Assembly (NCBI GenBank): GCA_014190675.1
Contig: BJGT01000002.1
Span: forward strand, 27,698 to 91,697
Direction: 5' to 3'
DNA: 64,000 bases
From: Comamonadaceae bacterium
GTDB taxonomy: Bacteria; Pseudomonadota; Gammaproteobacteria; Burkholderiales; Burkholderiaceae_C
Below the pieces are notes generated by a model, which did not search any database, was not told where the DNA came from, and saw nothing but the letters and a program-made list of their open reading frames with translations. Position numbers and translations under genes: made by a program. This document shows positions 1-64,000 of the stretch, piece after piece (positions within the stretch are counted from its first letter, which is position 1; every line of letters starts with the position of its first letter).

Positions 1-322
1 GCAGGCCAAAGCGGTGGGCCTCGTCGGCGCTGATGCCGTACTTGACCAGGCGCGGCGGCCCGCTCGGAATGTCTTGTTCGCCGGCAGGGGGAGCGGCGTC
101 GGCTGAGGCATAGGCCCGGGTGAAGCGGTAGATTAAGTCGTCTTCGATGCAGCCGCCCGAGACCGAACCGACCACCGAGCCGTCCTGACACAGGGCCATG
201 ATGGAGCCCACCGGGCGAGGCGACGAACCCCAGGTGCGTACCACTGTGGCGAGCAGGGCCCGCTGCCCGGCCAGACGCCAGTCGCGCAGGGTGCGCAAAA
301 CCATCACATCGATGTTTTCCAT
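1..322 (-). CDS. XdhC/CoxI family protein, partial (C-terminus beyond window edge)
   Basis: Reverse-strand translation MENIDVMVLRTLRDWRLAGQRALLATVVRTWGSSPRPVGSIMALCQDGSVVGSVSGGCIEDDLI..., typical XdhC N-terminal motif (TWGSSPRPVG, GSVSGGCIE); downstream of coxG. Confidence 0.85.
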   Translation of the reverse strand, partial: MENIDVMVLRTLRDWRLAGQRALLATVVRTWGSSPRPVGSIMALCQDGSVVGSVSGGCIEDDLIYRFTRAYASADAAPPAGEQDIPSGPPRLVKYGISADEAHRFGL

Positions 323-353
323 GGCCGCGCCTGTGTCTTTGGCTGCAGGCAAC

Positions 354-935
354 TTAGCGAGATAGCCAGACCATGGCGGCGGCCACGGCGACAGCGCCCG
401 CACCACAAACCCAGACCAGCACCGCATTTGGAGCTGCCGCAGCCGCCGCAGCCGGCGCTGCCACAGCGACCTTTTCAGCATAGGCCTGCGGGTACTGGCG
501 CTGCATCTCGGCATCAAAACGCTTGAAAAAATCTTCGGCCATGGATTTGGCGGCGCCGTCGATCAGGCGCTGGCCCAGTTGCGCCACCTTGCCGCCCACC
601 GAGGCCTGCACGGTGTAGCTGAGCAGATGGCCCTCGGCATTGGGCGCGAGCAGCACCTCGGCCCTTCCCTTGCCAAAGCCGGCCGGCCCGCCTTGCCCCT
701 CGAACGAGATGGTGTAGCTCTCGGGCGCCTTGATGTCGCTCAGCGCGATCTTGCCGGTGAATTTGGCCGCCACCGGCCCGATCTTGACCGCCATGCCTAT
801 CGCATACTGGTTCTCGCCAGTGGCCTCAACCCGGTCGCAACCCGGGATGCAGGTTTTGAGTACCTCGGGGTTGTTGAGTGCATCCCAGGCCTGTTGCTGG
901 GTGATGGCGAGTTGGCGGCTGCCTTGCATGTCCAT
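354..935 (-). CDS. coxG: CoxG-like SRPBCC protein (CO dehydrogenase subunit G) with C-terminal TM anchor
   Basis: MQGSRQLAITQQQAWDALNNPEVLKTCIPGCDRVE... CoxG signature; C-terminal hydrophobic helix; cox operon context. Confidence 0.88.
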   Translation of the reverse strand: MDMQGSRQLAITQQQAWDALNNPEVLKTCIPGCDRVEATGENQYAIGMAVKIGPVAAKFTGKIALSDIKAPESYTISFEGQGGPAGFGKGRAEVLLAPNAEGHLLSYTVQASVGGKVAQLGQRLIDGAAKSMAEDFFKRFDAEMQRQYPQAYAEKVAVAAPAAAAAAAPNAVLVWVCGAGAVAVAAAMVWLSR

Positions 936-989
936 GGGGGTGCGGTCCTTGTCTGATGGGATTTGGCTGTATTTTCGTGCAGCGGGGGC

Positions 990-2174
990 TCAGCGTTTCA
1001 TCAGTGCAGCCAGGCTGGCCGCCAGGTCATCCAGCCGGCTGAGGTTGTGCACCGCCACCATGCCATGCGTCTCTTTATGCAGCACGGCCGCACCCTGGGC
1101 CAGTGGCGCATAGCCCTCAAAGCGCAGCAGGGGGTTGAGCCATAACAAGCGCCGGCTGCGCCGGCGCAGCCAGCCCAGCTCCTGCGCCAGTTGCGCCGGC
1201 TCACCGGTGTCGAGGCCATCGGTGATCAGCAGCACCAGGGTGCGCCGCCCCACCAAACGGCGGGCATGCTGCTGGCGCAGCGCGACCAGCGATTCACCGA
1301 GCTGGGTGCCGCCCGCAAAATCTTCAATCAACACGCTGGCCTGGGCCAGCATGGCGTCGGTATCGGCCAGGCGAAAGGCTGGCGCCAGGTCGGTCAGCTG
1401 GGTGCCGAAGGCGAACACATCACGGCGCGGGTGGCGGCGGGTGGCGGCGTGCAAAAAGGCCAGCAGCAGCCGCGAGTAGCGCTCCATCGAGCCCGACACA
1501 TCCACCAGCACCAGCAGCGGCAGCGGCTGGCGGCAGCGCTGGCGCCGCGGCAAGGCCATGGGCTCGCCGCCGGTGCGCACTGCCGAGCGCATCACGCCGG
1601 CCCAATGCAATTGGCTGCCGCGCTCGCCCGGCCGGGTGCGGCGTGAGTCAAATTCGGGCAGTGGCAGCCGGATGTCTCGGGCCAGGCGCTCCACCAGCCG
1701 GTATTCGGCAGCCGACAAGGCATTGAAGTCGGCGTGCTTGAGGCGCTGCTGGTCGCTGGCCGTCATGGCGGCGTCAAAGTCGACCTTCTGGTCTTCCTGC
1801 TTGGGCTGGACCTGCTGGCCAAAGGCCTTTTGAGGCGTCAGGGCCTCGCGCACCCGTGGGCGCCGCTTGCTGGGCTCGGCCTTGCCCTCGGCGCTCGGCA
1901 GCAGTTGTGCCAGCAGCTTGTGCGCCAGGTTGGGGTTGCGAAAAAAGGCTTCGAACAGCTCGCGAAACACCTCCCGGTCCTGCTCGCGGCTGACCAGCAC
2001 CGCCTCCATCGCAGCCGCCAAGTCCGCCCGGTCGTCCAGACCGACCGCCAGCGCGGCATCAAACGCCAGTGCAATGCGCGAGCTGTCAACCCGCACCCCA
2101 GCGCGGCGCAGGGTACGGCCAAAGGCGGCTAGATTGGCCGCCAGTTTGCCGGTGCGCGCGTCGCCGAGTTGCAT
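990..2174 (-). CDS. coxE: VWA domain protein, CoxE-like
   Basis: MIDAS-type motif LLVLVDVSGSMERYSRL; follows MoxR ATPase. Start taken at internal ATG (MQLGDARTGKL) because upstream residues overlap coxD. Confidence 0.85.
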   Translation of the reverse strand: MQLGDARTGKLAANLAAFGRTLRRAGVRVDSSRIALAFDAALAVGLDDRADLAAAMEAVLVSREQDREVFRELFEAFFRNPNLAHKLLAQLLPSAEGKAEPSKRRPRVREALTPQKAFGQQVQPKQEDQKVDFDAAMTASDQQRLKHADFNALSAAEYRLVERLARDIRLPLPEFDSRRTRPGERGSQLHWAGVMRSAVRTGGEPMALPRRQRCRQPLPLLVLVDVSGSMERYSRLLLAFLHAATRRHPRRDVFAFGTQLTDLAPAFRLADTDAMLAQASVLIEDFAGGTQLGESLVALRQQHARRLVGRRTLVLLITDGLDTGEPAQLAQELGWLRRRSRRLLWLNPLLRFEGYAPLAQGAAVLHKETHGMVAVHNLSRLDDLAASLAALMKR

Positions 2175-2179
2175 GAGTT

Positions 2180-3088
2180 TCAGCCCCGCGCGCCAGGCTC
2201 GGGGCGCAGCAGGTCCTGCGCCATGTCCTTGGTCAGGGCCGCCACGTCTTCGCGTTGCTTGAACAAAATGCCCGCCGTGTCTAACATCAGCTCGGGGTCC
2301 AGCACCAGGGTGTCGAGAGCGATCAGGGCCTTGGCCCACTCCACGCTTTCGGCAATACCGGGCGCGCGCTGGAAGGCGCTGGCAAAGGGCTGACTGCGCA
2401 GGCGCATGACCACCTGGGCCACCTGGGCCGACAGGTCGTCCGAGGCCTGCGGCACCTGCGCCCGCACGATGGCCAGCTCGCGGTCGCGCTCGGGGTAATC
2501 AAGCCAGTGGTAGAGGCAGCGACGCTTGACCGCGTCGTTCAACTCACGGGTGCGGTTGCTGGTGAGGATGGTCACCGGGCTCACCTGGGCCCGCAGCGTG
2601 CCGAGTTCGGGAATACTGACCTGGTACTCGCCCAGGTACTCCAGCAAAAAGGCCTCAAAGGGCTCGTCAGCCCGATCCACCTCGTCGATCAGCAGCACGG
2701 CGCCAGGCGCCGGGGTTTGCAGCGCCTGCAGCAGCGGCCGGCTGATCAGGTAGCGCGGTTGGTAGACCTCGCGCTCGACCTGGGCCACATCGGCCTCGCG
2801 GCCCTGCGCGGCACGCATGTGCAGCAACTGGGCGGCGTAGTTCCATTCGTACAGGGCTTCGCGCTGCTCCAGCCCGTCGTAGCACTGCAGGCGCAGCAAC
2901 TCCCGGCCCAGCACCGTGGCGAGTGCCTTGGCGAGTTCGGTCTTGCCGACCCCGGGCTCACCTTCGAGCAAGAGCGGGCGCTGCAGCTTGAGCGCCAAAA
3001 AAACAGCCGTGGCCAGCCGGCGGTCGGCGTAGTAGCCGGCCGCCTCAAGGGCAGTCACCAGGGCATCAATACTGGAAAAATTGGACAT
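2180..3088 (-). CDS. coxD: MoxR-type AAA+ ATPase, CoxD-like
   Basis: Walker A GEPGVGKTELAKALA, Walker B VLLIDEVDRAD; MoxR family; start at MSNFSSIDALV. Confidence 0.88.
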   Translation of the reverse strand: MSNFSSIDALVTALEAAGYYADRRLATAVFLALKLQRPLLLEGEPGVGKTELAKALATVLGRELLRLQCYDGLEQREALYEWNYAAQLLHMRAAQGREADVAQVEREVYQPRYLISRPLLQALQTPAPGAVLLIDEVDRADEPFEAFLLEYLGEYQVSIPELGTLRAQVSPVTILTSNRTRELNDAVKRRCLYHWLDYPERDRELAIVRAQVPQASDDLSAQVAQVVMRLRSQPFASAFQRAPGIAESVEWAKALIALDTLVLDPELMLDTAGILFKQREDVAALTKDMAQDLLRPEPGARG

Positions 3089-3103
3089 CTCAGGTACACA
3101 AAA

Positions 3104-3131
3104 AAGCCCCGCGTCGGACAACACGGGGCTT
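3104..3131 (-). terminator. Rho-independent terminator-like hairpin between coxM and coxD
   Basis: Stem AAGCCCCG...CGGGGCTT, followed on the minus strand by a U-run (plus-strand aaaaaa at 3100-3105). Confidence 0.6.
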
Positions 3132-3147
3132 GGCAGGACGCGCTCGG

Positions 3148-3939
3148 TCAGCCGAGCAGTTTAGCCACGGCGCGCTGGGTCTGCACGCTGATCAGGTTGG
3201 CCCGGTAGGCGGCCGAGGCATGGATGTCGGCATTGAGCTCGGAGGCGTCAATCGCCACCCCAGCGGCTGAGGCCACGGTGAAGCTTCTGTTCAGAGCGGC
3301 TTCCAGGCCGCTGTGGCGGAACACGCCCTGGCCGGCACCGGTAATTGCCACCCGCACACCGGCATCGGTTTGCGCCACAAACACGCCCACCAGCGCAAAG
3401 CGCGAGGCCGGCTGCACAAACTTCATATAAACCGCCCGCTTAGGGATAGGGAAGCTGACCGCGGTGATCAGCTCGCCCTCGGCCAGCGCGGTGCTGAACA
3501 TGCCCAGGAAGAAGTCGTCAGCTGCAATTTTGCGTGAGGTGGTGTGCACCGTGGCGCCGAGCCCGAGCAGGGCGCTGGGGTAGCAGGCGGCCGGGTCGTT
3601 GTTGGCCACCGAGCCGCCCAAGGTGCCCATGGCGCGCACCTGGCGGTCGCCAATATGGTCAGCCAAGTCGGCCAGGCCGGGGATCAGGGCTTTCACGTCG
3701 GCGTGGTTGGCGACATCCATGTGACGCGTCATGGCGCCAATCACAAGGGCATTGCCATCTCGGCAAATGCCGCTGAGCTCCTTGACGCCGGCCAGATCGG
3801 CCAGTTGGCCGGGCTGGGAGAGGCGCAGCTTCATGGCAGCAAGCAGGGTTTGCCCGCCGGCCAGTACTTTGGCGCCATTGGCCGCGAGTTGGGTGGCGGC
3901 AGCCAGGGTGCTGGGCCGCTCCAGGGTGAATGGGTACAT
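3148..3939 (-). CDS. coxM: CO dehydrogenase-like FAD-binding medium subunit
   Basis: MYPFTLERPSTLAAATQLAANGAKVLAGGQTLLAAMKLRL; motifs AGGQTL and TLGGSVANNDPAA of the xanthine oxidase/CODH FAD subunit. Confidence 0.92.
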   Translation of the reverse strand: MYPFTLERPSTLAAATQLAANGAKVLAGGQTLLAAMKLRLSQPGQLADLAGVKELSGICRDGNALVIGAMTRHMDVANHADVKALIPGLADLADHIGDRQVRAMGTLGGSVANNDPAACYPSALLGLGATVHTTSRKIAADDFFLGMFSTALAEGELITAVSFPIPKRAVYMKFVQPASRFALVGVFVAQTDAGVRVAITGAGQGVFRHSGLEAALNRSFTVASAAGVAIDASELNADIHASAAYRANLISVQTQRAVAKLLG

Positions 3940-3974
3940 GGTGTGTGCTCCTGTGTCTTGCTCGGTTGTTGTGT

Positions 3975-6344
3975 TTATTTGGCCGCCTGGATGGCTTCCC
4001 AGACCCGGCTGGCCGAAGCCGGCATGTCCAGATCAGTCACCCCCACGCTCTTGAGCGCGTCCAGCACCGCGTTGATGACCGCCGGCGGCGAGCCGATGGC
4101 GCCGGCCTCGCCGCAGCCCTTGGTGCCCAGCGGATTGTGGGTGCAGGGCGTGCAGATGGTGTCGATCTTGAAGTCGGGGAAATCGTCGGCACGCGGCATG
4201 GCGTAATCCATGAACGAGCCGCTCAGCAGCTGGCCGGTCTCGCTGTCATAAACGCAGTTTTCAATCAGCGCCTGACCGATGCCCTGCACCAAGCCGCCGT
4301 GCACCTGGCCTTCGACAATCATCGGGTTGATGATGGTGCCGAAATCATCCACTGCGGTGAAACTGGCAAGTCGGGTGGTGCCAGTAGCGGGGTCGATTTC
4401 AACCTCGCAAATGTAGGTGCCCGCCGGGAAGGTGAAGTTGGTTGGGTCGTAGAACGCGGTCTCGTTGAGGCCCGGCTCCAACTTGTCGAGCGGGTAGTTG
4501 TGCGGCACGTAGGCGGTGAGCGCCACCTGCCCGAAGGTAACCTTTTTGTCGGTGCCCTTGATGGTGAATTCGCCGTTGGCGAAATCAACGTCGGCGTCGC
4601 TGGCCTCCATCAGGTGAGCGGCGATCTTCTTGGCCTTGGTCTCGATCTTGTCGAGCGCCTTCATGATGGCTGCACCGCCAACCGAGATCGAACGTGAGCC
4701 ATAAGTGCCCATGCCAAACGGCACGCGTCCGGTGTCGCCGTGCACCACATCAACCGCATCCACAGCGATACCCAGGCGAGCCGCCACCACCTGGGCAAAG
4801 GTGGTTTCATGCCCTTGGCCGTGGCTGTGCGAGCCGGTGAACACGGTCACGCTGCCGGTTGGGTGTACCCGGATTTCGCCGCACTCAAACAGCCCGGCGC
4901 GCGCGCCCAGGGCGCCAGCGATGTTGCTGGGCGCAATGCCGCAGGCCTCGATGTAGCTGGAATAACCAATGCCGCGCAGCAGGCCTTTGGCAGCACTGGC
5001 AGATTTGCGCATCGCGAAACCGGCCACATCGGCCAGTGCCTCAGCCTTGTCCATGCAGCCGCGGTAGTCGCCCACGTCGTACTGCAGCGCCACGGGTGTC
5101 TGGTAGGGCCAACTGTTGATGAAATTGCGTTTGCGGATTTCGTCTTGCGACAGACCCAGCTCCCAGCCGCAGCGGGTCACCAGTCGCTCGAGCAGGTAGG
5201 TGGCCTCAGGCCGGCCGGCACCGCGGTAGGCATCCACCGGCACCGTGTTGGTGAACCAGGCATCGACCTCGACGTAGATCTGCGGGCAGGTGTACTGGCC
5301 GGCCAGCAGCGTGGCGTACAAAATAGTGGGCACGGCGGTGGAGAAGGTGGACAGGTAAGCGCCCAGGTTGGCGTCGGTATGCACCCGCATCGCCAGGAAC
5401 TTGCCATTGGCATCCATCGCCATCTCGGCGTGGCTGACATGGTCGCGGCCATGGGCATCAGTCAGGAAAGACTCGGAGCGCTCGCAGGTCCACTTGATGC
5501 TGCGGTTGACCTGCTTGGCCGCCCAGGTCAGGGCCACATCCTCGGCGTACAGGTAGATCTTCGAGCCGAAGCCGCCACCCACGTCGGGCGCAATCACGCG
5601 CACCTTGTGCTCGGGCAGGCCCAACACAAAGGCGGTCATCAGCAGCCGCTCGACATGCGGGTTCTGATTGGCCACATACAGGGTGTACTCCTCGGTGGCC
5701 CGGCTGTAGCTGCCAATCGCAGCGCGCGGCTCCATGGCGTTGGGCACCAAGCGGTTATTGACCAGGTCAAGCTTGGTGATGTGGGCCGCCGTGGCAAAGG
5801 CAGCATCCACCTGCGCCTTGTCACCGAGCGCCCACTTGTAGCAATGGTTGTCCGGCGCGACCTCGTGCAGCGGCACCGCTTTGGCAGCGTCACGCACATC
5901 CACCACCGCGCTTAGCGGTTGGTAATCCACCTCCACGGCTTCGGCAGCGTTTTTGGCCTGCTCCAGGGTCTCGGCAATCACCATCGCCACCTGGTCGCCC
6001 ACGTGGCGGGCACGTCCCAGCGCCAGCACCGGGTGCGGCGGCTCCTTCATGGGTGAACCGTCGGGGTTGTTGATCAACCATCCGCACGGCAGGCCACCCA
6101 TCTTGCCCTCGAGGTCCTTGCCAATGAAAATTTTCACCACGCCGGGCATGGCGTTGGCACGGGTCAGGTCAATGCCCTTGATCAGCGCATGCGCATGCGG
6201 GCTGCGAACAAACACCGCATAGGTCTGGGCGGCAAACGTGATGTCGTCGGTGTACTGACCGGCCCCGGTGAGGAAGCGGTAGTCTTCCTTGCGGCGCACA
6301 GCCTCGCCAATGTGCGGCAGTTTGGAAAAATCGGATGCGCCCAT
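3975..6344 (-). CDS. coxL: Molybdenum hydroxylase large subunit, CoxL form II (BMS-type)
   Basis: Xanthine dehydrogenase-family molybdopterin-binding subunit; active-site loop reads AYRGAGR (form II) rather than AYXCSFR (form I). Confidence 0.92.
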
Positions 6345-6356
6345 GATGTGTCTCCT

Positions 6357-6827
6357 TTATCGGGCAGCCATGGCCGCCTGGCCCTGCTGCACGGATTTGA
6401 CGATGTTCTGGTAGCCGGTGCAGCGGCAGATATTGCCCTCCAGCAAGGCGCGGATGTCGTCCGCGTTTGCCTTGGGGTAGTGCATGCAGAGATCGACCGC
6501 GCTCATCACCATGCCGGTGGTACAAAACCCGCACTGCAGCCCATGGCACTCTTTAAACGCAGCCTGCATTGGGTGCATAGTGCCGTCGGCAGCGGCCAAC
6601 CCTTCGATGGTGGTGATCTCAGACCCGTCGGCCTGGGCCGCCAGCACGTTGCAGGATTTAATGGATCGCCCGTCCATGATCACGGTACAGGCGCCGCACT
6701 GTGCGGTGTCGCAGCCGACATGGGTGCCGGTGAGCTTGAGCTGCTCACGCAACACCTGCACCAGCAGAGTGTTGGGCGGAACCTCGAGGGCCGCAGACTT
6801 GCCGTTAACCTTGAACTGAACATGCAT
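6357..6827 (-). CDS. coxS: [2Fe-2S] small subunit of CO dehydrogenase-like enzyme
   Basis: CDTAQCGACTVIMDG and CGFCTTGMVMSA...CRCTGYQNIV double 2Fe-2S motifs. Confidence 0.93.
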   Translation of the reverse strand: MHVQFKVNGKSAALEVPPNTLLVQVLREQLKLTGTHVGCDTAQCGACTVIMDGRSIKSCNVLAAQADGSEITTIEGLAAADGTMHPMQAAFKECHGLQCGFCTTGMVMSAVDLCMHYPKANADDIRALLEGNICRCTGYQNIVKSVQQGQAAMAAR

Positions 6828-6940
6828 GGCTGATCTCCTGAAGTAAACGTTTTAAAACTTATCTTGGTCTTGCTGCATTATTGACCCTTCCGACCAACAT
6901 GGGCCTAGGGAAGACCCTTGTATCTAGCGAACTGGCAGGG

Positions 6941-8848
6941 CTAGGCGCAAGCCCAGCGGTGGAGCAAATTGGCCTCAAACTCCTCAGCTGGCAGCGCCTG
7001 GCTGAACAAAAAACCCTGGTAGTTACTGCAGCCGTTGTTTTGCAGAATCTCCCGGCTGACCTGGGTCTCGACGCCCTCGGCCACCACTTCCAGCCCGAGC
7101 TTGGTGGCCAGGCTGATGATGGTGCTCACCAGCACCAAATCAGCGTCGCTGTCAGACAGGGTTTGAATCAGAGAGCGGTCTATCTTGACCTGTCGCAGGG
7201 GCAAACGCCTGAGATGGGTCAAGGGTGACAGGCCGGCACCAAAGTTGTCCATGGCGATGCACACCCCAAGGTCCGCCACCTGGGCCATTTTGTGGGCCAC
7301 AGCGCCAGGGTCGTTATTGAGCATTTTTTCACTGAATTCCAGCGCCAGCCGGCTGGGCTGAAATGGGTTGGCCGCCAGCAGGCCGACGAGTTCAGACAGA
7401 AAACCTTCCTGCAGGAATTGCACCAGGCTGATGTTGACCGACAGGCGTAAATTGGCCCGGCCCGGCTCCCCGGCCCACCGGACCAGTTGCTGGCAGGCGG
7501 CCTCGAGCACCCAGGCCCCGATCGGGCCAATCAAACCGGTCTCCTCGGCCACGCGCATGAAATCCTCCGGCTTGAGCAGACCCCGCTGGGGATGCTGCCA
7601 GCGCAGCAGCATCTCCGCTCCCAGCAATTGGCCGGACAGATCAACCAGCGGCAAAAGGTGCAAACGCAATTGGCCTGCACTCAGTGCCCGGCTGAGTTCG
7701 GCTTCAAACCGGGCGCGACCTGCCATGCGCTGCTCAACATCGGCTGAAAAAAAGACCACCCGGTTTCGGCCCAGTGACTTAGCTTGGTACATGGCCGAGT
7801 CGGCCCGCTGCAGCAGAGTGTCAACCGCAACACGCTCGCCGCAAAACAAAGCCACGCCAAAGCTGGCGGTCACAAAAACCTCGGTGCCCGCCACAAGAAA
7901 AGCCTTGGCCAGGGCCAAGCGACATTTCTCTGCGATGGCTCCGGCCTGCTGCGCGGCAAGGCCAGGGTCCTGGCTCAGCCGCTCGAGCACCAGCACCAAC
8001 TCGTCGCCGCCCTGCCTTGCCACGGTGTCGCCAAGCCGGACGCAGGCCCGCAGTGCCTGCGCCGACTGCACCAGCAAATCATCCCCCGCTGCATGGCCCA
8101 GGCTGTCGTTGATCAGCTTGAAATTGTCCAGGTCAAGAAAAACCAAGGCCCCGTGTTTGCCGGTACGCAAACTGCTGAGCAGGGCTTGCTCGATGCGGTC
8201 TTGCATCAGCCGGCGGTTTGGCAGGGCGGTCAGGTCGTCAAAAAAAGCCAAGTGATGGGCCCGGGCTTCGGTCAGCTTGCGGCCCGAGACATTGCGCAAA
8301 AAGACCACCAGGTAGCGCTCCGCGACACGGGTGGCGGTGATCTCCAGGTCAATCCAGTCGCCATCCCGGTGCTGGTGTCTGGTTTCAAAACTTTCAGTGC
8401 CGCTGGCCAAAATGCGTTTGATCTGGGCTCGAACCTGCTCGGCACTCGCCACCGCCTCGAAGTCAGCAATGTTCTTGGCCAAGATTTCAGCCCGGGTGTA
8501 GCCCACCATGCGGCAATAGTTTTGGTTAATGTCAAGAAAGCGGCCATTGCGGTCCAGAATCCAGTAGCCATCCCTGCCGCTGCTGAGGGCTGTCTCAGCG
8601 ATGTCCAGGCGTAGCAGCAGGCGCAACAGGTAGGCCCAGCCGGCCATCGCCGACAGAGAGACGGCCCCCAACATGCACACCAGCGCCACCACCGGGCCTG
8701 CACCGGTTTCGATTGAACCCTTTTCCAGCGCTGCCACGCCAAGCGCCGCCAGGCCGTACAGGCTGGCCAATGCCAGCAGCGGGATTGCGGCAGTCTGCAT
8801 CAGCAGGGCCCGGGTATTGACCTTTACCCACGGTGCCAAAGGCGTCAT
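6941..8848 (-). CDS. Membrane-anchored PAS-GGDEF-EAL protein (c-di-GMP signalling)
   Basis: N-terminal TM helices, PAS (DGYWILDRNGRFLDINQNYCRMVGY), GGDEL motif (RQGGDELVLVLE), EAL-type domain with EML and DNFGAG variants. Confidence 0.9.
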   Translation of the reverse strand: MTPLAPWVKVNTRALLMQTAAIPLLALASLYGLAALGVAALEKGSIETGAGPVVALVCMLGAVSLSAMAGWAYLLRLLLRLDIAETALSSGRDGYWILDRNGRFLDINQNYCRMVGYTRAEILAKNIADFEAVASAEQVRAQIKRILASGTESFETRHQHRDGDWIDLEITATRVAERYLVVFLRNVSGRKLTEARAHHLAFFDDLTALPNRRLMQDRIEQALLSSLRTGKHGALVFLDLDNFKLINDSLGHAAGDDLLVQSAQALRACVRLGDTVARQGGDELVLVLERLSQDPGLAAQQAGAIAEKCRLALAKAFLVAGTEVFVTASFGVALFCGERVAVDTLLQRADSAMYQAKSLGRNRVVFFSADVEQRMAGRARFEAELSRALSAGQLRLHLLPLVDLSGQLLGAEMLLRWQHPQRGLLKPEDFMRVAEETGLIGPIGAWVLEAACQQLVRWAGEPGRANLRLSVNISLVQFLQEGFLSELVGLLAANPFQPSRLALEFSEKMLNNDPGAVAHKMAQVADLGVCIAMDNFGAGLSPLTHLRRLPLRQVKIDRSLIQTLSDSDADLVLVSTIISLATKLGLEVVAEGVETQVSREILQNNGCSNYQGFLFSQALPAEEFEANLLHRWACA

Positions 8849-8995
8849 GTGCGTTTATTCAATCAGTTGCATCAACTCGGCCGCTGTTGGAAAACAAGGG
8901 GCTGTTTCATACGGCCAAATTGTCTACCGGGCCCAAACACTGATTTGTAAAAAAAATTTACTTCCTGTCAGCCGATCTGGGGCATCGGTCTGCGC

Positions 8996-9820
8996 CTACC
9001 GCGCCGCGTTCGGGAAGAACAGCTGCTCACCCCCGAGCTGAAAGCTCGCCAGCGCCGCCTGGCCGGCTGCTGAGAGCACCCAATCAACAAATTTTTGTCC
9101 GTCTGCGGCCTTCACATGGGGGTGTTTGGCCGGGTTGACCAGCAGCACACCGTACTGGTTGAACAGGCGGCTGTCGCCCTGCACCAGCACAGCCAGATCA
9201 CCGCGGTTCTTGAAACTCAGCCAGGTGCCGCGGTCGGCCAGCAGGTAAGCGCCACTGCCAGCGGCAATGTTGAGGGCCGGGCCCATGCCACAACCGCATT
9301 CCCGGTAGGCGCTACCCCGCGCATCGGCCAGGCCAGCCATTTTCCAGAAGCGCAGCTCCGCTGCATGGGTGCCACTTTTGTCCCCCCGGGAAACAAAGCC
9401 GCTCTTGGTGCTCGAAATTTTTTGCAGGGCCAGCAGGATGTCACTGCCACGCACCCGCGCCGGGTCAGCGGCCGGGCCGATCAACACGAAGTCGTTGTAC
9501 ATCACGGCATAGCGCTTGACCGCAAAGCCTTCAGCCACTATTTTTTCTTCAGCTGCCTGGTCATGCACAAACAACACATCGGCGTCACCGCGGCGCCCCA
9601 TGTCCAGCGCCTGACCAGTGCCCACTGCCACCACCTTCACATCCAAGCCACTGATTTTTTTGAATTCAGGCAGCAAGTGGGCAAACAGACCCGACTGCTC
9701 GGTCGACGTGGTGGAGGCCATGACGATGCTCTGAGCCTGTGCCAGCAGCGGCGCTACGCAGAAAAAAACTGCCAGACAGCGGGTAAACACGCGCCGGGCT
9801 CGGGTGGAACCCAAACTCAT
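8996..9820 (-). CDS. tupA: Tungstate/molybdate ABC transporter substrate-binding protein, TupA-like
   Basis: Signal peptide then MASTTSTEQSGLFAHLLPEFKKISGLDVKVVAVGTGQALDMGRRGDADVLFVHD, characteristic TTSTxxSG binding motif. Confidence 0.87.
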   Translation of the reverse strand: MSLGSTRARRVFTRCLAVFFCVAPLLAQAQSIVMASTTSTEQSGLFAHLLPEFKKISGLDVKVVAVGTGQALDMGRRGDADVLFVHDQAAEEKIVAEGFAVKRYAVMYNDFVLIGPAADPARVRGSDILLALQKISSTKSGFVSRGDKSGTHAAELRFWKMAGLADARGSAYRECGCGMGPALNIAAGSGAYLLADRGTWLSFKNRGDLAVLVQGDSRLFNQYGVLLVNPAKHPHVKAADGQKFVDWVLSAAGQAALASFQLGGEQLFFPNAAR

Positions 9821-10536
9821 ACCAACTCTCCTTTGGCAAACAACAAAGCTTCGGGGTATTTCTCGGCAAGCAGGGGGCCGGAAAAAAAATCTGCCACGGG
9901 CAGATCTGCCAAAACACAGCCCCGCTCGAGGTAAATCACCCGTGTTGCGAGGCGCTTGACCTGGCCGAGGTTGTGGCTGGCAAACACCAGGGTGACATCT
10001 GGCGACTCAGCCGCCAGGCCGGCAATCATGGCCTCGAGTTCCCGCTTGGCATGCGGATCCAGGCTGGCGGTGGGCTCATCGAGCAAAAGCAACTGGGGCG
10101 ACAGCGCCCAGGCGCGCGCCAGGGCTACGCGTTGCTGTTGCCCACCGGAGAGCTGGCGGGCCGGACGACGGGCCAGATCGGCCAGTCCCAGGCGCTGCAG
10201 CGCTTGCAAGGTCAGGCTGCGGGCCTGTTTCAAGCTGTGCCCAGCCAACCAGAGCCCCAGGGCAACATTGGCCTGTACCGACAGGCGCAAAGGGTGCGCG
10301 CGCTGAAACAGCATGGCCTGGCGCAACGCAGGGTTGCCCAGCAAAGCCCCATCGCTTGGGGGTATGAGGCCGTGCAAGACCCGCAGCAGCGTACTTTTTC
10401 CGCAGCCGTTGGCGCCCACCAGAGCCACCCGCTCCCCCGGCAGCAGCGCCAGGCTGACCTGGTGCAGGGCTCGCACACCGGCCAAGCGGTGGCCAAAGAA
10501 AACCGACACTTGGGCAAGTTGGAGCAGGGCTTTCAT
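9817..10536 (-). CDS. tupC: ABC transporter ATP-binding protein, TupC-like
   Basis: Walker A GANGCGKSTLLR, signature LSGGQQQRVALARA, Walker B LLLLDEPTASLD; adjacent to tupA/tupB. Confidence 0.85.
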   Translation of the reverse strand: MKALLQLAQVSVFFGHRLAGVRALHQVSLALLPGERVALVGANGCGKSTLLRVLHGLIPPSDGALLGNPALRQAMLFQRAHPLRLSVQANVALGLWLAGHSLKQARSLTLQALQRLGLADLARRPARQLSGGQQQRVALARAWALSPQLLLLDEPTASLDPHAKRELEAMIAGLAAESPDVTLVFASHNLGQVKRLATRVIYLERGCVLADLPVADFFSGPLLAEKYPEALLFAKGELV

Positions 10537-10540
10537 GTTG

Positions 10541-11275
10541 TCAGCTCAAGGCTTGTTGTCGTGCCCCGGCGAGGCCTTCTGAACTTTCCCGCCAGCGCTT
10601 GAGCAGGCCGACACACAAATTGAGCAACAGCACCACCAGCAACAAAATCAGGCCCAAGCCAAGGGCCAGGGGCAGGTCGCCCTTGGAGGTCTCCAAGGCA
10701 ATGGCCGTGGTCATGACCCGGGTGAACCCGTCCATGTTGCCGCCCACAATCATCACCGCCCCAACCTCGGAGATGGCTCGCCCAAATGCCGCAATGACCA
10801 CGGTCAGCAGGGCGTAGCGCTCGTCCCAGGCCAACAACAGGCTGCGCAGCAGCGACCGGGCACCCAGCGAGCGCAGTTGCTCGCCATGCTGAGACTCGGC
10901 ATCCGCCACCACCTGACGGGTCAGGGCACTGACCACCGGCAACACCAGCAGGGCTTGCGCCAGCACCATGGCCTGAAACGAATACAGCCAACCCAGAAAA
11001 CCCAGGGGCCCGGAGCGCGACAACAAAAGATAGACCACCAGCCCAAGCACCACTGAGGGCAGCGCCAAAAAAGTGTTCAGCAGCGTGAGCAGGGCCGGTC
11101 GGCCCGGGAACCGGACCACACCGAGCCACGCGCCAAACGGCAGGCCCAGCACCACGGCGATCAGACAGGCACTGCCGCTGACCGCCAGCGAGCGTCCAAC
11201 AATAGCCCACAGGGCGGGGTCATTGCTGGCGATAAGTTGCAGCGCTGCTGCGGCGCTGTCGGTAAATGCGGCCAT
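10541..11275 (-). CDS. tupB: ABC transporter permease, TupB-like
   Basis: Inner membrane permease with GRAISEVGAVMIVGGNM (EAA-type loop); start at MAAFTDSAAAALQLI. Confidence 0.85.
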   Translation of the reverse strand: MAAFTDSAAAALQLIASNDPALWAIVGRSLAVSGSACLIAVVLGLPFGAWLGVVRFPGRPALLTLLNTFLALPSVVLGLVVYLLLSRSGPLGFLGWLYSFQAMVLAQALLVLPVVSALTRQVVADAESQHGEQLRSLGARSLLRSLLLAWDERYALLTVVIAAFGRAISEVGAVMIVGGNMDGFTRVMTTAIALETSKGDLPLALGLGLILLLVVLLLNLCVGLLKRWRESSEGLAGARQQALS

Positions 11276-11325
11276 GAGTTGGGTTATCGTAGCCCTTGAC
11301 TCTTTGTTTGGCGATATGAACCACC

Positions 11326-12483
11326 GTGCATAGGCTGCAGCTCCACTACTCTTTGTCGCGTCAAAGCAGCCCAGCCATGGTGCGCAATCCACTGATTGAC
11401 CTGCTGCAAGCAGTGGCTACTCAGGGGTCAATCTCGGGCGGTGCGCGGGCACTGGGGCTGTCTTACCGCCATGTCTGGGGCCACCTTAAACGCTGGGAAA
11501 ACGAGCTTGGCAAGGAGTTGGTGGTGTGGGAGAAGGGGCAGGCCGCCCAGCTGAGCGAGTTCGGCGCCAAGCTGATGTGGGCAGAGCGCCAAGCACAGTC
11601 CCGCTTGGCGCCACACATCGAGGGCTTGCGCGCCGAACTCGAACGCAGCTTTGCTGTGGCCTTTGATGACTCGGCCCATGTTGTCACGCTGTATGCCAGC
11701 CATGACGAGGCACTCAGCAGCCTGCGCGAGCACGCACTTCGGCTGCAGCCGGGGCAACTCCACCTTGACATTCGCTTTGCTGGCAGCGTCGACGCGATCC
11801 GGGCGCTCAACGAGGGCCGCTGCGTGATGGCCGGTTTTCACACCCTCCAAGACACCAGCGCCAACTCACTGTCTCAGCGTACCTACCAGGCTCTGCTGCA
11901 GCCTGGGCGGCACAAGATCATCGGCTTTGCCGCACGCACCCAAGGCCTGATGGTCGTGCCTGGCAACCCGCTGGGGCTGCGCAGCCTGGCTGACCTGGCT
12001 CGCACCCAGGCCGGCTTCGTCAACCGGGCCCTGGGCAGCGGCACACGCTTGGTGCTTGACGAATTGCTGGCCAAGGCCGGGGTGGCTGCGGCCAAGATCA
12101 ACGGCTATGCGCGCACCGAGCCTTCCCATGCGGCGGTGGCCCATGCAGTGGCGGCCGGGCAGGCTCAAGCGGCGCTGGGCATTGCTGTGGCGGCGCAAAG
12201 CGCCGGGCTGGATTTTGTGCCTCTGGCGCAGGAGCGCTACCACCTGGTGTGCCTGAAGTCGGCCTTGGCGCAGCCCGGCACACTGGCCCTGTTGGATGTG
12301 TTGCGCTCCAGCGCCTGGCACGCCGAGCTCTGCCAGGTTGCCGGTTATGCGCCCCAGCAAAGCGGTCAGGTGCTGTCGATGCGGCAGGTCTTGCCCTGGT
12401 GGAACTTCGCCCGTGCCAAGCCCCGACGCCTGGACAAAGCGCCCACGCAGCACCCCCGCCAGCGGCAGTTCAAGAAAGCATAA
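11326..12483 (+). CDS. ModE/LysR-like HTH regulator with periplasmic-binding-type effector domain
   Basis: N-terminal wHTH (LLQAVATQGSISGGARALGLSYRHVWGHLKRWENELG) fused to PBP-like domain; divergent from tupABC. Confidence 0.8.
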   Translation: MHRLQLHYSLSRQSSPAMVRNPLIDLLQAVATQGSISGGARALGLSYRHVWGHLKRWENELGKELVVWEKGQAAQLSEFGAKLMWAERQAQSRLAPHIEGLRAELERSFAVAFDDSAHVVTLYASHDEALSSLREHALRLQPGQLHLDIRFAGSVDAIRALNEGRCVMAGFHTLQDTSANSLSQRTYQALLQPGRHKIIGFAARTQGLMVVPGNPLGLRSLADLARTQAGFVNRALGSGTRLVLDELLAKAGVAAAKINGYARTEPSHAAVAHAVAAGQAQAALGIAVAAQSAGLDFVPLAQERYHLVCLKSALAQPGTLALLDVLRSSAWHAELCQVAGYAPQQSGQVLSMRQVLPWWNFARAKPRRLDKAPTQHPRQRQFKKA

Positions 12484-12553
12484 TGTCGCCCTGGCAAAGG
12501 CGCCGCGCTGGATGGCGCTGGTGTGCCACCCCTTCCCCGACAGGACAACATCG

Positions 12554-13582
12554 ATGACATTCCCTTTTTCAGCCATCGTGGGCCAAGACGAGATGAAGCT
12601 GGCGATGCTGGTTTGCGCCGTTGACTCGAGCATTGGCGGCGTGCTGGTCTTTGGTGATCGCGGCACCGGCAAGTCGACTGCAGTGCGGGCGCTGGCCGCG
12701 CTTCTACCCAAAATGCGGGCCGTGGTGGGCTGCCGCTATGCCTGTGATCCGGCCAAGGACGGCAGCGGCTGCGAGAGCTGCGCGGGTTTGCGCAGTGGGT
12801 CGGGCGGGCCGCTGCGCAGCCACCTCGTACCAGTGCCTGTTGTTGATTTGCCGCTGGGGGCCACCGAAGATCGGGTGGTCGGCGCCCTGGATCTGGAGCG
12901 CGCCCTGACGCAGGGCGTCAAGGCTTTCGAGCCTGGCCTGCTGGCTCGCGCCAACCGTGGCTTTCTGTATATCGATGAGGTGAACCTGCTCGAAGATCAC
13001 CTGGTCGACCTGCTGATCGATGTGGCCGCCTCAGGCGAAAACGTGGTCGAGCGCGAGGGTCTGAGCGTGCGCCACCCGGCCCGCTTTGTGCTCGTGGGCA
13101 GTGGCAACCCAGAAGAAGGCGAGTTGCGGCCACAGTTGCTCGACCGTTTTGGTTTGTCGGTCGAAGTCCGGACCCCGGAGGATCTCGCCGCCAGGGTGGA
13201 GGTGGTGCGCCGGCGTGATGCCTACGAGCAGGACCCCGCCGGCTTTGTCTTGCAATGGCAACGCGAAGAAAACCGCACCCGCAAACGCATTGTTTTGGGC
13301 CGCTCCCGGCTGAGCAAGGTCGAGGTGCCGCAACCCGCGCGGGAGCGTGCCTCGCAGCTCTGCATGGCCCTGGGTACGGACGGCCTGCGTGGCGATTTGA
13401 CCCTGATGCGCACCGCCCGGGCGCTGGCAGCCCTGCAGGGCGACACCTGCGTTGCTGATCCCCATTTGCGGCAGGCGGCAGCGCCGTCCTTGCGGCACCG
13501 CTTGCGCCGTAACCCGCTGGACGATGCAGGCTCAACCGTGCGCGTGCAACGCGCCCTCACGGAGCTTATGGGCAGCGCATGA
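12554..13582 (+). CDS. bchI: Magnesium chelatase subunit BchI
   Basis: MTFPFSAIVGQDEMKLAMLVCAVDSSIGGVLVFGDRGTGKSTAVRALAALLP, AAA+ Mg-chelatase; followed by bchD. Confidence 0.95.
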   Translation: MTFPFSAIVGQDEMKLAMLVCAVDSSIGGVLVFGDRGTGKSTAVRALAALLPKMRAVVGCRYACDPAKDGSGCESCAGLRSGSGGPLRSHLVPVPVVDLPLGATEDRVVGALDLERALTQGVKAFEPGLLARANRGFLYIDEVNLLEDHLVDLLIDVAASGENVVEREGLSVRHPARFVLVGSGNPEEGELRPQLLDRFGLSVEVRTPEDLAARVEVVRRRDAYEQDPAGFVLQWQREENRTRKRIVLGRSRLSKVEVPQPARERASQLCMALGTDGLRGDLTLMRTARALAALQGDTCVADPHLRQAAAPSLRHRLRRNPLDDAGSTVRVQRALTELMGSA

Positions 13583-15405
13583 ACCCAGCCCAGGCAGCGC
13601 CGGCGGAGCCGAGCGAGGACGCCGCGCTGGTGGCTGCGCTGTTTGCAGTCGACCCAGCCGGCCTGGGCGGTGTGGCCCTGCGTGCCAGCGCCGACCAGGG
13701 GCGCGACCAGTGGCTGGCGCTGGTCAAAGCGCTGCTGCCGGCGGGCGTGCCCCTGCGGCGCATACCGCTGCATATCAGCGACAGCGCTTTGCTCGGGGGC
13801 TTGGACTTGGCCGCCACGCTGCAAGCCGGCCGGCCAGTCTCGCAGCGCGGCGTGTTGGCGCAGGCTGACGGTGGTGTCGTCCTGCTGGCTATGGCCGAGC
13901 GTCTCAGCGCTGCCACAGCGGCGCGTCTGGCCGCTGTGCTGGACTGCGGCGAGGTGCTGCTCGAGCGCGATGGCCTAGCCCTGCGCCAGCCGGCCCAGCT
14001 GGGCATGGTGGCCCTGGACGAAGGCCAGGAGGACGAGGAGCAACTGCCCGCAGCCCTGCTTGACCGGCTGGCTTTTCATCTGCACTTGCAGTCAGGCATC
14101 CCGGATTCCAGCATCTACTGGAGCCGCGCGGACATCGAGGCCGCCCGCTCGCGCCTGCCCAACACCGGGATTGATGCGCAGATTGTCCAGGCCCTGTGCG
14201 CCACGGCGCAGGCGCTGGGCGTGGCCTCTTTGCGCGCGCCGCTGTTGGCACTGCGAGTTGCCCGCGCTGCCGCCGCCCTGGTCGGCGAGGCTACTGCCAG
14301 CGCCGACCATGCAACTCTAGCGGCCAGGCTGGTTCTGGCACCCCGCGCCACCCGTTTGCCGCCCCAGCCCGACACCCAGCCAGAGGATGCCGACGACAGC
14401 GCCCAAGCTCCCGACGACGTCCCCGAACCCGAGCCACCCCAAGACGCCTCGCCCGAGCCAGAGGCCGGCTCCGAGGGCTACCAGGCCTTGGCCGAAACTG
14501 TGCTTGCGGCCACCCAGGCTGCGGTTCCTGCCGGTCTGCTGGCCGCACTTCAGGTCGGCCAGGCCAGCCGGGCTCGAGCGCAGACCGCAGGGCGTGCGGG
14601 CGCCGTGCGTAAAAACCAGAATCGCGGGCGCCCTATCGGCGCGCGCCGGGGCGAGCCGCGCCAGGGTGCCCGGCTCAATGTGCTTGAAACCCTGCGCGCA
14701 GCTGCGCCCTGGCAGACGCTGCGCAGGCGCACCAGGGCCGAACCCAGTGCTGCCCAGCCAGCGCTGGTAGGCGGCCCGCGCATTGAGGTGCGGCGAGACG
14801 ATTTTCATGTGACCAAGTTCAAACAAAATAGCCAGACCACCACGATTTTTGTGGTCGATGCATCCGGCTCGTCGGCACTGAACCGATTGGCCGAGGCCAA
14901 GGGTGCAGTCGAGTTGTTGTTGGCCGACTGTTATGTGCGCCGCGACCAGGTCGCGGTGATTGCTTTTCGCGACAAGCAGGCCGAGTTGCTGCTCTCGCCC
15001 ACACGCTCGCTGGCACGGGCCAAACGCAGTCTGGCCGGCCTGCCCGGGGGGGGCGGCACGCCGCTGGCCAGCGGTCTGGACGCGGCACTGACTTTGGCAA
15101 AGCAGGTGCAGCGGCGCGGCGACACGCCGGTCATCGTGCTGCTGACGGATGGCCGGGGCAATATCGCGCGCAGTGGCGCGCCGGGGCGGGTTCAGGCCAA
15201 TGCCGACGCCATCGAGGCGGCCCGGCAAATCAAAAGCGCCGGCCTGACTGCCCTGCTGCTCGACACCTCGCCTCAGGCCCAGGCCATGGCCCAAGCCCTG
15301 GCCCAGGCCATGGGTGCCCACTACCTGCCACTGCCCTACGCCGGGGCTCGGCAGCTGTCGCAGGCCGTAAAGGCGGCCACCGGGACCAGTCAGCATGGGC
15401 ACTGA
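13579..15405 (+). CDS. bchD: Magnesium chelatase subunit BchD
   Basis: Degenerate AAA plus acidic/Pro-rich linker plus C-terminal VWA (TTIFVVDASGSSALNRLAEAKGAVELLL). Confidence 0.94.
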   Translation: MNPAQAAPAEPSEDAALVAALFAVDPAGLGGVALRASADQGRDQWLALVKALLPAGVPLRRIPLHISDSALLGGLDLAATLQAGRPVSQRGVLAQADGGVVLLAMAERLSAATAARLAAVLDCGEVLLERDGLALRQPAQLGMVALDEGQEDEEQLPAALLDRLAFHLHLQSGIPDSSIYWSRADIEAARSRLPNTGIDAQIVQALCATAQALGVASLRAPLLALRVARAAAALVGEATASADHATLAARLVLAPRATRLPPQPDTQPEDADDSAQAPDDVPEPEPPQDASPEPEAGSEGYQALAETVLAATQAAVPAGLLAALQVGQASRARAQTAGRAGAVRKNQNRGRPIGARRGEPRQGARLNVLETLRAAAPWQTLRRRTRAEPSAAQPALVGGPRIEVRRDDFHVTKFKQNSQTTTIFVVDASGSSALNRLAEAKGAVELLLADCYVRRDQVAVIAFRDKQAELLLSPTRSLARAKRSLAGLPGGGGTPLASGLDAALTLAKQVQRRGDTPVIVLLTDGRGNIARSGAPGRVQANADAIEAARQIKSAGLTALLLDTSPQAQAMAQALAQAMGAHYLPLPYAGARQLSQAVKAATGTSQHGH

Positions 15406-16321
15406 GCCCCTGCTGTGGGAGCGGGACGGCAGCGACTGGCCGCACCGTCAGTTCAGCGAGTTCAAAGTGGCGGGCGGTCTGCGCTGGCACCTGCAGCGCT
15501 TTGCCTGCCAGGGCCTGCCAGGCGCTGCCAAGCCGCCTGTGGTGCTGCTGATTCACGGCACCGGTTCGGCCACCCACACCTGGCGCGGCTTGGCGCCTTT
15601 GCTCGCGCAACACGCCGAGGTGCTCAGTATGGACCTGCCCGGCCACGGCTTTAGCGCGCTGCCACCGGGCGCCCCGCCCGGGAAATGGCTCTCGCTCAAT
15701 GGCATGGCGCAGGCCCTGGGCGCCCTGCTGCTGCTGCTTGAGCGCGCACCGACGCTGGTGATTGGCCACTCGGCTGGCGCTGCGATTGCGCTGCGGATGT
15801 GTCTGGACGGCCGCATTGCACCCCACTCGGTGATCGGCATCAATGCCGCCCTGCTTCCCTTGGGCGGTCTGGCCGGACAGTTTTTTTCGCCGGTGGCCAA
15901 GTTGATGGCCGCCACGCCCTGGGTGCCGCGCTTGTTTTCCTGGCAGGCACGGGACCCAGCGGTGCTGCAGCGCCTGATCCAAGGCACCGGCTCACAACTC
16001 GATGCCACAGGCCTGGCCCTGTATGGCCGCCTGGTGCGCAACGCCGGGCATGCGGCCGGCGCCTTGGGCATGATGGCCAACTGGAATCTGCAGGGTCTGG
16101 CCACTGACCTGCACCGGCTGCGCACACCGCTGAGCCTGGTGGTGGGCAGCGCTGACCGGACCGTCTCGCCGGCCCAGGCCGGACGGGTCATGGCCAGTCT
16201 GCCTGCCGCGATGCAGCGCCGCTTGCACAGCCTCCAGGGGCTGGGGCATCTGGCCCATGAGGAGCGCCCCGACCTGGTGTGCGCGCTGGCCTTGGCCGAG
16301 CTGCTTGAGCCTCAGGGCTGA
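15395..16321 (+). CDS. bchO: Alpha/beta hydrolase BchO (putative Mg chelatase accessory protein)
   Basis: LLIHGTGSATHTWRGLAPLLAQHAEVLSMDLPGHGFS, GHSAGAAIALRM; bchIDO order. Confidence 0.92.
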   Translation: MGTEPLLWERDGSDWPHRQFSEFKVAGGLRWHLQRFACQGLPGAAKPPVVLLIHGTGSATHTWRGLAPLLAQHAEVLSMDLPGHGFSALPPGAPPGKWLSLNGMAQALGALLLLLERAPTLVIGHSAGAAIALRMCLDGRIAPHSVIGINAALLPLGGLAGQFFSPVAKLMAATPWVPRLFSWQARDPAVLQRLIQGTGSQLDATGLALYGRLVRNAGHAAGALGMMANWNLQGLATDLHRLRTPLSLVVGSADRTVSPAQAGRVMASLPAAMQRRLHSLQGLGHLAHEERPDLVCALALAELLEPQG

Positions 16322-17565
16322 ACGCTGTTGATGACCAGGCGCAACCCCGGGGCGCCGGGTTTGACCGGCCCCAATTCGCCAGTCAGGTCGCCCGCTTGCG
16401 GCATGGCGTTACCCGAGCGCGACACCCGCGCCACCAGCATCACCTGCCCGACGCTCGAGAGCTTGAGCTCTTGGGACATGGCGCTGCTGTCGTCGAGCGT
16501 GAATGCGCGGGGCAACTCACTGGCCTTGAATTTGAGGATGGCCAGGGGCATGCGCGAGCCCTGCACCGCACGGGCGAACACAAACACGGTGTCGCTGGCT
16601 GCCAGTTGCGCCGCCAGCGCCGGCGCCAAGCTGACCGTGCCGCTAATGGCCAAGGCCGGGGCTGCCGGCGCGCTCGCGGCAGGCCGGGAGCCCTGGGGGG
16701 CTGCGGCCAGCAACTGCGCACGCGCTACATCCAGGCTACTCGCCAGCCCGGCAGCGAACTCGCTGTCAGGCGGCGCCAAGGCCTGCGCGCGGGACCAGAA
16801 AACCACCGCTGCGCCCGGGTCTTGCCGCTGCAGCGCGGCGGTCCCGGCCAGCGCCAGGGCTTTGAGGTTTTTCGGGTCAATCGCCAACGCCCGCTCGATC
16901 AGGCGGGTGGGCTCACCGGCAGCACTTTGGCCCTGCACCATGGCCAGCACATCGGCATGGTCAGCCAGCAATTGGGCATTGCGCGGCGCGAGTTCACCGG
17001 CCCGGATATAGGCCCGGTTGGACTCCTCAAAACGCTGCAAAGAGGCATAGGCGCGAGCCAGCATCTCCCAGGCCTGGGGGTCGGGCGGCTGCCCGCTTGG
17101 CTGCTCGTCAAGCCGCTTGGCAAGTTGCGCCACCATGGCCTCAACCTGGGCCTGGGTGGGCTCAGCCGCCACGCCTGCCTGCAGTTCTGGCGCCAGAACC
17201 GCCTGCGGCTGACCCAACCAGCTGTACAAGGCCAGCGCCAGCAGCGGCAGCGCCAGGCCCAACAACAGGGCGCTGAGGCGCCCCCCTCCGGTGCGGCTCG
17301 GCGGGGCGGTTGCCGGAGCTGCCTCGTCAAGCACCCGCTGCTCGAGCTCACTGCTGGCCAGCGCATACTGGGCCGGCCCGATCGCGCCACTGCCGAGCTG
17401 TTCGTCAAGTTGTGCCTTTTGCTCGCGCAGCAGGGCCAGGTTGGGCTCAGGGGCGAGCGAGCCGGCTTGGGTCGGGGCCGGCCGGGGGCTGCGCAACAGT
17501 GCCGGCAGCAGCATGGCCAGCGCCAGCAACAGCAGGGCCAGACCCAGCAGCCCGAGCAGGGTCAT
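16312..17565 (-). CDS. ccmI: Cytochrome c biogenesis protein CcmI (TPR)
   Basis: N-terminal TM helices, TPR region, C-terminal CycH-like domain; last gene of ccm operon. Confidence 0.85.
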   Translation of the reverse strand: MTLLGLLGLALLLLALAMLLPALLRSPRPAPTQAGSLAPEPNLALLREQKAQLDEQLGSGAIGPAQYALASSELEQRVLDEAAPATAPPSRTGGGRLSALLLGLALPLLALALYSWLGQPQAVLAPELQAGVAAEPTQAQVEAMVAQLAKRLDEQPSGQPPDPQAWEMLARAYASLQRFEESNRAYIRAGELAPRNAQLLADHADVLAMVQGQSAAGEPTRLIERALAIDPKNLKALALAGTAALQRQDPGAAVVFWSRAQALAPPDSEFAAGLASSLDVARAQLLAAAPQGSRPAASAPAAPALAISGTVSLAPALAAQLAASDTVFVFARAVQGSRMPLAILKFKASELPRAFTLDDSSAMSQELKLSSVGQVMLVARVSRSGNAMPQAGDLTGELGPVKPGAPGLRLVINSVQP

Positions 17566-18056
17566 GGCGGACCACCTGTCTGGTCTAGCAACTGGCGCGC
17601 GCGCAGGCGTTGTGCCGGGTCAAGCTGGCGCTCTGTAGCCTGCTGGCGATGCCGGCGGATATTGACCATCAAAACCCCCGCCGCCAGCAGGAGCAGGGCA
17701 AAGGGGCCCACCCACAACAACACCGTACTGGCTTTGAGGGGCGGGCGGTAGAGTACGAAATCGCCATAGCGCGCCACCATGAAATCGAGAATCTGCTGGC
17801 TGCTCTGCCCCTGCGAAAGCTTCTGTCGAATCTGCCCTCGAAGGTCGACTGCGAGGTCGGCATGCGAAGCGGCGATGGTCTCGTTTTGACACACCAGGCA
17901 GCGCAACTCTTCGGCAATCACCATCACCCGGGCTTCCAGCGCCGGGTCACTGGCCATCGGCTTGGCCTCGCCGGCCCCGGCGGACAAGGGCAAGCCCAGC
18001 GCCAAGACGAGCAGCAAGGCGCCGCCCAGCAAGCCCAGGCAGCCGGTCTTAGGCAC
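17562..18056 (-). CDS. ccmH: Cytochrome c biogenesis protein CcmH
   Basis: Motif RCLVCQNETIAASHADLA (CcmH RCxxCQ). ORF is open to 18089; GTG start at 18056 assumed. Confidence 0.9.
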   Translation of the reverse strand: MPKTGCLGLLGGALLLVLALGLPLSAGAGEAKPMASDPALEARVMVIAEELRCLVCQNETIAASHADLAVDLRGQIRQKLSQGQSSQQILDFMVARYGDFVLYRPPLKASTVLLWVGPFALLLLAAGVLMVNIRRHRQQATERQLDPAQRLRARQLLDQTGGPP

Positions 18057-18573
18057 CGAGTTTTCCGACCAGGGGCAAGATGGTGTCACGCAACACCTCC
18101 GGGGTCAGCGGCCCGATGTGCTTGAAGCGAATCACGCCGGCACGATCAATCACAAAGGTTTCTGGCACGCCATAGACACCCAGTTCAATGCCGGCCAGGC
18201 CGTCGCTGTCTTGCAAGGACTGCTGGTAGGGGTTGCCAAATTTTTCCAGCCAAGCCAGCGCATCCGGGCGCTTGTCTTTGTAATTGAGGCCATACACCGG
18301 CACCAGGCCGGCACGGGCGAAGTCCACCAGAACCGGGTGTTCAAGCCGGCAAGCCACGCACCAGGAGGCCCAGACATTGAGCAGCCAGACCTTGCCGAGC
18401 AGATCTTTGGGCGCCAACTGCTGGGCCGGGTCGGCCAGCGTGGGCAGGCGGAACTCTGGGGTCGGGCGGTTCACCAGTGGCGAGGGCACCTCGCGCGGGT
18501 TGAGCCGCAAACCGACTGCCAAAAAGCCCACCAACACCAGAAAAGCCAGCAGTGGCAACAAATACCTTTTCAC
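18049..18573 (-). CDS. ccmG: Thiol:disulfide interchange protein CcmG/DsbE
   Basis: Thioredoxin-fold KVWLLNVWASWCVACRLEHPVL (WCxxC). Confidence 0.92.
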   Translation of the reverse strand: MKRYLLPLLAFLVLVGFLAVGLRLNPREVPSPLVNRPTPEFRLPTLADPAQQLAPKDLLGKVWLLNVWASWCVACRLEHPVLVDFARAGLVPVYGLNYKDKRPDALAWLEKFGNPYQQSLQDSDGLAGIELGVYGVPETFVIDRAGVIRFKHIGPLTPEVLRDTILPLVGKLGA

Positions 18574-20594
18574 GGCACCTGGCCCCGGCCAACCAGCAGC
18601 GGCAATTCGCCCGGCGCAGCAGCCTCGCCGGCTCGGGCCACAGCGGGCTTGGTGGCAGCCACTCGCCTGGCCCGGTAGCGCCTGTCCATCACCGCCAGCA
18701 AACCACCCAGGGCCATCAGCACACAGCCGCCCCAGATCCAGTTGACCAGGGGTTTGTGGTGCAGTCGCACGCTCCAGGCCGTCGGGCCGACCGGCTCGCC
18801 GAGGGCCACATACAGATCACGCCGCAGCCCGCGGTCAATGGCCACTTCGGTCATGGCCATGCGGCTGACCTGGTACAGACGGCGCTCGGGCTCGAGCCGG
18901 CCCAGATCCTGGCCGTCGATAGACACCGCCACCGTGGCGCGCAGGGCGGTGTAATTGGGCCCGGTGACCGGGTTGACCGCCTTGAGCTCAAAGCTGTAGC
19001 CGCCCACCTGCGCCACATCGCCGGGCTCCATGCGCACATCACTCTCGCTGGAAAAGCCGCTCACCACAGTGACGCCGACAATGAACACCGAGACGCCAAA
19101 ATGGGCCAGCAGCATGCCGTAGTAGCTGCCCGGTTGCGCCGCCAAGCGGGCAGCCCAGCCGGGTGCCGGATGCTCACGCAGCCGGCTGAGCAGGTTCAGC
19201 AAAGCGGTGCTCGCAACCCACGCCCCGAGCAGCAAACCGAGCCCGATCATGGGCGTCCAATGGCCCAGAAAAAAAGGTGCTATCAGGGCGCTGAGCAGGC
19301 TGACCGCCGCCGCCCAGCGCAGGCGCCGGGCTAAGTCGATGGCGCTGGCCTCGCGCCAACGCGTCAACGGACCGACCCCCATCAAAAACAGGGCGGGCGC
19401 AATGAGCGGGACAAAAACAGCCGAAAAATAAGGCGGCCCAACCGACAGTTTGCCCATGCCCAGCGCATCAATAACCAGGGGATAAAGCGTGCCCAAAAGC
19501 ACCGCGGCAGCCGCCACCACCAGCAGCACATTGTTGGCCAGCAACATCGATTCACGCGACACCGACGCAAAACTGCCCCCCAGGCCCACCCGGGGCGCAC
19601 GCCAGGCAAACAGCGCCAGCGAGCCGCCAACCACCGCGGACAGAAAGCCCAGAATGAACACGCCGCGCGCCGGGTCTGATGCAAAAGCATGGACCGAACT
19701 CAAAACCCCCGAGCGCACAATGAAAGTCCCCAACAAGGACAAAGAGAAGGCCAATATGGCCAGCAAGGCGGTCCACATTTTGAAACCGCCGCGCTTCTCA
19801 GTGACTGCCAGCGAGTGGATCAAGGCAGTGCCGACCAGCCAGGGCATGAAGGAGGCGTTTTCGACCGGGTCCCAGAACCACCAGCCGCCCCAGCCCAGTT
19901 CGTAGTAAGCCCAAAAGCTGCCCAGTGCAATCCCGGCCGTCAAAAAACACCAGGCCACGGTGGTCCAGGGCCGCGACCAGCGCGCCCATGCAGTGTCGAG
20001 CCGGCCCGCCAGCAGGGCGGCAATGGCAAACGCAAAGGCCACCACAAAGCCCACATAGCCCATGTACAGCATGGGCGGATGGATCACCATGCCGGGGTCC
20101 TGCAGCAGGGGATTGAGGTCCTGCCCGTCCGGGGCAGCGGGCAGCAGGCGCTCAAACGGGTTCGAAGTGAACAGGGTGAACAACAGGAAGCCGCAGCTGA
20201 CCAGCCCCATAACCCCCAGCACCCGGGCCAACATGGTGTCATCGAGCTGGCGCGAAAAGATCGAGACGGCGAGGGTCCAACCGGCCAAAATCAAGGACCA
20301 CAGCAGTATTGAGCCCTCGTGGTTGCCCCAGACTGCCGTGATCCGGTAGACCAGTGGCAGGCTGGAGTTGGAATGCCGGGCCGCCAGCAACACCGAGAAG
20401 TCATTGGCAATGAACACCTGGGTGAGGCAGGCATAGGCCAGCAACACAAACAAGAATTGCCCGCGCGCCGCAGGCCGGGCCAAAGCGGTCCAGGCACTGC
20501 GCCCGGTGTGCGCCCCAGCCAGGGGCAGAACCCCCTGAACCAGCGCCATGAGCAAGGCAATGATCAGAGAAAAATGACCCAATTCAGCAATCAT
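18570..20594 (-). CDS. ccmF: Heme lyase CcmF
   Basis: Multi-TM, Trp-rich [13 protein letters not shown] and [19 protein letters not shown] motif. Confidence 0.95.
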
Positions 20595-21016
20595 GGTTTG
20601 GCCTTTTTCAGTGCTGCGGCGGCTTCCGGAGGCATGTAGTTTTCGTCGTGTTTGGCCAGTACCTGCTCGGCCCGGAAGACGCCATCGGCGTCCAGCCTTC
20701 CCTGGGCCACAACGCCCTTGCCCTCTTTGAAAAGATCTGGCAGCAGTCCGGTGTAGGTGACCGGCAGGGTCTTGGCCAGGTCGGTGACGACAAAGCGGAT
20801 CGTCAGGCCCTGCGCCTCGCGTTGCAGGCTACCTTCCTGGACCAAGCCACCAATACGAAAACTACGCTCGCGTGGTGCCTCGTTGGCCAGAACCTGGGTC
20901 GGACTGAAAAAGAAAACCAGGTTGCTGTTGAAGGCATTGAGCACCAGCATGGTCGCACCGCCCAAGGCTGCCACCGCCGCAACAATGGCCAGGGCGCGCT
21001 TGTTTCTAGGTTTCAT
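20591..21016 (-). CDS. ccmE: Heme chaperone CcmE
   Basis: [43 protein letters not shown]-terminal [10 protein letters not shown] motif with the conserved heme-binding His. Confidence 0.95.
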
Positions 21017-21198
21017 GGGCCGGATTCTCCCGCATCAGAATCGGGCCCAGCAGAAATCAGCTCAATCAGCTTACGCTGCCTGTGGGCAAGCCACAGCACT
21101 TCAATCAGCAGGGTTGCAGCACAAATGCCCAGGGAGCCCCACACGTAAAGGGCATAGCCGCCCATGTGCCAAAAATCAGACCAGTCGGCACTGCTCAT
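21013..21198 (-). CDS. ccmD: Heme exporter protein CcmD
   Basis: Small single-TM protein [26 protein letters not shown] between ccmC and ccmE. Confidence 0.9.
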
Positions 21199-21941
21199 GC
21201 AGACCTCGCCAGATCTTGCACCCAGGCGGTGTGAGCCTCACGCTCCAAAATGATGCTGCGTACCCGCAGCAGGGCCGCTGCGATGCAGTAGGCCCAGCAG
21301 GCCAACGCCATCACCAGCATGCCCAGCAGCATGGTGCTGGCCATGCTGGGCGACTTGGTCAAACTGACCGAGGCTCCTTGGTGCAGGGTGTTCCACCACT
21401 TCACTGAAAAATAGATGATTGGCACGTTGACTACGCCCACCAGAGCCAGCAGGCCAGCGGCCCGGTCGGCCCGGCGCGGATCGTCAATGGCGGCATGCAG
21501 CGACATGAAGCCGATATAGAGAAACAGCAGCACCAACTCTGAGGTCAGCCGCGCATCCCACACCCACCAGGCGCCCCAGGTGGGCTTGCCCCAGAGTGCG
21601 CCGGTCCAAAGGGCAAGAAAGGTCATCAGGGCGCCGGTTGGAGCGAGTGCGCAGGCCATCATTGAAGCCAGGCGCGAGTTAAACACCAGACCCATGCCGG
21701 CCCAGCCTGCCATGGCCAAATAAACCACCATCGACATCCAGGCCACTGGCACGTGCACAAAAATGATTCGGTACGCCTCCCCCTGTTGCGCGTCGGTGGG
21801 CGCCAGCCACAAGCCGATATACAAGCCCCAGACTGCAAGCAGGCTTGCCAGCATGAAGCACCAGGGCAGCAACTGCCCCGCCAATTGATAAAAACGCTGT
21901 GGGGCAGCAAAATAAAACCAGTTCACCGCACCGAGTTGCAT
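21195..21941 (-). CDS. ccmC: Heme ABC transporter permease CcmC
   Basis: Trp-rich motif WGAWWVWDARLTSELVLLFLYIGF. Confidence 0.94.
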   Translation of the reverse strand: MQLGAVNWFYFAAPQRFYQLAGQLLPWCFMLASLLAVWGLYIGLWLAPTDAQQGEAYRIIFVHVPVAWMSMVVYLAMAGWAGMGLVFNSRLASMMACALAPTGALMTFLALWTGALWGKPTWGAWWVWDARLTSELVLLFLYIGFMSLHAAIDDPRRADRAAGLLALVGVVNVPIIYFSVKWWNTLHQGASVSLTKSPSMASTMLLGMLVMALACWAYCIAAALLRVRSIILEREAHTAWVQDLARSA

Positions 21942-21991
21942 ACCGGGCGCCTCCTGACAAGTTTTCGGTCACAGTCGGCCATCTGGGGCAC

Positions 21992-22708
21992 CTATTCCAA
22001 AGCAATCCTGAGCCCGGCCGCAACCACCCAAGGCGCTGCCACCAGACTCACCAACAAACCAGCACCAAGCAGCGAAAAATGGGCGGAAAACCCGAGCCCG
22101 GCCTGATACGCCTGCACTGCGCCGGCACCGAACACCAACACCGGGACTGCCAGCGGCAGCACCAACAAAGACAACAAAACACTCCCGCCCCTGAGCCCCA
22201 CAGTCAAGGCCGCACCAATGGCGCCAATCAGGCTCAGCACCGGGGTGCCGAGCAGCAAAGACAAAACCAAAACACCGCAGGCATCGGCAGCCAAATCAAA
22301 CTGCAGTGCCAGCAGCGGGGCGATGAGGGTCAGCATCAATCCCGAGGCAATCCAGTGGGCGCCGATTTTACCCAGCACCAAAAAAGCCAGGGGATGGGCG
22401 CCCAAAAGCAATTGCTCCAGGGTGCCGTCTTGGTGGTCGTCAGCAAAAAGCCGGCTCAGCGAGAGCATTGACGACAGCAGCGCGGCAACCCAGACCACGC
22501 CCGGCGCCATGCTGCGCAACAGACCAGGCTCTGGCCCCACACCAAGCGGAAACAAACTCACAACCATGACGAAAAACAACATCGCCGACAGGCTATCGGC
22601 GCGCCGGCGCAGGGCCAGGCGCAGATCGCGGACAAAAATGCACTGCACTGCCGCCAGCAAACCCACCGGCAGCGCCGCCGGCTGCTTGGGGTGAGCCACA
22701 GCGCTCAC
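21992..22708 (-). CDS. ccmB: Heme exporter permease CcmB
   Basis: RDLRLALRRRADSLSAMLFFVMVVSLFPLGVGPEP...; six TM; between ccmA and ccmC. Confidence 0.94.
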   Translation of the reverse strand: MSAVAHPKQPAALPVGLLAAVQCIFVRDLRLALRRRADSLSAMLFFVMVVSLFPLGVGPEPGLLRSMAPGVVWVAALLSSMLSLSRLFADDHQDGTLEQLLLGAHPLAFLVLGKIGAHWIASGLMLTLIAPLLALQFDLAADACGVLVLSLLLGTPVLSLIGAIGAALTVGLRGGSVLLSLLVLPLAVPVLVFGAGAVQAYQAGLGFSAHFSLLGAGLLVSLVAAPWVVAAGLRIALE

Positions 22709-23319
22709 AGCGCTAGCACCTGCTGCTGCGCGACATCGACGGCAACGTCCTGGTGGCTGGTCAAGACCACCACGCCACCGCCATGAACGCGGGCCTTGAC
22801 CAATTCAGCCAACCAGGCGGTGGCCCCGGTGTCAAGGGCATTGAAAGGCTCATCGAGCACCCACAGCGCCGCATAGTGGCCGTGCACCAGTCGTGCCAGC
22901 GCGCTGCGGCGGCGCTGCCCCTGCGACAAGCGGCGCACCGGTGTGCTGTCAAAACCACGCAAACCAGCCGCTGCCAGCGCCGCGCGCCCCTGAACAGCGC
23001 TCAGCGCCTGCCCGCCCAAGGCACTGGCAGCCTGCAGATTCTCCAAGGGTGAGAGGTCGTCCTTCAGGGCCGCCGCGTGTCCAAGATAGATCATCTGGCG
23101 GCCAAGGTCCTCCTGCAATGTCGAAATACTTTGCCCACACCAGCTCGCCCGGCCCTCGCTGGGCTCGAGCAGACCACAAATAATCCGCAGCAGGCTGGTC
23201 TTGCCAGCGCCATTGGCGCCCTGCACCCGCAGCAATTGCCCGGCCGGCACCTCGCAGCTCAGCCCCTGAAACAGGTGCCGCCCGCCGCGCATGCAGGCCA
23301 GATTTTTCAGCAGCAGCAT
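22705..23319 (-). CDS. ccmA: Heme exporter ATP-binding protein CcmA
   Basis: GANGAGKTSLLRIICGLLEPSEG, LSQGQRRRSALARL, LWVLDEPFNALD. Confidence 0.93.
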   Translation of the reverse strand: MLLLKNLACMRGGRHLFQGLSCEVPAGQLLRVQGANGAGKTSLLRIICGLLEPSEGRASWCGQSISTLQEDLGRQMIYLGHAAALKDDLSPLENLQAASALGGQALSAVQGRAALAAAGLRGFDSTPVRRLSQGQRRRSALARLVHGHYAALWVLDEPFNALDTGATAWLAELVKARVHGGGVVVLTSHQDVAVDVAQQQVLAL

Positions 23320-23508
23320 GCCGGCATGTCTCCTGAGCTGCCTGCGGGGTGGCTGCGGCGCCACGGTTGCGTCACGGTTTGCTGGTTTGGTGTCGTCATT
23401 GCGCTTTTCTTATATCACGCCATCGCAGCAGCGCTGCGCCTGCAGGAATGCGAGCTTTACAAACAAATTTCAAAAAAATTAAAAACTCGCTTGACTTGAC
23501 TGACGATG

Positions 23509-23526
23509 TGTCTATATTATCTGACA
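23509..23526. promoter_or_regulatory. Predicted PpsR/CrtJ operator (TGT-N12-ACA) upstream of crtE
   Basis: TGTCTATATTATCTGACA; exact TGT-N12-ACA, 60 bp before the crtE ATG, nested in the longer inverted repeat TGTGTC...GACACA. Confidence 0.7.
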
Positions 23527-23586
23527 CATGACACTGACAATCAGAATTTACACCGGCATAGTCCGCCCTTTTGATGGAGACCGCCC

Positions 23587-24504
23587 ATGAACATCATTGC
23601 CCACATTGAGGCATCCCTTCACAGCGCAGTAGCAGCCGGCGAGATTCGGGGCTGCCCGCCGAAATTGGCTGGCGCAATTCGGCATGCAGTGTTCCCCGCT
23701 GGCGCCCGTATCCGGCCGCAGCTGTGCCTGGCGGTGGCCAAGGCCTGTGGCCTTGATGACCCCGGCCTGGCCACCGCGGCAGCCATTTCCATAGAGTTCC
23801 TACATTGCGCCTCGCTGGTCCACGATGACCTGCCCTGCTTCGACGATGCCGCAACCCGGCGTGGCCAGCCCTCGGTGCACAGCGCTTACGGCCAGAGCCT
23901 GGCCGTGCTCGCCGGTGACGCCCTGATCGTGCTGGCCTTCCAAAGCCTGGCCCGGGCGGCCCATACTTCACCGGCGCGTTTGCCCGGACTCCTTGACACC
24001 ATCGCCAGCGGCGTGGGCATGCCTTTTGGCATTGTTGCCGGCCAGGCCTGGGAGTCCGAGCCAAAAGTCTCACTGACAGATTACCAGCGGGCCAAAACTG
24101 GGGCCCTGTTTGTGGCCGCCACCGCTGCCGGCGCGCAGGCCGCTGGTGCTGACCCGCTGCCCTGGCGCGCCCTCGGGGACTGGCTGGGCGAAGCCTACCA
24201 AGTAGCCGACGATATCCGCGATGTTATGGCCGACCCGCAGCTGCTGGGTAAGCCGACCGGCCAGGACATCAGCCTGGGGCGGCCGAGCTCGGCGATTGAC
24301 CTAGGCCTGGCGGGGGCCATCGAACACTTTGAGTCTCTGGTGGACGCTGCCAGCAAATCCGTGCCAGACGGGCCAAGCGCCCAGGCCCTGCGCAAGTTGG
24401 TCCGCCTGGAGTCCGAGCGACTCGTCCCGCGGGCCGCTTGCGAGCAATTCAGAAAAGCCCAGACCCGCACACCGGCTACCCCCTCAAAACCGGTGACGGC
24501 CTGA
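23587..24504 (+). CDS. crtE: Geranylgeranyl diphosphate synthase CrtE
   Basis: Prenyltransferase motifs LVHDDLPCFDDAATRRG and QVADDIRDVMAD; PGC context. Confidence 0.94.
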   Translation: MNIIAHIEASLHSAVAAGEIRGCPPKLAGAIRHAVFPAGARIRPQLCLAVAKACGLDDPGLATAAAISIEFLHCASLVHDDLPCFDDAATRRGQPSVHSAYGQSLAVLAGDALIVLAFQSLARAAHTSPARLPGLLDTIASGVGMPFGIVAGQAWESEPKVSLTDYQRAKTGALFVAATAAGAQAAGADPLPWRALGDWLGEAYQVADDIRDVMADPQLLGKPTGQDISLGRPSSAIDLGLAGAIEHFESLVDAASKSVPDGPSAQALRKLVRLESERLVPRAACEQFRKAQTRTPATPSKPVTA

Positions 24505-24549
24505 CACCTCCTTGCATCAACTGACCAGTCTGCAGGTCACACGCGGCGC

Positions 24550-25734
24550 ATGAAAACACTCGATCTGGCCAAACCGGCGGCGCTGCATGAGCGGCCGCGG
24601 CCTTGGCGCGACAACTTGGACGCCTGGTTTGACCGCCTGCTGACCAGCCCCGCGGTGTACCGCTGGACGGTATCCAACCCCCTGACCCGCTGGATTACCA
24701 GGCGACGCGCCCAGCAGGTGTTTGACCTGATGGCCGGCTTTGTCCACACCCAGGTGTTGCTGGCCTGCGTACGCCTGCGCATCCTTGAGCTGGTATGTGA
24801 ATCACCCCGCACGCTCGGGGAGCTGGCTGCCAAGTGCCAGGTGCCAGCCTCGGCCCTGCAGCGCCTGCTGGAGTCGGCCCGGGCGCTGCGGCTGCTTGAG
24901 TTGCGTGGGCAGGGCCGCTACGGTTTGGGGCCCTTGGGCGCCCCAGTGGCTGGCCACGCCGGCCTTCGGGCCATGATCGAACACCACGCTGTTCTCTACC
25001 AAGACATGCAAGACCCGGTGGCCCTGCTGCTGGACCAATTGCCCCAGGGCCAGATGGCCAAATACTGGCCCTATGCCGAGGCCGAGCCAGGCACAACGGG
25101 AGAGCGCCGCTGGCAGCCCGACCAAGTGAGCCGCTATTCCAACCTGATGTCCGCCTCGCAGCCCTTCGTGGTTGACGAGGTGATCGCCACCTACGCTTTC
25201 ACCGACCACCGGTGCGTGCTCGATGTTGGTGGCGGTCAGGGAACTTTTGTCTGCAAGCTCGCGCGACACGCCCCGCACCTGCAACTCAAGCTGTTTGATT
25301 TGCCGCAGGTCGCGGCACTGGCGCAGGCCAGCTTCCAGCAACAAGGCCTGGCCGAGCGGGCCAGCGCGGTTGGCGGCGATTTTCTGCGTGATCCCCTGCC
25401 CGCGGGCGCTGACCTGATCACCCTGGTGCGGGTGGCACACGACCACCCCGACGAGCATGTGAAGGCCATCCTCAGGGCCATACACGCCGCGCTGCCGCTG
25501 GGCGGCACCCTGCTGCTGGCCGAGCCGATGGCACAGGCAGCAGGCGAGGCGCCTCTGGGGGATGCCTACTTTCATTTCTATTTGCTGGCTATGGGCTCAG
25601 GGCGCTTGCGCAGTGTCCAAGAGCTCACGGAGATGCTCTCGGAGGCCGGTTTTTCCAATGTTGAGCCGCTTCCCAACCCCATGCCCATGCAAACACGCAT
25701 TTTGGTGGCTCGGAAATCTAAGTGTTTACCCTAG
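24550..25734 (+). CDS. crtF: Hydroxyneurosporene O-methyltransferase CrtF
   Basis: SAM-dependent O-methyltransferase (VLDVGGGQGTFVCKLARHAPHL) adjacent to crtE. Confidence 0.93.
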   Translation: MKTLDLAKPAALHERPRPWRDNLDAWFDRLLTSPAVYRWTVSNPLTRWITRRRAQQVFDLMAGFVHTQVLLACVRLRILELVCESPRTLGELAAKCQVPASALQRLLESARALRLLELRGQGRYGLGPLGAPVAGHAGLRAMIEHHAVLYQDMQDPVALLLDQLPQGQMAKYWPYAEAEPGTTGERRWQPDQVSRYSNLMSASQPFVVDEVIATYAFTDHRCVLDVGGGQGTFVCKLARHAPHLQLKLFDLPQVAALAQASFQQQGLAERASAVGGDFLRDPLPAGADLITLVRVAHDHPDEHVKAILRAIHAALPLGGTLLLAEPMAQAAGEAPLGDAYFHFYLLAMGSGRLRSVQELTEMLSEAGFSNVEPLPNPMPMQTRILVARKSKCLP

Positions 25735-25760
25735 GAATGGCAATTATCCGTAATTTTTTA

Positions 25761-25792
25761 TTGACAACCAAAAGTGTCAATGTAACTATACA
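25761..25792. promoter_or_regulatory. Predicted composite PpsR operator upstream of bchX
   Basis: TTGACA-N8-TGTCAA palindrome (25761-25780) whose right TGT begins an exact TGT-N12-ACA (25775-25792: TGTCAATGTAACTATACA). Confidence 0.68.
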
Positions 25793-25845
25793 CTTATGCA
25801 AGCAATGGCTATTCTCTCAATGACCCCTAAACGGAGCAAAACCGA

Positions 25846-26859
25846 ATGAGCACAGCCAGCATGGGCAGCACCAGCAGCCCTCTGAAATTCGTCGAACGCC
25901 TGCGCGAGGAGGCCGCTGCCCCCATCGATCAAGTCGCCACCACCACACCGACCAAAGAAACCCAAATCATTGCGATTTACGGCAAGGGCGGCATCGGGAA
26001 AAGTTTCACCCTCGCCAACCTGAGCTACATGATGGCGCAACAGGGCAAAAAAGTGCTGCTGATCGGCTGCGACCCGAAGAGCGATACCACCAGTCTGCTG
26101 TTTGGCGGGCGTGCCTGCCCGACCATCATCGAAACCTCGGCCAAGAAAAAATTGGCCGGCGAGGCGGTCCAAATTGGCGATGTCTGCTTCAAGCGTGATG
26201 GCGTCTACGCCATGGAACTCGGCGGCCCCGAAGTCGGGCGCGGCTGTGGCGGGCGCGGCATCATCCACGGCTTTGAGTTGCTGGAAAAACTGGGCTTCCA
26301 CGACTGGGGCTTCGACTATGTGTTGCTCGATTTCCTGGGCGACGTGGTGTGCGGCGGTTTCGGCCTGCCAATTGCACGCGACATGTGCCAAAAAGTGATC
26401 GTGGTTGCCAGTAACGACCTGCAGTCTTTGTACGTGGCCAACAATGTCTGCTCAGCGGTTGAGTACTTTCGCAAACTAGGCGGCAACGTCGGTGTTGCCG
26501 GTATGGTCATCAACCGCGACGACGGCACTGGCGAGGCCGCAGCCTTTGCCGAGAAGGTTGGTATTCCGGTGCTCTCGACCATCCCCGCCAACGAGGACAT
26601 TCGCCGCAAGAGCGCCAGCTACGAAATCATTGGCCGGCCGCAAAGCGTTTGGGGTCCGATGTTTGCCGAACTCGCCGCCAACGTCGGCACCTCGACGCCG
26701 GTGCGTCCGAAACCCATGACCCAAGATCAATTGCTGAGCCTGTTCTCGGCGGCATCGGTGGGTCGCAATGTGGTGCTCGAGCCGGCTACGCAGTTCGACA
26801 TGTGCGGCAAGAAAGAGATCGTCAAAGAGACCCTTGAAGTCATTTACGACGAAGTCTGA
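25846..26859 (+). CDS. bchX: Chlorophyllide a reductase iron protein BchX
   Basis: NifH-like [55 protein letters not shown]. Confidence 0.96.
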   Translation: MSTASMGSTSSPLKFVERLREEAAAPIDQVATTTPTKETQIIAIYGKGGIGKSFTLANLSYMMAQQGKKVLLIGCDPKSDTTSLLFGGRACPTIIETSAKKKLAGEAVQIGDVCFKRDGVYAMELGGPEVGRGCGGRGIIHGFELLEKLGFHDWGFDYVLLDFLGDVVCGGFGLPIARDMCQKVIVVASNDLQSLYVANNVCSAVEYFRKLGGNVGVAGMVINRDDGTGEAAAFAEKVGIPVLSTIPANEDIRRKSASYEIIGRPQSVWGPMFAELAANVGTSTPVRPKPMTQDQLLSLFSAASVGRNVVLEPATQFDMCGKKEIVKETLEVIYDEV

Positions 26860-26873
26860 GCGGCAGGTCAACC

Positions 26874-28454
26874 ATGATCAAAACCATTCCCATCATCGAA
26901 GCCAAAATGACGCCGGCAGGGGCTGCGCCGTCACTGGGAAGCCCCAGCATCGAGGGTGACGGCATGGGTTGCCACGCTGGCGGCGAGAAGATGCTCGCAG
27001 CCGCCAAGGCCTCGGGCAAGTCAGAGGTGTTGGCGCAATACGCCAAAGACTACCCCCTTGACCCAGCCGCCGGACCCCATGACCAGCCGCAAAGTATGTG
27101 CCCGGCGTTTGGATCCTTGCGCGTGGGCCTGCGGATGCGCCGCACCTCCACTATTTTGTCGGGCTCGGCCTGTTGCGTCTATGGGCTGACCTTCACCTCG
27201 CATTTCTACGGTGCCAAACGTAGCGTGGGCTATGTGCCCTTCAACTCAGAGTCCCTGGTCACCGGCAAACTGTTTGAAGACATCCGTGAAGCCGTGCATC
27301 AGCAGGCCGACCCGGCCTTGTACGACGCCATCGTGATCATCAACCTGTGCGTGCCCACCGCCAGCGGTGTCCCGCTGCAGATACTGCCCAAAGAGATCAA
27401 CGGTGTTCGCATCATTGGCATCGACGTGCCAGGCTTTGGCGTCCCCACCCATGCCGAGGCCAAGGACGTGCTGGCAGGCGCCATGCTGAAATACGCCCGC
27501 ACCGAAGCCATGGCCGGGCCGGTGCAAGCGCCGCGGGGCGGGCGCTCTGACAAACCAACCATCACCCTGCTGGGTGAAATGTTCCCCGCCGATCCGGTCA
27601 TCATTGGTCGCATGCTCGAGCCCATGGGCCTGGCAGCTGGCCCCACCGTACCCACACGCGAATGGCGCGAGCTGTATGGCGCTCTGGATTGCGCCGCGGT
27701 AGCCGCCATTCACCCCTTTTACACCGCATCAATCCGCGAATTTGAGACCGCCGGACGGCCTATCGTCGGCTCGGCCCCGGTGGGGCACGACGGCACAGAA
27801 GCCTGGTTGCAGGCCATCGGGCAGGCTGCCCAAGTGCCACAGGCCCGCATCGATACCGTTAAAAATGCCATGCTGCCGGTCATTCGGGCGGCTTTGTCCA
27901 AGTCCCCGATCAAGGGCCGAATCACCCTGAGTGGCTACGAGGGCTCTGAGTTGTTGGTCGGGCGCTTGCTGGTTGAAAGCGGAGCCGATCTGCGTTATGT
28001 CGGCAGCGCCTGCGCCCGCTCTGCCTGGAGCGAGGCCGATTGCCAATGGCTGCAAGCCCATGGTGTGCGGGTGCAATACCGTGCCTCCCTGGAGCAGGAT
28101 CTTGCTGCCATGCATGAGTTCGAGCCCGACCTGGCAATTGGCACCACCCCTGTTGTTCAAGCGGCCAAAGAGCTGAGCATCCCGGGGCTGTATTTCACAA
28201 ACCTGATTTCGGCACGGCCACTGATGGGTCCGGCCGGCGCCGGTTCGCTCGCCACCGTGATCAATGCCGCCATGGGCAACAAGGCCCGCTTTGACACCAT
28301 GAAAGCCTTTTTTGGCCAAACCGGCGTTGGCCATGCCTCTGGCGTTTGGGAGAGCAGCAGCGGTTTGCCGGCTGACCGGCCCGACTTCAAAGCCGAGACC
28401 CGCCGGTTGCTCGCCAAGACCCTGAAAAAGCGTAAAGCCGAGGAAATGATCTGA
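26874..28454 (+). CDS. bchY: Chlorophyllide a reductase subunit BchY
   Basis: [49 protein letters not shown]; between bchX and bchZ. Confidence 0.96.
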
Positions 28455-29920
28455 TGCTGGTTCTTGACCATGATCGCGCGGGAGGCTACTGGGGCGCGGT
28501 GTACGTGTTCACCGCCATCAAGGGCCTGCAGGTGGTGATTGACGGCCCGGTGGGTTGCGAGAACCTGCCCGTGACCTCGGTGCTGCACTACACCGATGCC
28601 CTGCCGCCGCACGAACTGCCGATTGTGGTCACTGGTCTGGCCGAGGAGCAGCTCGGCCGCGAGGGCACCGAAGGCGCCATGCGCCGGGCACATGCCACGC
28701 TCGACCCCGATTTGCCAGCCGTAGTGGTTACCGGTTCGATCGCCGAGATGATTGGCGGCGGCGTGACTCCCGAGGGCACCAACCTGCTGCGCTTTTTGCC
28801 CCGAACCATCGACGAGGACCAGTGGCAATGCGCCAACCGCGCGATGTACTGGCTGTGGCAACAGTACGGCCTCAAACAGGTGCCAAAGCGCGAGCGCAAG
28901 CCAGAAGAAAAACCCCGCGTCAACATCATTGGCCCGAGCTACGGCACCTTCAATTCGCCCAGCGATCTGGCCGAAATCCGCCGCTTGGTGCAGGGTATTG
29001 GCGCTGAAGTCAATATGGTGTTCCCGCTGGGCAGCCACCTTGCAGACGTGTCGCGGCTGGTCGAGGCCGATGTGAATATCTGCATGTACCGCGAATTCGG
29101 TCGCATGCTGTGCGAGGTGCTGGAGCGTCCCTACCTGCAAGCGCCCATCGGACTGCACAGCACCACGAGCTTTCTGCGCAGCCTGGGCGAGTTGCTCAAT
29201 CTCGACCCCGAACCTTTTATCGAGCGTGAGAAACACAGCACGATCAAACCGATCTGGGATTTATGGCGCTCGGTCACCCAGGACTTTTTTGCCACTGCCA
29301 GCTTTGCAGTGGTGGCCAATGAGACCTACACCCGGGGCATTCGACATTTTCTTGAAGACGAAATGGGTATGCCCTGCAATTTCGCGGTGGCGCGGCGGGC
29401 CGGTGCCAAAACCGACAACGCCGAAGTACGCCGGCTGGTCAGCGAAAAAACACCGTTGGTGATGTACGGCAGCTACAACGAACGCATGTATCTGGCCGAG
29501 TGCGGCGGTGGCGGCATGATGAAGACCAGCTTTATTCCGGCATCCTTCCCCCTGCCCATCATCCGCCGGCACACCGGCACACCGTTCATGGGCTATGCCG
29601 GCGCAACCTACATCATCCAAGAATTTTGCAACGCACTGTTCGATGCCTTGTTTCATATTTTGCCGCTGGGCACCGAGCTCGACCGCATCGACGCGACGCT
29701 GAGCCGTGCCGCCTCTGACAAGCCCATGCCCTGGGGCCAAGAGGCACAGGACCTGCTGGAGCGTTTGATCGAGGCCGAGCCGGTGCTGGTGCGTATTTCG
29801 GCAGCAAAAAAATTGCGTGATTGTGCCGAGCGCGATGCACGTGAAGCCGGTCGCTCCAGTGTTGAAGTGGATCGGCTTTTTGAGTTGTTTGGGCAATCGA
29901 GAGCGGAAGTCGCTGCGTGA
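28454..29920 (+). CDS. bchZ: Chlorophyllide a reductase subunit BchZ
   Basis: [62 protein letters not shown]. Confidence 0.96.
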
Positions 29921-29951
29921 GCAGTCGTCAAACGATGTCGATTTACCGAGC

Positions 29952-30003
29952 AAGCACCCTTGAGTTTGGGGTGCTTCATCACAGTCATGCTTGTATGACT
30001 GTG
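29952..30003 (+). other. Two tandem RNA hairpins in the bchZ-pufB spacer
   Basis: AAGCACCC...GGGTGCTT (29952-29976) and perfect 9-bp CACAGTCAT-gcttgt-ATGACTGTG (29980-30003). Confidence 0.7.
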
Positions 30004-30067
30004 GTCCGTACCAGGCCCTTATCAGGCCCGGTGGTCGCCGCAAGGCATTAGAAGTGAGGTGTTAAAA

Positions 30068-30211
30068 ATGGCTGAAAGTATGAACCCGTCGGGGCTAACC
30101 GACGCGGAATGCCAGGAATTTCACACGTACTACGTGCAGGGTTACCTGCTGTGGGGTGTGGGTGCGTTTGTTGCGCACAGCCTGGTGTGGATCTGGCGTC
30201 CCTGGTTTTAG
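30068..30211 (+). CDS. pufB: LH1 beta polypeptide PufB (47 aa)
   Basis: Not in ORF track; translated by eye: [47 protein letters not shown]; BChl-ligand His and WRPW(F) signature; SD GAGGTG. Confidence 0.95.
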
Positions 30212-30235
30212 CAACCCATTCACGGAGATAGTTTC

Positions 30236-30460
30236 ATGGCTTATTCGCACGCTCAATCGGACACGTCAATCCCCCAAAGCCATCTCGATGGGTTTGGTAC
30301 GATTTTCGTCGTGATCTTTTGTGTCTTCATGTTGTTGGCTGTCATCGGGCAACTGTTCTATATGAACTGGCGCACTTGGCTACCGGGGGCAGAGGGTACG
30401 GGATCCATGCTCGACAGCGTCAAGTCGGCCGTCTACACCGTGATATCTCAACTGAGTTAA
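30236..30460 (+). CDS. Uncharacterised 74-aa single-TM polypeptide between pufB and pufA; LH1-beta-like motif lacking ligand His
   Basis: MAYSHAQSDTSIPQSHLDGFGTIFVVIFCVFMLLAVIGQLFYMNWRTWLPGAEGTGSMLDSVKSAVYTVISQLS*; good SD (GGAGA); AVIGQLFYMNWRTWL aligns without gaps to [15 protein letters not shown] of PufB. Confidence 0.82.
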   Translation: MAYSHAQSDTSIPQSHLDGFGTIFVVIFCVFMLLAVIGQLFYMNWRTWLPGAEGTGSMLDSVKSAVYTVISQLS

Positions 30461-30474
30461 CTTAAGGAAAAACT

Positions 30475-30666
30475 ATGTGGCGTTATTGGCGAATTGTTGA
30501 TCCCCGCAAGGCGATCATTCTGACCGGACTGCTGATTGCATTTGTGTCGACGAGCATCCACCTGATTCACATCAGTGGCGATCGTTACAACATCAATACT
30601 TGGCACCCGGACACGGTTAAGGCTGCAAAAGCTGCACAAAATGCAGCTCTTCCGCCTGCAAAGTAA
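30475..30666 (+). CDS. pufA: LH1 alpha polypeptide PufA (63 aa)
   Basis: MWRYWRIVDPRKAIILTGLLIAFVSTSIHLIHISGDRYNINTW...; DPR motif and TM His at +20 from Asp as in LH1 alpha; SD AAGGA. Confidence 0.88.
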   Translation: MWRYWRIVDPRKAIILTGLLIAFVSTSIHLIHISGDRYNINTWHPDTVKAAKAAQNAALPPAK

Positions 30667-30717
30667 CGGCTTCTTTTGAAGCCGCAGTGGTGCGCGAGGC
30701 CGGGCCAATCTGGCCCG
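30667..30717 (+). other. Tandem intercistronic hairpins between pufA and pufL
   Basis: CGGCTTC-tttt-GAAGCCG (30667-30684) and CGGGCCA-atc-TGGCCCG (30701-30717). Confidence 0.75.
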
Positions 30718-30791
30718 CTTCGCTCACCTGTTTGAAAAAAAATCTAGTGTCTGACCCGCACTGGGATGGTGCGTCGGTCTGAGGAGCCACT

Positions 30792-31619
30792 ATGGCGATG
30801 TTAAGTTTCGAAAGAAAATACCGCGTTCGCGGCGGCACCCTGATCGGGGGAGATCTGTTCGACTTTTGGGCTGGGCCCTTTTATGTCGGTTTTTTTGGCG
30901 TCACAACCGCCTTCTTCACTCTGGTCGGAACAGCCATGATTTTGTGGGGGGCGGCATCCGGCCCCACCTGGAACCTCTGGCAAATCAGCATAGCGCCGCC
31001 AGACCTGTCTTACGGACTGCGTTTTGCACCCATGATGCAGGGAGGCCTGTGGCAAATCATCACGGTTTGCGCGCTAGGCTCCTTTGTCTCCTGGGCGCTG
31101 CGTGAGGTCGAGATCTCTCGCAAACTGGGCATGGGCTTGCATGTGCCAGTCGCGTTTGGCTTTGCCATCTTTGCCTATTTCACGCTGCAGGTCATTCGCC
31201 CGGTTTTGATGGGCGCCTGGGGTCACGCCTTTCCCTATGGCATCTACAGCCACCTGGACTGGGTCAGCAATGTCGCTTACCAGTACCTTCACTTTCACTA
31301 CAACCCGGCGCACATGATCGCGGCAAGCCTGTTCTTTGCCACCGTGCTGGCGCTGTCCATGCACGGCGGTCTGGTGCTCTCGGCGACCAATCCCAAAAAG
31401 GGTGAGGTAGTCAAAACGCCCGAGCACGAAGACACTTTTTTCCGTGACGTCATCGGCTATTCCGTAGGCACACTGGGTATCCACCGCCTGGGGCTTTTCC
31501 TGGCGCTCGCAGCAGTGTGGTTCGCCGCGCTGTGCATCGTGATCAGCGGCCCGTTCTGGACCCGTGGTTGGCCCGAATGGTGGGGTTGGTGGCTGAACAT
31601 GCCCATCTGGGGCCATTGA
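30792..31619 (+). CDS. pufL: Photosynthetic reaction centre L subunit
   Basis: [67 protein letters not shown]; [16 protein letters not shown]. Confidence 0.97.
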
Positions 31620-31634
31620 GGCGACAAGGAGCAC

Positions 31635-32612
31635 ATGATGACTGAATATCAAAATCTCTTTACAACGGTACAGCCCACCGGGCCGGCCTCGGCTGGCATT
31701 GCGCTGCCCAAGGGTGACAGCGAACGCATCGGCACACCCTGGTTCTGGCACCTGGCCGGCCGGCTGGGCAATGCACAAATCGGACCGATTTACCTGGGCG
31801 GCCTGGGGCTGGCCTCGCTGGTGTTTGGCACCCTGGCCTTCAACATCATCGGCTTCAATATGCTGGCCATGGTGGACTGGAATCCGCTGCAATTGGTTCG
31901 TCAATTGTTCTGGCTGGCCCTTGAGCCACCGCCACCTAGCTTTGGCCTGTCCATTCCGCCGCTCAACCAGGGAGGCTGGTGGCTGATTACTGGCTTTTTG
32001 CTGACCATCTCCATACTTCTGTGGTGGACCCGCATCTACCGGCGCGCCAGACAGCTTGGCCTGGGTACACATGTGGCCTGGGCCTTTGCCGCTGCCATCT
32101 GGCTGTACCTGGTGTGCGGTTTTTTCCGGCCGGTCCTGATGGGCAGCTGGTCAGAGGCAGTGCCCTTTGGCATCTTCCCCCACCTCGATTGGGTCTCGGC
32201 GCTCTCGCTGCGCTACGGCAACCTCTTCTACAACCCCTTCCACGCCCTGTCCATCGTCTTCTTGTACGGATCAGTGCTGCTTTTTGCCATGCACGGCGCA
32301 ACCATTTTGGCGGTCAGTCGCTACGGCGGCGAGCGCGAGATTGAGCAAATCGTCGACCGCGGCACAGCCTCTGAGCGCGCTGCACTGTTCTGGCGCTGGA
32401 CCATGGGTTTCAATGCCACGATGGAGTCGGTCCACCGCTGGGCCTGGTGGTTCGCGGTGTTGTGTCCGCTGGTGGGCGGCATTGGCATCCTGCTGACCGG
32501 CACGGTGGTCGACAACTGGTATCTGTGGTCTGTCAAGCACCACGTTGTGCCGTCCTATCCGGCGGTTTTCCCGGTGGTCGTGGACCCCGCTCTTATGGGA
32601 GTCAAGCCATGA
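31635..32612 (+). CDS. pufM: Photosynthetic reaction centre M subunit
   Basis: [14 protein letters not shown]...; [44 protein letters not shown]. Confidence 0.97.
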
Positions 32613-33652
32613 ACGCATGGGCTCGCACCTCACGCATCCTGTTACTCGCGCTATCTGCCGCCGTCTTGTACGGCTGCGGCGAGCGTCCGCCGATTGTCTC
32701 TGTGCAACACGGCTACCGTGGCACCGGCATGGAGCAAAACTACAACCCCCGGATATTGGCCAGCCAGGCCGCGCTGCACCGGGCACCGGCTGCCGCAGAG
32801 CCGGCCTCAGCCGATGGGCCGCGCGCCAAAGAGGTGTACCAAAACGTCAAAGTGCTGGGCGACCTCAGCGTGGGCGAATTCACCCGGCACATGGTGTCTA
32901 TTACTCAATGGGTTGCGCCCAAAGAAGGTTGCGCCTATTGCCATAACGTCGCTAATTTTGCCGACGACTCGCTGTACACCAAGGTCGTCGCCCGGCGCAT
33001 GATCCAAATGACACAGCATGTCAATGCCGATTGGAAACCCCATGTCGGCGAAACTGGCGTGACCTGCTACACCTGCCATCGGGGTAACCCGGTGCCCAAA
33101 GAAATCTGGGTCGCGCCCACTGCAAGCCGCCACAGCGGCGGCTCACTGGGCGATGATGCCGGGCAAAACCGGGCATCCAAATCGGTCGGCTACAGCTCGT
33201 TGCCCTACGATCCCTTCACGCCTTACCTCAAACAGGACAAGCCAATTCGGGTGAATGGCAACGATGCCTTGATCAAAACCGGCGCTGCGGCCAACCGGCA
33301 ATCCACCAAGCAGGCCGAGTTCACCTATGGTTTGATGGTGCATATGTCAGAGTCGCTGGGCGTGAACTGCACCTATTGCCACAACACCCGGTCCTTCCAG
33401 TCTTGGGAGCAGGCGCCGCCCCAGCGAGCTACCGCCTACCATGGCATCAGGCTGGCCCGTGACTTGAACAACGCGTACATGGAGCCGCTCACATCCACCT
33501 TCCCGCCCAACCGGCTGGGCAAAGCTGGCGATGTGGCCAAGGTGAACTGCGCCACCTGCCACCAAGGTGCCAACAAGCCTCTGTACGGCGCCAAGATGGC
33601 CAAAGACTACCCGGAGCTCACCAAAGTGTCGGTGGTCAGCACATCGCCTTAA
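32609..33652 (+). CDS. pufC: Tetraheme reaction-centre cytochrome c, lipoprotein
   Basis: Lipobox-like LYGCGE; four CxxCH motifs (CAYCH, CYTCH, CTYCH, CATCH); ATGA overlap with pufM. Confidence 0.96.
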
Positions 33653-33672
33653 TCGGATGCAAGCGGCCAGAC

Positions 33673-33700
33673 CCGGGGCTTGACTGTTGCCAAGCCCCGG
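33673..33700 (+). other. Perfect 10-bp stem hairpin in the pufC-crtA spacer
   Basis: CCGGGGCTTG-actgttgc-CAAGCCCCGG; not followed by a U-tract. Confidence 0.7.
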
Positions 33701-33767
33701 CTAGTCTTGGCCGGTGTTGCCGGCCCGCGGCCTTCCCAGCTTCAAGCCAGAGCTTGAGCACAACCCC

Positions 33768-34523
33768 ATGACTGTCGAGGCGCCGCCCCCTGCCAAAACT
33801 GTGCAGCCAGCTTACCTAAAGTCAAGCGCAGGCACGCTCAGCGGCAGGGTCGCTGTGGTGGTGCTGTTCGAGGTATTGCCGCGCCACCGCCTCTGGGGCT
33901 ACAGTTGTTTTGTGCGCGGCCCCAAAGCCCTTGCAGATCCGCCCGGCTTGGTTTTCGCCAAAGTCTTGGGTAGCGGCCACCAGGGGGGCTTTGGCTTGCA
34001 ACCCAGCGGCTCGCGGCAGGCGCGGTTTTGTCTGTTCGACCAAGAGCAAGAGGCCGATAACTTTTTGGCTTCGCCCCTGGTCCAGGGCTATGCCCGGCGC
34101 AGCGGCGAATTCTTCAGCGCCAAATTGCGCGCTTACAGCTGCCGGGGTAGTTGGTCTGGCGCCAACATCGAGGTGACTGCAGAGGCACCGAGCGCGGGGC
34201 CCATCATGTCGCTGACCCGCGCCTCGATCCGGCCCAGCCGGGCCAGACAGTTCTGGCGCATGCAACCGGCCAGCGAGCTCGCCTTGGCCCAGTCTCAGGG
34301 CTGCCTGATGGCCACCGGCGTCGGTGAGGCGCCTTTTTTGCGCCAAGCTACGCTCACCGTCTGGTCAGACGTGGCGGCGATGGACAACTACGCACGTTCA
34401 GGCGCACATCTGGCAGCCATTCAGGCAGCTTACGGTGGCGGGTTTTTTTCTGAATCCATGTTCGCCCGATTTTCGCCACTGGCCCTGCGGGGTGTTTGGC
34501 GCGGCCGCACCTTTGGCTCATAG
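33768..34523 (+). CDS. crtA: Spheroidene monooxygenase CrtA
   Basis: VVLFEVLPRHRLWGYSCFVRGP...GSGHQGGF...MSLTRASIRPSRARQFWRMQP...ATGVGEAPFLRQATLTVWSD; start at MTVEAPPP. Confidence 0.9.
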   Translation: MTVEAPPPAKTVQPAYLKSSAGTLSGRVAVVVLFEVLPRHRLWGYSCFVRGPKALADPPGLVFAKVLGSGHQGGFGLQPSGSRQARFCLFDQEQEADNFLASPLVQGYARRSGEFFSAKLRAYSCRGSWSGANIEVTAEAPSAGPIMSLTRASIRPSRARQFWRMQPASELALAQSQGCLMATGVGEAPFLRQATLTVWSDVAAMDNYARSGAHLAAIQAAYGGGFFSESMFARFSPLALRGVWRGRTFGS

Positions 34524-34526
34524 CCC

Positions 34527-36077
34527 ATGCCTGAGACCACAGCATTGAGCGCGCCCCGGGTGGTGGTGGTGGGCGCGGGCATCGGCGGATTGGTCAGCGG
34601 CTTGCTGCTGTCGCACCAAGGTTTTGCGGTCACGCTGGTGGACGGTGCGGCGGCACCTGGCGGCAAAGTGCGGCAAATCATGGTGGGCGGCGTGGCGGTG
34701 GACTCGGGGCCAACAGTATTCACGATGCGCTGGGTGTTTGATCAAATTTTTGAGCAGGTGGGCTGCTGCCTGGATGATCTGCTTGCCCTGCAACCTCTGA
34801 ACATACTGGCTCGGCACGCCTGGCGGGATGATGACAGCCGGCTCGACCTGTATGCTGACGTAGCGCAGTCCGCAGATGCGATTGCCCAGTTCAGCTCGAG
34901 CGCCCAGGCCCGGGCTTTTTTGGAATTTTGTGCCAAGGCACGCGAGATCTATCAGCACCTGGAGCCGTCCTACATCCGGGCAGCAAAGCCCAGCCTGATG
35001 GGCATGGCGGGCGATTTGAAACTTGCCGGCCTGGCAGCCTTGACCAGCATCGGCCCCTTCAGCAACTTTTGGCACCTGCTTGGACGCTATTTTCAGGATC
35101 CCCGCCTGCGTCAGCTGTTTGGCCGCTATGCCACCTATTGCGGTGCCTCGCCCTGGTCTGCGCCCGCCACCCTGATGCTGATTGCGCATGTTGAACAGGC
35201 TGGCGTATGGTCTGTTGGCGGGGGCATGCATGCCCTGGCCAAGGTTCTGGCCGAGCAGGCGCAGGCCCAGGGTGCCAGCATCCGCTATGGCACACATTGC
35301 AGCCGTATTGTGGTGCGCGACGGACGGGCCTGCGGCGTACTGCTTGACAACGGCGAGTCGCTGGAGGCACAGGCGGTGGTCTTCAATGGCGATTGCGAGG
35401 CCCTGGCCCAGGGCCTGCTCGGCGCCGAGGCGCGGGCTGCCGTGCCGGCCATTGCACACGCGCAGCGCTCCTTGTCGGCGCTAACCTGGTCGATCCAGGC
35501 ACGAACCGAGGGCTTTGCACTGGCCAGACACAATGTATTCTTTGATTCTGACTATGCGCGTGAATTCGATGACATCTTCAAGCGGCGACAACTCCCCGCG
35601 CGGGGCACGGTGTATGTCTGCGCCCAGGACCGAAGCGACGACAGCGCAGATCCCGGCTGCAACGAGCGTCTGCTGTGCCTGGTCAATGCCCCCCCTGATG
35701 GCGACATCAGACGTTTTACACCAACGGAGGTCGATGCATGCGAGGCCCAAGCCCTGACACTGATGAAAAACTGCGGCCTGAATTTGCAGCTGGAGAGCGC
35801 AAGCCTGGTGCGCACCACGCCCAACGACTTCAATCGCCTCTTCCCGGGGACTGGCGGGGCCCTGTACGGTCGGGCCAGTCACGGCTGGATGACACCATTT
35901 CAGCGGCCGTCCTCGAGCAGCGCCCTGCCGGGCCTGTATTTGGCGGGGGGCAGCGTGCACCCGGGTCCGGGGGTGCCCATGGCCGCCCTGTCGGGCCGAC
36001 TGGCGGCCGCGACAGTGACGGCACACCTCGCTTCGACCAGCAGGTCAAGCCGGGTGGCTACCTTTGGTGGTACCTAG
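34527..36077 (+). CDS. crtD: Methoxyneurosporene (1-hydroxycarotenoid 3,4-) desaturase CrtD
   Basis: FAD-binding VVVVGAGIGGLVSGLLLSHQGFAVTLVDGAAAPGGKVRQI; C-terminal LYLAGGSVHPGPGVPMAALSGRLAA. Confidence 0.93.
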   Translation: MPETTALSAPRVVVVGAGIGGLVSGLLLSHQGFAVTLVDGAAAPGGKVRQIMVGGVAVDSGPTVFTMRWVFDQIFEQVGCCLDDLLALQPLNILARHAWRDDDSRLDLYADVAQSADAIAQFSSSAQARAFLEFCAKAREIYQHLEPSYIRAAKPSLMGMAGDLKLAGLAALTSIGPFSNFWHLLGRYFQDPRLRQLFGRYATYCGASPWSAPATLMLIAHVEQAGVWSVGGGMHALAKVLAEQAQAQGASIRYGTHCSRIVVRDGRACGVLLDNGESLEAQAVVFNGDCEALAQGLLGAEARAAVPAIAHAQRSLSALTWSIQARTEGFALARHNVFFDSDYAREFDDIFKRRQLPARGTVYVCAQDRSDDSADPGCNERLLCLVNAPPDGDIRRFTPTEVDACEAQALTLMKNCGLNLQLESASLVRTTPNDFNRLFPGTGGALYGRASHGWMTPFQRPSSSSALPGLYLAGGSVHPGPGVPMAALSGRLAAATVTAHLASTSRSSRVATFGGT

Positions 36078-36961
36078 ACGCTATCAGTGATGACGGCCAA
36101 CAGGCCCTGAGCATCATCGCTTTTGTCGGCAGCGTTTTTTCACCCTACTACGCCTGGGCTTTTGCACGCCAAGGTGCAGCAGTCGACCCAGACAACCACT
36201 GCGCGCTGAATGTCGCGCTGTATGGCAAGGGCGGCAAACGCTGGGCCATGACAGAGCGCAGCCGCGCCAGTGTGGAGCGGGGGCCACAGCACTTTGCCAT
36301 CGGCCCGAGCAGCCTGCGCTGGCGGGAAGACCACCTGCACATTGAACTCAATGAGTTGTGCGCACCCCTGCCCTACCCGGTGCGTGGCAGTGTGCGCCTA
36401 TACCCCTCGGCCTTGTCTACCTTCATGACGCCGCTGGATACGGCCGGACGCCACCGCTGGGGACCGATCGCCGCCTGCGCCCGCATTGAGGTCGATTTGC
36501 AACACCCGCGCATTTCATGGAAGGGCGAAGCCTATTTCGATAGCAATGAGGGCGATGAGCCCGTAGACCAGCAATTCGAGGCCTGGGACTGGTCGCGCGC
36601 GCGCCTCAAAGACGGCAGCACAGCAGTGCTCTACGACATTCGGCAAGCCGACGGTGTGCAGCGTGTGATTGCCCAGCGTTTTAGCCCAGATGGCCAGGCC
36701 CAGGCATTTGCGCCCCCGGCCGTGACCGTAGCCTTGCCACGCAGCCTCTGGCAAATACAGCGCTCGGTTCGGGCTGACGACAGCGCCACAACCCGACTGC
36801 TGCAAACCCTGGAGGACGCGCCGTTTTACAACCGCAGCCTGCTGCAAACCAGCCTGCTTGGTGAGGCGGTGACCGCGGTACATGAAACCCTGCAAGCGCA
36901 ACGCCTGAGCAGCCTGCCGGTGCGGCTGATGCTGCCCTGGCGCATGCCGCGCTGGAACTAA
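35738..36961 (+). CDS. crtC: Hydroxyneurosporene synthase (carotenoid 1,2-hydratase) CrtC; true start uncertain
   Basis: Conserved core RFDQQVKPGGYLWWYLDAISDDGQQALSIIAFVGSVFSPYYAWA begins about 36034. ATG 35738 is the only standard start codon upstream in frame and gives ~340 nt overlap with crtD. Confidence 0.85.
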   Translation: MRGPSPDTDEKLRPEFAAGERKPGAHHAQRLQSPLPGDWRGPVRSGQSRLDDTISAAVLEQRPAGPVFGGGQRAPGSGGAHGRPVGPTGGRDSDGTPRFDQQVKPGGYLWWYLDAISDDGQQALSIIAFVGSVFSPYYAWAFARQGAAVDPDNHCALNVALYGKGGKRWAMTERSRASVERGPQHFAIGPSSLRWREDHLHIELNELCAPLPYPVRGSVRLYPSALSTFMTPLDTAGRHRWGPIAACARIEVDLQHPRISWKGEAYFDSNEGDEPVDQQFEAWDWSRARLKDGSTAVLYDIRQADGVQRVIAQRFSPDGQAQAFAPPAVTVALPRSLWQIQRSVRADDSATTRLLQTLEDAPFYNRSLLQTSLLGEAVTAVHETLQAQRLSSLPVRLMLPWRMPRWN

Positions 36962-36974
36962 AGGAGCAGCCGCT

Positions 36975-37433
36975 ATGGTCGTCAATGACACGGTAAAAAT
37001 CGTCCATGTGCTCTCGGCCTGCCTGTTTCTGGGCAATGTCGTGGTCAGCGGCACCTGGGCTGCTTTGGCAGAACGTACCCGCAACTATGAGGTGATCGTC
37101 TTCAGCAACCGCCTGGTGCTGGTTACTGACCTGCTGTTCACCCTGAGCGGCGCAATTCTGCTGGTGGCAACCGGCTCGTCGATGGCGCAGAACTACGGCG
37201 GCGCCTCGGCCCAGAGCTGGATCGCCTGGTCCTACGGTCTGTTCGCCCTCTCTGGGCTGATCTGGTTGCTGGTGCTGGTGCCCATCCAATTGCGCCAGCG
37301 CCTGCTGCTCAAGCGCGACTTGGCCGTCACCGCCGAATATTTGCGGCTCTCGCGCATCTGGCAAATTGCCGGGGCTATCGCCACCGTGGTGCCGCTGCCC
37401 ATCATCTACCTGATGATCAACAAGGCCAACTGA
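36975..37433 (+). CDS. Four-TM integral membrane protein, DUF2269-like
   Basis: MVVNDTVKIVHVLSACLFLGNVVVSGTWAALAERT...; hydrophobic helices; directly downstream of crtC. Confidence 0.75.
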   Translation: MVVNDTVKIVHVLSACLFLGNVVVSGTWAALAERTRNYEVIVFSNRLVLVTDLLFTLSGAILLVATGSSMAQNYGGASAQSWIAWSYGLFALSGLIWLLVLVPIQLRQRLLLKRDLAVTAEYLRLSRIWQIAGAIATVVPLPIIYLMINKAN

Positions 37434-38351
37434 ATGCAACGCGACACGGCACTCCCGGCGCTGCGCGGGCAGGTGATTTTGATCACTGGTGCGGGTTCGG
37501 GCATCGGGGCGTCCACCGCGGCTGAGTTACAGCGACGCGGAGCGATTCCGGTGTTGGTCGACTGCGACCCGCAGGCCTTGTCGGCCACCGCCGCAGCACT
37601 CGGCGGGAACCTGCTCACGGTGCTTGCGGATGTCAGCCTGCCAGCCGATTGCGAGGCCATGGTGGCGCGCACCCTGCTGCGGCACGGCCGCATTGATGTG
37701 GTGTGGGCCAATGCCGGTATTGCCTCTTTCGGGCCGCTCGCATGGACCCACCCCCTGGCCTGGCAGCGCTGCATCGAGGTGAATGTGTTTGGGGTCTTCA
37801 ACACGGTTCACGCCGCCCTGCCCGAGATCATGCGTAGCCGGGGCTATATCGCCATCAGCGCATCGGTGTCCTCCTTTGCGCATCCGCCTGGCGTGTCGGC
37901 CTATGCGGCCTCAAAGGCTGCGGTAGAGGCCATGGGCAATGCCTGGCGCATCGAACTGGCCGGCCATGGCGTGCGGCTCGGGCTGATTCATGCCACCTGG
38001 GTGAAGACGCCCCTGGTGACCGAGGGCAATATGCACCCTGGCTTTGTGCGCTTGCGCGCCACCATGCCCGGCATCCTGAACCGGGAAGTCGAGCCCACCG
38101 CGGCGGCACGCATGATTGCTGAGGGCATCGAGCGCCGACTGCGGCGTATTTGGGTGCCCGGCTGGGTGCGGGTTTTGCACTGGCTGCGCGTGCTGCTGCA
38201 CACCCCCTTGGGCGAGTGGCAACTGCGCCGCGCTGCGCCTGAAATCGAGGCCCTGTTCGTAGCCGGTCTGGCACAGCACGGTGTCGAGGCTTCGTCCTAC
38301 CCACCGCGAGAACTGAGCCGCTCGGTGGCCAAACCGGATGCGGCCAGCTGA
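37434..38351 (+). CDS. SDR family NAD(P)-dependent oxidoreductase
   Basis: ILITGAGSGIGASTAAELQRRG (TGxxxGIG), NAG, S...YAASKAAV catalytic YxxxK. Confidence 0.9.
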   Translation: MQRDTALPALRGQVILITGAGSGIGASTAAELQRRGAIPVLVDCDPQALSATAAALGGNLLTVLADVSLPADCEAMVARTLLRHGRIDVVWANAGIASFGPLAWTHPLAWQRCIEVNVFGVFNTVHAALPEIMRSRGYIAISASVSSFAHPPGVSAYAASKAAVEAMGNAWRIELAGHGVRLGLIHATWVKTPLVTEGNMHPGFVRLRATMPGILNREVEPTAAARMIAEGIERRLRRIWVPGWVRVLHWLRVLLHTPLGEWQLRRAAPEIEALFVAGLAQHGVEASSYPPRELSRSVAKPDAAS

Positions 38352-38455
38352 GTTTGCAGGCCCTTTTGTTGGCCTGAACTGCGAACCGACCAAACCAAGC
38401 CGGGCACCATACACCCACCCAACCACACTACTACGCACCTAAAGGGGCCGGAGTT

Positions 38456-38611
38456 TTAATCTGGCGCTTTTTCTGCTGCTTTGGCCAGGGCTTTGGCAAT
38501 CGACTGCCGGCGCGCCTTGGCCACATCGCGCAACTGCCACCACACAAACAGCCCGCCGGCCGCCAGCAGGCCGATCACCTTGACGGCAATCAAGACATTG
38601 AATTCACTCAT
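38456..38611 (-). CDS. Small (51-aa) single-TM protein translationally coupled to crtB
   Basis: MSEFNVLIAVKVIGLLAAGGLFVWWQLRDVAKARRQSIAKALAKAAEKAPD; start overlaps crtB stop (ATGA). Confidence 0.7.
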   Translation of the reverse strand: MSEFNVLIAVKVIGLLAAGGLFVWWQLRDVAKARRQSIAKALAKAAEKAPD

Positions 38612-39678
38612 TGCCCCAGAGGCAGGTGACGACGCACTTGGGCAAAAGCCCGCTGCTGGTCGCGCACGGACAGGCGCTCGAACAATTCTGCTGACCATTG
38701 GGCACGCTGGGCCAGGGTCCGGCGGGGCTCACAGCGGCCTTGGGCACTCTGTGGCTCCACGGCGGCGCTCACCAGAAAACGATTTGCTTCGAGCGGCGGG
38801 AGTTGTGTCTGGCTGGCTGCACCGAAGGACCACACCGCGCTGCCAGCGCGCAACACCAGCCACAATTTTCGCGAACCCGCCACCACGGCGCGGCGGTTCA
38901 CAGAATCAAGCCCGGCACGCTCGAGTTCACGGCCGATTTCGGCGTACACCAAACCGGCGGCGCGGATGGCGGGCCGGCAATCTCGGGGCAGCGCGGCGAT
39001 GCCGAGTTCGGCCCGCTCATAGAGTTGGTCGGCCGCTGCCAGCAGGCGCCGCACCACCTGGGCCAGGCGCTGATCAAACACCGGTTGCTGCAGCCAGCTC
39101 TGCGGCTCCAGCCCAGCCTCCCGCATCCACTGCATGGGCAGGTAGAGGCGGCCGAACCGGGCGTCTTCGCCGACATCGCGCGCAATATTGGTGAGTTGCA
39201 TGGCCACGCCAAGATCACAGGCCCGCGCCAACGCTGCCTCGCTGCGGGTGCGCATGATGACCGCCATCATGGCGCCAACACTGCCCGCCACCCGCGCCCC
39301 GTAGGCCTGCAGGTCTTCAATGGTTTCGTAGCGGCGACCTTCGGCGTCCCATTGAAAACCCTCCAGCAGGGCGGTCAAAAGCGGCAAGGGCAGAGAAAAT
39401 TTGTGGACCACCGCCGCCAGTGCACGGTCGCTCTCATAGGCCTGGGGCCGGCCGGCATAAATGCATTTCAGGCGGTCATGCAAGCCCGCCAGGGCGGCGT
39501 TGCGGTCTTCGCTGAGGTCAATGGCATCGTCTGCGACCCGGCAAAAGGCATACAGGGCAATCGCGGGCCCGCGCACCCGCTGAGGCAGCAGCCTGGAGGC
39601 GGCAAAAAAGGTTTTGGAGCCGCCACGCATCAAGGCCTGGCAGGCCTGGTGGTCGGTGCTGGCATTCGACTCAAACAT
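38608..39678 (-). CDS. crtB: Phytoene synthase CrtB
   Basis: GGSKTFFAASRLLPQRVRGPAIALYAFCRVADDAID; QLTNIARDVGEDARFGRLYLP. Confidence 0.95.
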   Translation of the reverse strand: MFESNASTDHQACQALMRGGSKTFFAASRLLPQRVRGPAIALYAFCRVADDAIDLSEDRNAALAGLHDRLKCIYAGRPQAYESDRALAAVVHKFSLPLPLLTALLEGFQWDAEGRRYETIEDLQAYGARVAGSVGAMMAVIMRTRSEAALARACDLGVAMQLTNIARDVGEDARFGRLYLPMQWMREAGLEPQSWLQQPVFDQRLAQVVRRLLAAADQLYERAELGIAALPRDCRPAIRAAGLVYAEIGRELERAGLDSVNRRAVVAGSRKLWLVLRAGSAVWSFGAASQTQLPPLEANRFLVSAAVEPQSAQGRCEPRRTLAQRAQWSAELFERLSVRDQQRAFAQVRRHLPLGQ

Positions 39679-41236
39679 GTTTGCTCCCATGGAGTTGTGG
39701 CACCACGGTTTGCAGTGCCTTGGCCGACATCAGTACGCCGGGCACGCCCGCGCCCGGGTGGGTGCTGGCACCCACCATAAAAAGGTTTTCCACATCCTCG
39801 CTGCGGTTGTGAGGCCTGAACCAGGCACTTTGCAAGAGCAAAGGCTCCAGCCCAAAGGCCGCTCCCTTGAAAGACAGCAAATCGTCCTGGAAGTTTTGCG
39901 GCGTCATGACATGGGAGCTGATCACATGCTGGCTCAAACCTGGCAGCAGGGTTTCCTCCAGGCGCCGACAAACCGCCTGGCGGTAGGGCTCGGCCTGCTG
40001 CACCCAATCGGTCCCGCTTTGCAGATGGGGCACCGGCGAGAGCACATAAAAGGTGTCACAGCCACTTGGTGCCACCGAGGGGTCGGTGGCGCTCGGGCGA
40101 TGCAGGTAGAGGCTGAAATCGTCGGCCAAGCGGTGGTGCCGAAAAATATCGGTGAGCAAGCCCTCGTAGCGCGGGCCCAGCACCATGGTGTGGTGGGGAA
40201 CATCGGTGTACTGCCGGTCGGTACCAAAGTACCAAACGAACAAACTCATGGAGTAGCGGCCACGCTCTATGCGTTGGTCGGTCCAGTGACGCCGGTGCTC
40301 GGGGGCCACCAGGTTGCGGTAAGTCCATGCGGTGTCGCTGTTGCAGACCACGATGTCGGCGCTCAATTGCTCGCCAGTGGCGAGCTGCACACCGGTGGCT
40401 CGACCGTCTTCAACCATGATGCGCTTGACCTCGGCATTGCAGCGCAGGGGCACGCCGCGTGCTTGCAATAAATTGACCATGCCTTGCACGATGGCGCCGG
40501 TGCCGCCCATGGCCGAGTAAACCCCGTAGCGCCGCTCCAGGGCGTTGATCAGGCTGTAAACACCAGTCACCGAGAACGGATTGCCGCCAATCAGCAGGGT
40601 TTGCAGGCTCATGGCCATGCGCAATTTGGGATGCTTGAAGTAGCTCGCCACCAAGCCGTGCATGGTGCGCCAAGCCCGCATGCGAGCCATGGAGGGCAGG
40701 GCTGCAAGCAAATCGAAAATACTGTCAAACGCCTTGCAGCCCAAGGCTTCGAAACCGAGTTGGTAGCAAAGATCAGCCTCAGCCACGAATTTATCAAAGC
40801 CCGCCACATCGTCCGGGCTGACCCGGGCTACCTCGGCGCGCATGCGCTCGGGGTCACCGCTGTAATCGAAATGGGTTCCGTCATCAAACCGGACCCGGTA
40901 AAAGGGGTCCATCAGGCGCAGATCGATATCGTCCGAGAGCTTGCGCCCACACAGCCCCCAGAGCTCCTCAAACAAAAAAGGCACGGTGATGATGGTTGGT
41001 CCGCCGTCGAAGGTAAAGCCGTCCTGGCGTCTGACATAGGCCCGCCCGCCCGGGCCGTCGAGCTTTTCCAGCACCTGCACCTGGTAGCCCATGGCACTCA
41101 GGCGAATTGCCGCTGCCAGGCCGCCAAAGCCCGCACCAACCACTACGGCCAAAGGCACATGGCTGGGCCCGGCCCCGCTGCCCGAACTCGCGGGCAATAC
41201 AGCCGCGGGATCCATGCCGGTGAAAGAGGTTCGCAT
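39671..41236 (-). CDS. crtI: Phytoene desaturase CrtI
   Basis: VVVGAGFGGLAAAIRLSAMGYQVQVLEKLDGPGGRAYV; C-terminal LFMVGASTHPGAGVPGVLMSAK. ORF open to 41254; start uncertain. Confidence 0.95.
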   Translation of the reverse strand: MRTSFTGMDPAAVLPASSGSGAGPSHVPLAVVVGAGFGGLAAAIRLSAMGYQVQVLEKLDGPGGRAYVRRQDGFTFDGGPTIITVPFLFEELWGLCGRKLSDDIDLRLMDPFYRVRFDDGTHFDYSGDPERMRAEVARVSPDDVAGFDKFVAEADLCYQLGFEALGCKAFDSIFDLLAALPSMARMRAWRTMHGLVASYFKHPKLRMAMSLQTLLIGGNPFSVTGVYSLINALERRYGVYSAMGGTGAIVQGMVNLLQARGVPLRCNAEVKRIMVEDGRATGVQLATGEQLSADIVVCNSDTAWTYRNLVAPEHRRHWTDQRIERGRYSMSLFVWYFGTDRQYTDVPHHTMVLGPRYEGLLTDIFRHHRLADDFSLYLHRPSATDPSVAPSGCDTFYVLSPVPHLQSGTDWVQQAEPYRQAVCRRLEETLLPGLSQHVISSHVMTPQNFQDDLLSFKGAAFGLEPLLLQSAWFRPHNRSEDVENLFMVGASTHPGAGVPGVLMSAKALQTVVPQLHGSKHV

Positions 41237-41254
41237 GGGCTTAACTGTGAGCAA

Positions 41255-42034
41255 TCAGATTGATGGGTTGGGGCTGGCGCGCTGGCGCAGGGCCCAGCGC
41301 CACAGGGCGGTCGATGGCATCGGCAAGACCATCAAAAAATGCTCAACAATGGCCAGAAACAGGATGCTGGCGACCAACAGCAGACCAGTCATCTGCGCGC
41401 CAGGCAGGCCGGTTTGCAAGGCCTGCACCATCAGCCAGGCCAGCAGCGTGCTGGACGCAGCCACAGAAAAAGGAAACAGCGGGTTCATGTTGCGGCGGCG
41501 AAAAAAACTCTGCATGTAGGCCAGGTGGTGCGGCAGAAATTCCTCGCTCAGGTTGCGCACGCCCAGAAAAAGGTTCAGCTTGGCACTGGTGCGCATCACC
41601 CACAAAACTGCAAAGGTCCAGGTACCCACCTGGTTTGGCGCATTCCAGGTGATGGCGATGATCAGCAGGCCTGCAGCAGCAATCGCCAACTCATGCCACA
41701 GAATCGCGGCGATGGCCTGAAAAAATCGGTCGCGCCGGGAGCAGTCAGGCGCACTCGCCTGCTTGCGCGGGCCGGTCAGCCAACCGGTGAGAAAGGTCAG
41801 CTCGTGCCAGCCCCAAACCAGCAGCGCGCAGGTAAAGCTGCAGTAGGCAGCCATTCCACTGGCTTGGTTCGCGGTATGCGCCAGCCCAAACAATGCGCCA
41901 ATGGCCAATCCGGAAGAAATCAGCACACTCCAGCGAAATGTGGTGCGCGGCAGGCCGTCCAGCAGCAGCACCAGGCCGGTGGAAAACCACCAGATGAACA
42001 CTGCAAACAGCAGGGGAGCGAGCAGGTCTAACAT
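41255..42034 (-). CDS. puhE: PuhE (DUF3623 photosynthetic complex assembly protein 2)
   Basis: Polytopic; FIWWFSTGLVLLLDGLPRTTFRWS, GWHELTFLTGWLTGPRK, LNLFLGVRNLSEEFLPHHL; PGC position after acsF. Confidence 0.9.
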   Translation of the reverse strand: MLDLLAPLLFAVFIWWFSTGLVLLLDGLPRTTFRWSVLISSGLAIGALFGLAHTANQASGMAAYCSFTCALLVWGWHELTFLTGWLTGPRKQASAPDCSRRDRFFQAIAAILWHELAIAAAGLLIIAITWNAPNQVGTWTFAVLWVMRTSAKLNLFLGVRNLSEEFLPHHLAYMQSFFRRRNMNPLFPFSVAASSTLLAWLMVQALQTGLPGAQMTGLLLVASILFLAIVEHFLMVLPMPSTALWRWALRQRASPNPSI

Positions 42035-42076
42035 GGCAGGGTCTCGGTGGGCTCGGGCAACTCGACAGCAGTCAAT

Positions 42077-43156
42077 TCACCACACCGGTGCCACGCGCAC
42101 CTGCATGGGAAGCTCGTGGCGCCTGACTGGCAGCAGGTAAAGCCGCACAAAGGTCAGCAGGCCTTGAGCGGCCAGGCCAGCCTGCTTGAGCAGCCCGACC
42201 ACACCGCCGCGGGCCTTGGCAGCGCTCATCGCGGTTTGTATGCGAAACAGGCGCTCCAACCCAGCGCGGAACGCGGGGTGGTCGATGTCAAGAGAAATCG
42301 GGAACACCTGGCGGGTAATTTCGTTGGTGATACGGAACACCTCGTAGTCGTAGGCGGTTGGCGCCAGCCCCATGGCCGCCTTGAGCTGTGGACGAGTGTG
42401 ATCACGGACATACATGGTGGCATACACGGCGAGCAAAAAGAAACGGATCCAAAGGGTGTTTGCACCACGCAGAAGCTCGGGGTGGGCGCGCATGATCAGG
42501 GCAAACGATTCGCCGTGCCGGAACTCGTCGTTACACCAACGCTCGAACCAGCGAAAAATCGGGTGGAAACGTTTCTCAGGATGGCGCTCGAGCTGGCGAA
42601 AAATCGTGATGTAGCGGGCGTAACCGATTTTTTCCGACAGGTAGGTCGCATAAAAAATATATTTTGGCTTGAAATAGGTGTAGGCCTTGGTGCGCTTGAG
42701 GTCGCCCATGTCAATGCCCAGACCGAAATCTTTCAGCGACTGGTTGATAAAGCTGGCATGGCGCGACTCGTCCCGAGCCATGTAGCGCATCAGCGCCTTG
42801 ATATCCGGGTTGTCCACATTTTTGTGGATTTCGTTGTAGAGGATGCAGCCAGAAAATTCAGAGGTCAGCGAACTGATCAGGAAATCAAGGAACTCCTGCC
42901 TGAGCTCAGGGGACACTTTGGAGAAGGTTTCCGCGACCTCGACCGCGAACTCAGGGGTGCGCTGGAAGTGGTCATGGTTGTTGTCGCCCTCGTACTCGGC
43001 CAACATGGCGTCCCATTGGGCACGCAGGGGGGAGACATCAAGCCGGTTCATGGCATCAAAGTCGGTGGTGTAGAAACGTGGGCTCAGCAACGTGTTTTCT
43101 TTGGCCTTGAGGGCAACGGTTTCAACGGTTTCGGTAGGTGCGCTGGCTTGCATCAT
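42077..43156 (-). CDS. acsF: Aerobic Mg-protoporphyrin IX monomethyl ester cyclase AcsF
   Basis: [45 protein letters not shown]; di-iron ligands E...[10 protein letters not shown]. Confidence 0.96.
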
Positions 43157-43178
43157 GTCTTCCTGTTTGTCTGGTGAA

Positions 43179-43664
43179 CTAATTTGCCGGTTTCATGGCG
43201 AGAAATGGGCTGAACACACCGGCATTGCTCGGCCCAAAGGCCTCCAGCTCAACCCGCTGACCGGTGGCTGGGTCAAACAGGGTTAGCCGGCCGTCAGCAC
43301 GGGCGATCAATTGAAACGGTTGCTCGGGGCCAAGTTGCCGGCTGCGCCGCTCCCGCGCCAGCGTGCGCACAGCGCCGCGCAAAAACCCCTGCTCACCGTG
43401 CACGGTGGTTAAGAGTTCCGCGCTTTGGCCGTCGATCACGGAAATACCACCGTCGGCCCGGTCTTCAAAGCGCAGGCTGCGCTCTGCGGTGACCGCAGCG
43501 GCCAATTGGTCCGGGCCGTTGCCGGTGATGCGCACCAAGGCCACGCTGATGAGCGAGAAGGCCAGGATGCCGCCGGCCGTCAGCAGTACCCACCGCGGGA
43601 AGGTGTCTGGCCTGATCACTGGGGGCGGCGAAGGCTGGGGAATCATGTCAGGCTCGCTTGCCAC
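43179..43664 (-). CDS. puhC: Photosynthetic complex assembly protein PuhC
   Basis: [27 protein letters not shown] ... [18 protein letters not shown]; between puhB and acsF. Confidence 0.92.
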
Positions 43665-44317
43665 TGGGGTCGGCCATCACCCTGGGCGCTCGCCACGGGC
43701 AGGCTATTGGGCGGCGGGTTGTTGGTCAGTTCGGCCCAGGCTTTGGCCAGCAAACCGGCCACTTTGCGCGCATCCGGGATACAGCGCAACGTTGGCTCGG
43801 GTTGGGCCACGCGCCAAGGGCGCACATGGGGCCACAGGTGCAGCCAGGCAATTTTGTCGCCCTGGCTGAGCCGCAACGGTATATCGCCGCAACCCTGGCG
43901 GTCGAGTCGCAGGTCGGCGGTCTCTATGCGACCCAAAGGCAGGTTGAAACTCAAGGTCAAGACAATGCCGATGCGCATGACCACACGACGGTCAGTCAGG
44001 GTGTAGGCAGTGGTCTTGACAGTCAGCCAGGCCAGGCTGGCGACCGCACCAAAACCGACCATGGCCAAGGCCAGCGGCCAAATCATGGCAGGCAAAAGCT
44101 CTAGCGGCGCCAAGCCGGTGCTGTAGAGATAGCTTGCCCGCAGCAGCAGCAGCAGCAAAAAGTACAGGCCAAGTTTGCGCAGGTGAAACACCTGGACTGC
44201 CATGGCCCGAAAGTCAGGCGCGCCCTGCCAGAGGATTCGCTCGCCACTGGGCAGGGCCTCGGGCAGGCCGAATTCAGGCTCGAACTCGTGCTCGTGGCCT
44301 GAGATGGCTTGTGTCAC
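43643..44317 (-). CDS. puhB: Photosynthetic complex assembly protein PuhB (PH domain-like)
   Basis: EFEPEFGLPEALPSGERILWQGAPDFRAMAVQVFHLRKLGLYF. Confidence 0.93.
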   Translation of the reverse strand: MTQAISGHEHEFEPEFGLPEALPSGERILWQGAPDFRAMAVQVFHLRKLGLYFLLLLLLRASYLYSTGLAPLELLPAMIWPLALAMVGFGAVASLAWLTVKTTAYTLTDRRVVMRIGIVLTLSFNLPLGRIETADLRLDRQGCGDIPLRLSQGDKIAWLHLWPHVRPWRVAQPEPTLRCIPDARKVAGLLAKAWAELTNNPPPNSLPVASAQGDGRPQWQASLT

Positions 44318-45078
44318 AGAATAGGCTCCGCTCGGCTTGGGTCGGCATACAGGGTGCCGGCACCATAAAAGGCCGATATTTTGTCTTCCTCGAGCAGAGT
44401 CACTTGGTCGGCGCTGCGGGTTGTTGGCACCTGCGCAAAATGGACGCCGTGAATGCTTTGCACCGCCACAGTTTTATCACCTATCCGGCAAAACGGCATG
44501 GGCAGCAAAACCCGGCGTGATTGGGCGCCTGCGGTTTGCACTTCGAGGTAGCGGAACATCATCTCGCAGGTATCGATCCACAGGTCGACTACCTTGCCGC
44601 CCACTTTGCCATCGGCGCCCACCACATTCATGCCACGGGGATCAGAGTCGTGTTTTGACACATCGTAGCCCTTGAGCACCCGCAGCGGCCGAATAGTGGG
44701 CTGGCCATGCACATCCATGTCAGGCCGGTCAGCACGCAAGGCATAAGCGCCCGGGCCGACGGCATCGGTCATGCCGTTGTTAGTGGGCACATAGGGCCAG
44801 TCAGGGCCGGCCCCGGTACGGCGCAAATTGATCGGTGGCTCACCCCGCTTCAGGTCTGGCACGGTCACCTCATGACCATTGGCCAGTTTATATGTTTTGG
44901 GCGTGGGAATGGGCCAACCGGTGACTGGCGCAGTGCCGCCGCCATCGGTCTCCATGGGGTAGCCCTCACGATGACCTTCACGGACAAGGTAAAAAATAAT
45001 GCCAGCGAAAAATATCCAGAACATGTACAAGATGATCTGGGCCAAGTCTATATAGCCGGTAATGGCGCCGATTTGCAT
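44314..45078 (-). CDS. puhA: Photosynthetic reaction centre H subunit
   Basis: MQIGAITGYIDLAQIILYMFWIFFAGIIFYLVREGHREGYP...; start at MQIGAITG. Confidence 0.96.
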   Translation of the reverse strand: MQIGAITGYIDLAQIILYMFWIFFAGIIFYLVREGHREGYPMETDGGGTAPVTGWPIPTPKTYKLANGHEVTVPDLKRGEPPINLRRTGAGPDWPYVPTNNGMTDAVGPGAYALRADRPDMDVHGQPTIRPLRVLKGYDVSKHDSDPRGMNVVGADGKVGGKVVDLWIDTCEMMFRYLEVQTAGAQSRRVLLPMPFCRIGDKTVAVQSIHGVHFAQVPTTRSADQVTLLEEDKISAFYGAGTLYADPSRAEPIL

Positions 45079-45107
45079 GGTGGTTCTCCTTGAGGGTCGA
45101 GAAAAAT

Positions 45108-46547
45108 TCAACCGCTCAGATCGGCCAGGCCGGTCCGTTCGGTTGGGGCGGGAACAGGTAGAGCGACCCGCTTGACCAGCGGGCCGATAACAATCAGGGT
45201 AACAAACAACAGGTACATCTCAACATGGTAGACGAAGCTGTAGCCGGTGGCCGGGTCTACCAAGGCGGCTCCGAGTGCGCCCTCGGCAGCCAAGCCCGAG
45301 ACCAGGTCACGCAGAGCGCCGCCCAAAAACATGGCCAGACCAGCGGCGACGGATTGCACTGCGCCCCAGGCGCCCAGCGCAAGCCCCACAAAGCCGCCGT
45401 CTTCCATGCGCATGGCTGCATACAGCGTGCCGACAGCGAACAGGCCGCCACCAAAACCGATGCCCAGCGCACCTAAGCGAAACAGGTCGTCGGCTTGCAG
45501 CGGGGCGGCAAAAATCACCGCAGAAAAAGCCGGCAGGCCAGCCAAAACGCCGTAGGCCGCGAGGCGCAAGGGGTCGGCGCCCCGTGCGAGCACGCGCGCA
45601 GCCAATAAAAAACCGGCCATGGCGCCACCCGCCAACAAAGCCGTCAGGGCGCTGGTGGCGCCCACGCTGAGGTGCATGATTTCTCCGCCATAGGGCTCCA
45701 GAACCACATCCTGCATATTGAAGGCCATGGTGCCCAAGCCGGTGGCCCACAAGAACCGCTTGGCCTGCCGGTTGGCAATGAAGCGCTGCCAGACCAGACG
45801 AAACGGCGGGTGTTGCTCAGTCTTCATGGCCGCCGCCCTGGCTGGGTTACGGGCCTCTTGTTTCCAAAGCGCCACCGAGTTGAGCAGCAAGACCACCATC
45901 GCCGTACCCTGCACCACCTGGACCAAGCGCTTGGGGCTGAAATCAGCCAGCAGCCAGCTAAAGGCCATGCTACCGCCGACCGCGCCGAGCAAGAGCATGA
46001 CATACATCAAGGCGACCACCCGTGGCCTGGTCTCGGCGCTGGCCTGGTCTGTGGCAAGTGCCAGGCCCGCTGTTTGCGAGGTTTGCAGTCCGGCGCCGAC
46101 CATCAAAAAGGCCAGCGCAGCGGCCGCCTGACCAAACCAGTCGGGTACCGGCACCTGGCCTTGGCCAGACAAAACAAGCAGTGCAAACGGCATGATGGCC
46201 AAACCGAAAAACTGAATCAGTGTGCCGCCCCACATATAGGGCACCCGGCGCCAGCCGAAAGCCGAGCGGTGGGTGTCGGATTGGTAACCGGTGATCGCCC
46301 TGAAGGGTGCCACCAACATGGGCAGTGCCAACATCAGGGCCACCAGCCAGGCGGCCACGCTCAACTCGACAATCATGACCCGGTTGAGAGTGCCGATCAT
46401 CAAGGCAGTGGTGATGCCCATGGTGAACTTGAACAGGGACAGCCGCATCAGCCTGCCCATCGGCAGGTCGGCGCTTGCCACGTCTGCAAACGGCAGGTAA
46501 TTCATGGGCAGGCGACGCGCCCACTGCCCGACAGTCCGAATGGTCAT
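45108..46547 (-). CDS. lhaA: LhaA/PucC-family MFS-type light-harvesting assembly protein
   Basis: LPFADVASADLPMGRLMRLSLFKFTMGITTALMIGTLNRVMIVELSV; between puhA and bchM. Confidence 0.93.
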   Translation of the reverse strand: MTIRTVGQWARRLPMNYLPFADVASADLPMGRLMRLSLFKFTMGITTALMIGTLNRVMIVELSVAAWLVALMLALPMLVAPFRAITGYQSDTHRSAFGWRRVPYMWGGTLIQFFGLAIMPFALLVLSGQGQVPVPDWFGQAAAALAFLMVGAGLQTSQTAGLALATDQASAETRPRVVALMYVMLLLGAVGGSMAFSWLLADFSPKRLVQVVQGTAMVVLLLNSVALWKQEARNPARAAAMKTEQHPPFRLVWQRFIANRQAKRFLWATGLGTMAFNMQDVVLEPYGGEIMHLSVGATSALTALLAGGAMAGFLLAARVLARGADPLRLAAYGVLAGLPAFSAVIFAAPLQADDLFRLGALGIGFGGGLFAVGTLYAAMRMEDGGFVGLALGAWGAVQSVAAGLAMFLGGALRDLVSGLAAEGALGAALVDPATGYSFVYHVEMYLLFVTLIVIGPLVKRVALPVPAPTERTGLADLSG

Positions 46548-47245
46548 TGCCTGCTCCACTCCATGGCCTGCGACTTGTAAAAGCCGCTCGAGACCCGCTC
46601 GGTGCGCCCGCCTGTCCAGGCCGACAACACCGCGTCTTGCTGCATCAAACGAGTCAGGGTTTTTTCTGCCATAGGCTCCAGCCAGGGCGCGCGGTCGCTG
46701 CGCGGGAGCAGACGGCCAAGCCTGATCATGGCGGCAAGCAGGGGCGTGCTTGGGGCAAAAGTGAACAGGATGGAGCCAGTGGTGCGCTGGGCGAGGAGCG
46801 AGAGCGCCGCCACCGCATCTTCGGTACGGTAATGAATCACCGAATCCATCGCCACCACATGGTCAAACCGGCCCAGCGCAGGGTCGAGCATGTCGCCGCT
46901 GCGGAATTCAACACGGCCGCCGCCGGGCAGTTGCCCCAGGCGCTCGCGTGCGAGTTCGATCAGCTTAGGCGACAGGTCGATGGCCACCACGTCGGCACCA
47001 CGCCGGGCTGCCTCGACCGCCAGGGCGCCGGTGCCGCAGCCCGCGTCGAGCAGGCGTCGACCGCTCAAATCATGGGGCAACCAGGACAGCAGTTTGGCCC
47101 GCATCTGGTCCCGTCCGGCCCGCACGGTGGCCCGGATACGGCCCAGCGGCGCGTCCGAGGTGAGACGCGCCCAGGCCTGCACCGCAGTGCGGTCAAAGTA
47201 GGTTTCAATTTGACCGCGGCGCTCTTGATAAGACGGCTGGCTCAT
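46544..47245 (-). CDS. bchM: Mg-protoporphyrin IX O-methyltransferase BchM
   Basis: YFDRTAVQAWARLTSDAPLGRIRATVRAGRDQMR; LLDAGCGTGALAVEAARRGADVVAIDLS. Confidence 0.95.
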   Translation of the reverse strand: MSQPSYQERRGQIETYFDRTAVQAWARLTSDAPLGRIRATVRAGRDQMRAKLLSWLPHDLSGRRLLDAGCGTGALAVEAARRGADVVAIDLSPKLIELARERLGQLPGGGRVEFRSGDMLDPALGRFDHVVAMDSVIHYRTEDAVAALSLLAQRTTGSILFTFAPSTPLLAAMIRLGRLLPRSDRAPWLEPMAEKTLTRLMQQDAVLSAWTGGRTERVSSGFYKSQAMEWSRQ

Positions 47246-47255
47246 GCGTGCGCTT

Positions 47256-51940
<4,685 letters not shown>

Positions 51941-51941
51941 G

Positions 51942-53561
51942 CTAGCGTCCAAAATGCGCCTTGGCTTCATACAGGGTTTCGACCGTGATCAGGGACACGC
52001 CCTGCTCGAGCGCGTAACGCTCGGTGTTGCGCTTGGCCTTGCCCCGCACAAAAAACGGAATTTTCTTAAGTTCGCGTTCGGCATCCCCCGCCCACTGGGC
52101 CAACGCATCGCTGAGCGGGCCAGCCACAGGCTCAGACTTGGCGGCTTGTGGCTCAAGGGCCGGGGCGGCTTGGGCCGCTGCTGCTGCCAGCTCCGGCTCG
52201 GCTGTTTTTGACTGATGCAACCCGCCACCATGTCCCCCCAGGTGGGACGGCGCGGCATCCTCATGGAACTCGGAGTCGCCGCGAAACATGCCGATCAAGT
52301 GCTCCTCAAGCCCCATCATCAGGGGATGGACCCAGGTGTCAAACAGGACATTAGCCCCCTCAAAACCCATTTGCGGCGAATACCTGGCCGGGAAGTCCTG
52401 CACATGCACCGGCGCCGAAATAACCGCGCAGGGCACGCCGGCACGTTTGGCAATATGGCGCTCCATCTGCGTACCGAGCACCAACTCTGGCTGCAGTTCA
52501 ATGATGCGCTCCTCGATCTCCAGGTAGTCATCGCTGATCAAGGGCTCCACATCGTACAGCTTGGCTGCCTCGCGCACCTCACGCGCAAACTCGCGGCTGT
52601 AGGTGCCGATGCCAACCACCTTGAAGCCAAATTCCTGGCTTGCCACGCGGGCCGCCGCCACTGCATGGGTGGCATCACCAAACACAAAAACTCTTTTCCC
52701 GGTGAGGTAGGTCGAGTCAACCGAGCGGGCATACCAAGTGGCACGCGCAGCGGCGGAGGCGAGCAACACGCTGGGGTCTAGCCCGGCGAGTTGCGCCACC
52801 TCGGCAATAAAGTCGCGGGTCGCACCCACCCCGATCGGGATGGTTTTGCTGAACCCCTGTCCAAACTGCCGCTGCAGCCATTGCGCTGTGAGGGCGGCGA
52901 TTTCCGGGTACAGAACAATGTTGAAATCAGCATCACGCAAGCGGCCCAAGTCTGCCGGCGTAGCGCCCAGCGGGGCAACCACGTTGACATCAATCCCGAG
53001 TTGGCGCACCAACTGGCTGATCTCCTGCAGATCGTCCCGGTGCCGAAAGCCCAGTGCCGAGGGACCCAGAATATTGCAGCTCGGCCGCTGGCCTTCAGGC
53101 CGGGGCGTCTGGGGCCGGGCCGGGCCAGCCAGGGCGCGCACCATCTGGTAAAAGGTTTCCGAGGCGCCCCAATTTTCTTTGCGCTGGTAGGACGGCAGTT
53201 CAAGTGCCACCACGGGCACCGGCAGGTCGAGCGCACGGCACAAGCCACCAGGGTCATCTTGAATCAGCTCTGCGGTGCAGGACGCACCGACCATCATGGC
53301 CTTGGGTAAAAAGCGATGGTAGGCCTCGCGCGCCGCATTTTTGAACAATTCTGCGGTATCGCCCCCCAGGTCTCTGGCCTGAAAAGTGGTGTAAGTCACT
53401 GGCGGGCGCTTGGGCAGGCGCTCGATCATCGTGAACAACAGGTCGGCATAAGTGTCCCCTTGGGGCGCATGCAACACGTAGTGCACATCTTCCATGGCGG
53501 TGGCAATCCGCATGGCACCCACATGGGGCGGTCCTTCGTAAGTCCAGAGCGTGAGTTGCAT
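51942..53561 (-). CDS. bchB: Protochlorophyllide reductase subunit BchB
   Basis: [74 protein letters not shown]. Confidence 0.97.
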
Positions 53562-53572
53562 GGCCGGCGTTC

Positions 53573-55407
<1,835 letters not shown>

Positions 55408-55437
55408 GGGTGCAAATTTAATCGCCAAATCCAATAC

Positions 55438-55455
55438 TGTCAACTTATTGTGACG
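55438..55455. promoter_or_regulatory. Near-consensus PpsR-type site upstream of bchF (TGT-N12-ACG)
   Basis: TGTCAACTTATTGTGACG: TGTCA-N8-TGACg, one mismatch to TGTCA-N8-TGACA. Confidence 0.45.
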
Positions 55456-55686
55456 TAAATTTAACTTGACATGCTGGTCAGACGGTGTAAAGTTTTGTCC
55501 CAGACAGATCGGAAATGCTTTGACAGCGCCTGCTCATCACTGTAGAACACACTGTCGAGCAGGCTGAACACCGTCATCCGGGATGGCAGTGGGCAGTTTC
55601 TGGATAAAAAAACAGCAGTCTGGCGGCCAAAACCCACGGCCGCCACTAAAAAACCCGCATCACTGCGGTAAGCGAGGAAACGAGAC

Positions 55687-56610
55687 ATGGGTTCTTTCAG
55701 TGAGGACGAGTCGTCGAATGATGGTTATGAACAGCATTCTTTCCCTGCCGAGATCGGGCGGGACCACAGCCAGGGGCAGCCCGCTCAGTTGGCTGGGGCG
55801 AAAGACGAACGGGTAGAGAGTCGCATGGCCGCACTGCTTCAGACCATCGAGCAGGAAATCATTCCGCGTCTGGTGCTCGCGCACCGTGATCCGCAGGCCT
55901 GTCTGCCCTATCCGGCCCTGGAAGGCCAAGGCATAGGTCCAGAGGATGTTCTGGCGTTCTCGAAGTTAGCTCTCACTGCGGATGAACGCGCTGCCTTCCA
56001 GTGCATTGAGTCTATTCGCGCCCGGGGTATCTCGTTAGAAAGCATCTACATCGATCTCTTGGCACCGGTTGCCCGGCACCTTGGCGAACTCTGGAACCAA
56101 GACCTGTGCGACTTCACTGATGTCACCCTGGGGCTGGGTCGGCTGCAACGCATTTTGCGCGAGATCAGCGCGAGCGCCCAGTTGCCTGAGCTGCCTGCGG
56201 CTGACGGCCACCGTATTTTGCTATTGCCCGGCCCTGGCCAGCAACACACCTTTGGCCTGTCGATGGTGCGGGAATTTTTTCGGCGAGCCGGCTGGAACAT
56301 CTCCGGCGGCGCAACAGACAGCCATGTCGACCCTGCCCGGCTGGCCAAACGCGAGCATTTTGATGTTGTTGGGCTGTCCTTTGGCGACGAGACCAAACTC
56401 GGCGCCTTGGGAAAATGCATAAGCAACATCCGGGCTGAGTCGATGAACCGGGCTGTTGTGATCATTGTTGGCGGGCCGCTTTTTGTCGCCCAGCCGAGTT
56501 ATTGCGAACTTGTTCAAGCCGATGCCATCATCACCGAGGGGCGAGAGGCCCCGGCCATGGCGCAGGATTTGGTGAGTCGGTTTCGCAAATCCAGCCAGCG
56601 CCAAGCCTAA
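55687..56610 (+). CDS. ppaA: PpaA/AerR-type B12-binding photosynthesis regulator
   Basis: LLPGPGQQHTFGLSMVREFFRRAGWNISGG (B12-binding-like, QH motif); directly upstream of ppsR. Confidence 0.9.
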   Translation: MGSFSEDESSNDGYEQHSFPAEIGRDHSQGQPAQLAGAKDERVESRMAALLQTIEQEIIPRLVLAHRDPQACLPYPALEGQGIGPEDVLAFSKLALTADERAAFQCIESIRARGISLESIYIDLLAPVARHLGELWNQDLCDFTDVTLGLGRLQRILREISASAQLPELPAADGHRILLLPGPGQQHTFGLSMVREFFRRAGWNISGGATDSHVDPARLAKREHFDVVGLSFGDETKLGALGKCISNIRAESMNRAVVIIVGGPLFVAQPSYCELVQADAIITEGREAPAMAQDLVSRFRKSSQRQA

Positions 56611-56648
56611 GCGAAGGCCACCCCCAGTTATTTCCCAGAAAGAATCGA

Positions 56649-58121
56649 ATGCTCCAGACCAATCCCGAAAAGCCGAATGGCTTGTTTGACATGCCAGAGA
56701 AATTCTTGGCGGGCTTGGGCTCGGATGTCACCTCCAGACTGATTGCTGCCGCGGCCGACCTGGTGTTGATCGTCGATGAGGCTGGTGTGATCCAAGACCT
56801 GGCCTGTGGCAGCGATGATTTACGCAGCCATGCCCAACAACAATGGCTGGGCAAGCCCTGGTTGCAAACTGTCACGGTAGAGAGCCGGCCCAAGGTTGAA
56901 GCCATGCTCAAGGAAGCCAGTGCCGGGGGCAGCGCCAAATGGCGGCATGTCAATCACCCGTCCAGCGTGGTTGACGGGGACGACATGGCGGTGTCTTACA
57001 GCGTGGTGCCAGTGGGTCCGCCCGGAGAACAAAAAAGCCCGGGCGCTGGGCATTCGGTTGCCTTTGGACGAGATCTGCGCGCCCAAATGACCTTGCAGCA
57101 ACGACTGGTCAGCGCGCAAATGTCGATGGAGCGCGATTACTGGCGCCTGCGCAATATTGAGACCCGCTACCGACTGCTTTTCCAGGAGTCAACCGAGGCG
57201 CTGATGATCCTGGATGCCGGCAGCGAACGGCTCGAAGAGGCCAATCCGGCCGCCTTTCGCCTACTCGGTGAAGGCGCACGCCGAACCGCCTGGACTTTGT
57301 CAGACAGCCTGCGCATTGACAGCGCCCGGGACCTGCAACAGTCGCTCGCACGGCTGCGCAGCAGCGGACGACCAGAGTCCCTCAGCCTCACACTACTTGA
57401 CAGCGCGGATGCTTTGAGCGCAACCGTGTCGCTGTTTCGCCAAGAGAACTCGACTCATTTCATGGTGCGGTTGGGGCGTTCGCCCGACAGCACCCCGCGC
57501 GACGATGAACGCAACCGGCAGCAAATCAGCAATATTCTTGAGAGCGCCCCCGACGCCTTGGTAGTCACCGACCTGAGCGGCCATGTACTCACCGCCAATC
57601 GCGCCTTTCTTGAACTCGTGCAGGTCGCTAGCGAAGAACAGGCGCGTGGCGAGTCACTCGAAAAATGGCTGGGCCGCAGTGGCGTTGACCTGAATGTCCT
57701 GATCGCCAATCTGCGGCAACGTGGCTCGGTGCGACTGTTCGCCACACGAATCAAGGGCAATTACGGCTCTATGGCAGATGTGGAAATCTCGGCAGTTTCC
57801 GTGAGCAGTGGCGAGGATCCCTGCATGGGCTTTGTCATCCGTGATGTCGGCAGACGCCTGCCGGCTGATGCGCGCGCCCAAAAAGAGTTGCCCCGCTCGG
57901 CCGGCCAAATGACCGAACTCGTCGGCCGTGTGCCGCTGCGCGACATCGTTCGTGAAACCACCGACCTGATCGAGCGCCTGTGCATTGAGGCGGCGCTGGA
58001 ACTGACCTCGGACAACCGGGCCTCCGCGGCCGAAATGCTGGGACTTTCCCGGCAAAGCCTGTATGTCAAGCTGCGCCGCTTTGGCCTTGGTGATCTAGAT
58101 CCAAGCCCTGGCGGTGAATGA
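56649..58121 (+). CDS. ppsR: PpsR/CrtJ photosynthesis repressor (PAS domains plus Fis-type HTH)
   Basis: Multiple PAS-like segments; C-terminal HTH ALELTSDNRASAAEMLGLSRQSLYVKLRRFGL. Confidence 0.93.
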   Translation: MLQTNPEKPNGLFDMPEKFLAGLGSDVTSRLIAAAADLVLIVDEAGVIQDLACGSDDLRSHAQQQWLGKPWLQTVTVESRPKVEAMLKEASAGGSAKWRHVNHPSSVVDGDDMAVSYSVVPVGPPGEQKSPGAGHSVAFGRDLRAQMTLQQRLVSAQMSMERDYWRLRNIETRYRLLFQESTEALMILDAGSERLEEANPAAFRLLGEGARRTAWTLSDSLRIDSARDLQQSLARLRSSGRPESLSLTLLDSADALSATVSLFRQENSTHFMVRLGRSPDSTPRDDERNRQQISNILESAPDALVVTDLSGHVLTANRAFLELVQVASEEQARGESLEKWLGRSGVDLNVLIANLRQRGSVRLFATRIKGNYGSMADVEISAVSVSSGEDPCMGFVIRDVGRRLPADARAQKELPRSAGQMTELVGRVPLRDIVRETTDLIERLCIEAALELTSDNRASAAEMLGLSRQSLYVKLRRFGLGDLDPSPGGE

Positions 58122-58141
58122 GCAACAGGCAGAAAAATAAG

Positions 58142-58173
58142 TGTAAGTTCTAATTGACACCGTGAAGTGTCAA
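58142..58173. promoter_or_regulatory. Predicted composite PpsR operator upstream of bchG
   Basis: Exact TGT-N12-ACA (58142-58159: TGTAAGTTCTAATTGACA) whose ACA is the left arm of TTGACA-N8-TGTCAA (58154-58173). Confidence 0.68.
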
Positions 58174-58190
58174 GGGTAAAAACACAGGGT

Positions 58191-59075
58191 ATGAATGCCC
58201 CTGCGTTGTCCGCTGTTACCGAGCTTTTCAAGCCAATTACCTGGTTCCCTCCCATGTGGGCGTTTGCCTGTGGCGTGGTTGCCTCTGGCCAGTCGGTGCA
58301 GGACAAATGGTGGCTGGCCGTGTTGGGCATTGCGCTGGCCGGTCCTTTTGTATGCGCCACCAGCCAGGCCGTTAACGACTGGTTTGACCGCCATGTTGAT
58401 GCCATCAACGAACCGCAGCGGCCCATTCCCTCGGGTCGTATACCCGGACGCTGGGGTCTGTACCTGGCCATCGGCTGGACTGCCGTCTCTTTGCTGGTGG
58501 CCACGGCTTTGGGGGTTTGGGGCTTCTGCGCCGCGGCGCTGGGCTTGGCCCTGGCCTGGGCCTACAGCGCGCCGCCCCTGCGTCTCAAACAAAATGGCTG
58601 GTGGGGCAATGCCGCCTGCGGTCTGAGCTACGAGGGCATCGCCTGGGCCACTGGCGCCGCTGTAATGGCTGGGGGCAGTCTGCCAGCCGGCAAATCGCTG
58701 GTGCTCGCCGGGCTTTACAGCGCAGGCACCCACGGCATCATGACCCTCAACGACTTCAAGGCTGTAGCAGGAGATAGGCAAATGGGCGTGCGCTCCTTGC
58801 CGGTGCAATTGGGCGAACAAGGCGCCGGCAGTGTGGCGTGCTGGCTGATGGCTGTGCCGCAAATTGCAGTCGTCTTGCTGCTGTTTGGATGGGGCCAAGC
58901 GGGCCACGGCTTGGCAGTTGGCCTGCTGGTGGGGCTTCAGGTGCTGATGATGGGCCATTTTTTGACCCGGGTCAGTGCGCGGGCGCTGTGGTACAGCGCT
59001 TTTGGCGTGCCACTGTTTGTGGCGGGCATGATGGTTAGCGCTTTTGCCCTGCGGGGGCTGGCAGCACCCCTATAA
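58191..59075 (+). CDS. bchG: Bacteriochlorophyll synthase BchG
   Basis: UbiA prenyltransferase NDWFDRHVDAINEPQRPIPSGRIPGRW; NDFKAVAGDRQMGVRSLPVQLG. Confidence 0.96.
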   Translation: MNAPALSAVTELFKPITWFPPMWAFACGVVASGQSVQDKWWLAVLGIALAGPFVCATSQAVNDWFDRHVDAINEPQRPIPSGRIPGRWGLYLAIGWTAVSLLVATALGVWGFCAAALGLALAWAYSAPPLRLKQNGWWGNAACGLSYEGIAWATGAAVMAGGSLPAGKSLVLAGLYSAGTHGIMTLNDFKAVAGDRQMGVRSLPVQLGEQGAGSVACWLMAVPQIAVVLLLFGWGQAGHGLAVGLLVGLQVLMMGHFLTRVSARALWYSAFGVPLFVAGMMVSAFALRGLAAPL

Positions 59076-59156
59076 ACCAGCGCCAGTTGTTGCGAACCGG
59101 GAACTTGCCGACTGCTGAAGCTCAAGCTCCCAAGGTATGACATAAAGGTGACAGAC

Positions 59157-60362
59157 ATGGAGCAAACTGAATCATTTGATGTGGTCGTCATTGGCGGCGG
59201 TCCCGCAGGCGCGACTGCGGCCGAGCAGCTGGCGCAAAACGGCTACTCTGTGCTGCTGCTCGACCGTGCCGGCCGCATCAAGCCATGCGGCGGGGCGATA
59301 CCGCCGCGGCTGATCAAAGACTTTGCGATCCCAGACAGCTTGCTGGTCGCCAAAGCCCGCTCTGCACGCATGGTTTCGCCCACCTTCAAGCAGGTGGATA
59401 TCCCGATCGACAATGGTTTTGTGGGCATGGTTGACCGGGCCGACTTTGACGAATGGCTGCGCGTGCGGGCTCAGGCCCAAGGTGCCAAGCGGCGCATTGG
59501 CACCTTTGAGCGTCTTTCGCGAGACCCTGACGGCGTCAGCGTGGTGCATTTTCAGGCCCGTGAAAGCAACAAACGTGGCGAGGGCTTTGCGGCACGGGTG
59601 CGCGCGCGCGCCGTCATTGGCGCCGATGGCGCACGCTCCGAAGTGGCGCGTCAGGCCATCCCCGGGGCAGAGCGCACCAAATATGTCTTTGCCTACCACG
59701 AGATCATCCGCGCCCCTGCGATCAAACCAGCGGGCTATGACGACACCCGCTGCGATGTTTTCTACCACGGCGCCATGTCGCCAGACTTCTACGGCTGGGT
59801 GTTCCCCCATGGCGACACCCTGAGCGTTGGCACCGGCAGCGCAGACAAGGGCTTTTCTTTGAAAGGCGCGGTCGAACGCCTGCGCCAGACCACCGGGCTG
59901 CAGGGAGCCGAAGTGTTGCGTCGCGAAGGTGCACCCCTGCCCATGAAACCCCTTCCGCGCTGGGACAACGGGCGGGATATTGTGCTTGCTGGTGATGCCG
60001 CTGGCGTTGTAGCGCCAGCCTCGGGCGAGGGAATTTACTATGCCATGGTGGGCGGTCAGCTGGCTGCAGAATCGGTTGCGCAACTCTTGAAGACTGGTGA
60101 TGTTTCGTCCTTGAAGCTCGCGCGCAAGCGCTTCATGAAAGCCCACGGCACTGTGTTTTGGGTGCTGGGCATCATGCAAAAATTTTGGTACAAAAATGAT
60201 ATCCGGCGCGAGCGTTTTGTGAAAATATGTGAAGACCGCGATGTGCAACAACTCACCTTCGACTCTTACATGAACAAAGAGCTCAAGCGCCAAAAGCCCA
60301 TGGCACATATCCGCATCTTCTTCAAGGACCTGGCCCACTTGCTCGGTCTGGCCCGGGTGTGA
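59157..60362 (+). CDS. bchP: Geranylgeranyl reductase BchP
   Basis: DVVVIGGGPAGATAAEQLAQNGYSVLLLDRAGRIKPCGGAIPPRLI; GDAAGVVAPASGEGIYYAM. Confidence 0.95.
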   Translation: MEQTESFDVVVIGGGPAGATAAEQLAQNGYSVLLLDRAGRIKPCGGAIPPRLIKDFAIPDSLLVAKARSARMVSPTFKQVDIPIDNGFVGMVDRADFDEWLRVRAQAQGAKRRIGTFERLSRDPDGVSVVHFQARESNKRGEGFAARVRARAVIGADGARSEVARQAIPGAERTKYVFAYHEIIRAPAIKPAGYDDTRCDVFYHGAMSPDFYGWVFPHGDTLSVGTGSADKGFSLKGAVERLRQTTGLQGAEVLRREGAPLPMKPLPRWDNGRDIVLAGDAAGVVAPASGEGIYYAMVGGQLAAESVAQLLKTGDVSSLKLARKRFMKAHGTVFWVLGIMQKFWYKNDIRRERFVKICEDRDVQQLTFDSYMNKELKRQKPMAHIRIFFKDLAHLLGLARV

Positions 60363-60369
60363 GCCAGCC

Positions 60370-60681
60370 TTGACGCCGCCCCAATGGGCAGGCGATGTCC
60401 ACCTGGTGGACCTGGTGATCGGCTTCACCGTACTCGAAGGCCTGCTGATTGCCGCCTACCACCGCCTAACAGGCCGCGGCCTGGCACCTGCGGACTATGC
60501 CCTCAACCTGCTGGCTGGCCTATGCCTGATGTTTGCGCTGCGCTGCGCATTATTCGGCTGGCCCGAGCTCTGGATCATGTTGTTTTTGGCATCCTCCGGG
60601 GTGGCACACGGCACTGATCTTGTGCTGCGGTGGCGGCGGCGTGGGCAGCAGCTTCAAGCTGGCTTTGATCTGGATCATTAA
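60370..60681 (+). CDS. Small membrane protein (103 aa) downstream of bchP
   Basis: Three hydrophobic segments (LVDLVIGFTVLEGLLIAAYHRLTGRGLAPADYALNLLAGLCLMFALRCALFGWPELWIMLFLASSGVAHGTDLVLRWRRR); 7 bp after bchP; TTG start. Confidence 0.65.
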   Translation: MTPPQWAGDVHLVDLVIGFTVLEGLLIAAYHRLTGRGLAPADYALNLLAGLCLMFALRCALFGWPELWIMLFLASSGVAHGTDLVLRWRRRGQQLQAGFDLDH

Positions 60682-60844
60682 GGGGAGATGTGCGCGCAAG
60701 GCCAATTTCGCAGTCAGCTCGCCATCGTCCTGATCTTGCGTGGTACGCCCCACCATTTAAAGTCAAGGGCCAAGTCGGCACTAGGTAAACCCTAGGGTAA
60801 CTTGGCTCACTTTGCGGCTATGCTAAGCCCTAGGAGGTCTGAAT

Positions 60845-61384
60845 ATGAAAGTGTTATTGGCTCTGTCCAGGGGGATAGACAAACTCAACGACAAATTCGC
60901 AATTCTGGCGACTTGGGCGGTGCTCGCCTCATGCGTCATCAGCGCGCTCAACGCCACGGTGCGTTATGCCTTCAACTACAGCTCCAACGGCTACACCGAA
61001 ATTCAGTGGTACCTGTTTGCCGCCGTGGTGATGCTCGGTGCTAGCCAAGTGCTACGGATCAACGAGCATGTCCGGGTCGACGTGCTGTACGGTTTGTATG
61101 GCGGGCGCGGGCAGGCCATCGTTGATTTGCTGGGTTTCATCTTCTTTCTGATGTGCTCAATGTCGGTCCTGCTGTATTACTCGTGGCCTTTGTTTATCCG
61201 TATGTACCTTTCAGGAGAGATGTCCAACAATGCGGGTGGCCTGATTCGATGGCCGGTGATGTTGCTGCTGCCCGTGGGCTTTACGCTCATCTTGCTGCAA
61301 GGCCTGTCTGAGATCATCAAACGTCTGGCCTGGCTCAACAACAGCTACGACGGTGATTTCCATTACGAGAGGCCGCTGCAATGA
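60845..61384 (+). CDS. TRAP transporter small permease (DctQ-like)
   Basis: Four TM; NATVRYAFNYSSNGYTEIQWYLFAAVVMLGASQVLRINEHVRVDV. Confidence 0.92.
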   Translation: MKVLLALSRGIDKLNDKFAILATWAVLASCVISALNATVRYAFNYSSNGYTEIQWYLFAAVVMLGASQVLRINEHVRVDVLYGLYGGRGQAIVDLLGFIFFLMCSMSVLLYYSWPLFIRMYLSGEMSNNAGGLIRWPVMLLLPVGFTLILLQGLSEIIKRLAWLNNSYDGDFHYERPLQ

Positions 61385-62961
61385 CGATGCAAGAATTTGC
61401 GCCGCTGATGTTTGGCGGGCTGATTGCCATCATGTTGATAGGCTTTCCGGTCGCGTTCTCGTTGGCAGCGCTGGGTCTGGGCAGCGGTTATTTTGCTGTG
61501 TACATGGGCTGGTTTCCCCAATCTTTCATGACCGCGCTGCCACTCAATGTGTTTGGTATCTTGTCGAATGACCTGCTGCTGGCGATACCTTTTTTCACTC
61601 TCATGGGCACCATTCTGGAGCGCTGTGGTCTCGCCGAAGACATGCTCGACTCGATGGGGCAGATGTTTGGTACTGCCAAGGGAGGCCTCGGTTATTCTGT
61701 CATCATCGTTGGCTTCATCCTGGGGGCTATTACCGGCACCGTCGCCGGTCAGGTGATCGCCATGGCCATGATTTCCCTGCCGGTGATGATGCGCTGGAAA
61801 TACAACATGCGCTATGCCACCGGCGTGTTGGCGGCATCAGGCACTATCACGCAACTCGTGCCACCTTCCCTGGTGCTTATCGTCCTTGCAGACCAACTCG
61901 GAAAGTCGGTAGGAGACATGTACAAGGGCGCTTGGGGTCCGTCTATTCTGCAGGTGCTGTTGTTTGCCGCCTACACCTTCCTCCTGACTCGCCTGCGCCC
62001 AGACGCACTACCGGGTGTGCCCAAGGAATCGCGCGAACTCAATGGCTGGCCGCTGTACCGAAAATGCCTGAAGGGGATCGTGCCTTCCGCCGTACTGATC
62101 TTCACTGTTTTGGGCAGCATGGGTGGGCTGCCAGGCATCAATATTGCCGTGGCTACGCCAACCGAGGCTGGCGCGATGGGTGCGATGGGTGCATTTTTAT
62201 TGGCCTGGATGAGTAAACGCCTGACCTGGGATCTCACCTGGCAGGCTATGGTCGGCACCATGCGACTGACCGCTATGGTGGTCTACATCCTGATCGGTTC
62301 ACGTGTGTTCTCGCTTGTGTTCCAAGGCGTGGACGGTGGCATCTGGATCGAACACATGCTGTCTGGTCTGCCCGGCGGTCAGATCGGCTTTCTGATCGCC
62401 GTGAACATCTTCGTGTTCTTCCTGGCGTTTTTTCTTGATTTCTTCGAGATAGCATTCATCATCATCCCGTTCCTGGCTCCGGTGGCCGCCAAGATGGGTA
62501 TTGACCTGATCTGGTTCGGCGTGATGCTTTGCGTGAACATGCAGACCAGCTTCATGCACCCGCCCTTTGGCTTTGCCTTGTTTTACTTGCGCGGAATAGC
62601 GGATACGCTGTACAAAAACGGATCAATACCACACAAGGTGGAGTCAAGGGATATCTACTTGGGGTCGATTCCATTTATTGTGCTGCAACTTATTTTGGTC
62701 GCGGTGGTGATCTTTATTCCGCAGTCTGTGACCATATTTCTCGACAAAGAAAAGGTTCTCGACATCCAAAAGGCCAGTGACGATATCCAAAATATGAACA
62801 CGGCGCGCGGCTACAACCAGGTGACAGCGCCCGAGGCGGGCGCGGCTTCAAATCCGGCCGGTGCGGGTGCTGATCTCAAACCCGAAGCCGAAGCTGGCGG
62901 CAAGGAAGAAGACCCGATGGCAGCTGTCATGCGCGCTTTGGAAGCTGACAAAAAGAAGTAA
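61381..62961 (+). CDS. TRAP transporter large permease (DctM-like)
   Basis: IAIMLIGFPVAFSLAALGLGSGYFAVYMG...; PSLVLIVLADQLGKSVGDMYKGA; TEAGAMGAMGAFLLAW. Confidence 0.94.
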   Translation: MTMQEFAPLMFGGLIAIMLIGFPVAFSLAALGLGSGYFAVYMGWFPQSFMTALPLNVFGILSNDLLLAIPFFTLMGTILERCGLAEDMLDSMGQMFGTAKGGLGYSVIIVGFILGAITGTVAGQVIAMAMISLPVMMRWKYNMRYATGVLAASGTITQLVPPSLVLIVLADQLGKSVGDMYKGAWGPSILQVLLFAAYTFLLTRLRPDALPGVPKESRELNGWPLYRKCLKGIVPSAVLIFTVLGSMGGLPGINIAVATPTEAGAMGAMGAFLLAWMSKRLTWDLTWQAMVGTMRLTAMVVYILIGSRVFSLVFQGVDGGIWIEHMLSGLPGGQIGFLIAVNIFVFFLAFFLDFFEIAFIIIPFLAPVAAKMGIDLIWFGVMLCVNMQTSFMHPPFGFALFYLRGIADTLYKNGSIPHKVESRDIYLGSIPFIVLQLILVAVVIFIPQSVTIFLDKEKVLDIQKASDDIQNMNTARGYNQVTAPEAGAASNPAGAGADLKPEAEAGGKEEDPMAAVMRALEADKKK

Positions 62962-63169
62962 TCCTGGGCTAGATGGTTCATCAGGGTTTGGCGCGCAGAT
63001 GGCTGACACATAGTTCAAACAAGCAGTTTTGTCCTGACTCAGGCAAAAATTAGCTTCAGTGCAGTCGCCTGCACCCAAACAGCACCCCAGGTGCGCCTCA
63101 TGGGCAAGCTCGGTTTATGCCAACCCACGGGCTAACTTGAGCCCGCAACTGTCTCAGCCCTTCCGCTGT

Positions 63170-63203
63170 CCAAAAAAAACCCGCCGAAGCGGGGTTTTTT
63201 TGG
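63170..63203. terminator. Bidirectional rho-independent terminator between convergent TRAP genes
   Basis: CCAAAAAAAACCCGC-cgaa-GCGGGGTTTTTTTGG: GC-rich stem flanked by A-run and T-run. Confidence 0.85.
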
Positions 63204-63214
63204 AAGCAAAAACC

Positions 63215-64000
63215 TTACAGCTTGGCAGCCTGCATGTAGTCGTCGAACGCAGCCTCGGTGAAACGGAACCACAGATTGGCATCGCGGCGGAAGGCGCTGA
63301 AGTCTTCGTAGATCTTTTTCCAGGCGGGGTTCTTTGCCGACAACTCCGAGTAAGTGTCCATCGATGCCTTGAAGGCAGCATCCATCAAATCTTTGGGAAA
63401 ACGGAACAGCTTGGTTCCGCCAGCCACCAGTTGCTTGAGCGCAGTGGCATTACGGGCGTCGTACTTGGCTTGCATATCAACGTGGGCATAGGCCGCGGCG
63501 GCTTCGACAATTGCCTTGTACTCGGACGAGAGGGCCTCGTAGGCCTTGATGTTGACATGCAGATCAAGTTGCGGGCCGCCTTCCCAGTAGCCCGGGTAGG
63601 CGTAATTTTGAGCAATCTTGTTGAAACCCAGTTTTTGGTCATCGTAGGGGCCAACCCACTCAGCTGCGTCAATAGTGCCTTTCTCCAGTGCCGCATAAAT
63701 TTCGCCGCCGGGGATGTTGGCCGCCACACCACCGATGCGCTCCCAAATCACGCCGGAAAAGCCGCCAGTGCGGAACTTGAGACCCTTGACATCAGCCACA
63801 GAGGTGATGGGTTTACGGAACCAACCTCCCATCTGGGCACCAGTGTTGCCCATGGGAAAGCTGATGATGTTGAAGTTGCGATAAAACTCGCGCATCAGCT
63901 TCAATCCATTGCCCTCATACATCCAGGCTGTCATTTGGCGGCTGTTGAGGCCAAAGGGAATGGCACAACCGATAGCAAAGGTTGGGTCTTTGCCAAAGTA
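63215..64000 (-). CDS. TRAP transporter substrate-binding protein (TakP/DctP-like), 5' end beyond window
   Basis: Frame open to window edge (YFGKDPTFAIGCAIPFGLNSRQMTAWMYEGNGLKLMREFYRNFNIISFPMGNTGAQMGGWFRKPI...LKFRTGGFSGVIWERIGG). Confidence 0.9.
   Translation of the reverse strand, partial: YFGKDPTFAIGCAIPFGLNSRQMTAWMYEGNGLKLMREFYRNFNIISFPMGNTGAQMGGWFRKPITSVADVKGLKFRTGGFSGVIWERIGGVAANIPGGEIYAALEKGTIDAAEWVGPYDDQKLGFNKIAQNYAYPGYWEGGPQLDLHVNIKAYEALSSEYKAIVEAAAAYAHVDMQAKYDARNATALKQLVAGGTKLFRFPKDLMDAAFKASMDTYSELSAKNPAWKKIYEDFSAFRRDANLWFRFTEAAFDDYMQAAKL

Follow-up and report, generated by a model that had tools for sequence, protein, structure and literature searches.

The 74-codon open reading frame that separates pufB from pufA in the window (the whole stretch of 64,000 nucleotides analyzed here, from a Comamonadaceae bacterium) encodes a protein that is homologous to the LH1 beta polypeptide over its full length, C-terminal tail included, and that is closest to the tailed betas. 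Judging from sequence comparisons, we tentatively propose that this protein, referred to below as ORF74, is a pigment-free (or at least His-free) beta-like subunit of the RC-LH1 complex or an assembly factor. The features of the locus are as follows:

28454..29920, + strand: bchZ, the neighbor 5' of pufB
30068..30211, + strand: pufB, LH1 beta, short form of 47 aa with the ligand His present
30224..30228, + strand: Shine-Dalgarno GGAGA of ORF74, 7 nt ahead of the ATG (sequence reading)
30236..30460, + strand: ORF74 / ORF2, a 74-aa protein with a single transmembrane (TM) segment, LH1 beta homologue (sequence, phmmer, alignment, profile)
30293..30367, + strand: TM segment of ORF74, residues 20-44 (alignment; AlphaFold helix 16-47)
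30350-30352, + strand: codon of Gln39, in place of the BChl-ligand His (alignment columns)
30368..30394, + strand: motif W45-R-x-W-L-P-G-A-E53, the strongest conservation in ORF74 (mean entropy 0.55 bits, 51 sequences)
30407..30457, + strand: C-terminal tail helix, residues 58-74, amphipathic, with V62, V66, Y67, T68 and S71 near-invariant across the family set
30475..30666, + strand: pufA, LH1 alpha, 63 aa
30792..33652, + strand: pufL, pufM and pufC (reaction centre L, M and tetrahaem cytochrome)

The operon order is bchZ, pufB, ORF74, pufA, pufL, pufM, pufC. The reading frame of ORF74 is intact over its 74 codons, from the ATG at 30236 to the TAA at 30458-30460. An earlier note on this DNA had described an in-frame 74-codon ORF with its own Shine-Dalgarno sequence between pufB and pufA, which holds, except that the spacing given there as about 8 nt measures 7 nt. 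Among public sequences, the ORF is matched most closely in a Rhodoferax sp. MAG (L029), where it is identical.

The same site between pufB and pufA is occupied by ORF2 in Rubrivivax gelatinosus and by ORF74 in Roseateles depolymerans, the latter, as its name indicates, of the same length. According to a 2025 paper, the Rubrivivax puf operon has two ORFs of unknown function, ORF1 preceding pufB and ORF2 preceding pufA (PMC12817894, citing Nagashima 1994). The window ORF is equated with these two by position, name and bacterial family, their sequences not having been compared. The independent solution and novelty suggested by the earlier note are thereby overtaken: the ORF had been recorded and named before, yet not as a characterized subunit. 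In Roseateles, ORF74 (RD2015_RS05155, between the pufB and pufA tags) is co-transcribed with pufBA, decreases to 2.34% in a sigma-factor mutant and is among the three most changed loci (PMC10037100). The co-location with LH1 in one operon, as seen in the earlier note, is supported. Our literature search found no functional study of ORF74 or ORF2; the original 1994 and 2002 reports are represented through PMC12817894 and PMC10037100. In the former, pufA2 of Gemmatimonas was concluded not to derive from ORF2, which was compared with PufA and PufA2 only and not with beta. New here are the beta homology including the tail, the pattern at the ligand position, the mutual exclusion of ORF74 and beta tails, and the link to genes at the pufQ position.

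A phmmer search of the PDB with the ORF74 protein retrieves LH1 beta chains (7xxf_B, E = 1.7e-9; 8z81_B, 3.6e-9). With a 41-row ORF74 profile, the best matches are tailed LH1 betas, namely 8z81_B (2.2e-16; ORF74 residues 10-72 to 8-69) and 7xxf_B (1e-14; residues 13-73 to 12-72), so that the profile alignment spans from before the TM segment to the end of the tail. HMM scores of tailed betas reach 41-62 bits, with z values of 18-24 against within-segment shuffles, and short beta scores lower. Comparison by hhalign gives 92.7 for tailed beta, 18.6 for PufA and 11.8 for PufX, against 10-13 for reversed controls. As the match to tailed beta lies well above the controls, ORF74 is a member of the LH1-beta superfamily. 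Together with the homologues at the same site in 51 puf regions of the family, these matches support the beta-like origin that the earlier note had suggested. Of the general models, PF00556 matches five of 20 members (best 4.4e-6) and NF040862 nine of 20 (best 4.9e-10), while the window protein itself is matched by neither. Its other Pfam matches (TRIQK etc.) are weak and under cut-off. No PDB chain found in our searches is ORF74 itself, nor was a Burkholderiales RC-LH1 recognized in the PDB set.

An origin from PufA, the comparison made in PMC12817894, is unsupported, its HMM score being at noise and its hhalign score the 18.6 given above. PufX resembles ORF74 as a small single-TM protein encoded with LH1, and the role suggested for ORF74 has also been likened to those of protein W and gamma. 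Nevertheless, the comparison with PufX yields similarity at noise (HMM z -0.7 and 0.9), and the pufX gene is located after pufM, where the window carries pufC instead.

A tail of about 25 aa had been thought absent from normal beta, but tailed LH1 betas of 73-75 aa are known from solved structures, and some members of the family itself have one as well (76 aa). Rhodopila globiformis beta (7xxf_B, 73 aa), for instance, matches the ORF74 profile over the full length including the tail and shares the WRxW motif and the one TM segment. Unlike such betas, ORF74 has lost the ligand His and the Pro, and it sits beside a short, normal beta. The distribution of the two forms was read from a sample of 401 genomes of the GTDB family, 65 of them with pufC, in which pufB to pufA is readable in 58 puf regions. 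An ORF74 homologue lies between pufB and pufA in 51 of these 58 complete regions; the spacing is at least 216 bp in 51 regions, and the homologue is present in all 51 gaps. All 51 have a short pufB of at most 49 aa. In six other family regions, as well as in G149, where the contig is split, pufB is tailed (76-aa type) and lies 12-15 bp from pufA, with no ORF74. Apart from marginal matches, a profile search of the tailed-beta genomes returned only pufB itself, with no convincing copy of ORF74 elsewhere. Tailed beta and ORF74 thus never co-occur within the sampled family. This exclusion may stem from very few events, or even from one, as a single clade is rejected neither for the tailed betas (p-AU 0.49) nor for the ORF74 carriers plus G116 (p-AU 0.44). 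Within the sample, only G116 combines a short pufB with the absence of ORF74. Since it is nested in the ORF74 clade (SH-aLRT 99%), the gene was probably lost or moved there, and ORF74 is either dispensable or replaced in G116 by an upstream gene.

If ORF74 is indeed a subunit or assembly factor, it would be made together with PufB and PufA, join RC-LH1 or aid its assembly, and take up the membrane position of a beta helix, with a short amphipathic helix on the WRxWLPGAE side, which would be periplasmic if ORF74 is oriented as beta is. This tail helix would supply the contact made by the beta C-terminal tails in lineages without ORF74. Membership of the complex, copy number, the partner of the tail (PufC, alpha C-termini or a neighboring beta) and the effect (on assembly, ring stability or quinone opening) are what we infer for such a protein. 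Lys and Arg are somewhat more common on the tail side of the TM segment (2.7 vs 1.6), which does not favor a periplasmic tail. The AlphaFold model has a mean pLDDT of 67.7, with low confidence beyond the TM helix and a tail that is helical at low confidence, and a fold search with this model gave no matches. The amphipathic character of the tail is nonetheless apparent from shuffle fractions of 0.01-0.04 in four examples.

The chief alternative, less likely but deserving serious attention, would make ORF74 the counterpart of PufQ in betaproteobacteria, i.e., a single-TM regulator that would bind ferrochelatase and steer porphyrin to bacteriochlorophyll, its gene having moved from upstream of pufB to the pufB-pufA gap. 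PufQ has been described as a ferrochelatase-binding regulator, with a variable N-terminus, one TM segment and a conserved C-terminus (PMC5725709), a pattern that ORF74 shares along with its size of about 74 aa, its location in the puf operon and a weak profile similarity. In Rhodobacterales, pufQ is located upstream of pufB, and genes at this position outside the family (G175, G268 and a 74-aa gene on a Thiodictyon plasmid) match the ORF74 profile. By hhalign, such pufQ-position genes from other class members, Thiodictyon and Methylobacterium score 71 with ORF74 (P 98%), 77 with tailed beta and 29 with annotated PufQ (P 70%); ORF74 and PufQ score 26 (P 59%) against 12.6 for the reversed control. 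PufQ has no direct match to beta (13-16), and the scores of PufA and PufX are close to noise. ORF74 links LH1 beta to the pufQ-position genes of other phototrophs; its tie to PufQ is weaker. Upstream of pufB, the ORF74 loci carry no TM gene, and no TM ORF was found in the bchZ-pufB gap of the window (~150 bp), while G116, without ORF74, carries a single-TM gene there.

A tree built from 69 small proteins, which is based on 74 columns, has long branches and cannot be rooted, places ORF74 as one clade (99/95) between the upstream genes plus PufQ (99/91) and the set of all betas (89/94). This intermediate position fits a PufQ counterpart. As the clade falls outside the family's own betas, the duplicated beta of the earlier note is not demonstrated, and ORF74 probably did not arise simply by recent copying of a pufB from within the family, although fast evolution could mimic the tree pattern.

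Against a PufQ counterpart, the Pfam PufQ model (PF05398) matches neither ORF74 nor the upstream genes tested, while true PufQ proteins score 60-137 bits; a class-wide search with it at E <= 1 returned nothing beyond noise. ORF74 is not located between bchZ and pufB as pufQ is. Furthermore, the tailed-beta members of the family have neither ORF74 nor an upstream gene, which would leave them without a PufQ function. A subunit or assembly factor is favored because ORF74 resembles tailed beta far more strongly than PufQ and because the two exclude each other. In a broader and rather doubtful scenario, ORF74 and the pufQ-position genes of Gammaproteobacteria and Methylobacterium would form one branch of the LH1-beta superfamily that includes PufQ. 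Ligand-less antenna subunits would have turned into regulators of assembly or biosynthesis, PufQ would be a former LH1 beta, and the Burkholderiaceae branch would have taken over the work of the beta tail.

Several upstream genes are worth recording individually. The Thiodictyon gene (L138:2460-2684; NZ_CP020372.1 38025-38249, Candidatus Thiodictyon syntrophicum) lies between bchZ and pufB; its product, a 74-aa 'hypothetical protein', is similar to ORF74 (32 bits) and has a PufQ-like ending. A 2022 genome survey lists Chromatiaceae as lacking pufQ (PMC8877833). Unannotated single-TM genes at the pufQ position are also present in other phototrophs (L210:2078-2326, L211 on the reverse strand, L212:2071-2361 and L139:2429-2785), and a Pfam PufQ scan did not recognize those of L210, L211 and L139. 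The upstream gene of G116 (L184) encodes 90 aa and clusters with the one from Methylobacterium (98/86) in the tree of small proteins.

The ORF74 segment AVIGQLFYMNWRTWL matches PufB without gaps, with Gln at the His position, Trp +6, Arg +7 and Trp +9 retained and Thr in place of Pro, as the earlier note had seen. Alignment columns over 51 ORF74 sequences show Gln at the ligand position in 36 and His in one; the others nearly always have Ala, Lys, Thr, Leu, Cys or Gly. W45 (Trp +6) is kept in 50 of the 51, R46 in 48 and W48 (Trp +9) in 46, while the Pro of WRPW (+8) occurs in only four. W45, P50, G51, E53, V62, V66 and S71 are each retained in 50 or 51. Mean entropy over the same sequences is lowest in WRxWLPGAE, followed by residues 61-73 (0.76 bits), the TM segment (1.87) and the N-terminus (2.83). 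As the motif and the tail are best conserved and the ligand position is not, selection is strongest on the tail side of the membrane and not on pigment ligation. Gln can in principle coordinate Mg. Loss of His, seen in 50 of 51 sequences, therefore does not by itself exclude pigment binding. It is nonetheless improbable that ORF74 is a minor antenna subunit that would bind BChl via Gln and tune the absorption of a few ring positions. The prevalence of Gln and the two retained Trp agree with such a role, but most of the other sequences have one of the six residues listed above, which implies that a ligand is not required there, and the Pro is rarely kept.

In a first sample of 151 genomes of the GTDB family, every genome matching ORF74 belongs to the 26 with reaction-centre genes; 25 of these matched, four of the matches being tailed pufB itself. 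A scan of named genomes gave 329 stretches, and the best 80 of these are nearly all labelled Burkholderiales-type, including Rhodoferax, Limnohabitans, Polaromonas, Curvibacter, Hydrogenophaga, Rubrivivax pictus and Piscinibacter. The homologues are exactly 74 aa long in 33 of 51 regions (range 72-76 aa), and none of the 51 has a frameshift. ORF74 is under purifying selection, with a median dN/dS of 0.17 over 42 pairs (three include tailed-beta loci, too few to shift the median near 1), compared to 0.11 for pufB, 0.13 for pufA and 0.04 for pufL. The survey of relatives and the dN/dS analysis that the earlier note had called for thus speak for a maintained gene. A translated but functionless relic of a tandem pufB duplication, which the site adjoining pufB and the low identity between genera might suggest, is very improbable given this dN/dS, the constant length and a tail conserved more than the TM segment.

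By report or among our matches, ORF74 occurs in Rubrivivax, Roseateles and freshwater phototrophs of the Limnohabitans/Rhodoferax type. If it is a subunit, the RC-LH1 of the whole group has an unrecognized component. If it is PufQ-like, a regulator thought missing from these bacteria would be present at a new site and PufQ would gain an origin. The exclusivity of tail and ORF74 also offers a way to test what tailed LH1 betas are for.

Some further observations concern the neighboring genes. In genomes G006, G012, G075, G764 and G742, pufC, the gene of the reaction-centre cytochrome, is matched more than once, and the second copies in G006, G012 and G075 have no further puf genes within the stretch examined. 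The pufB and pufA of the window (30068-30666) are divergent: its PufA scores under the Pfam and NCBIfam cut-offs, and the PufB of its lineage (L185, L189) forms a long, fully supported branch in the tree of small proteins. Alpha C-termini in contact with the cytochrome subunit have been reported to carry an [A/S]-[P/A]-[L/M/I]-P motif (PMC9640540), and the C-terminal end of the window PufA, NAALPPAK (30640-30663), contains a matching AALP.
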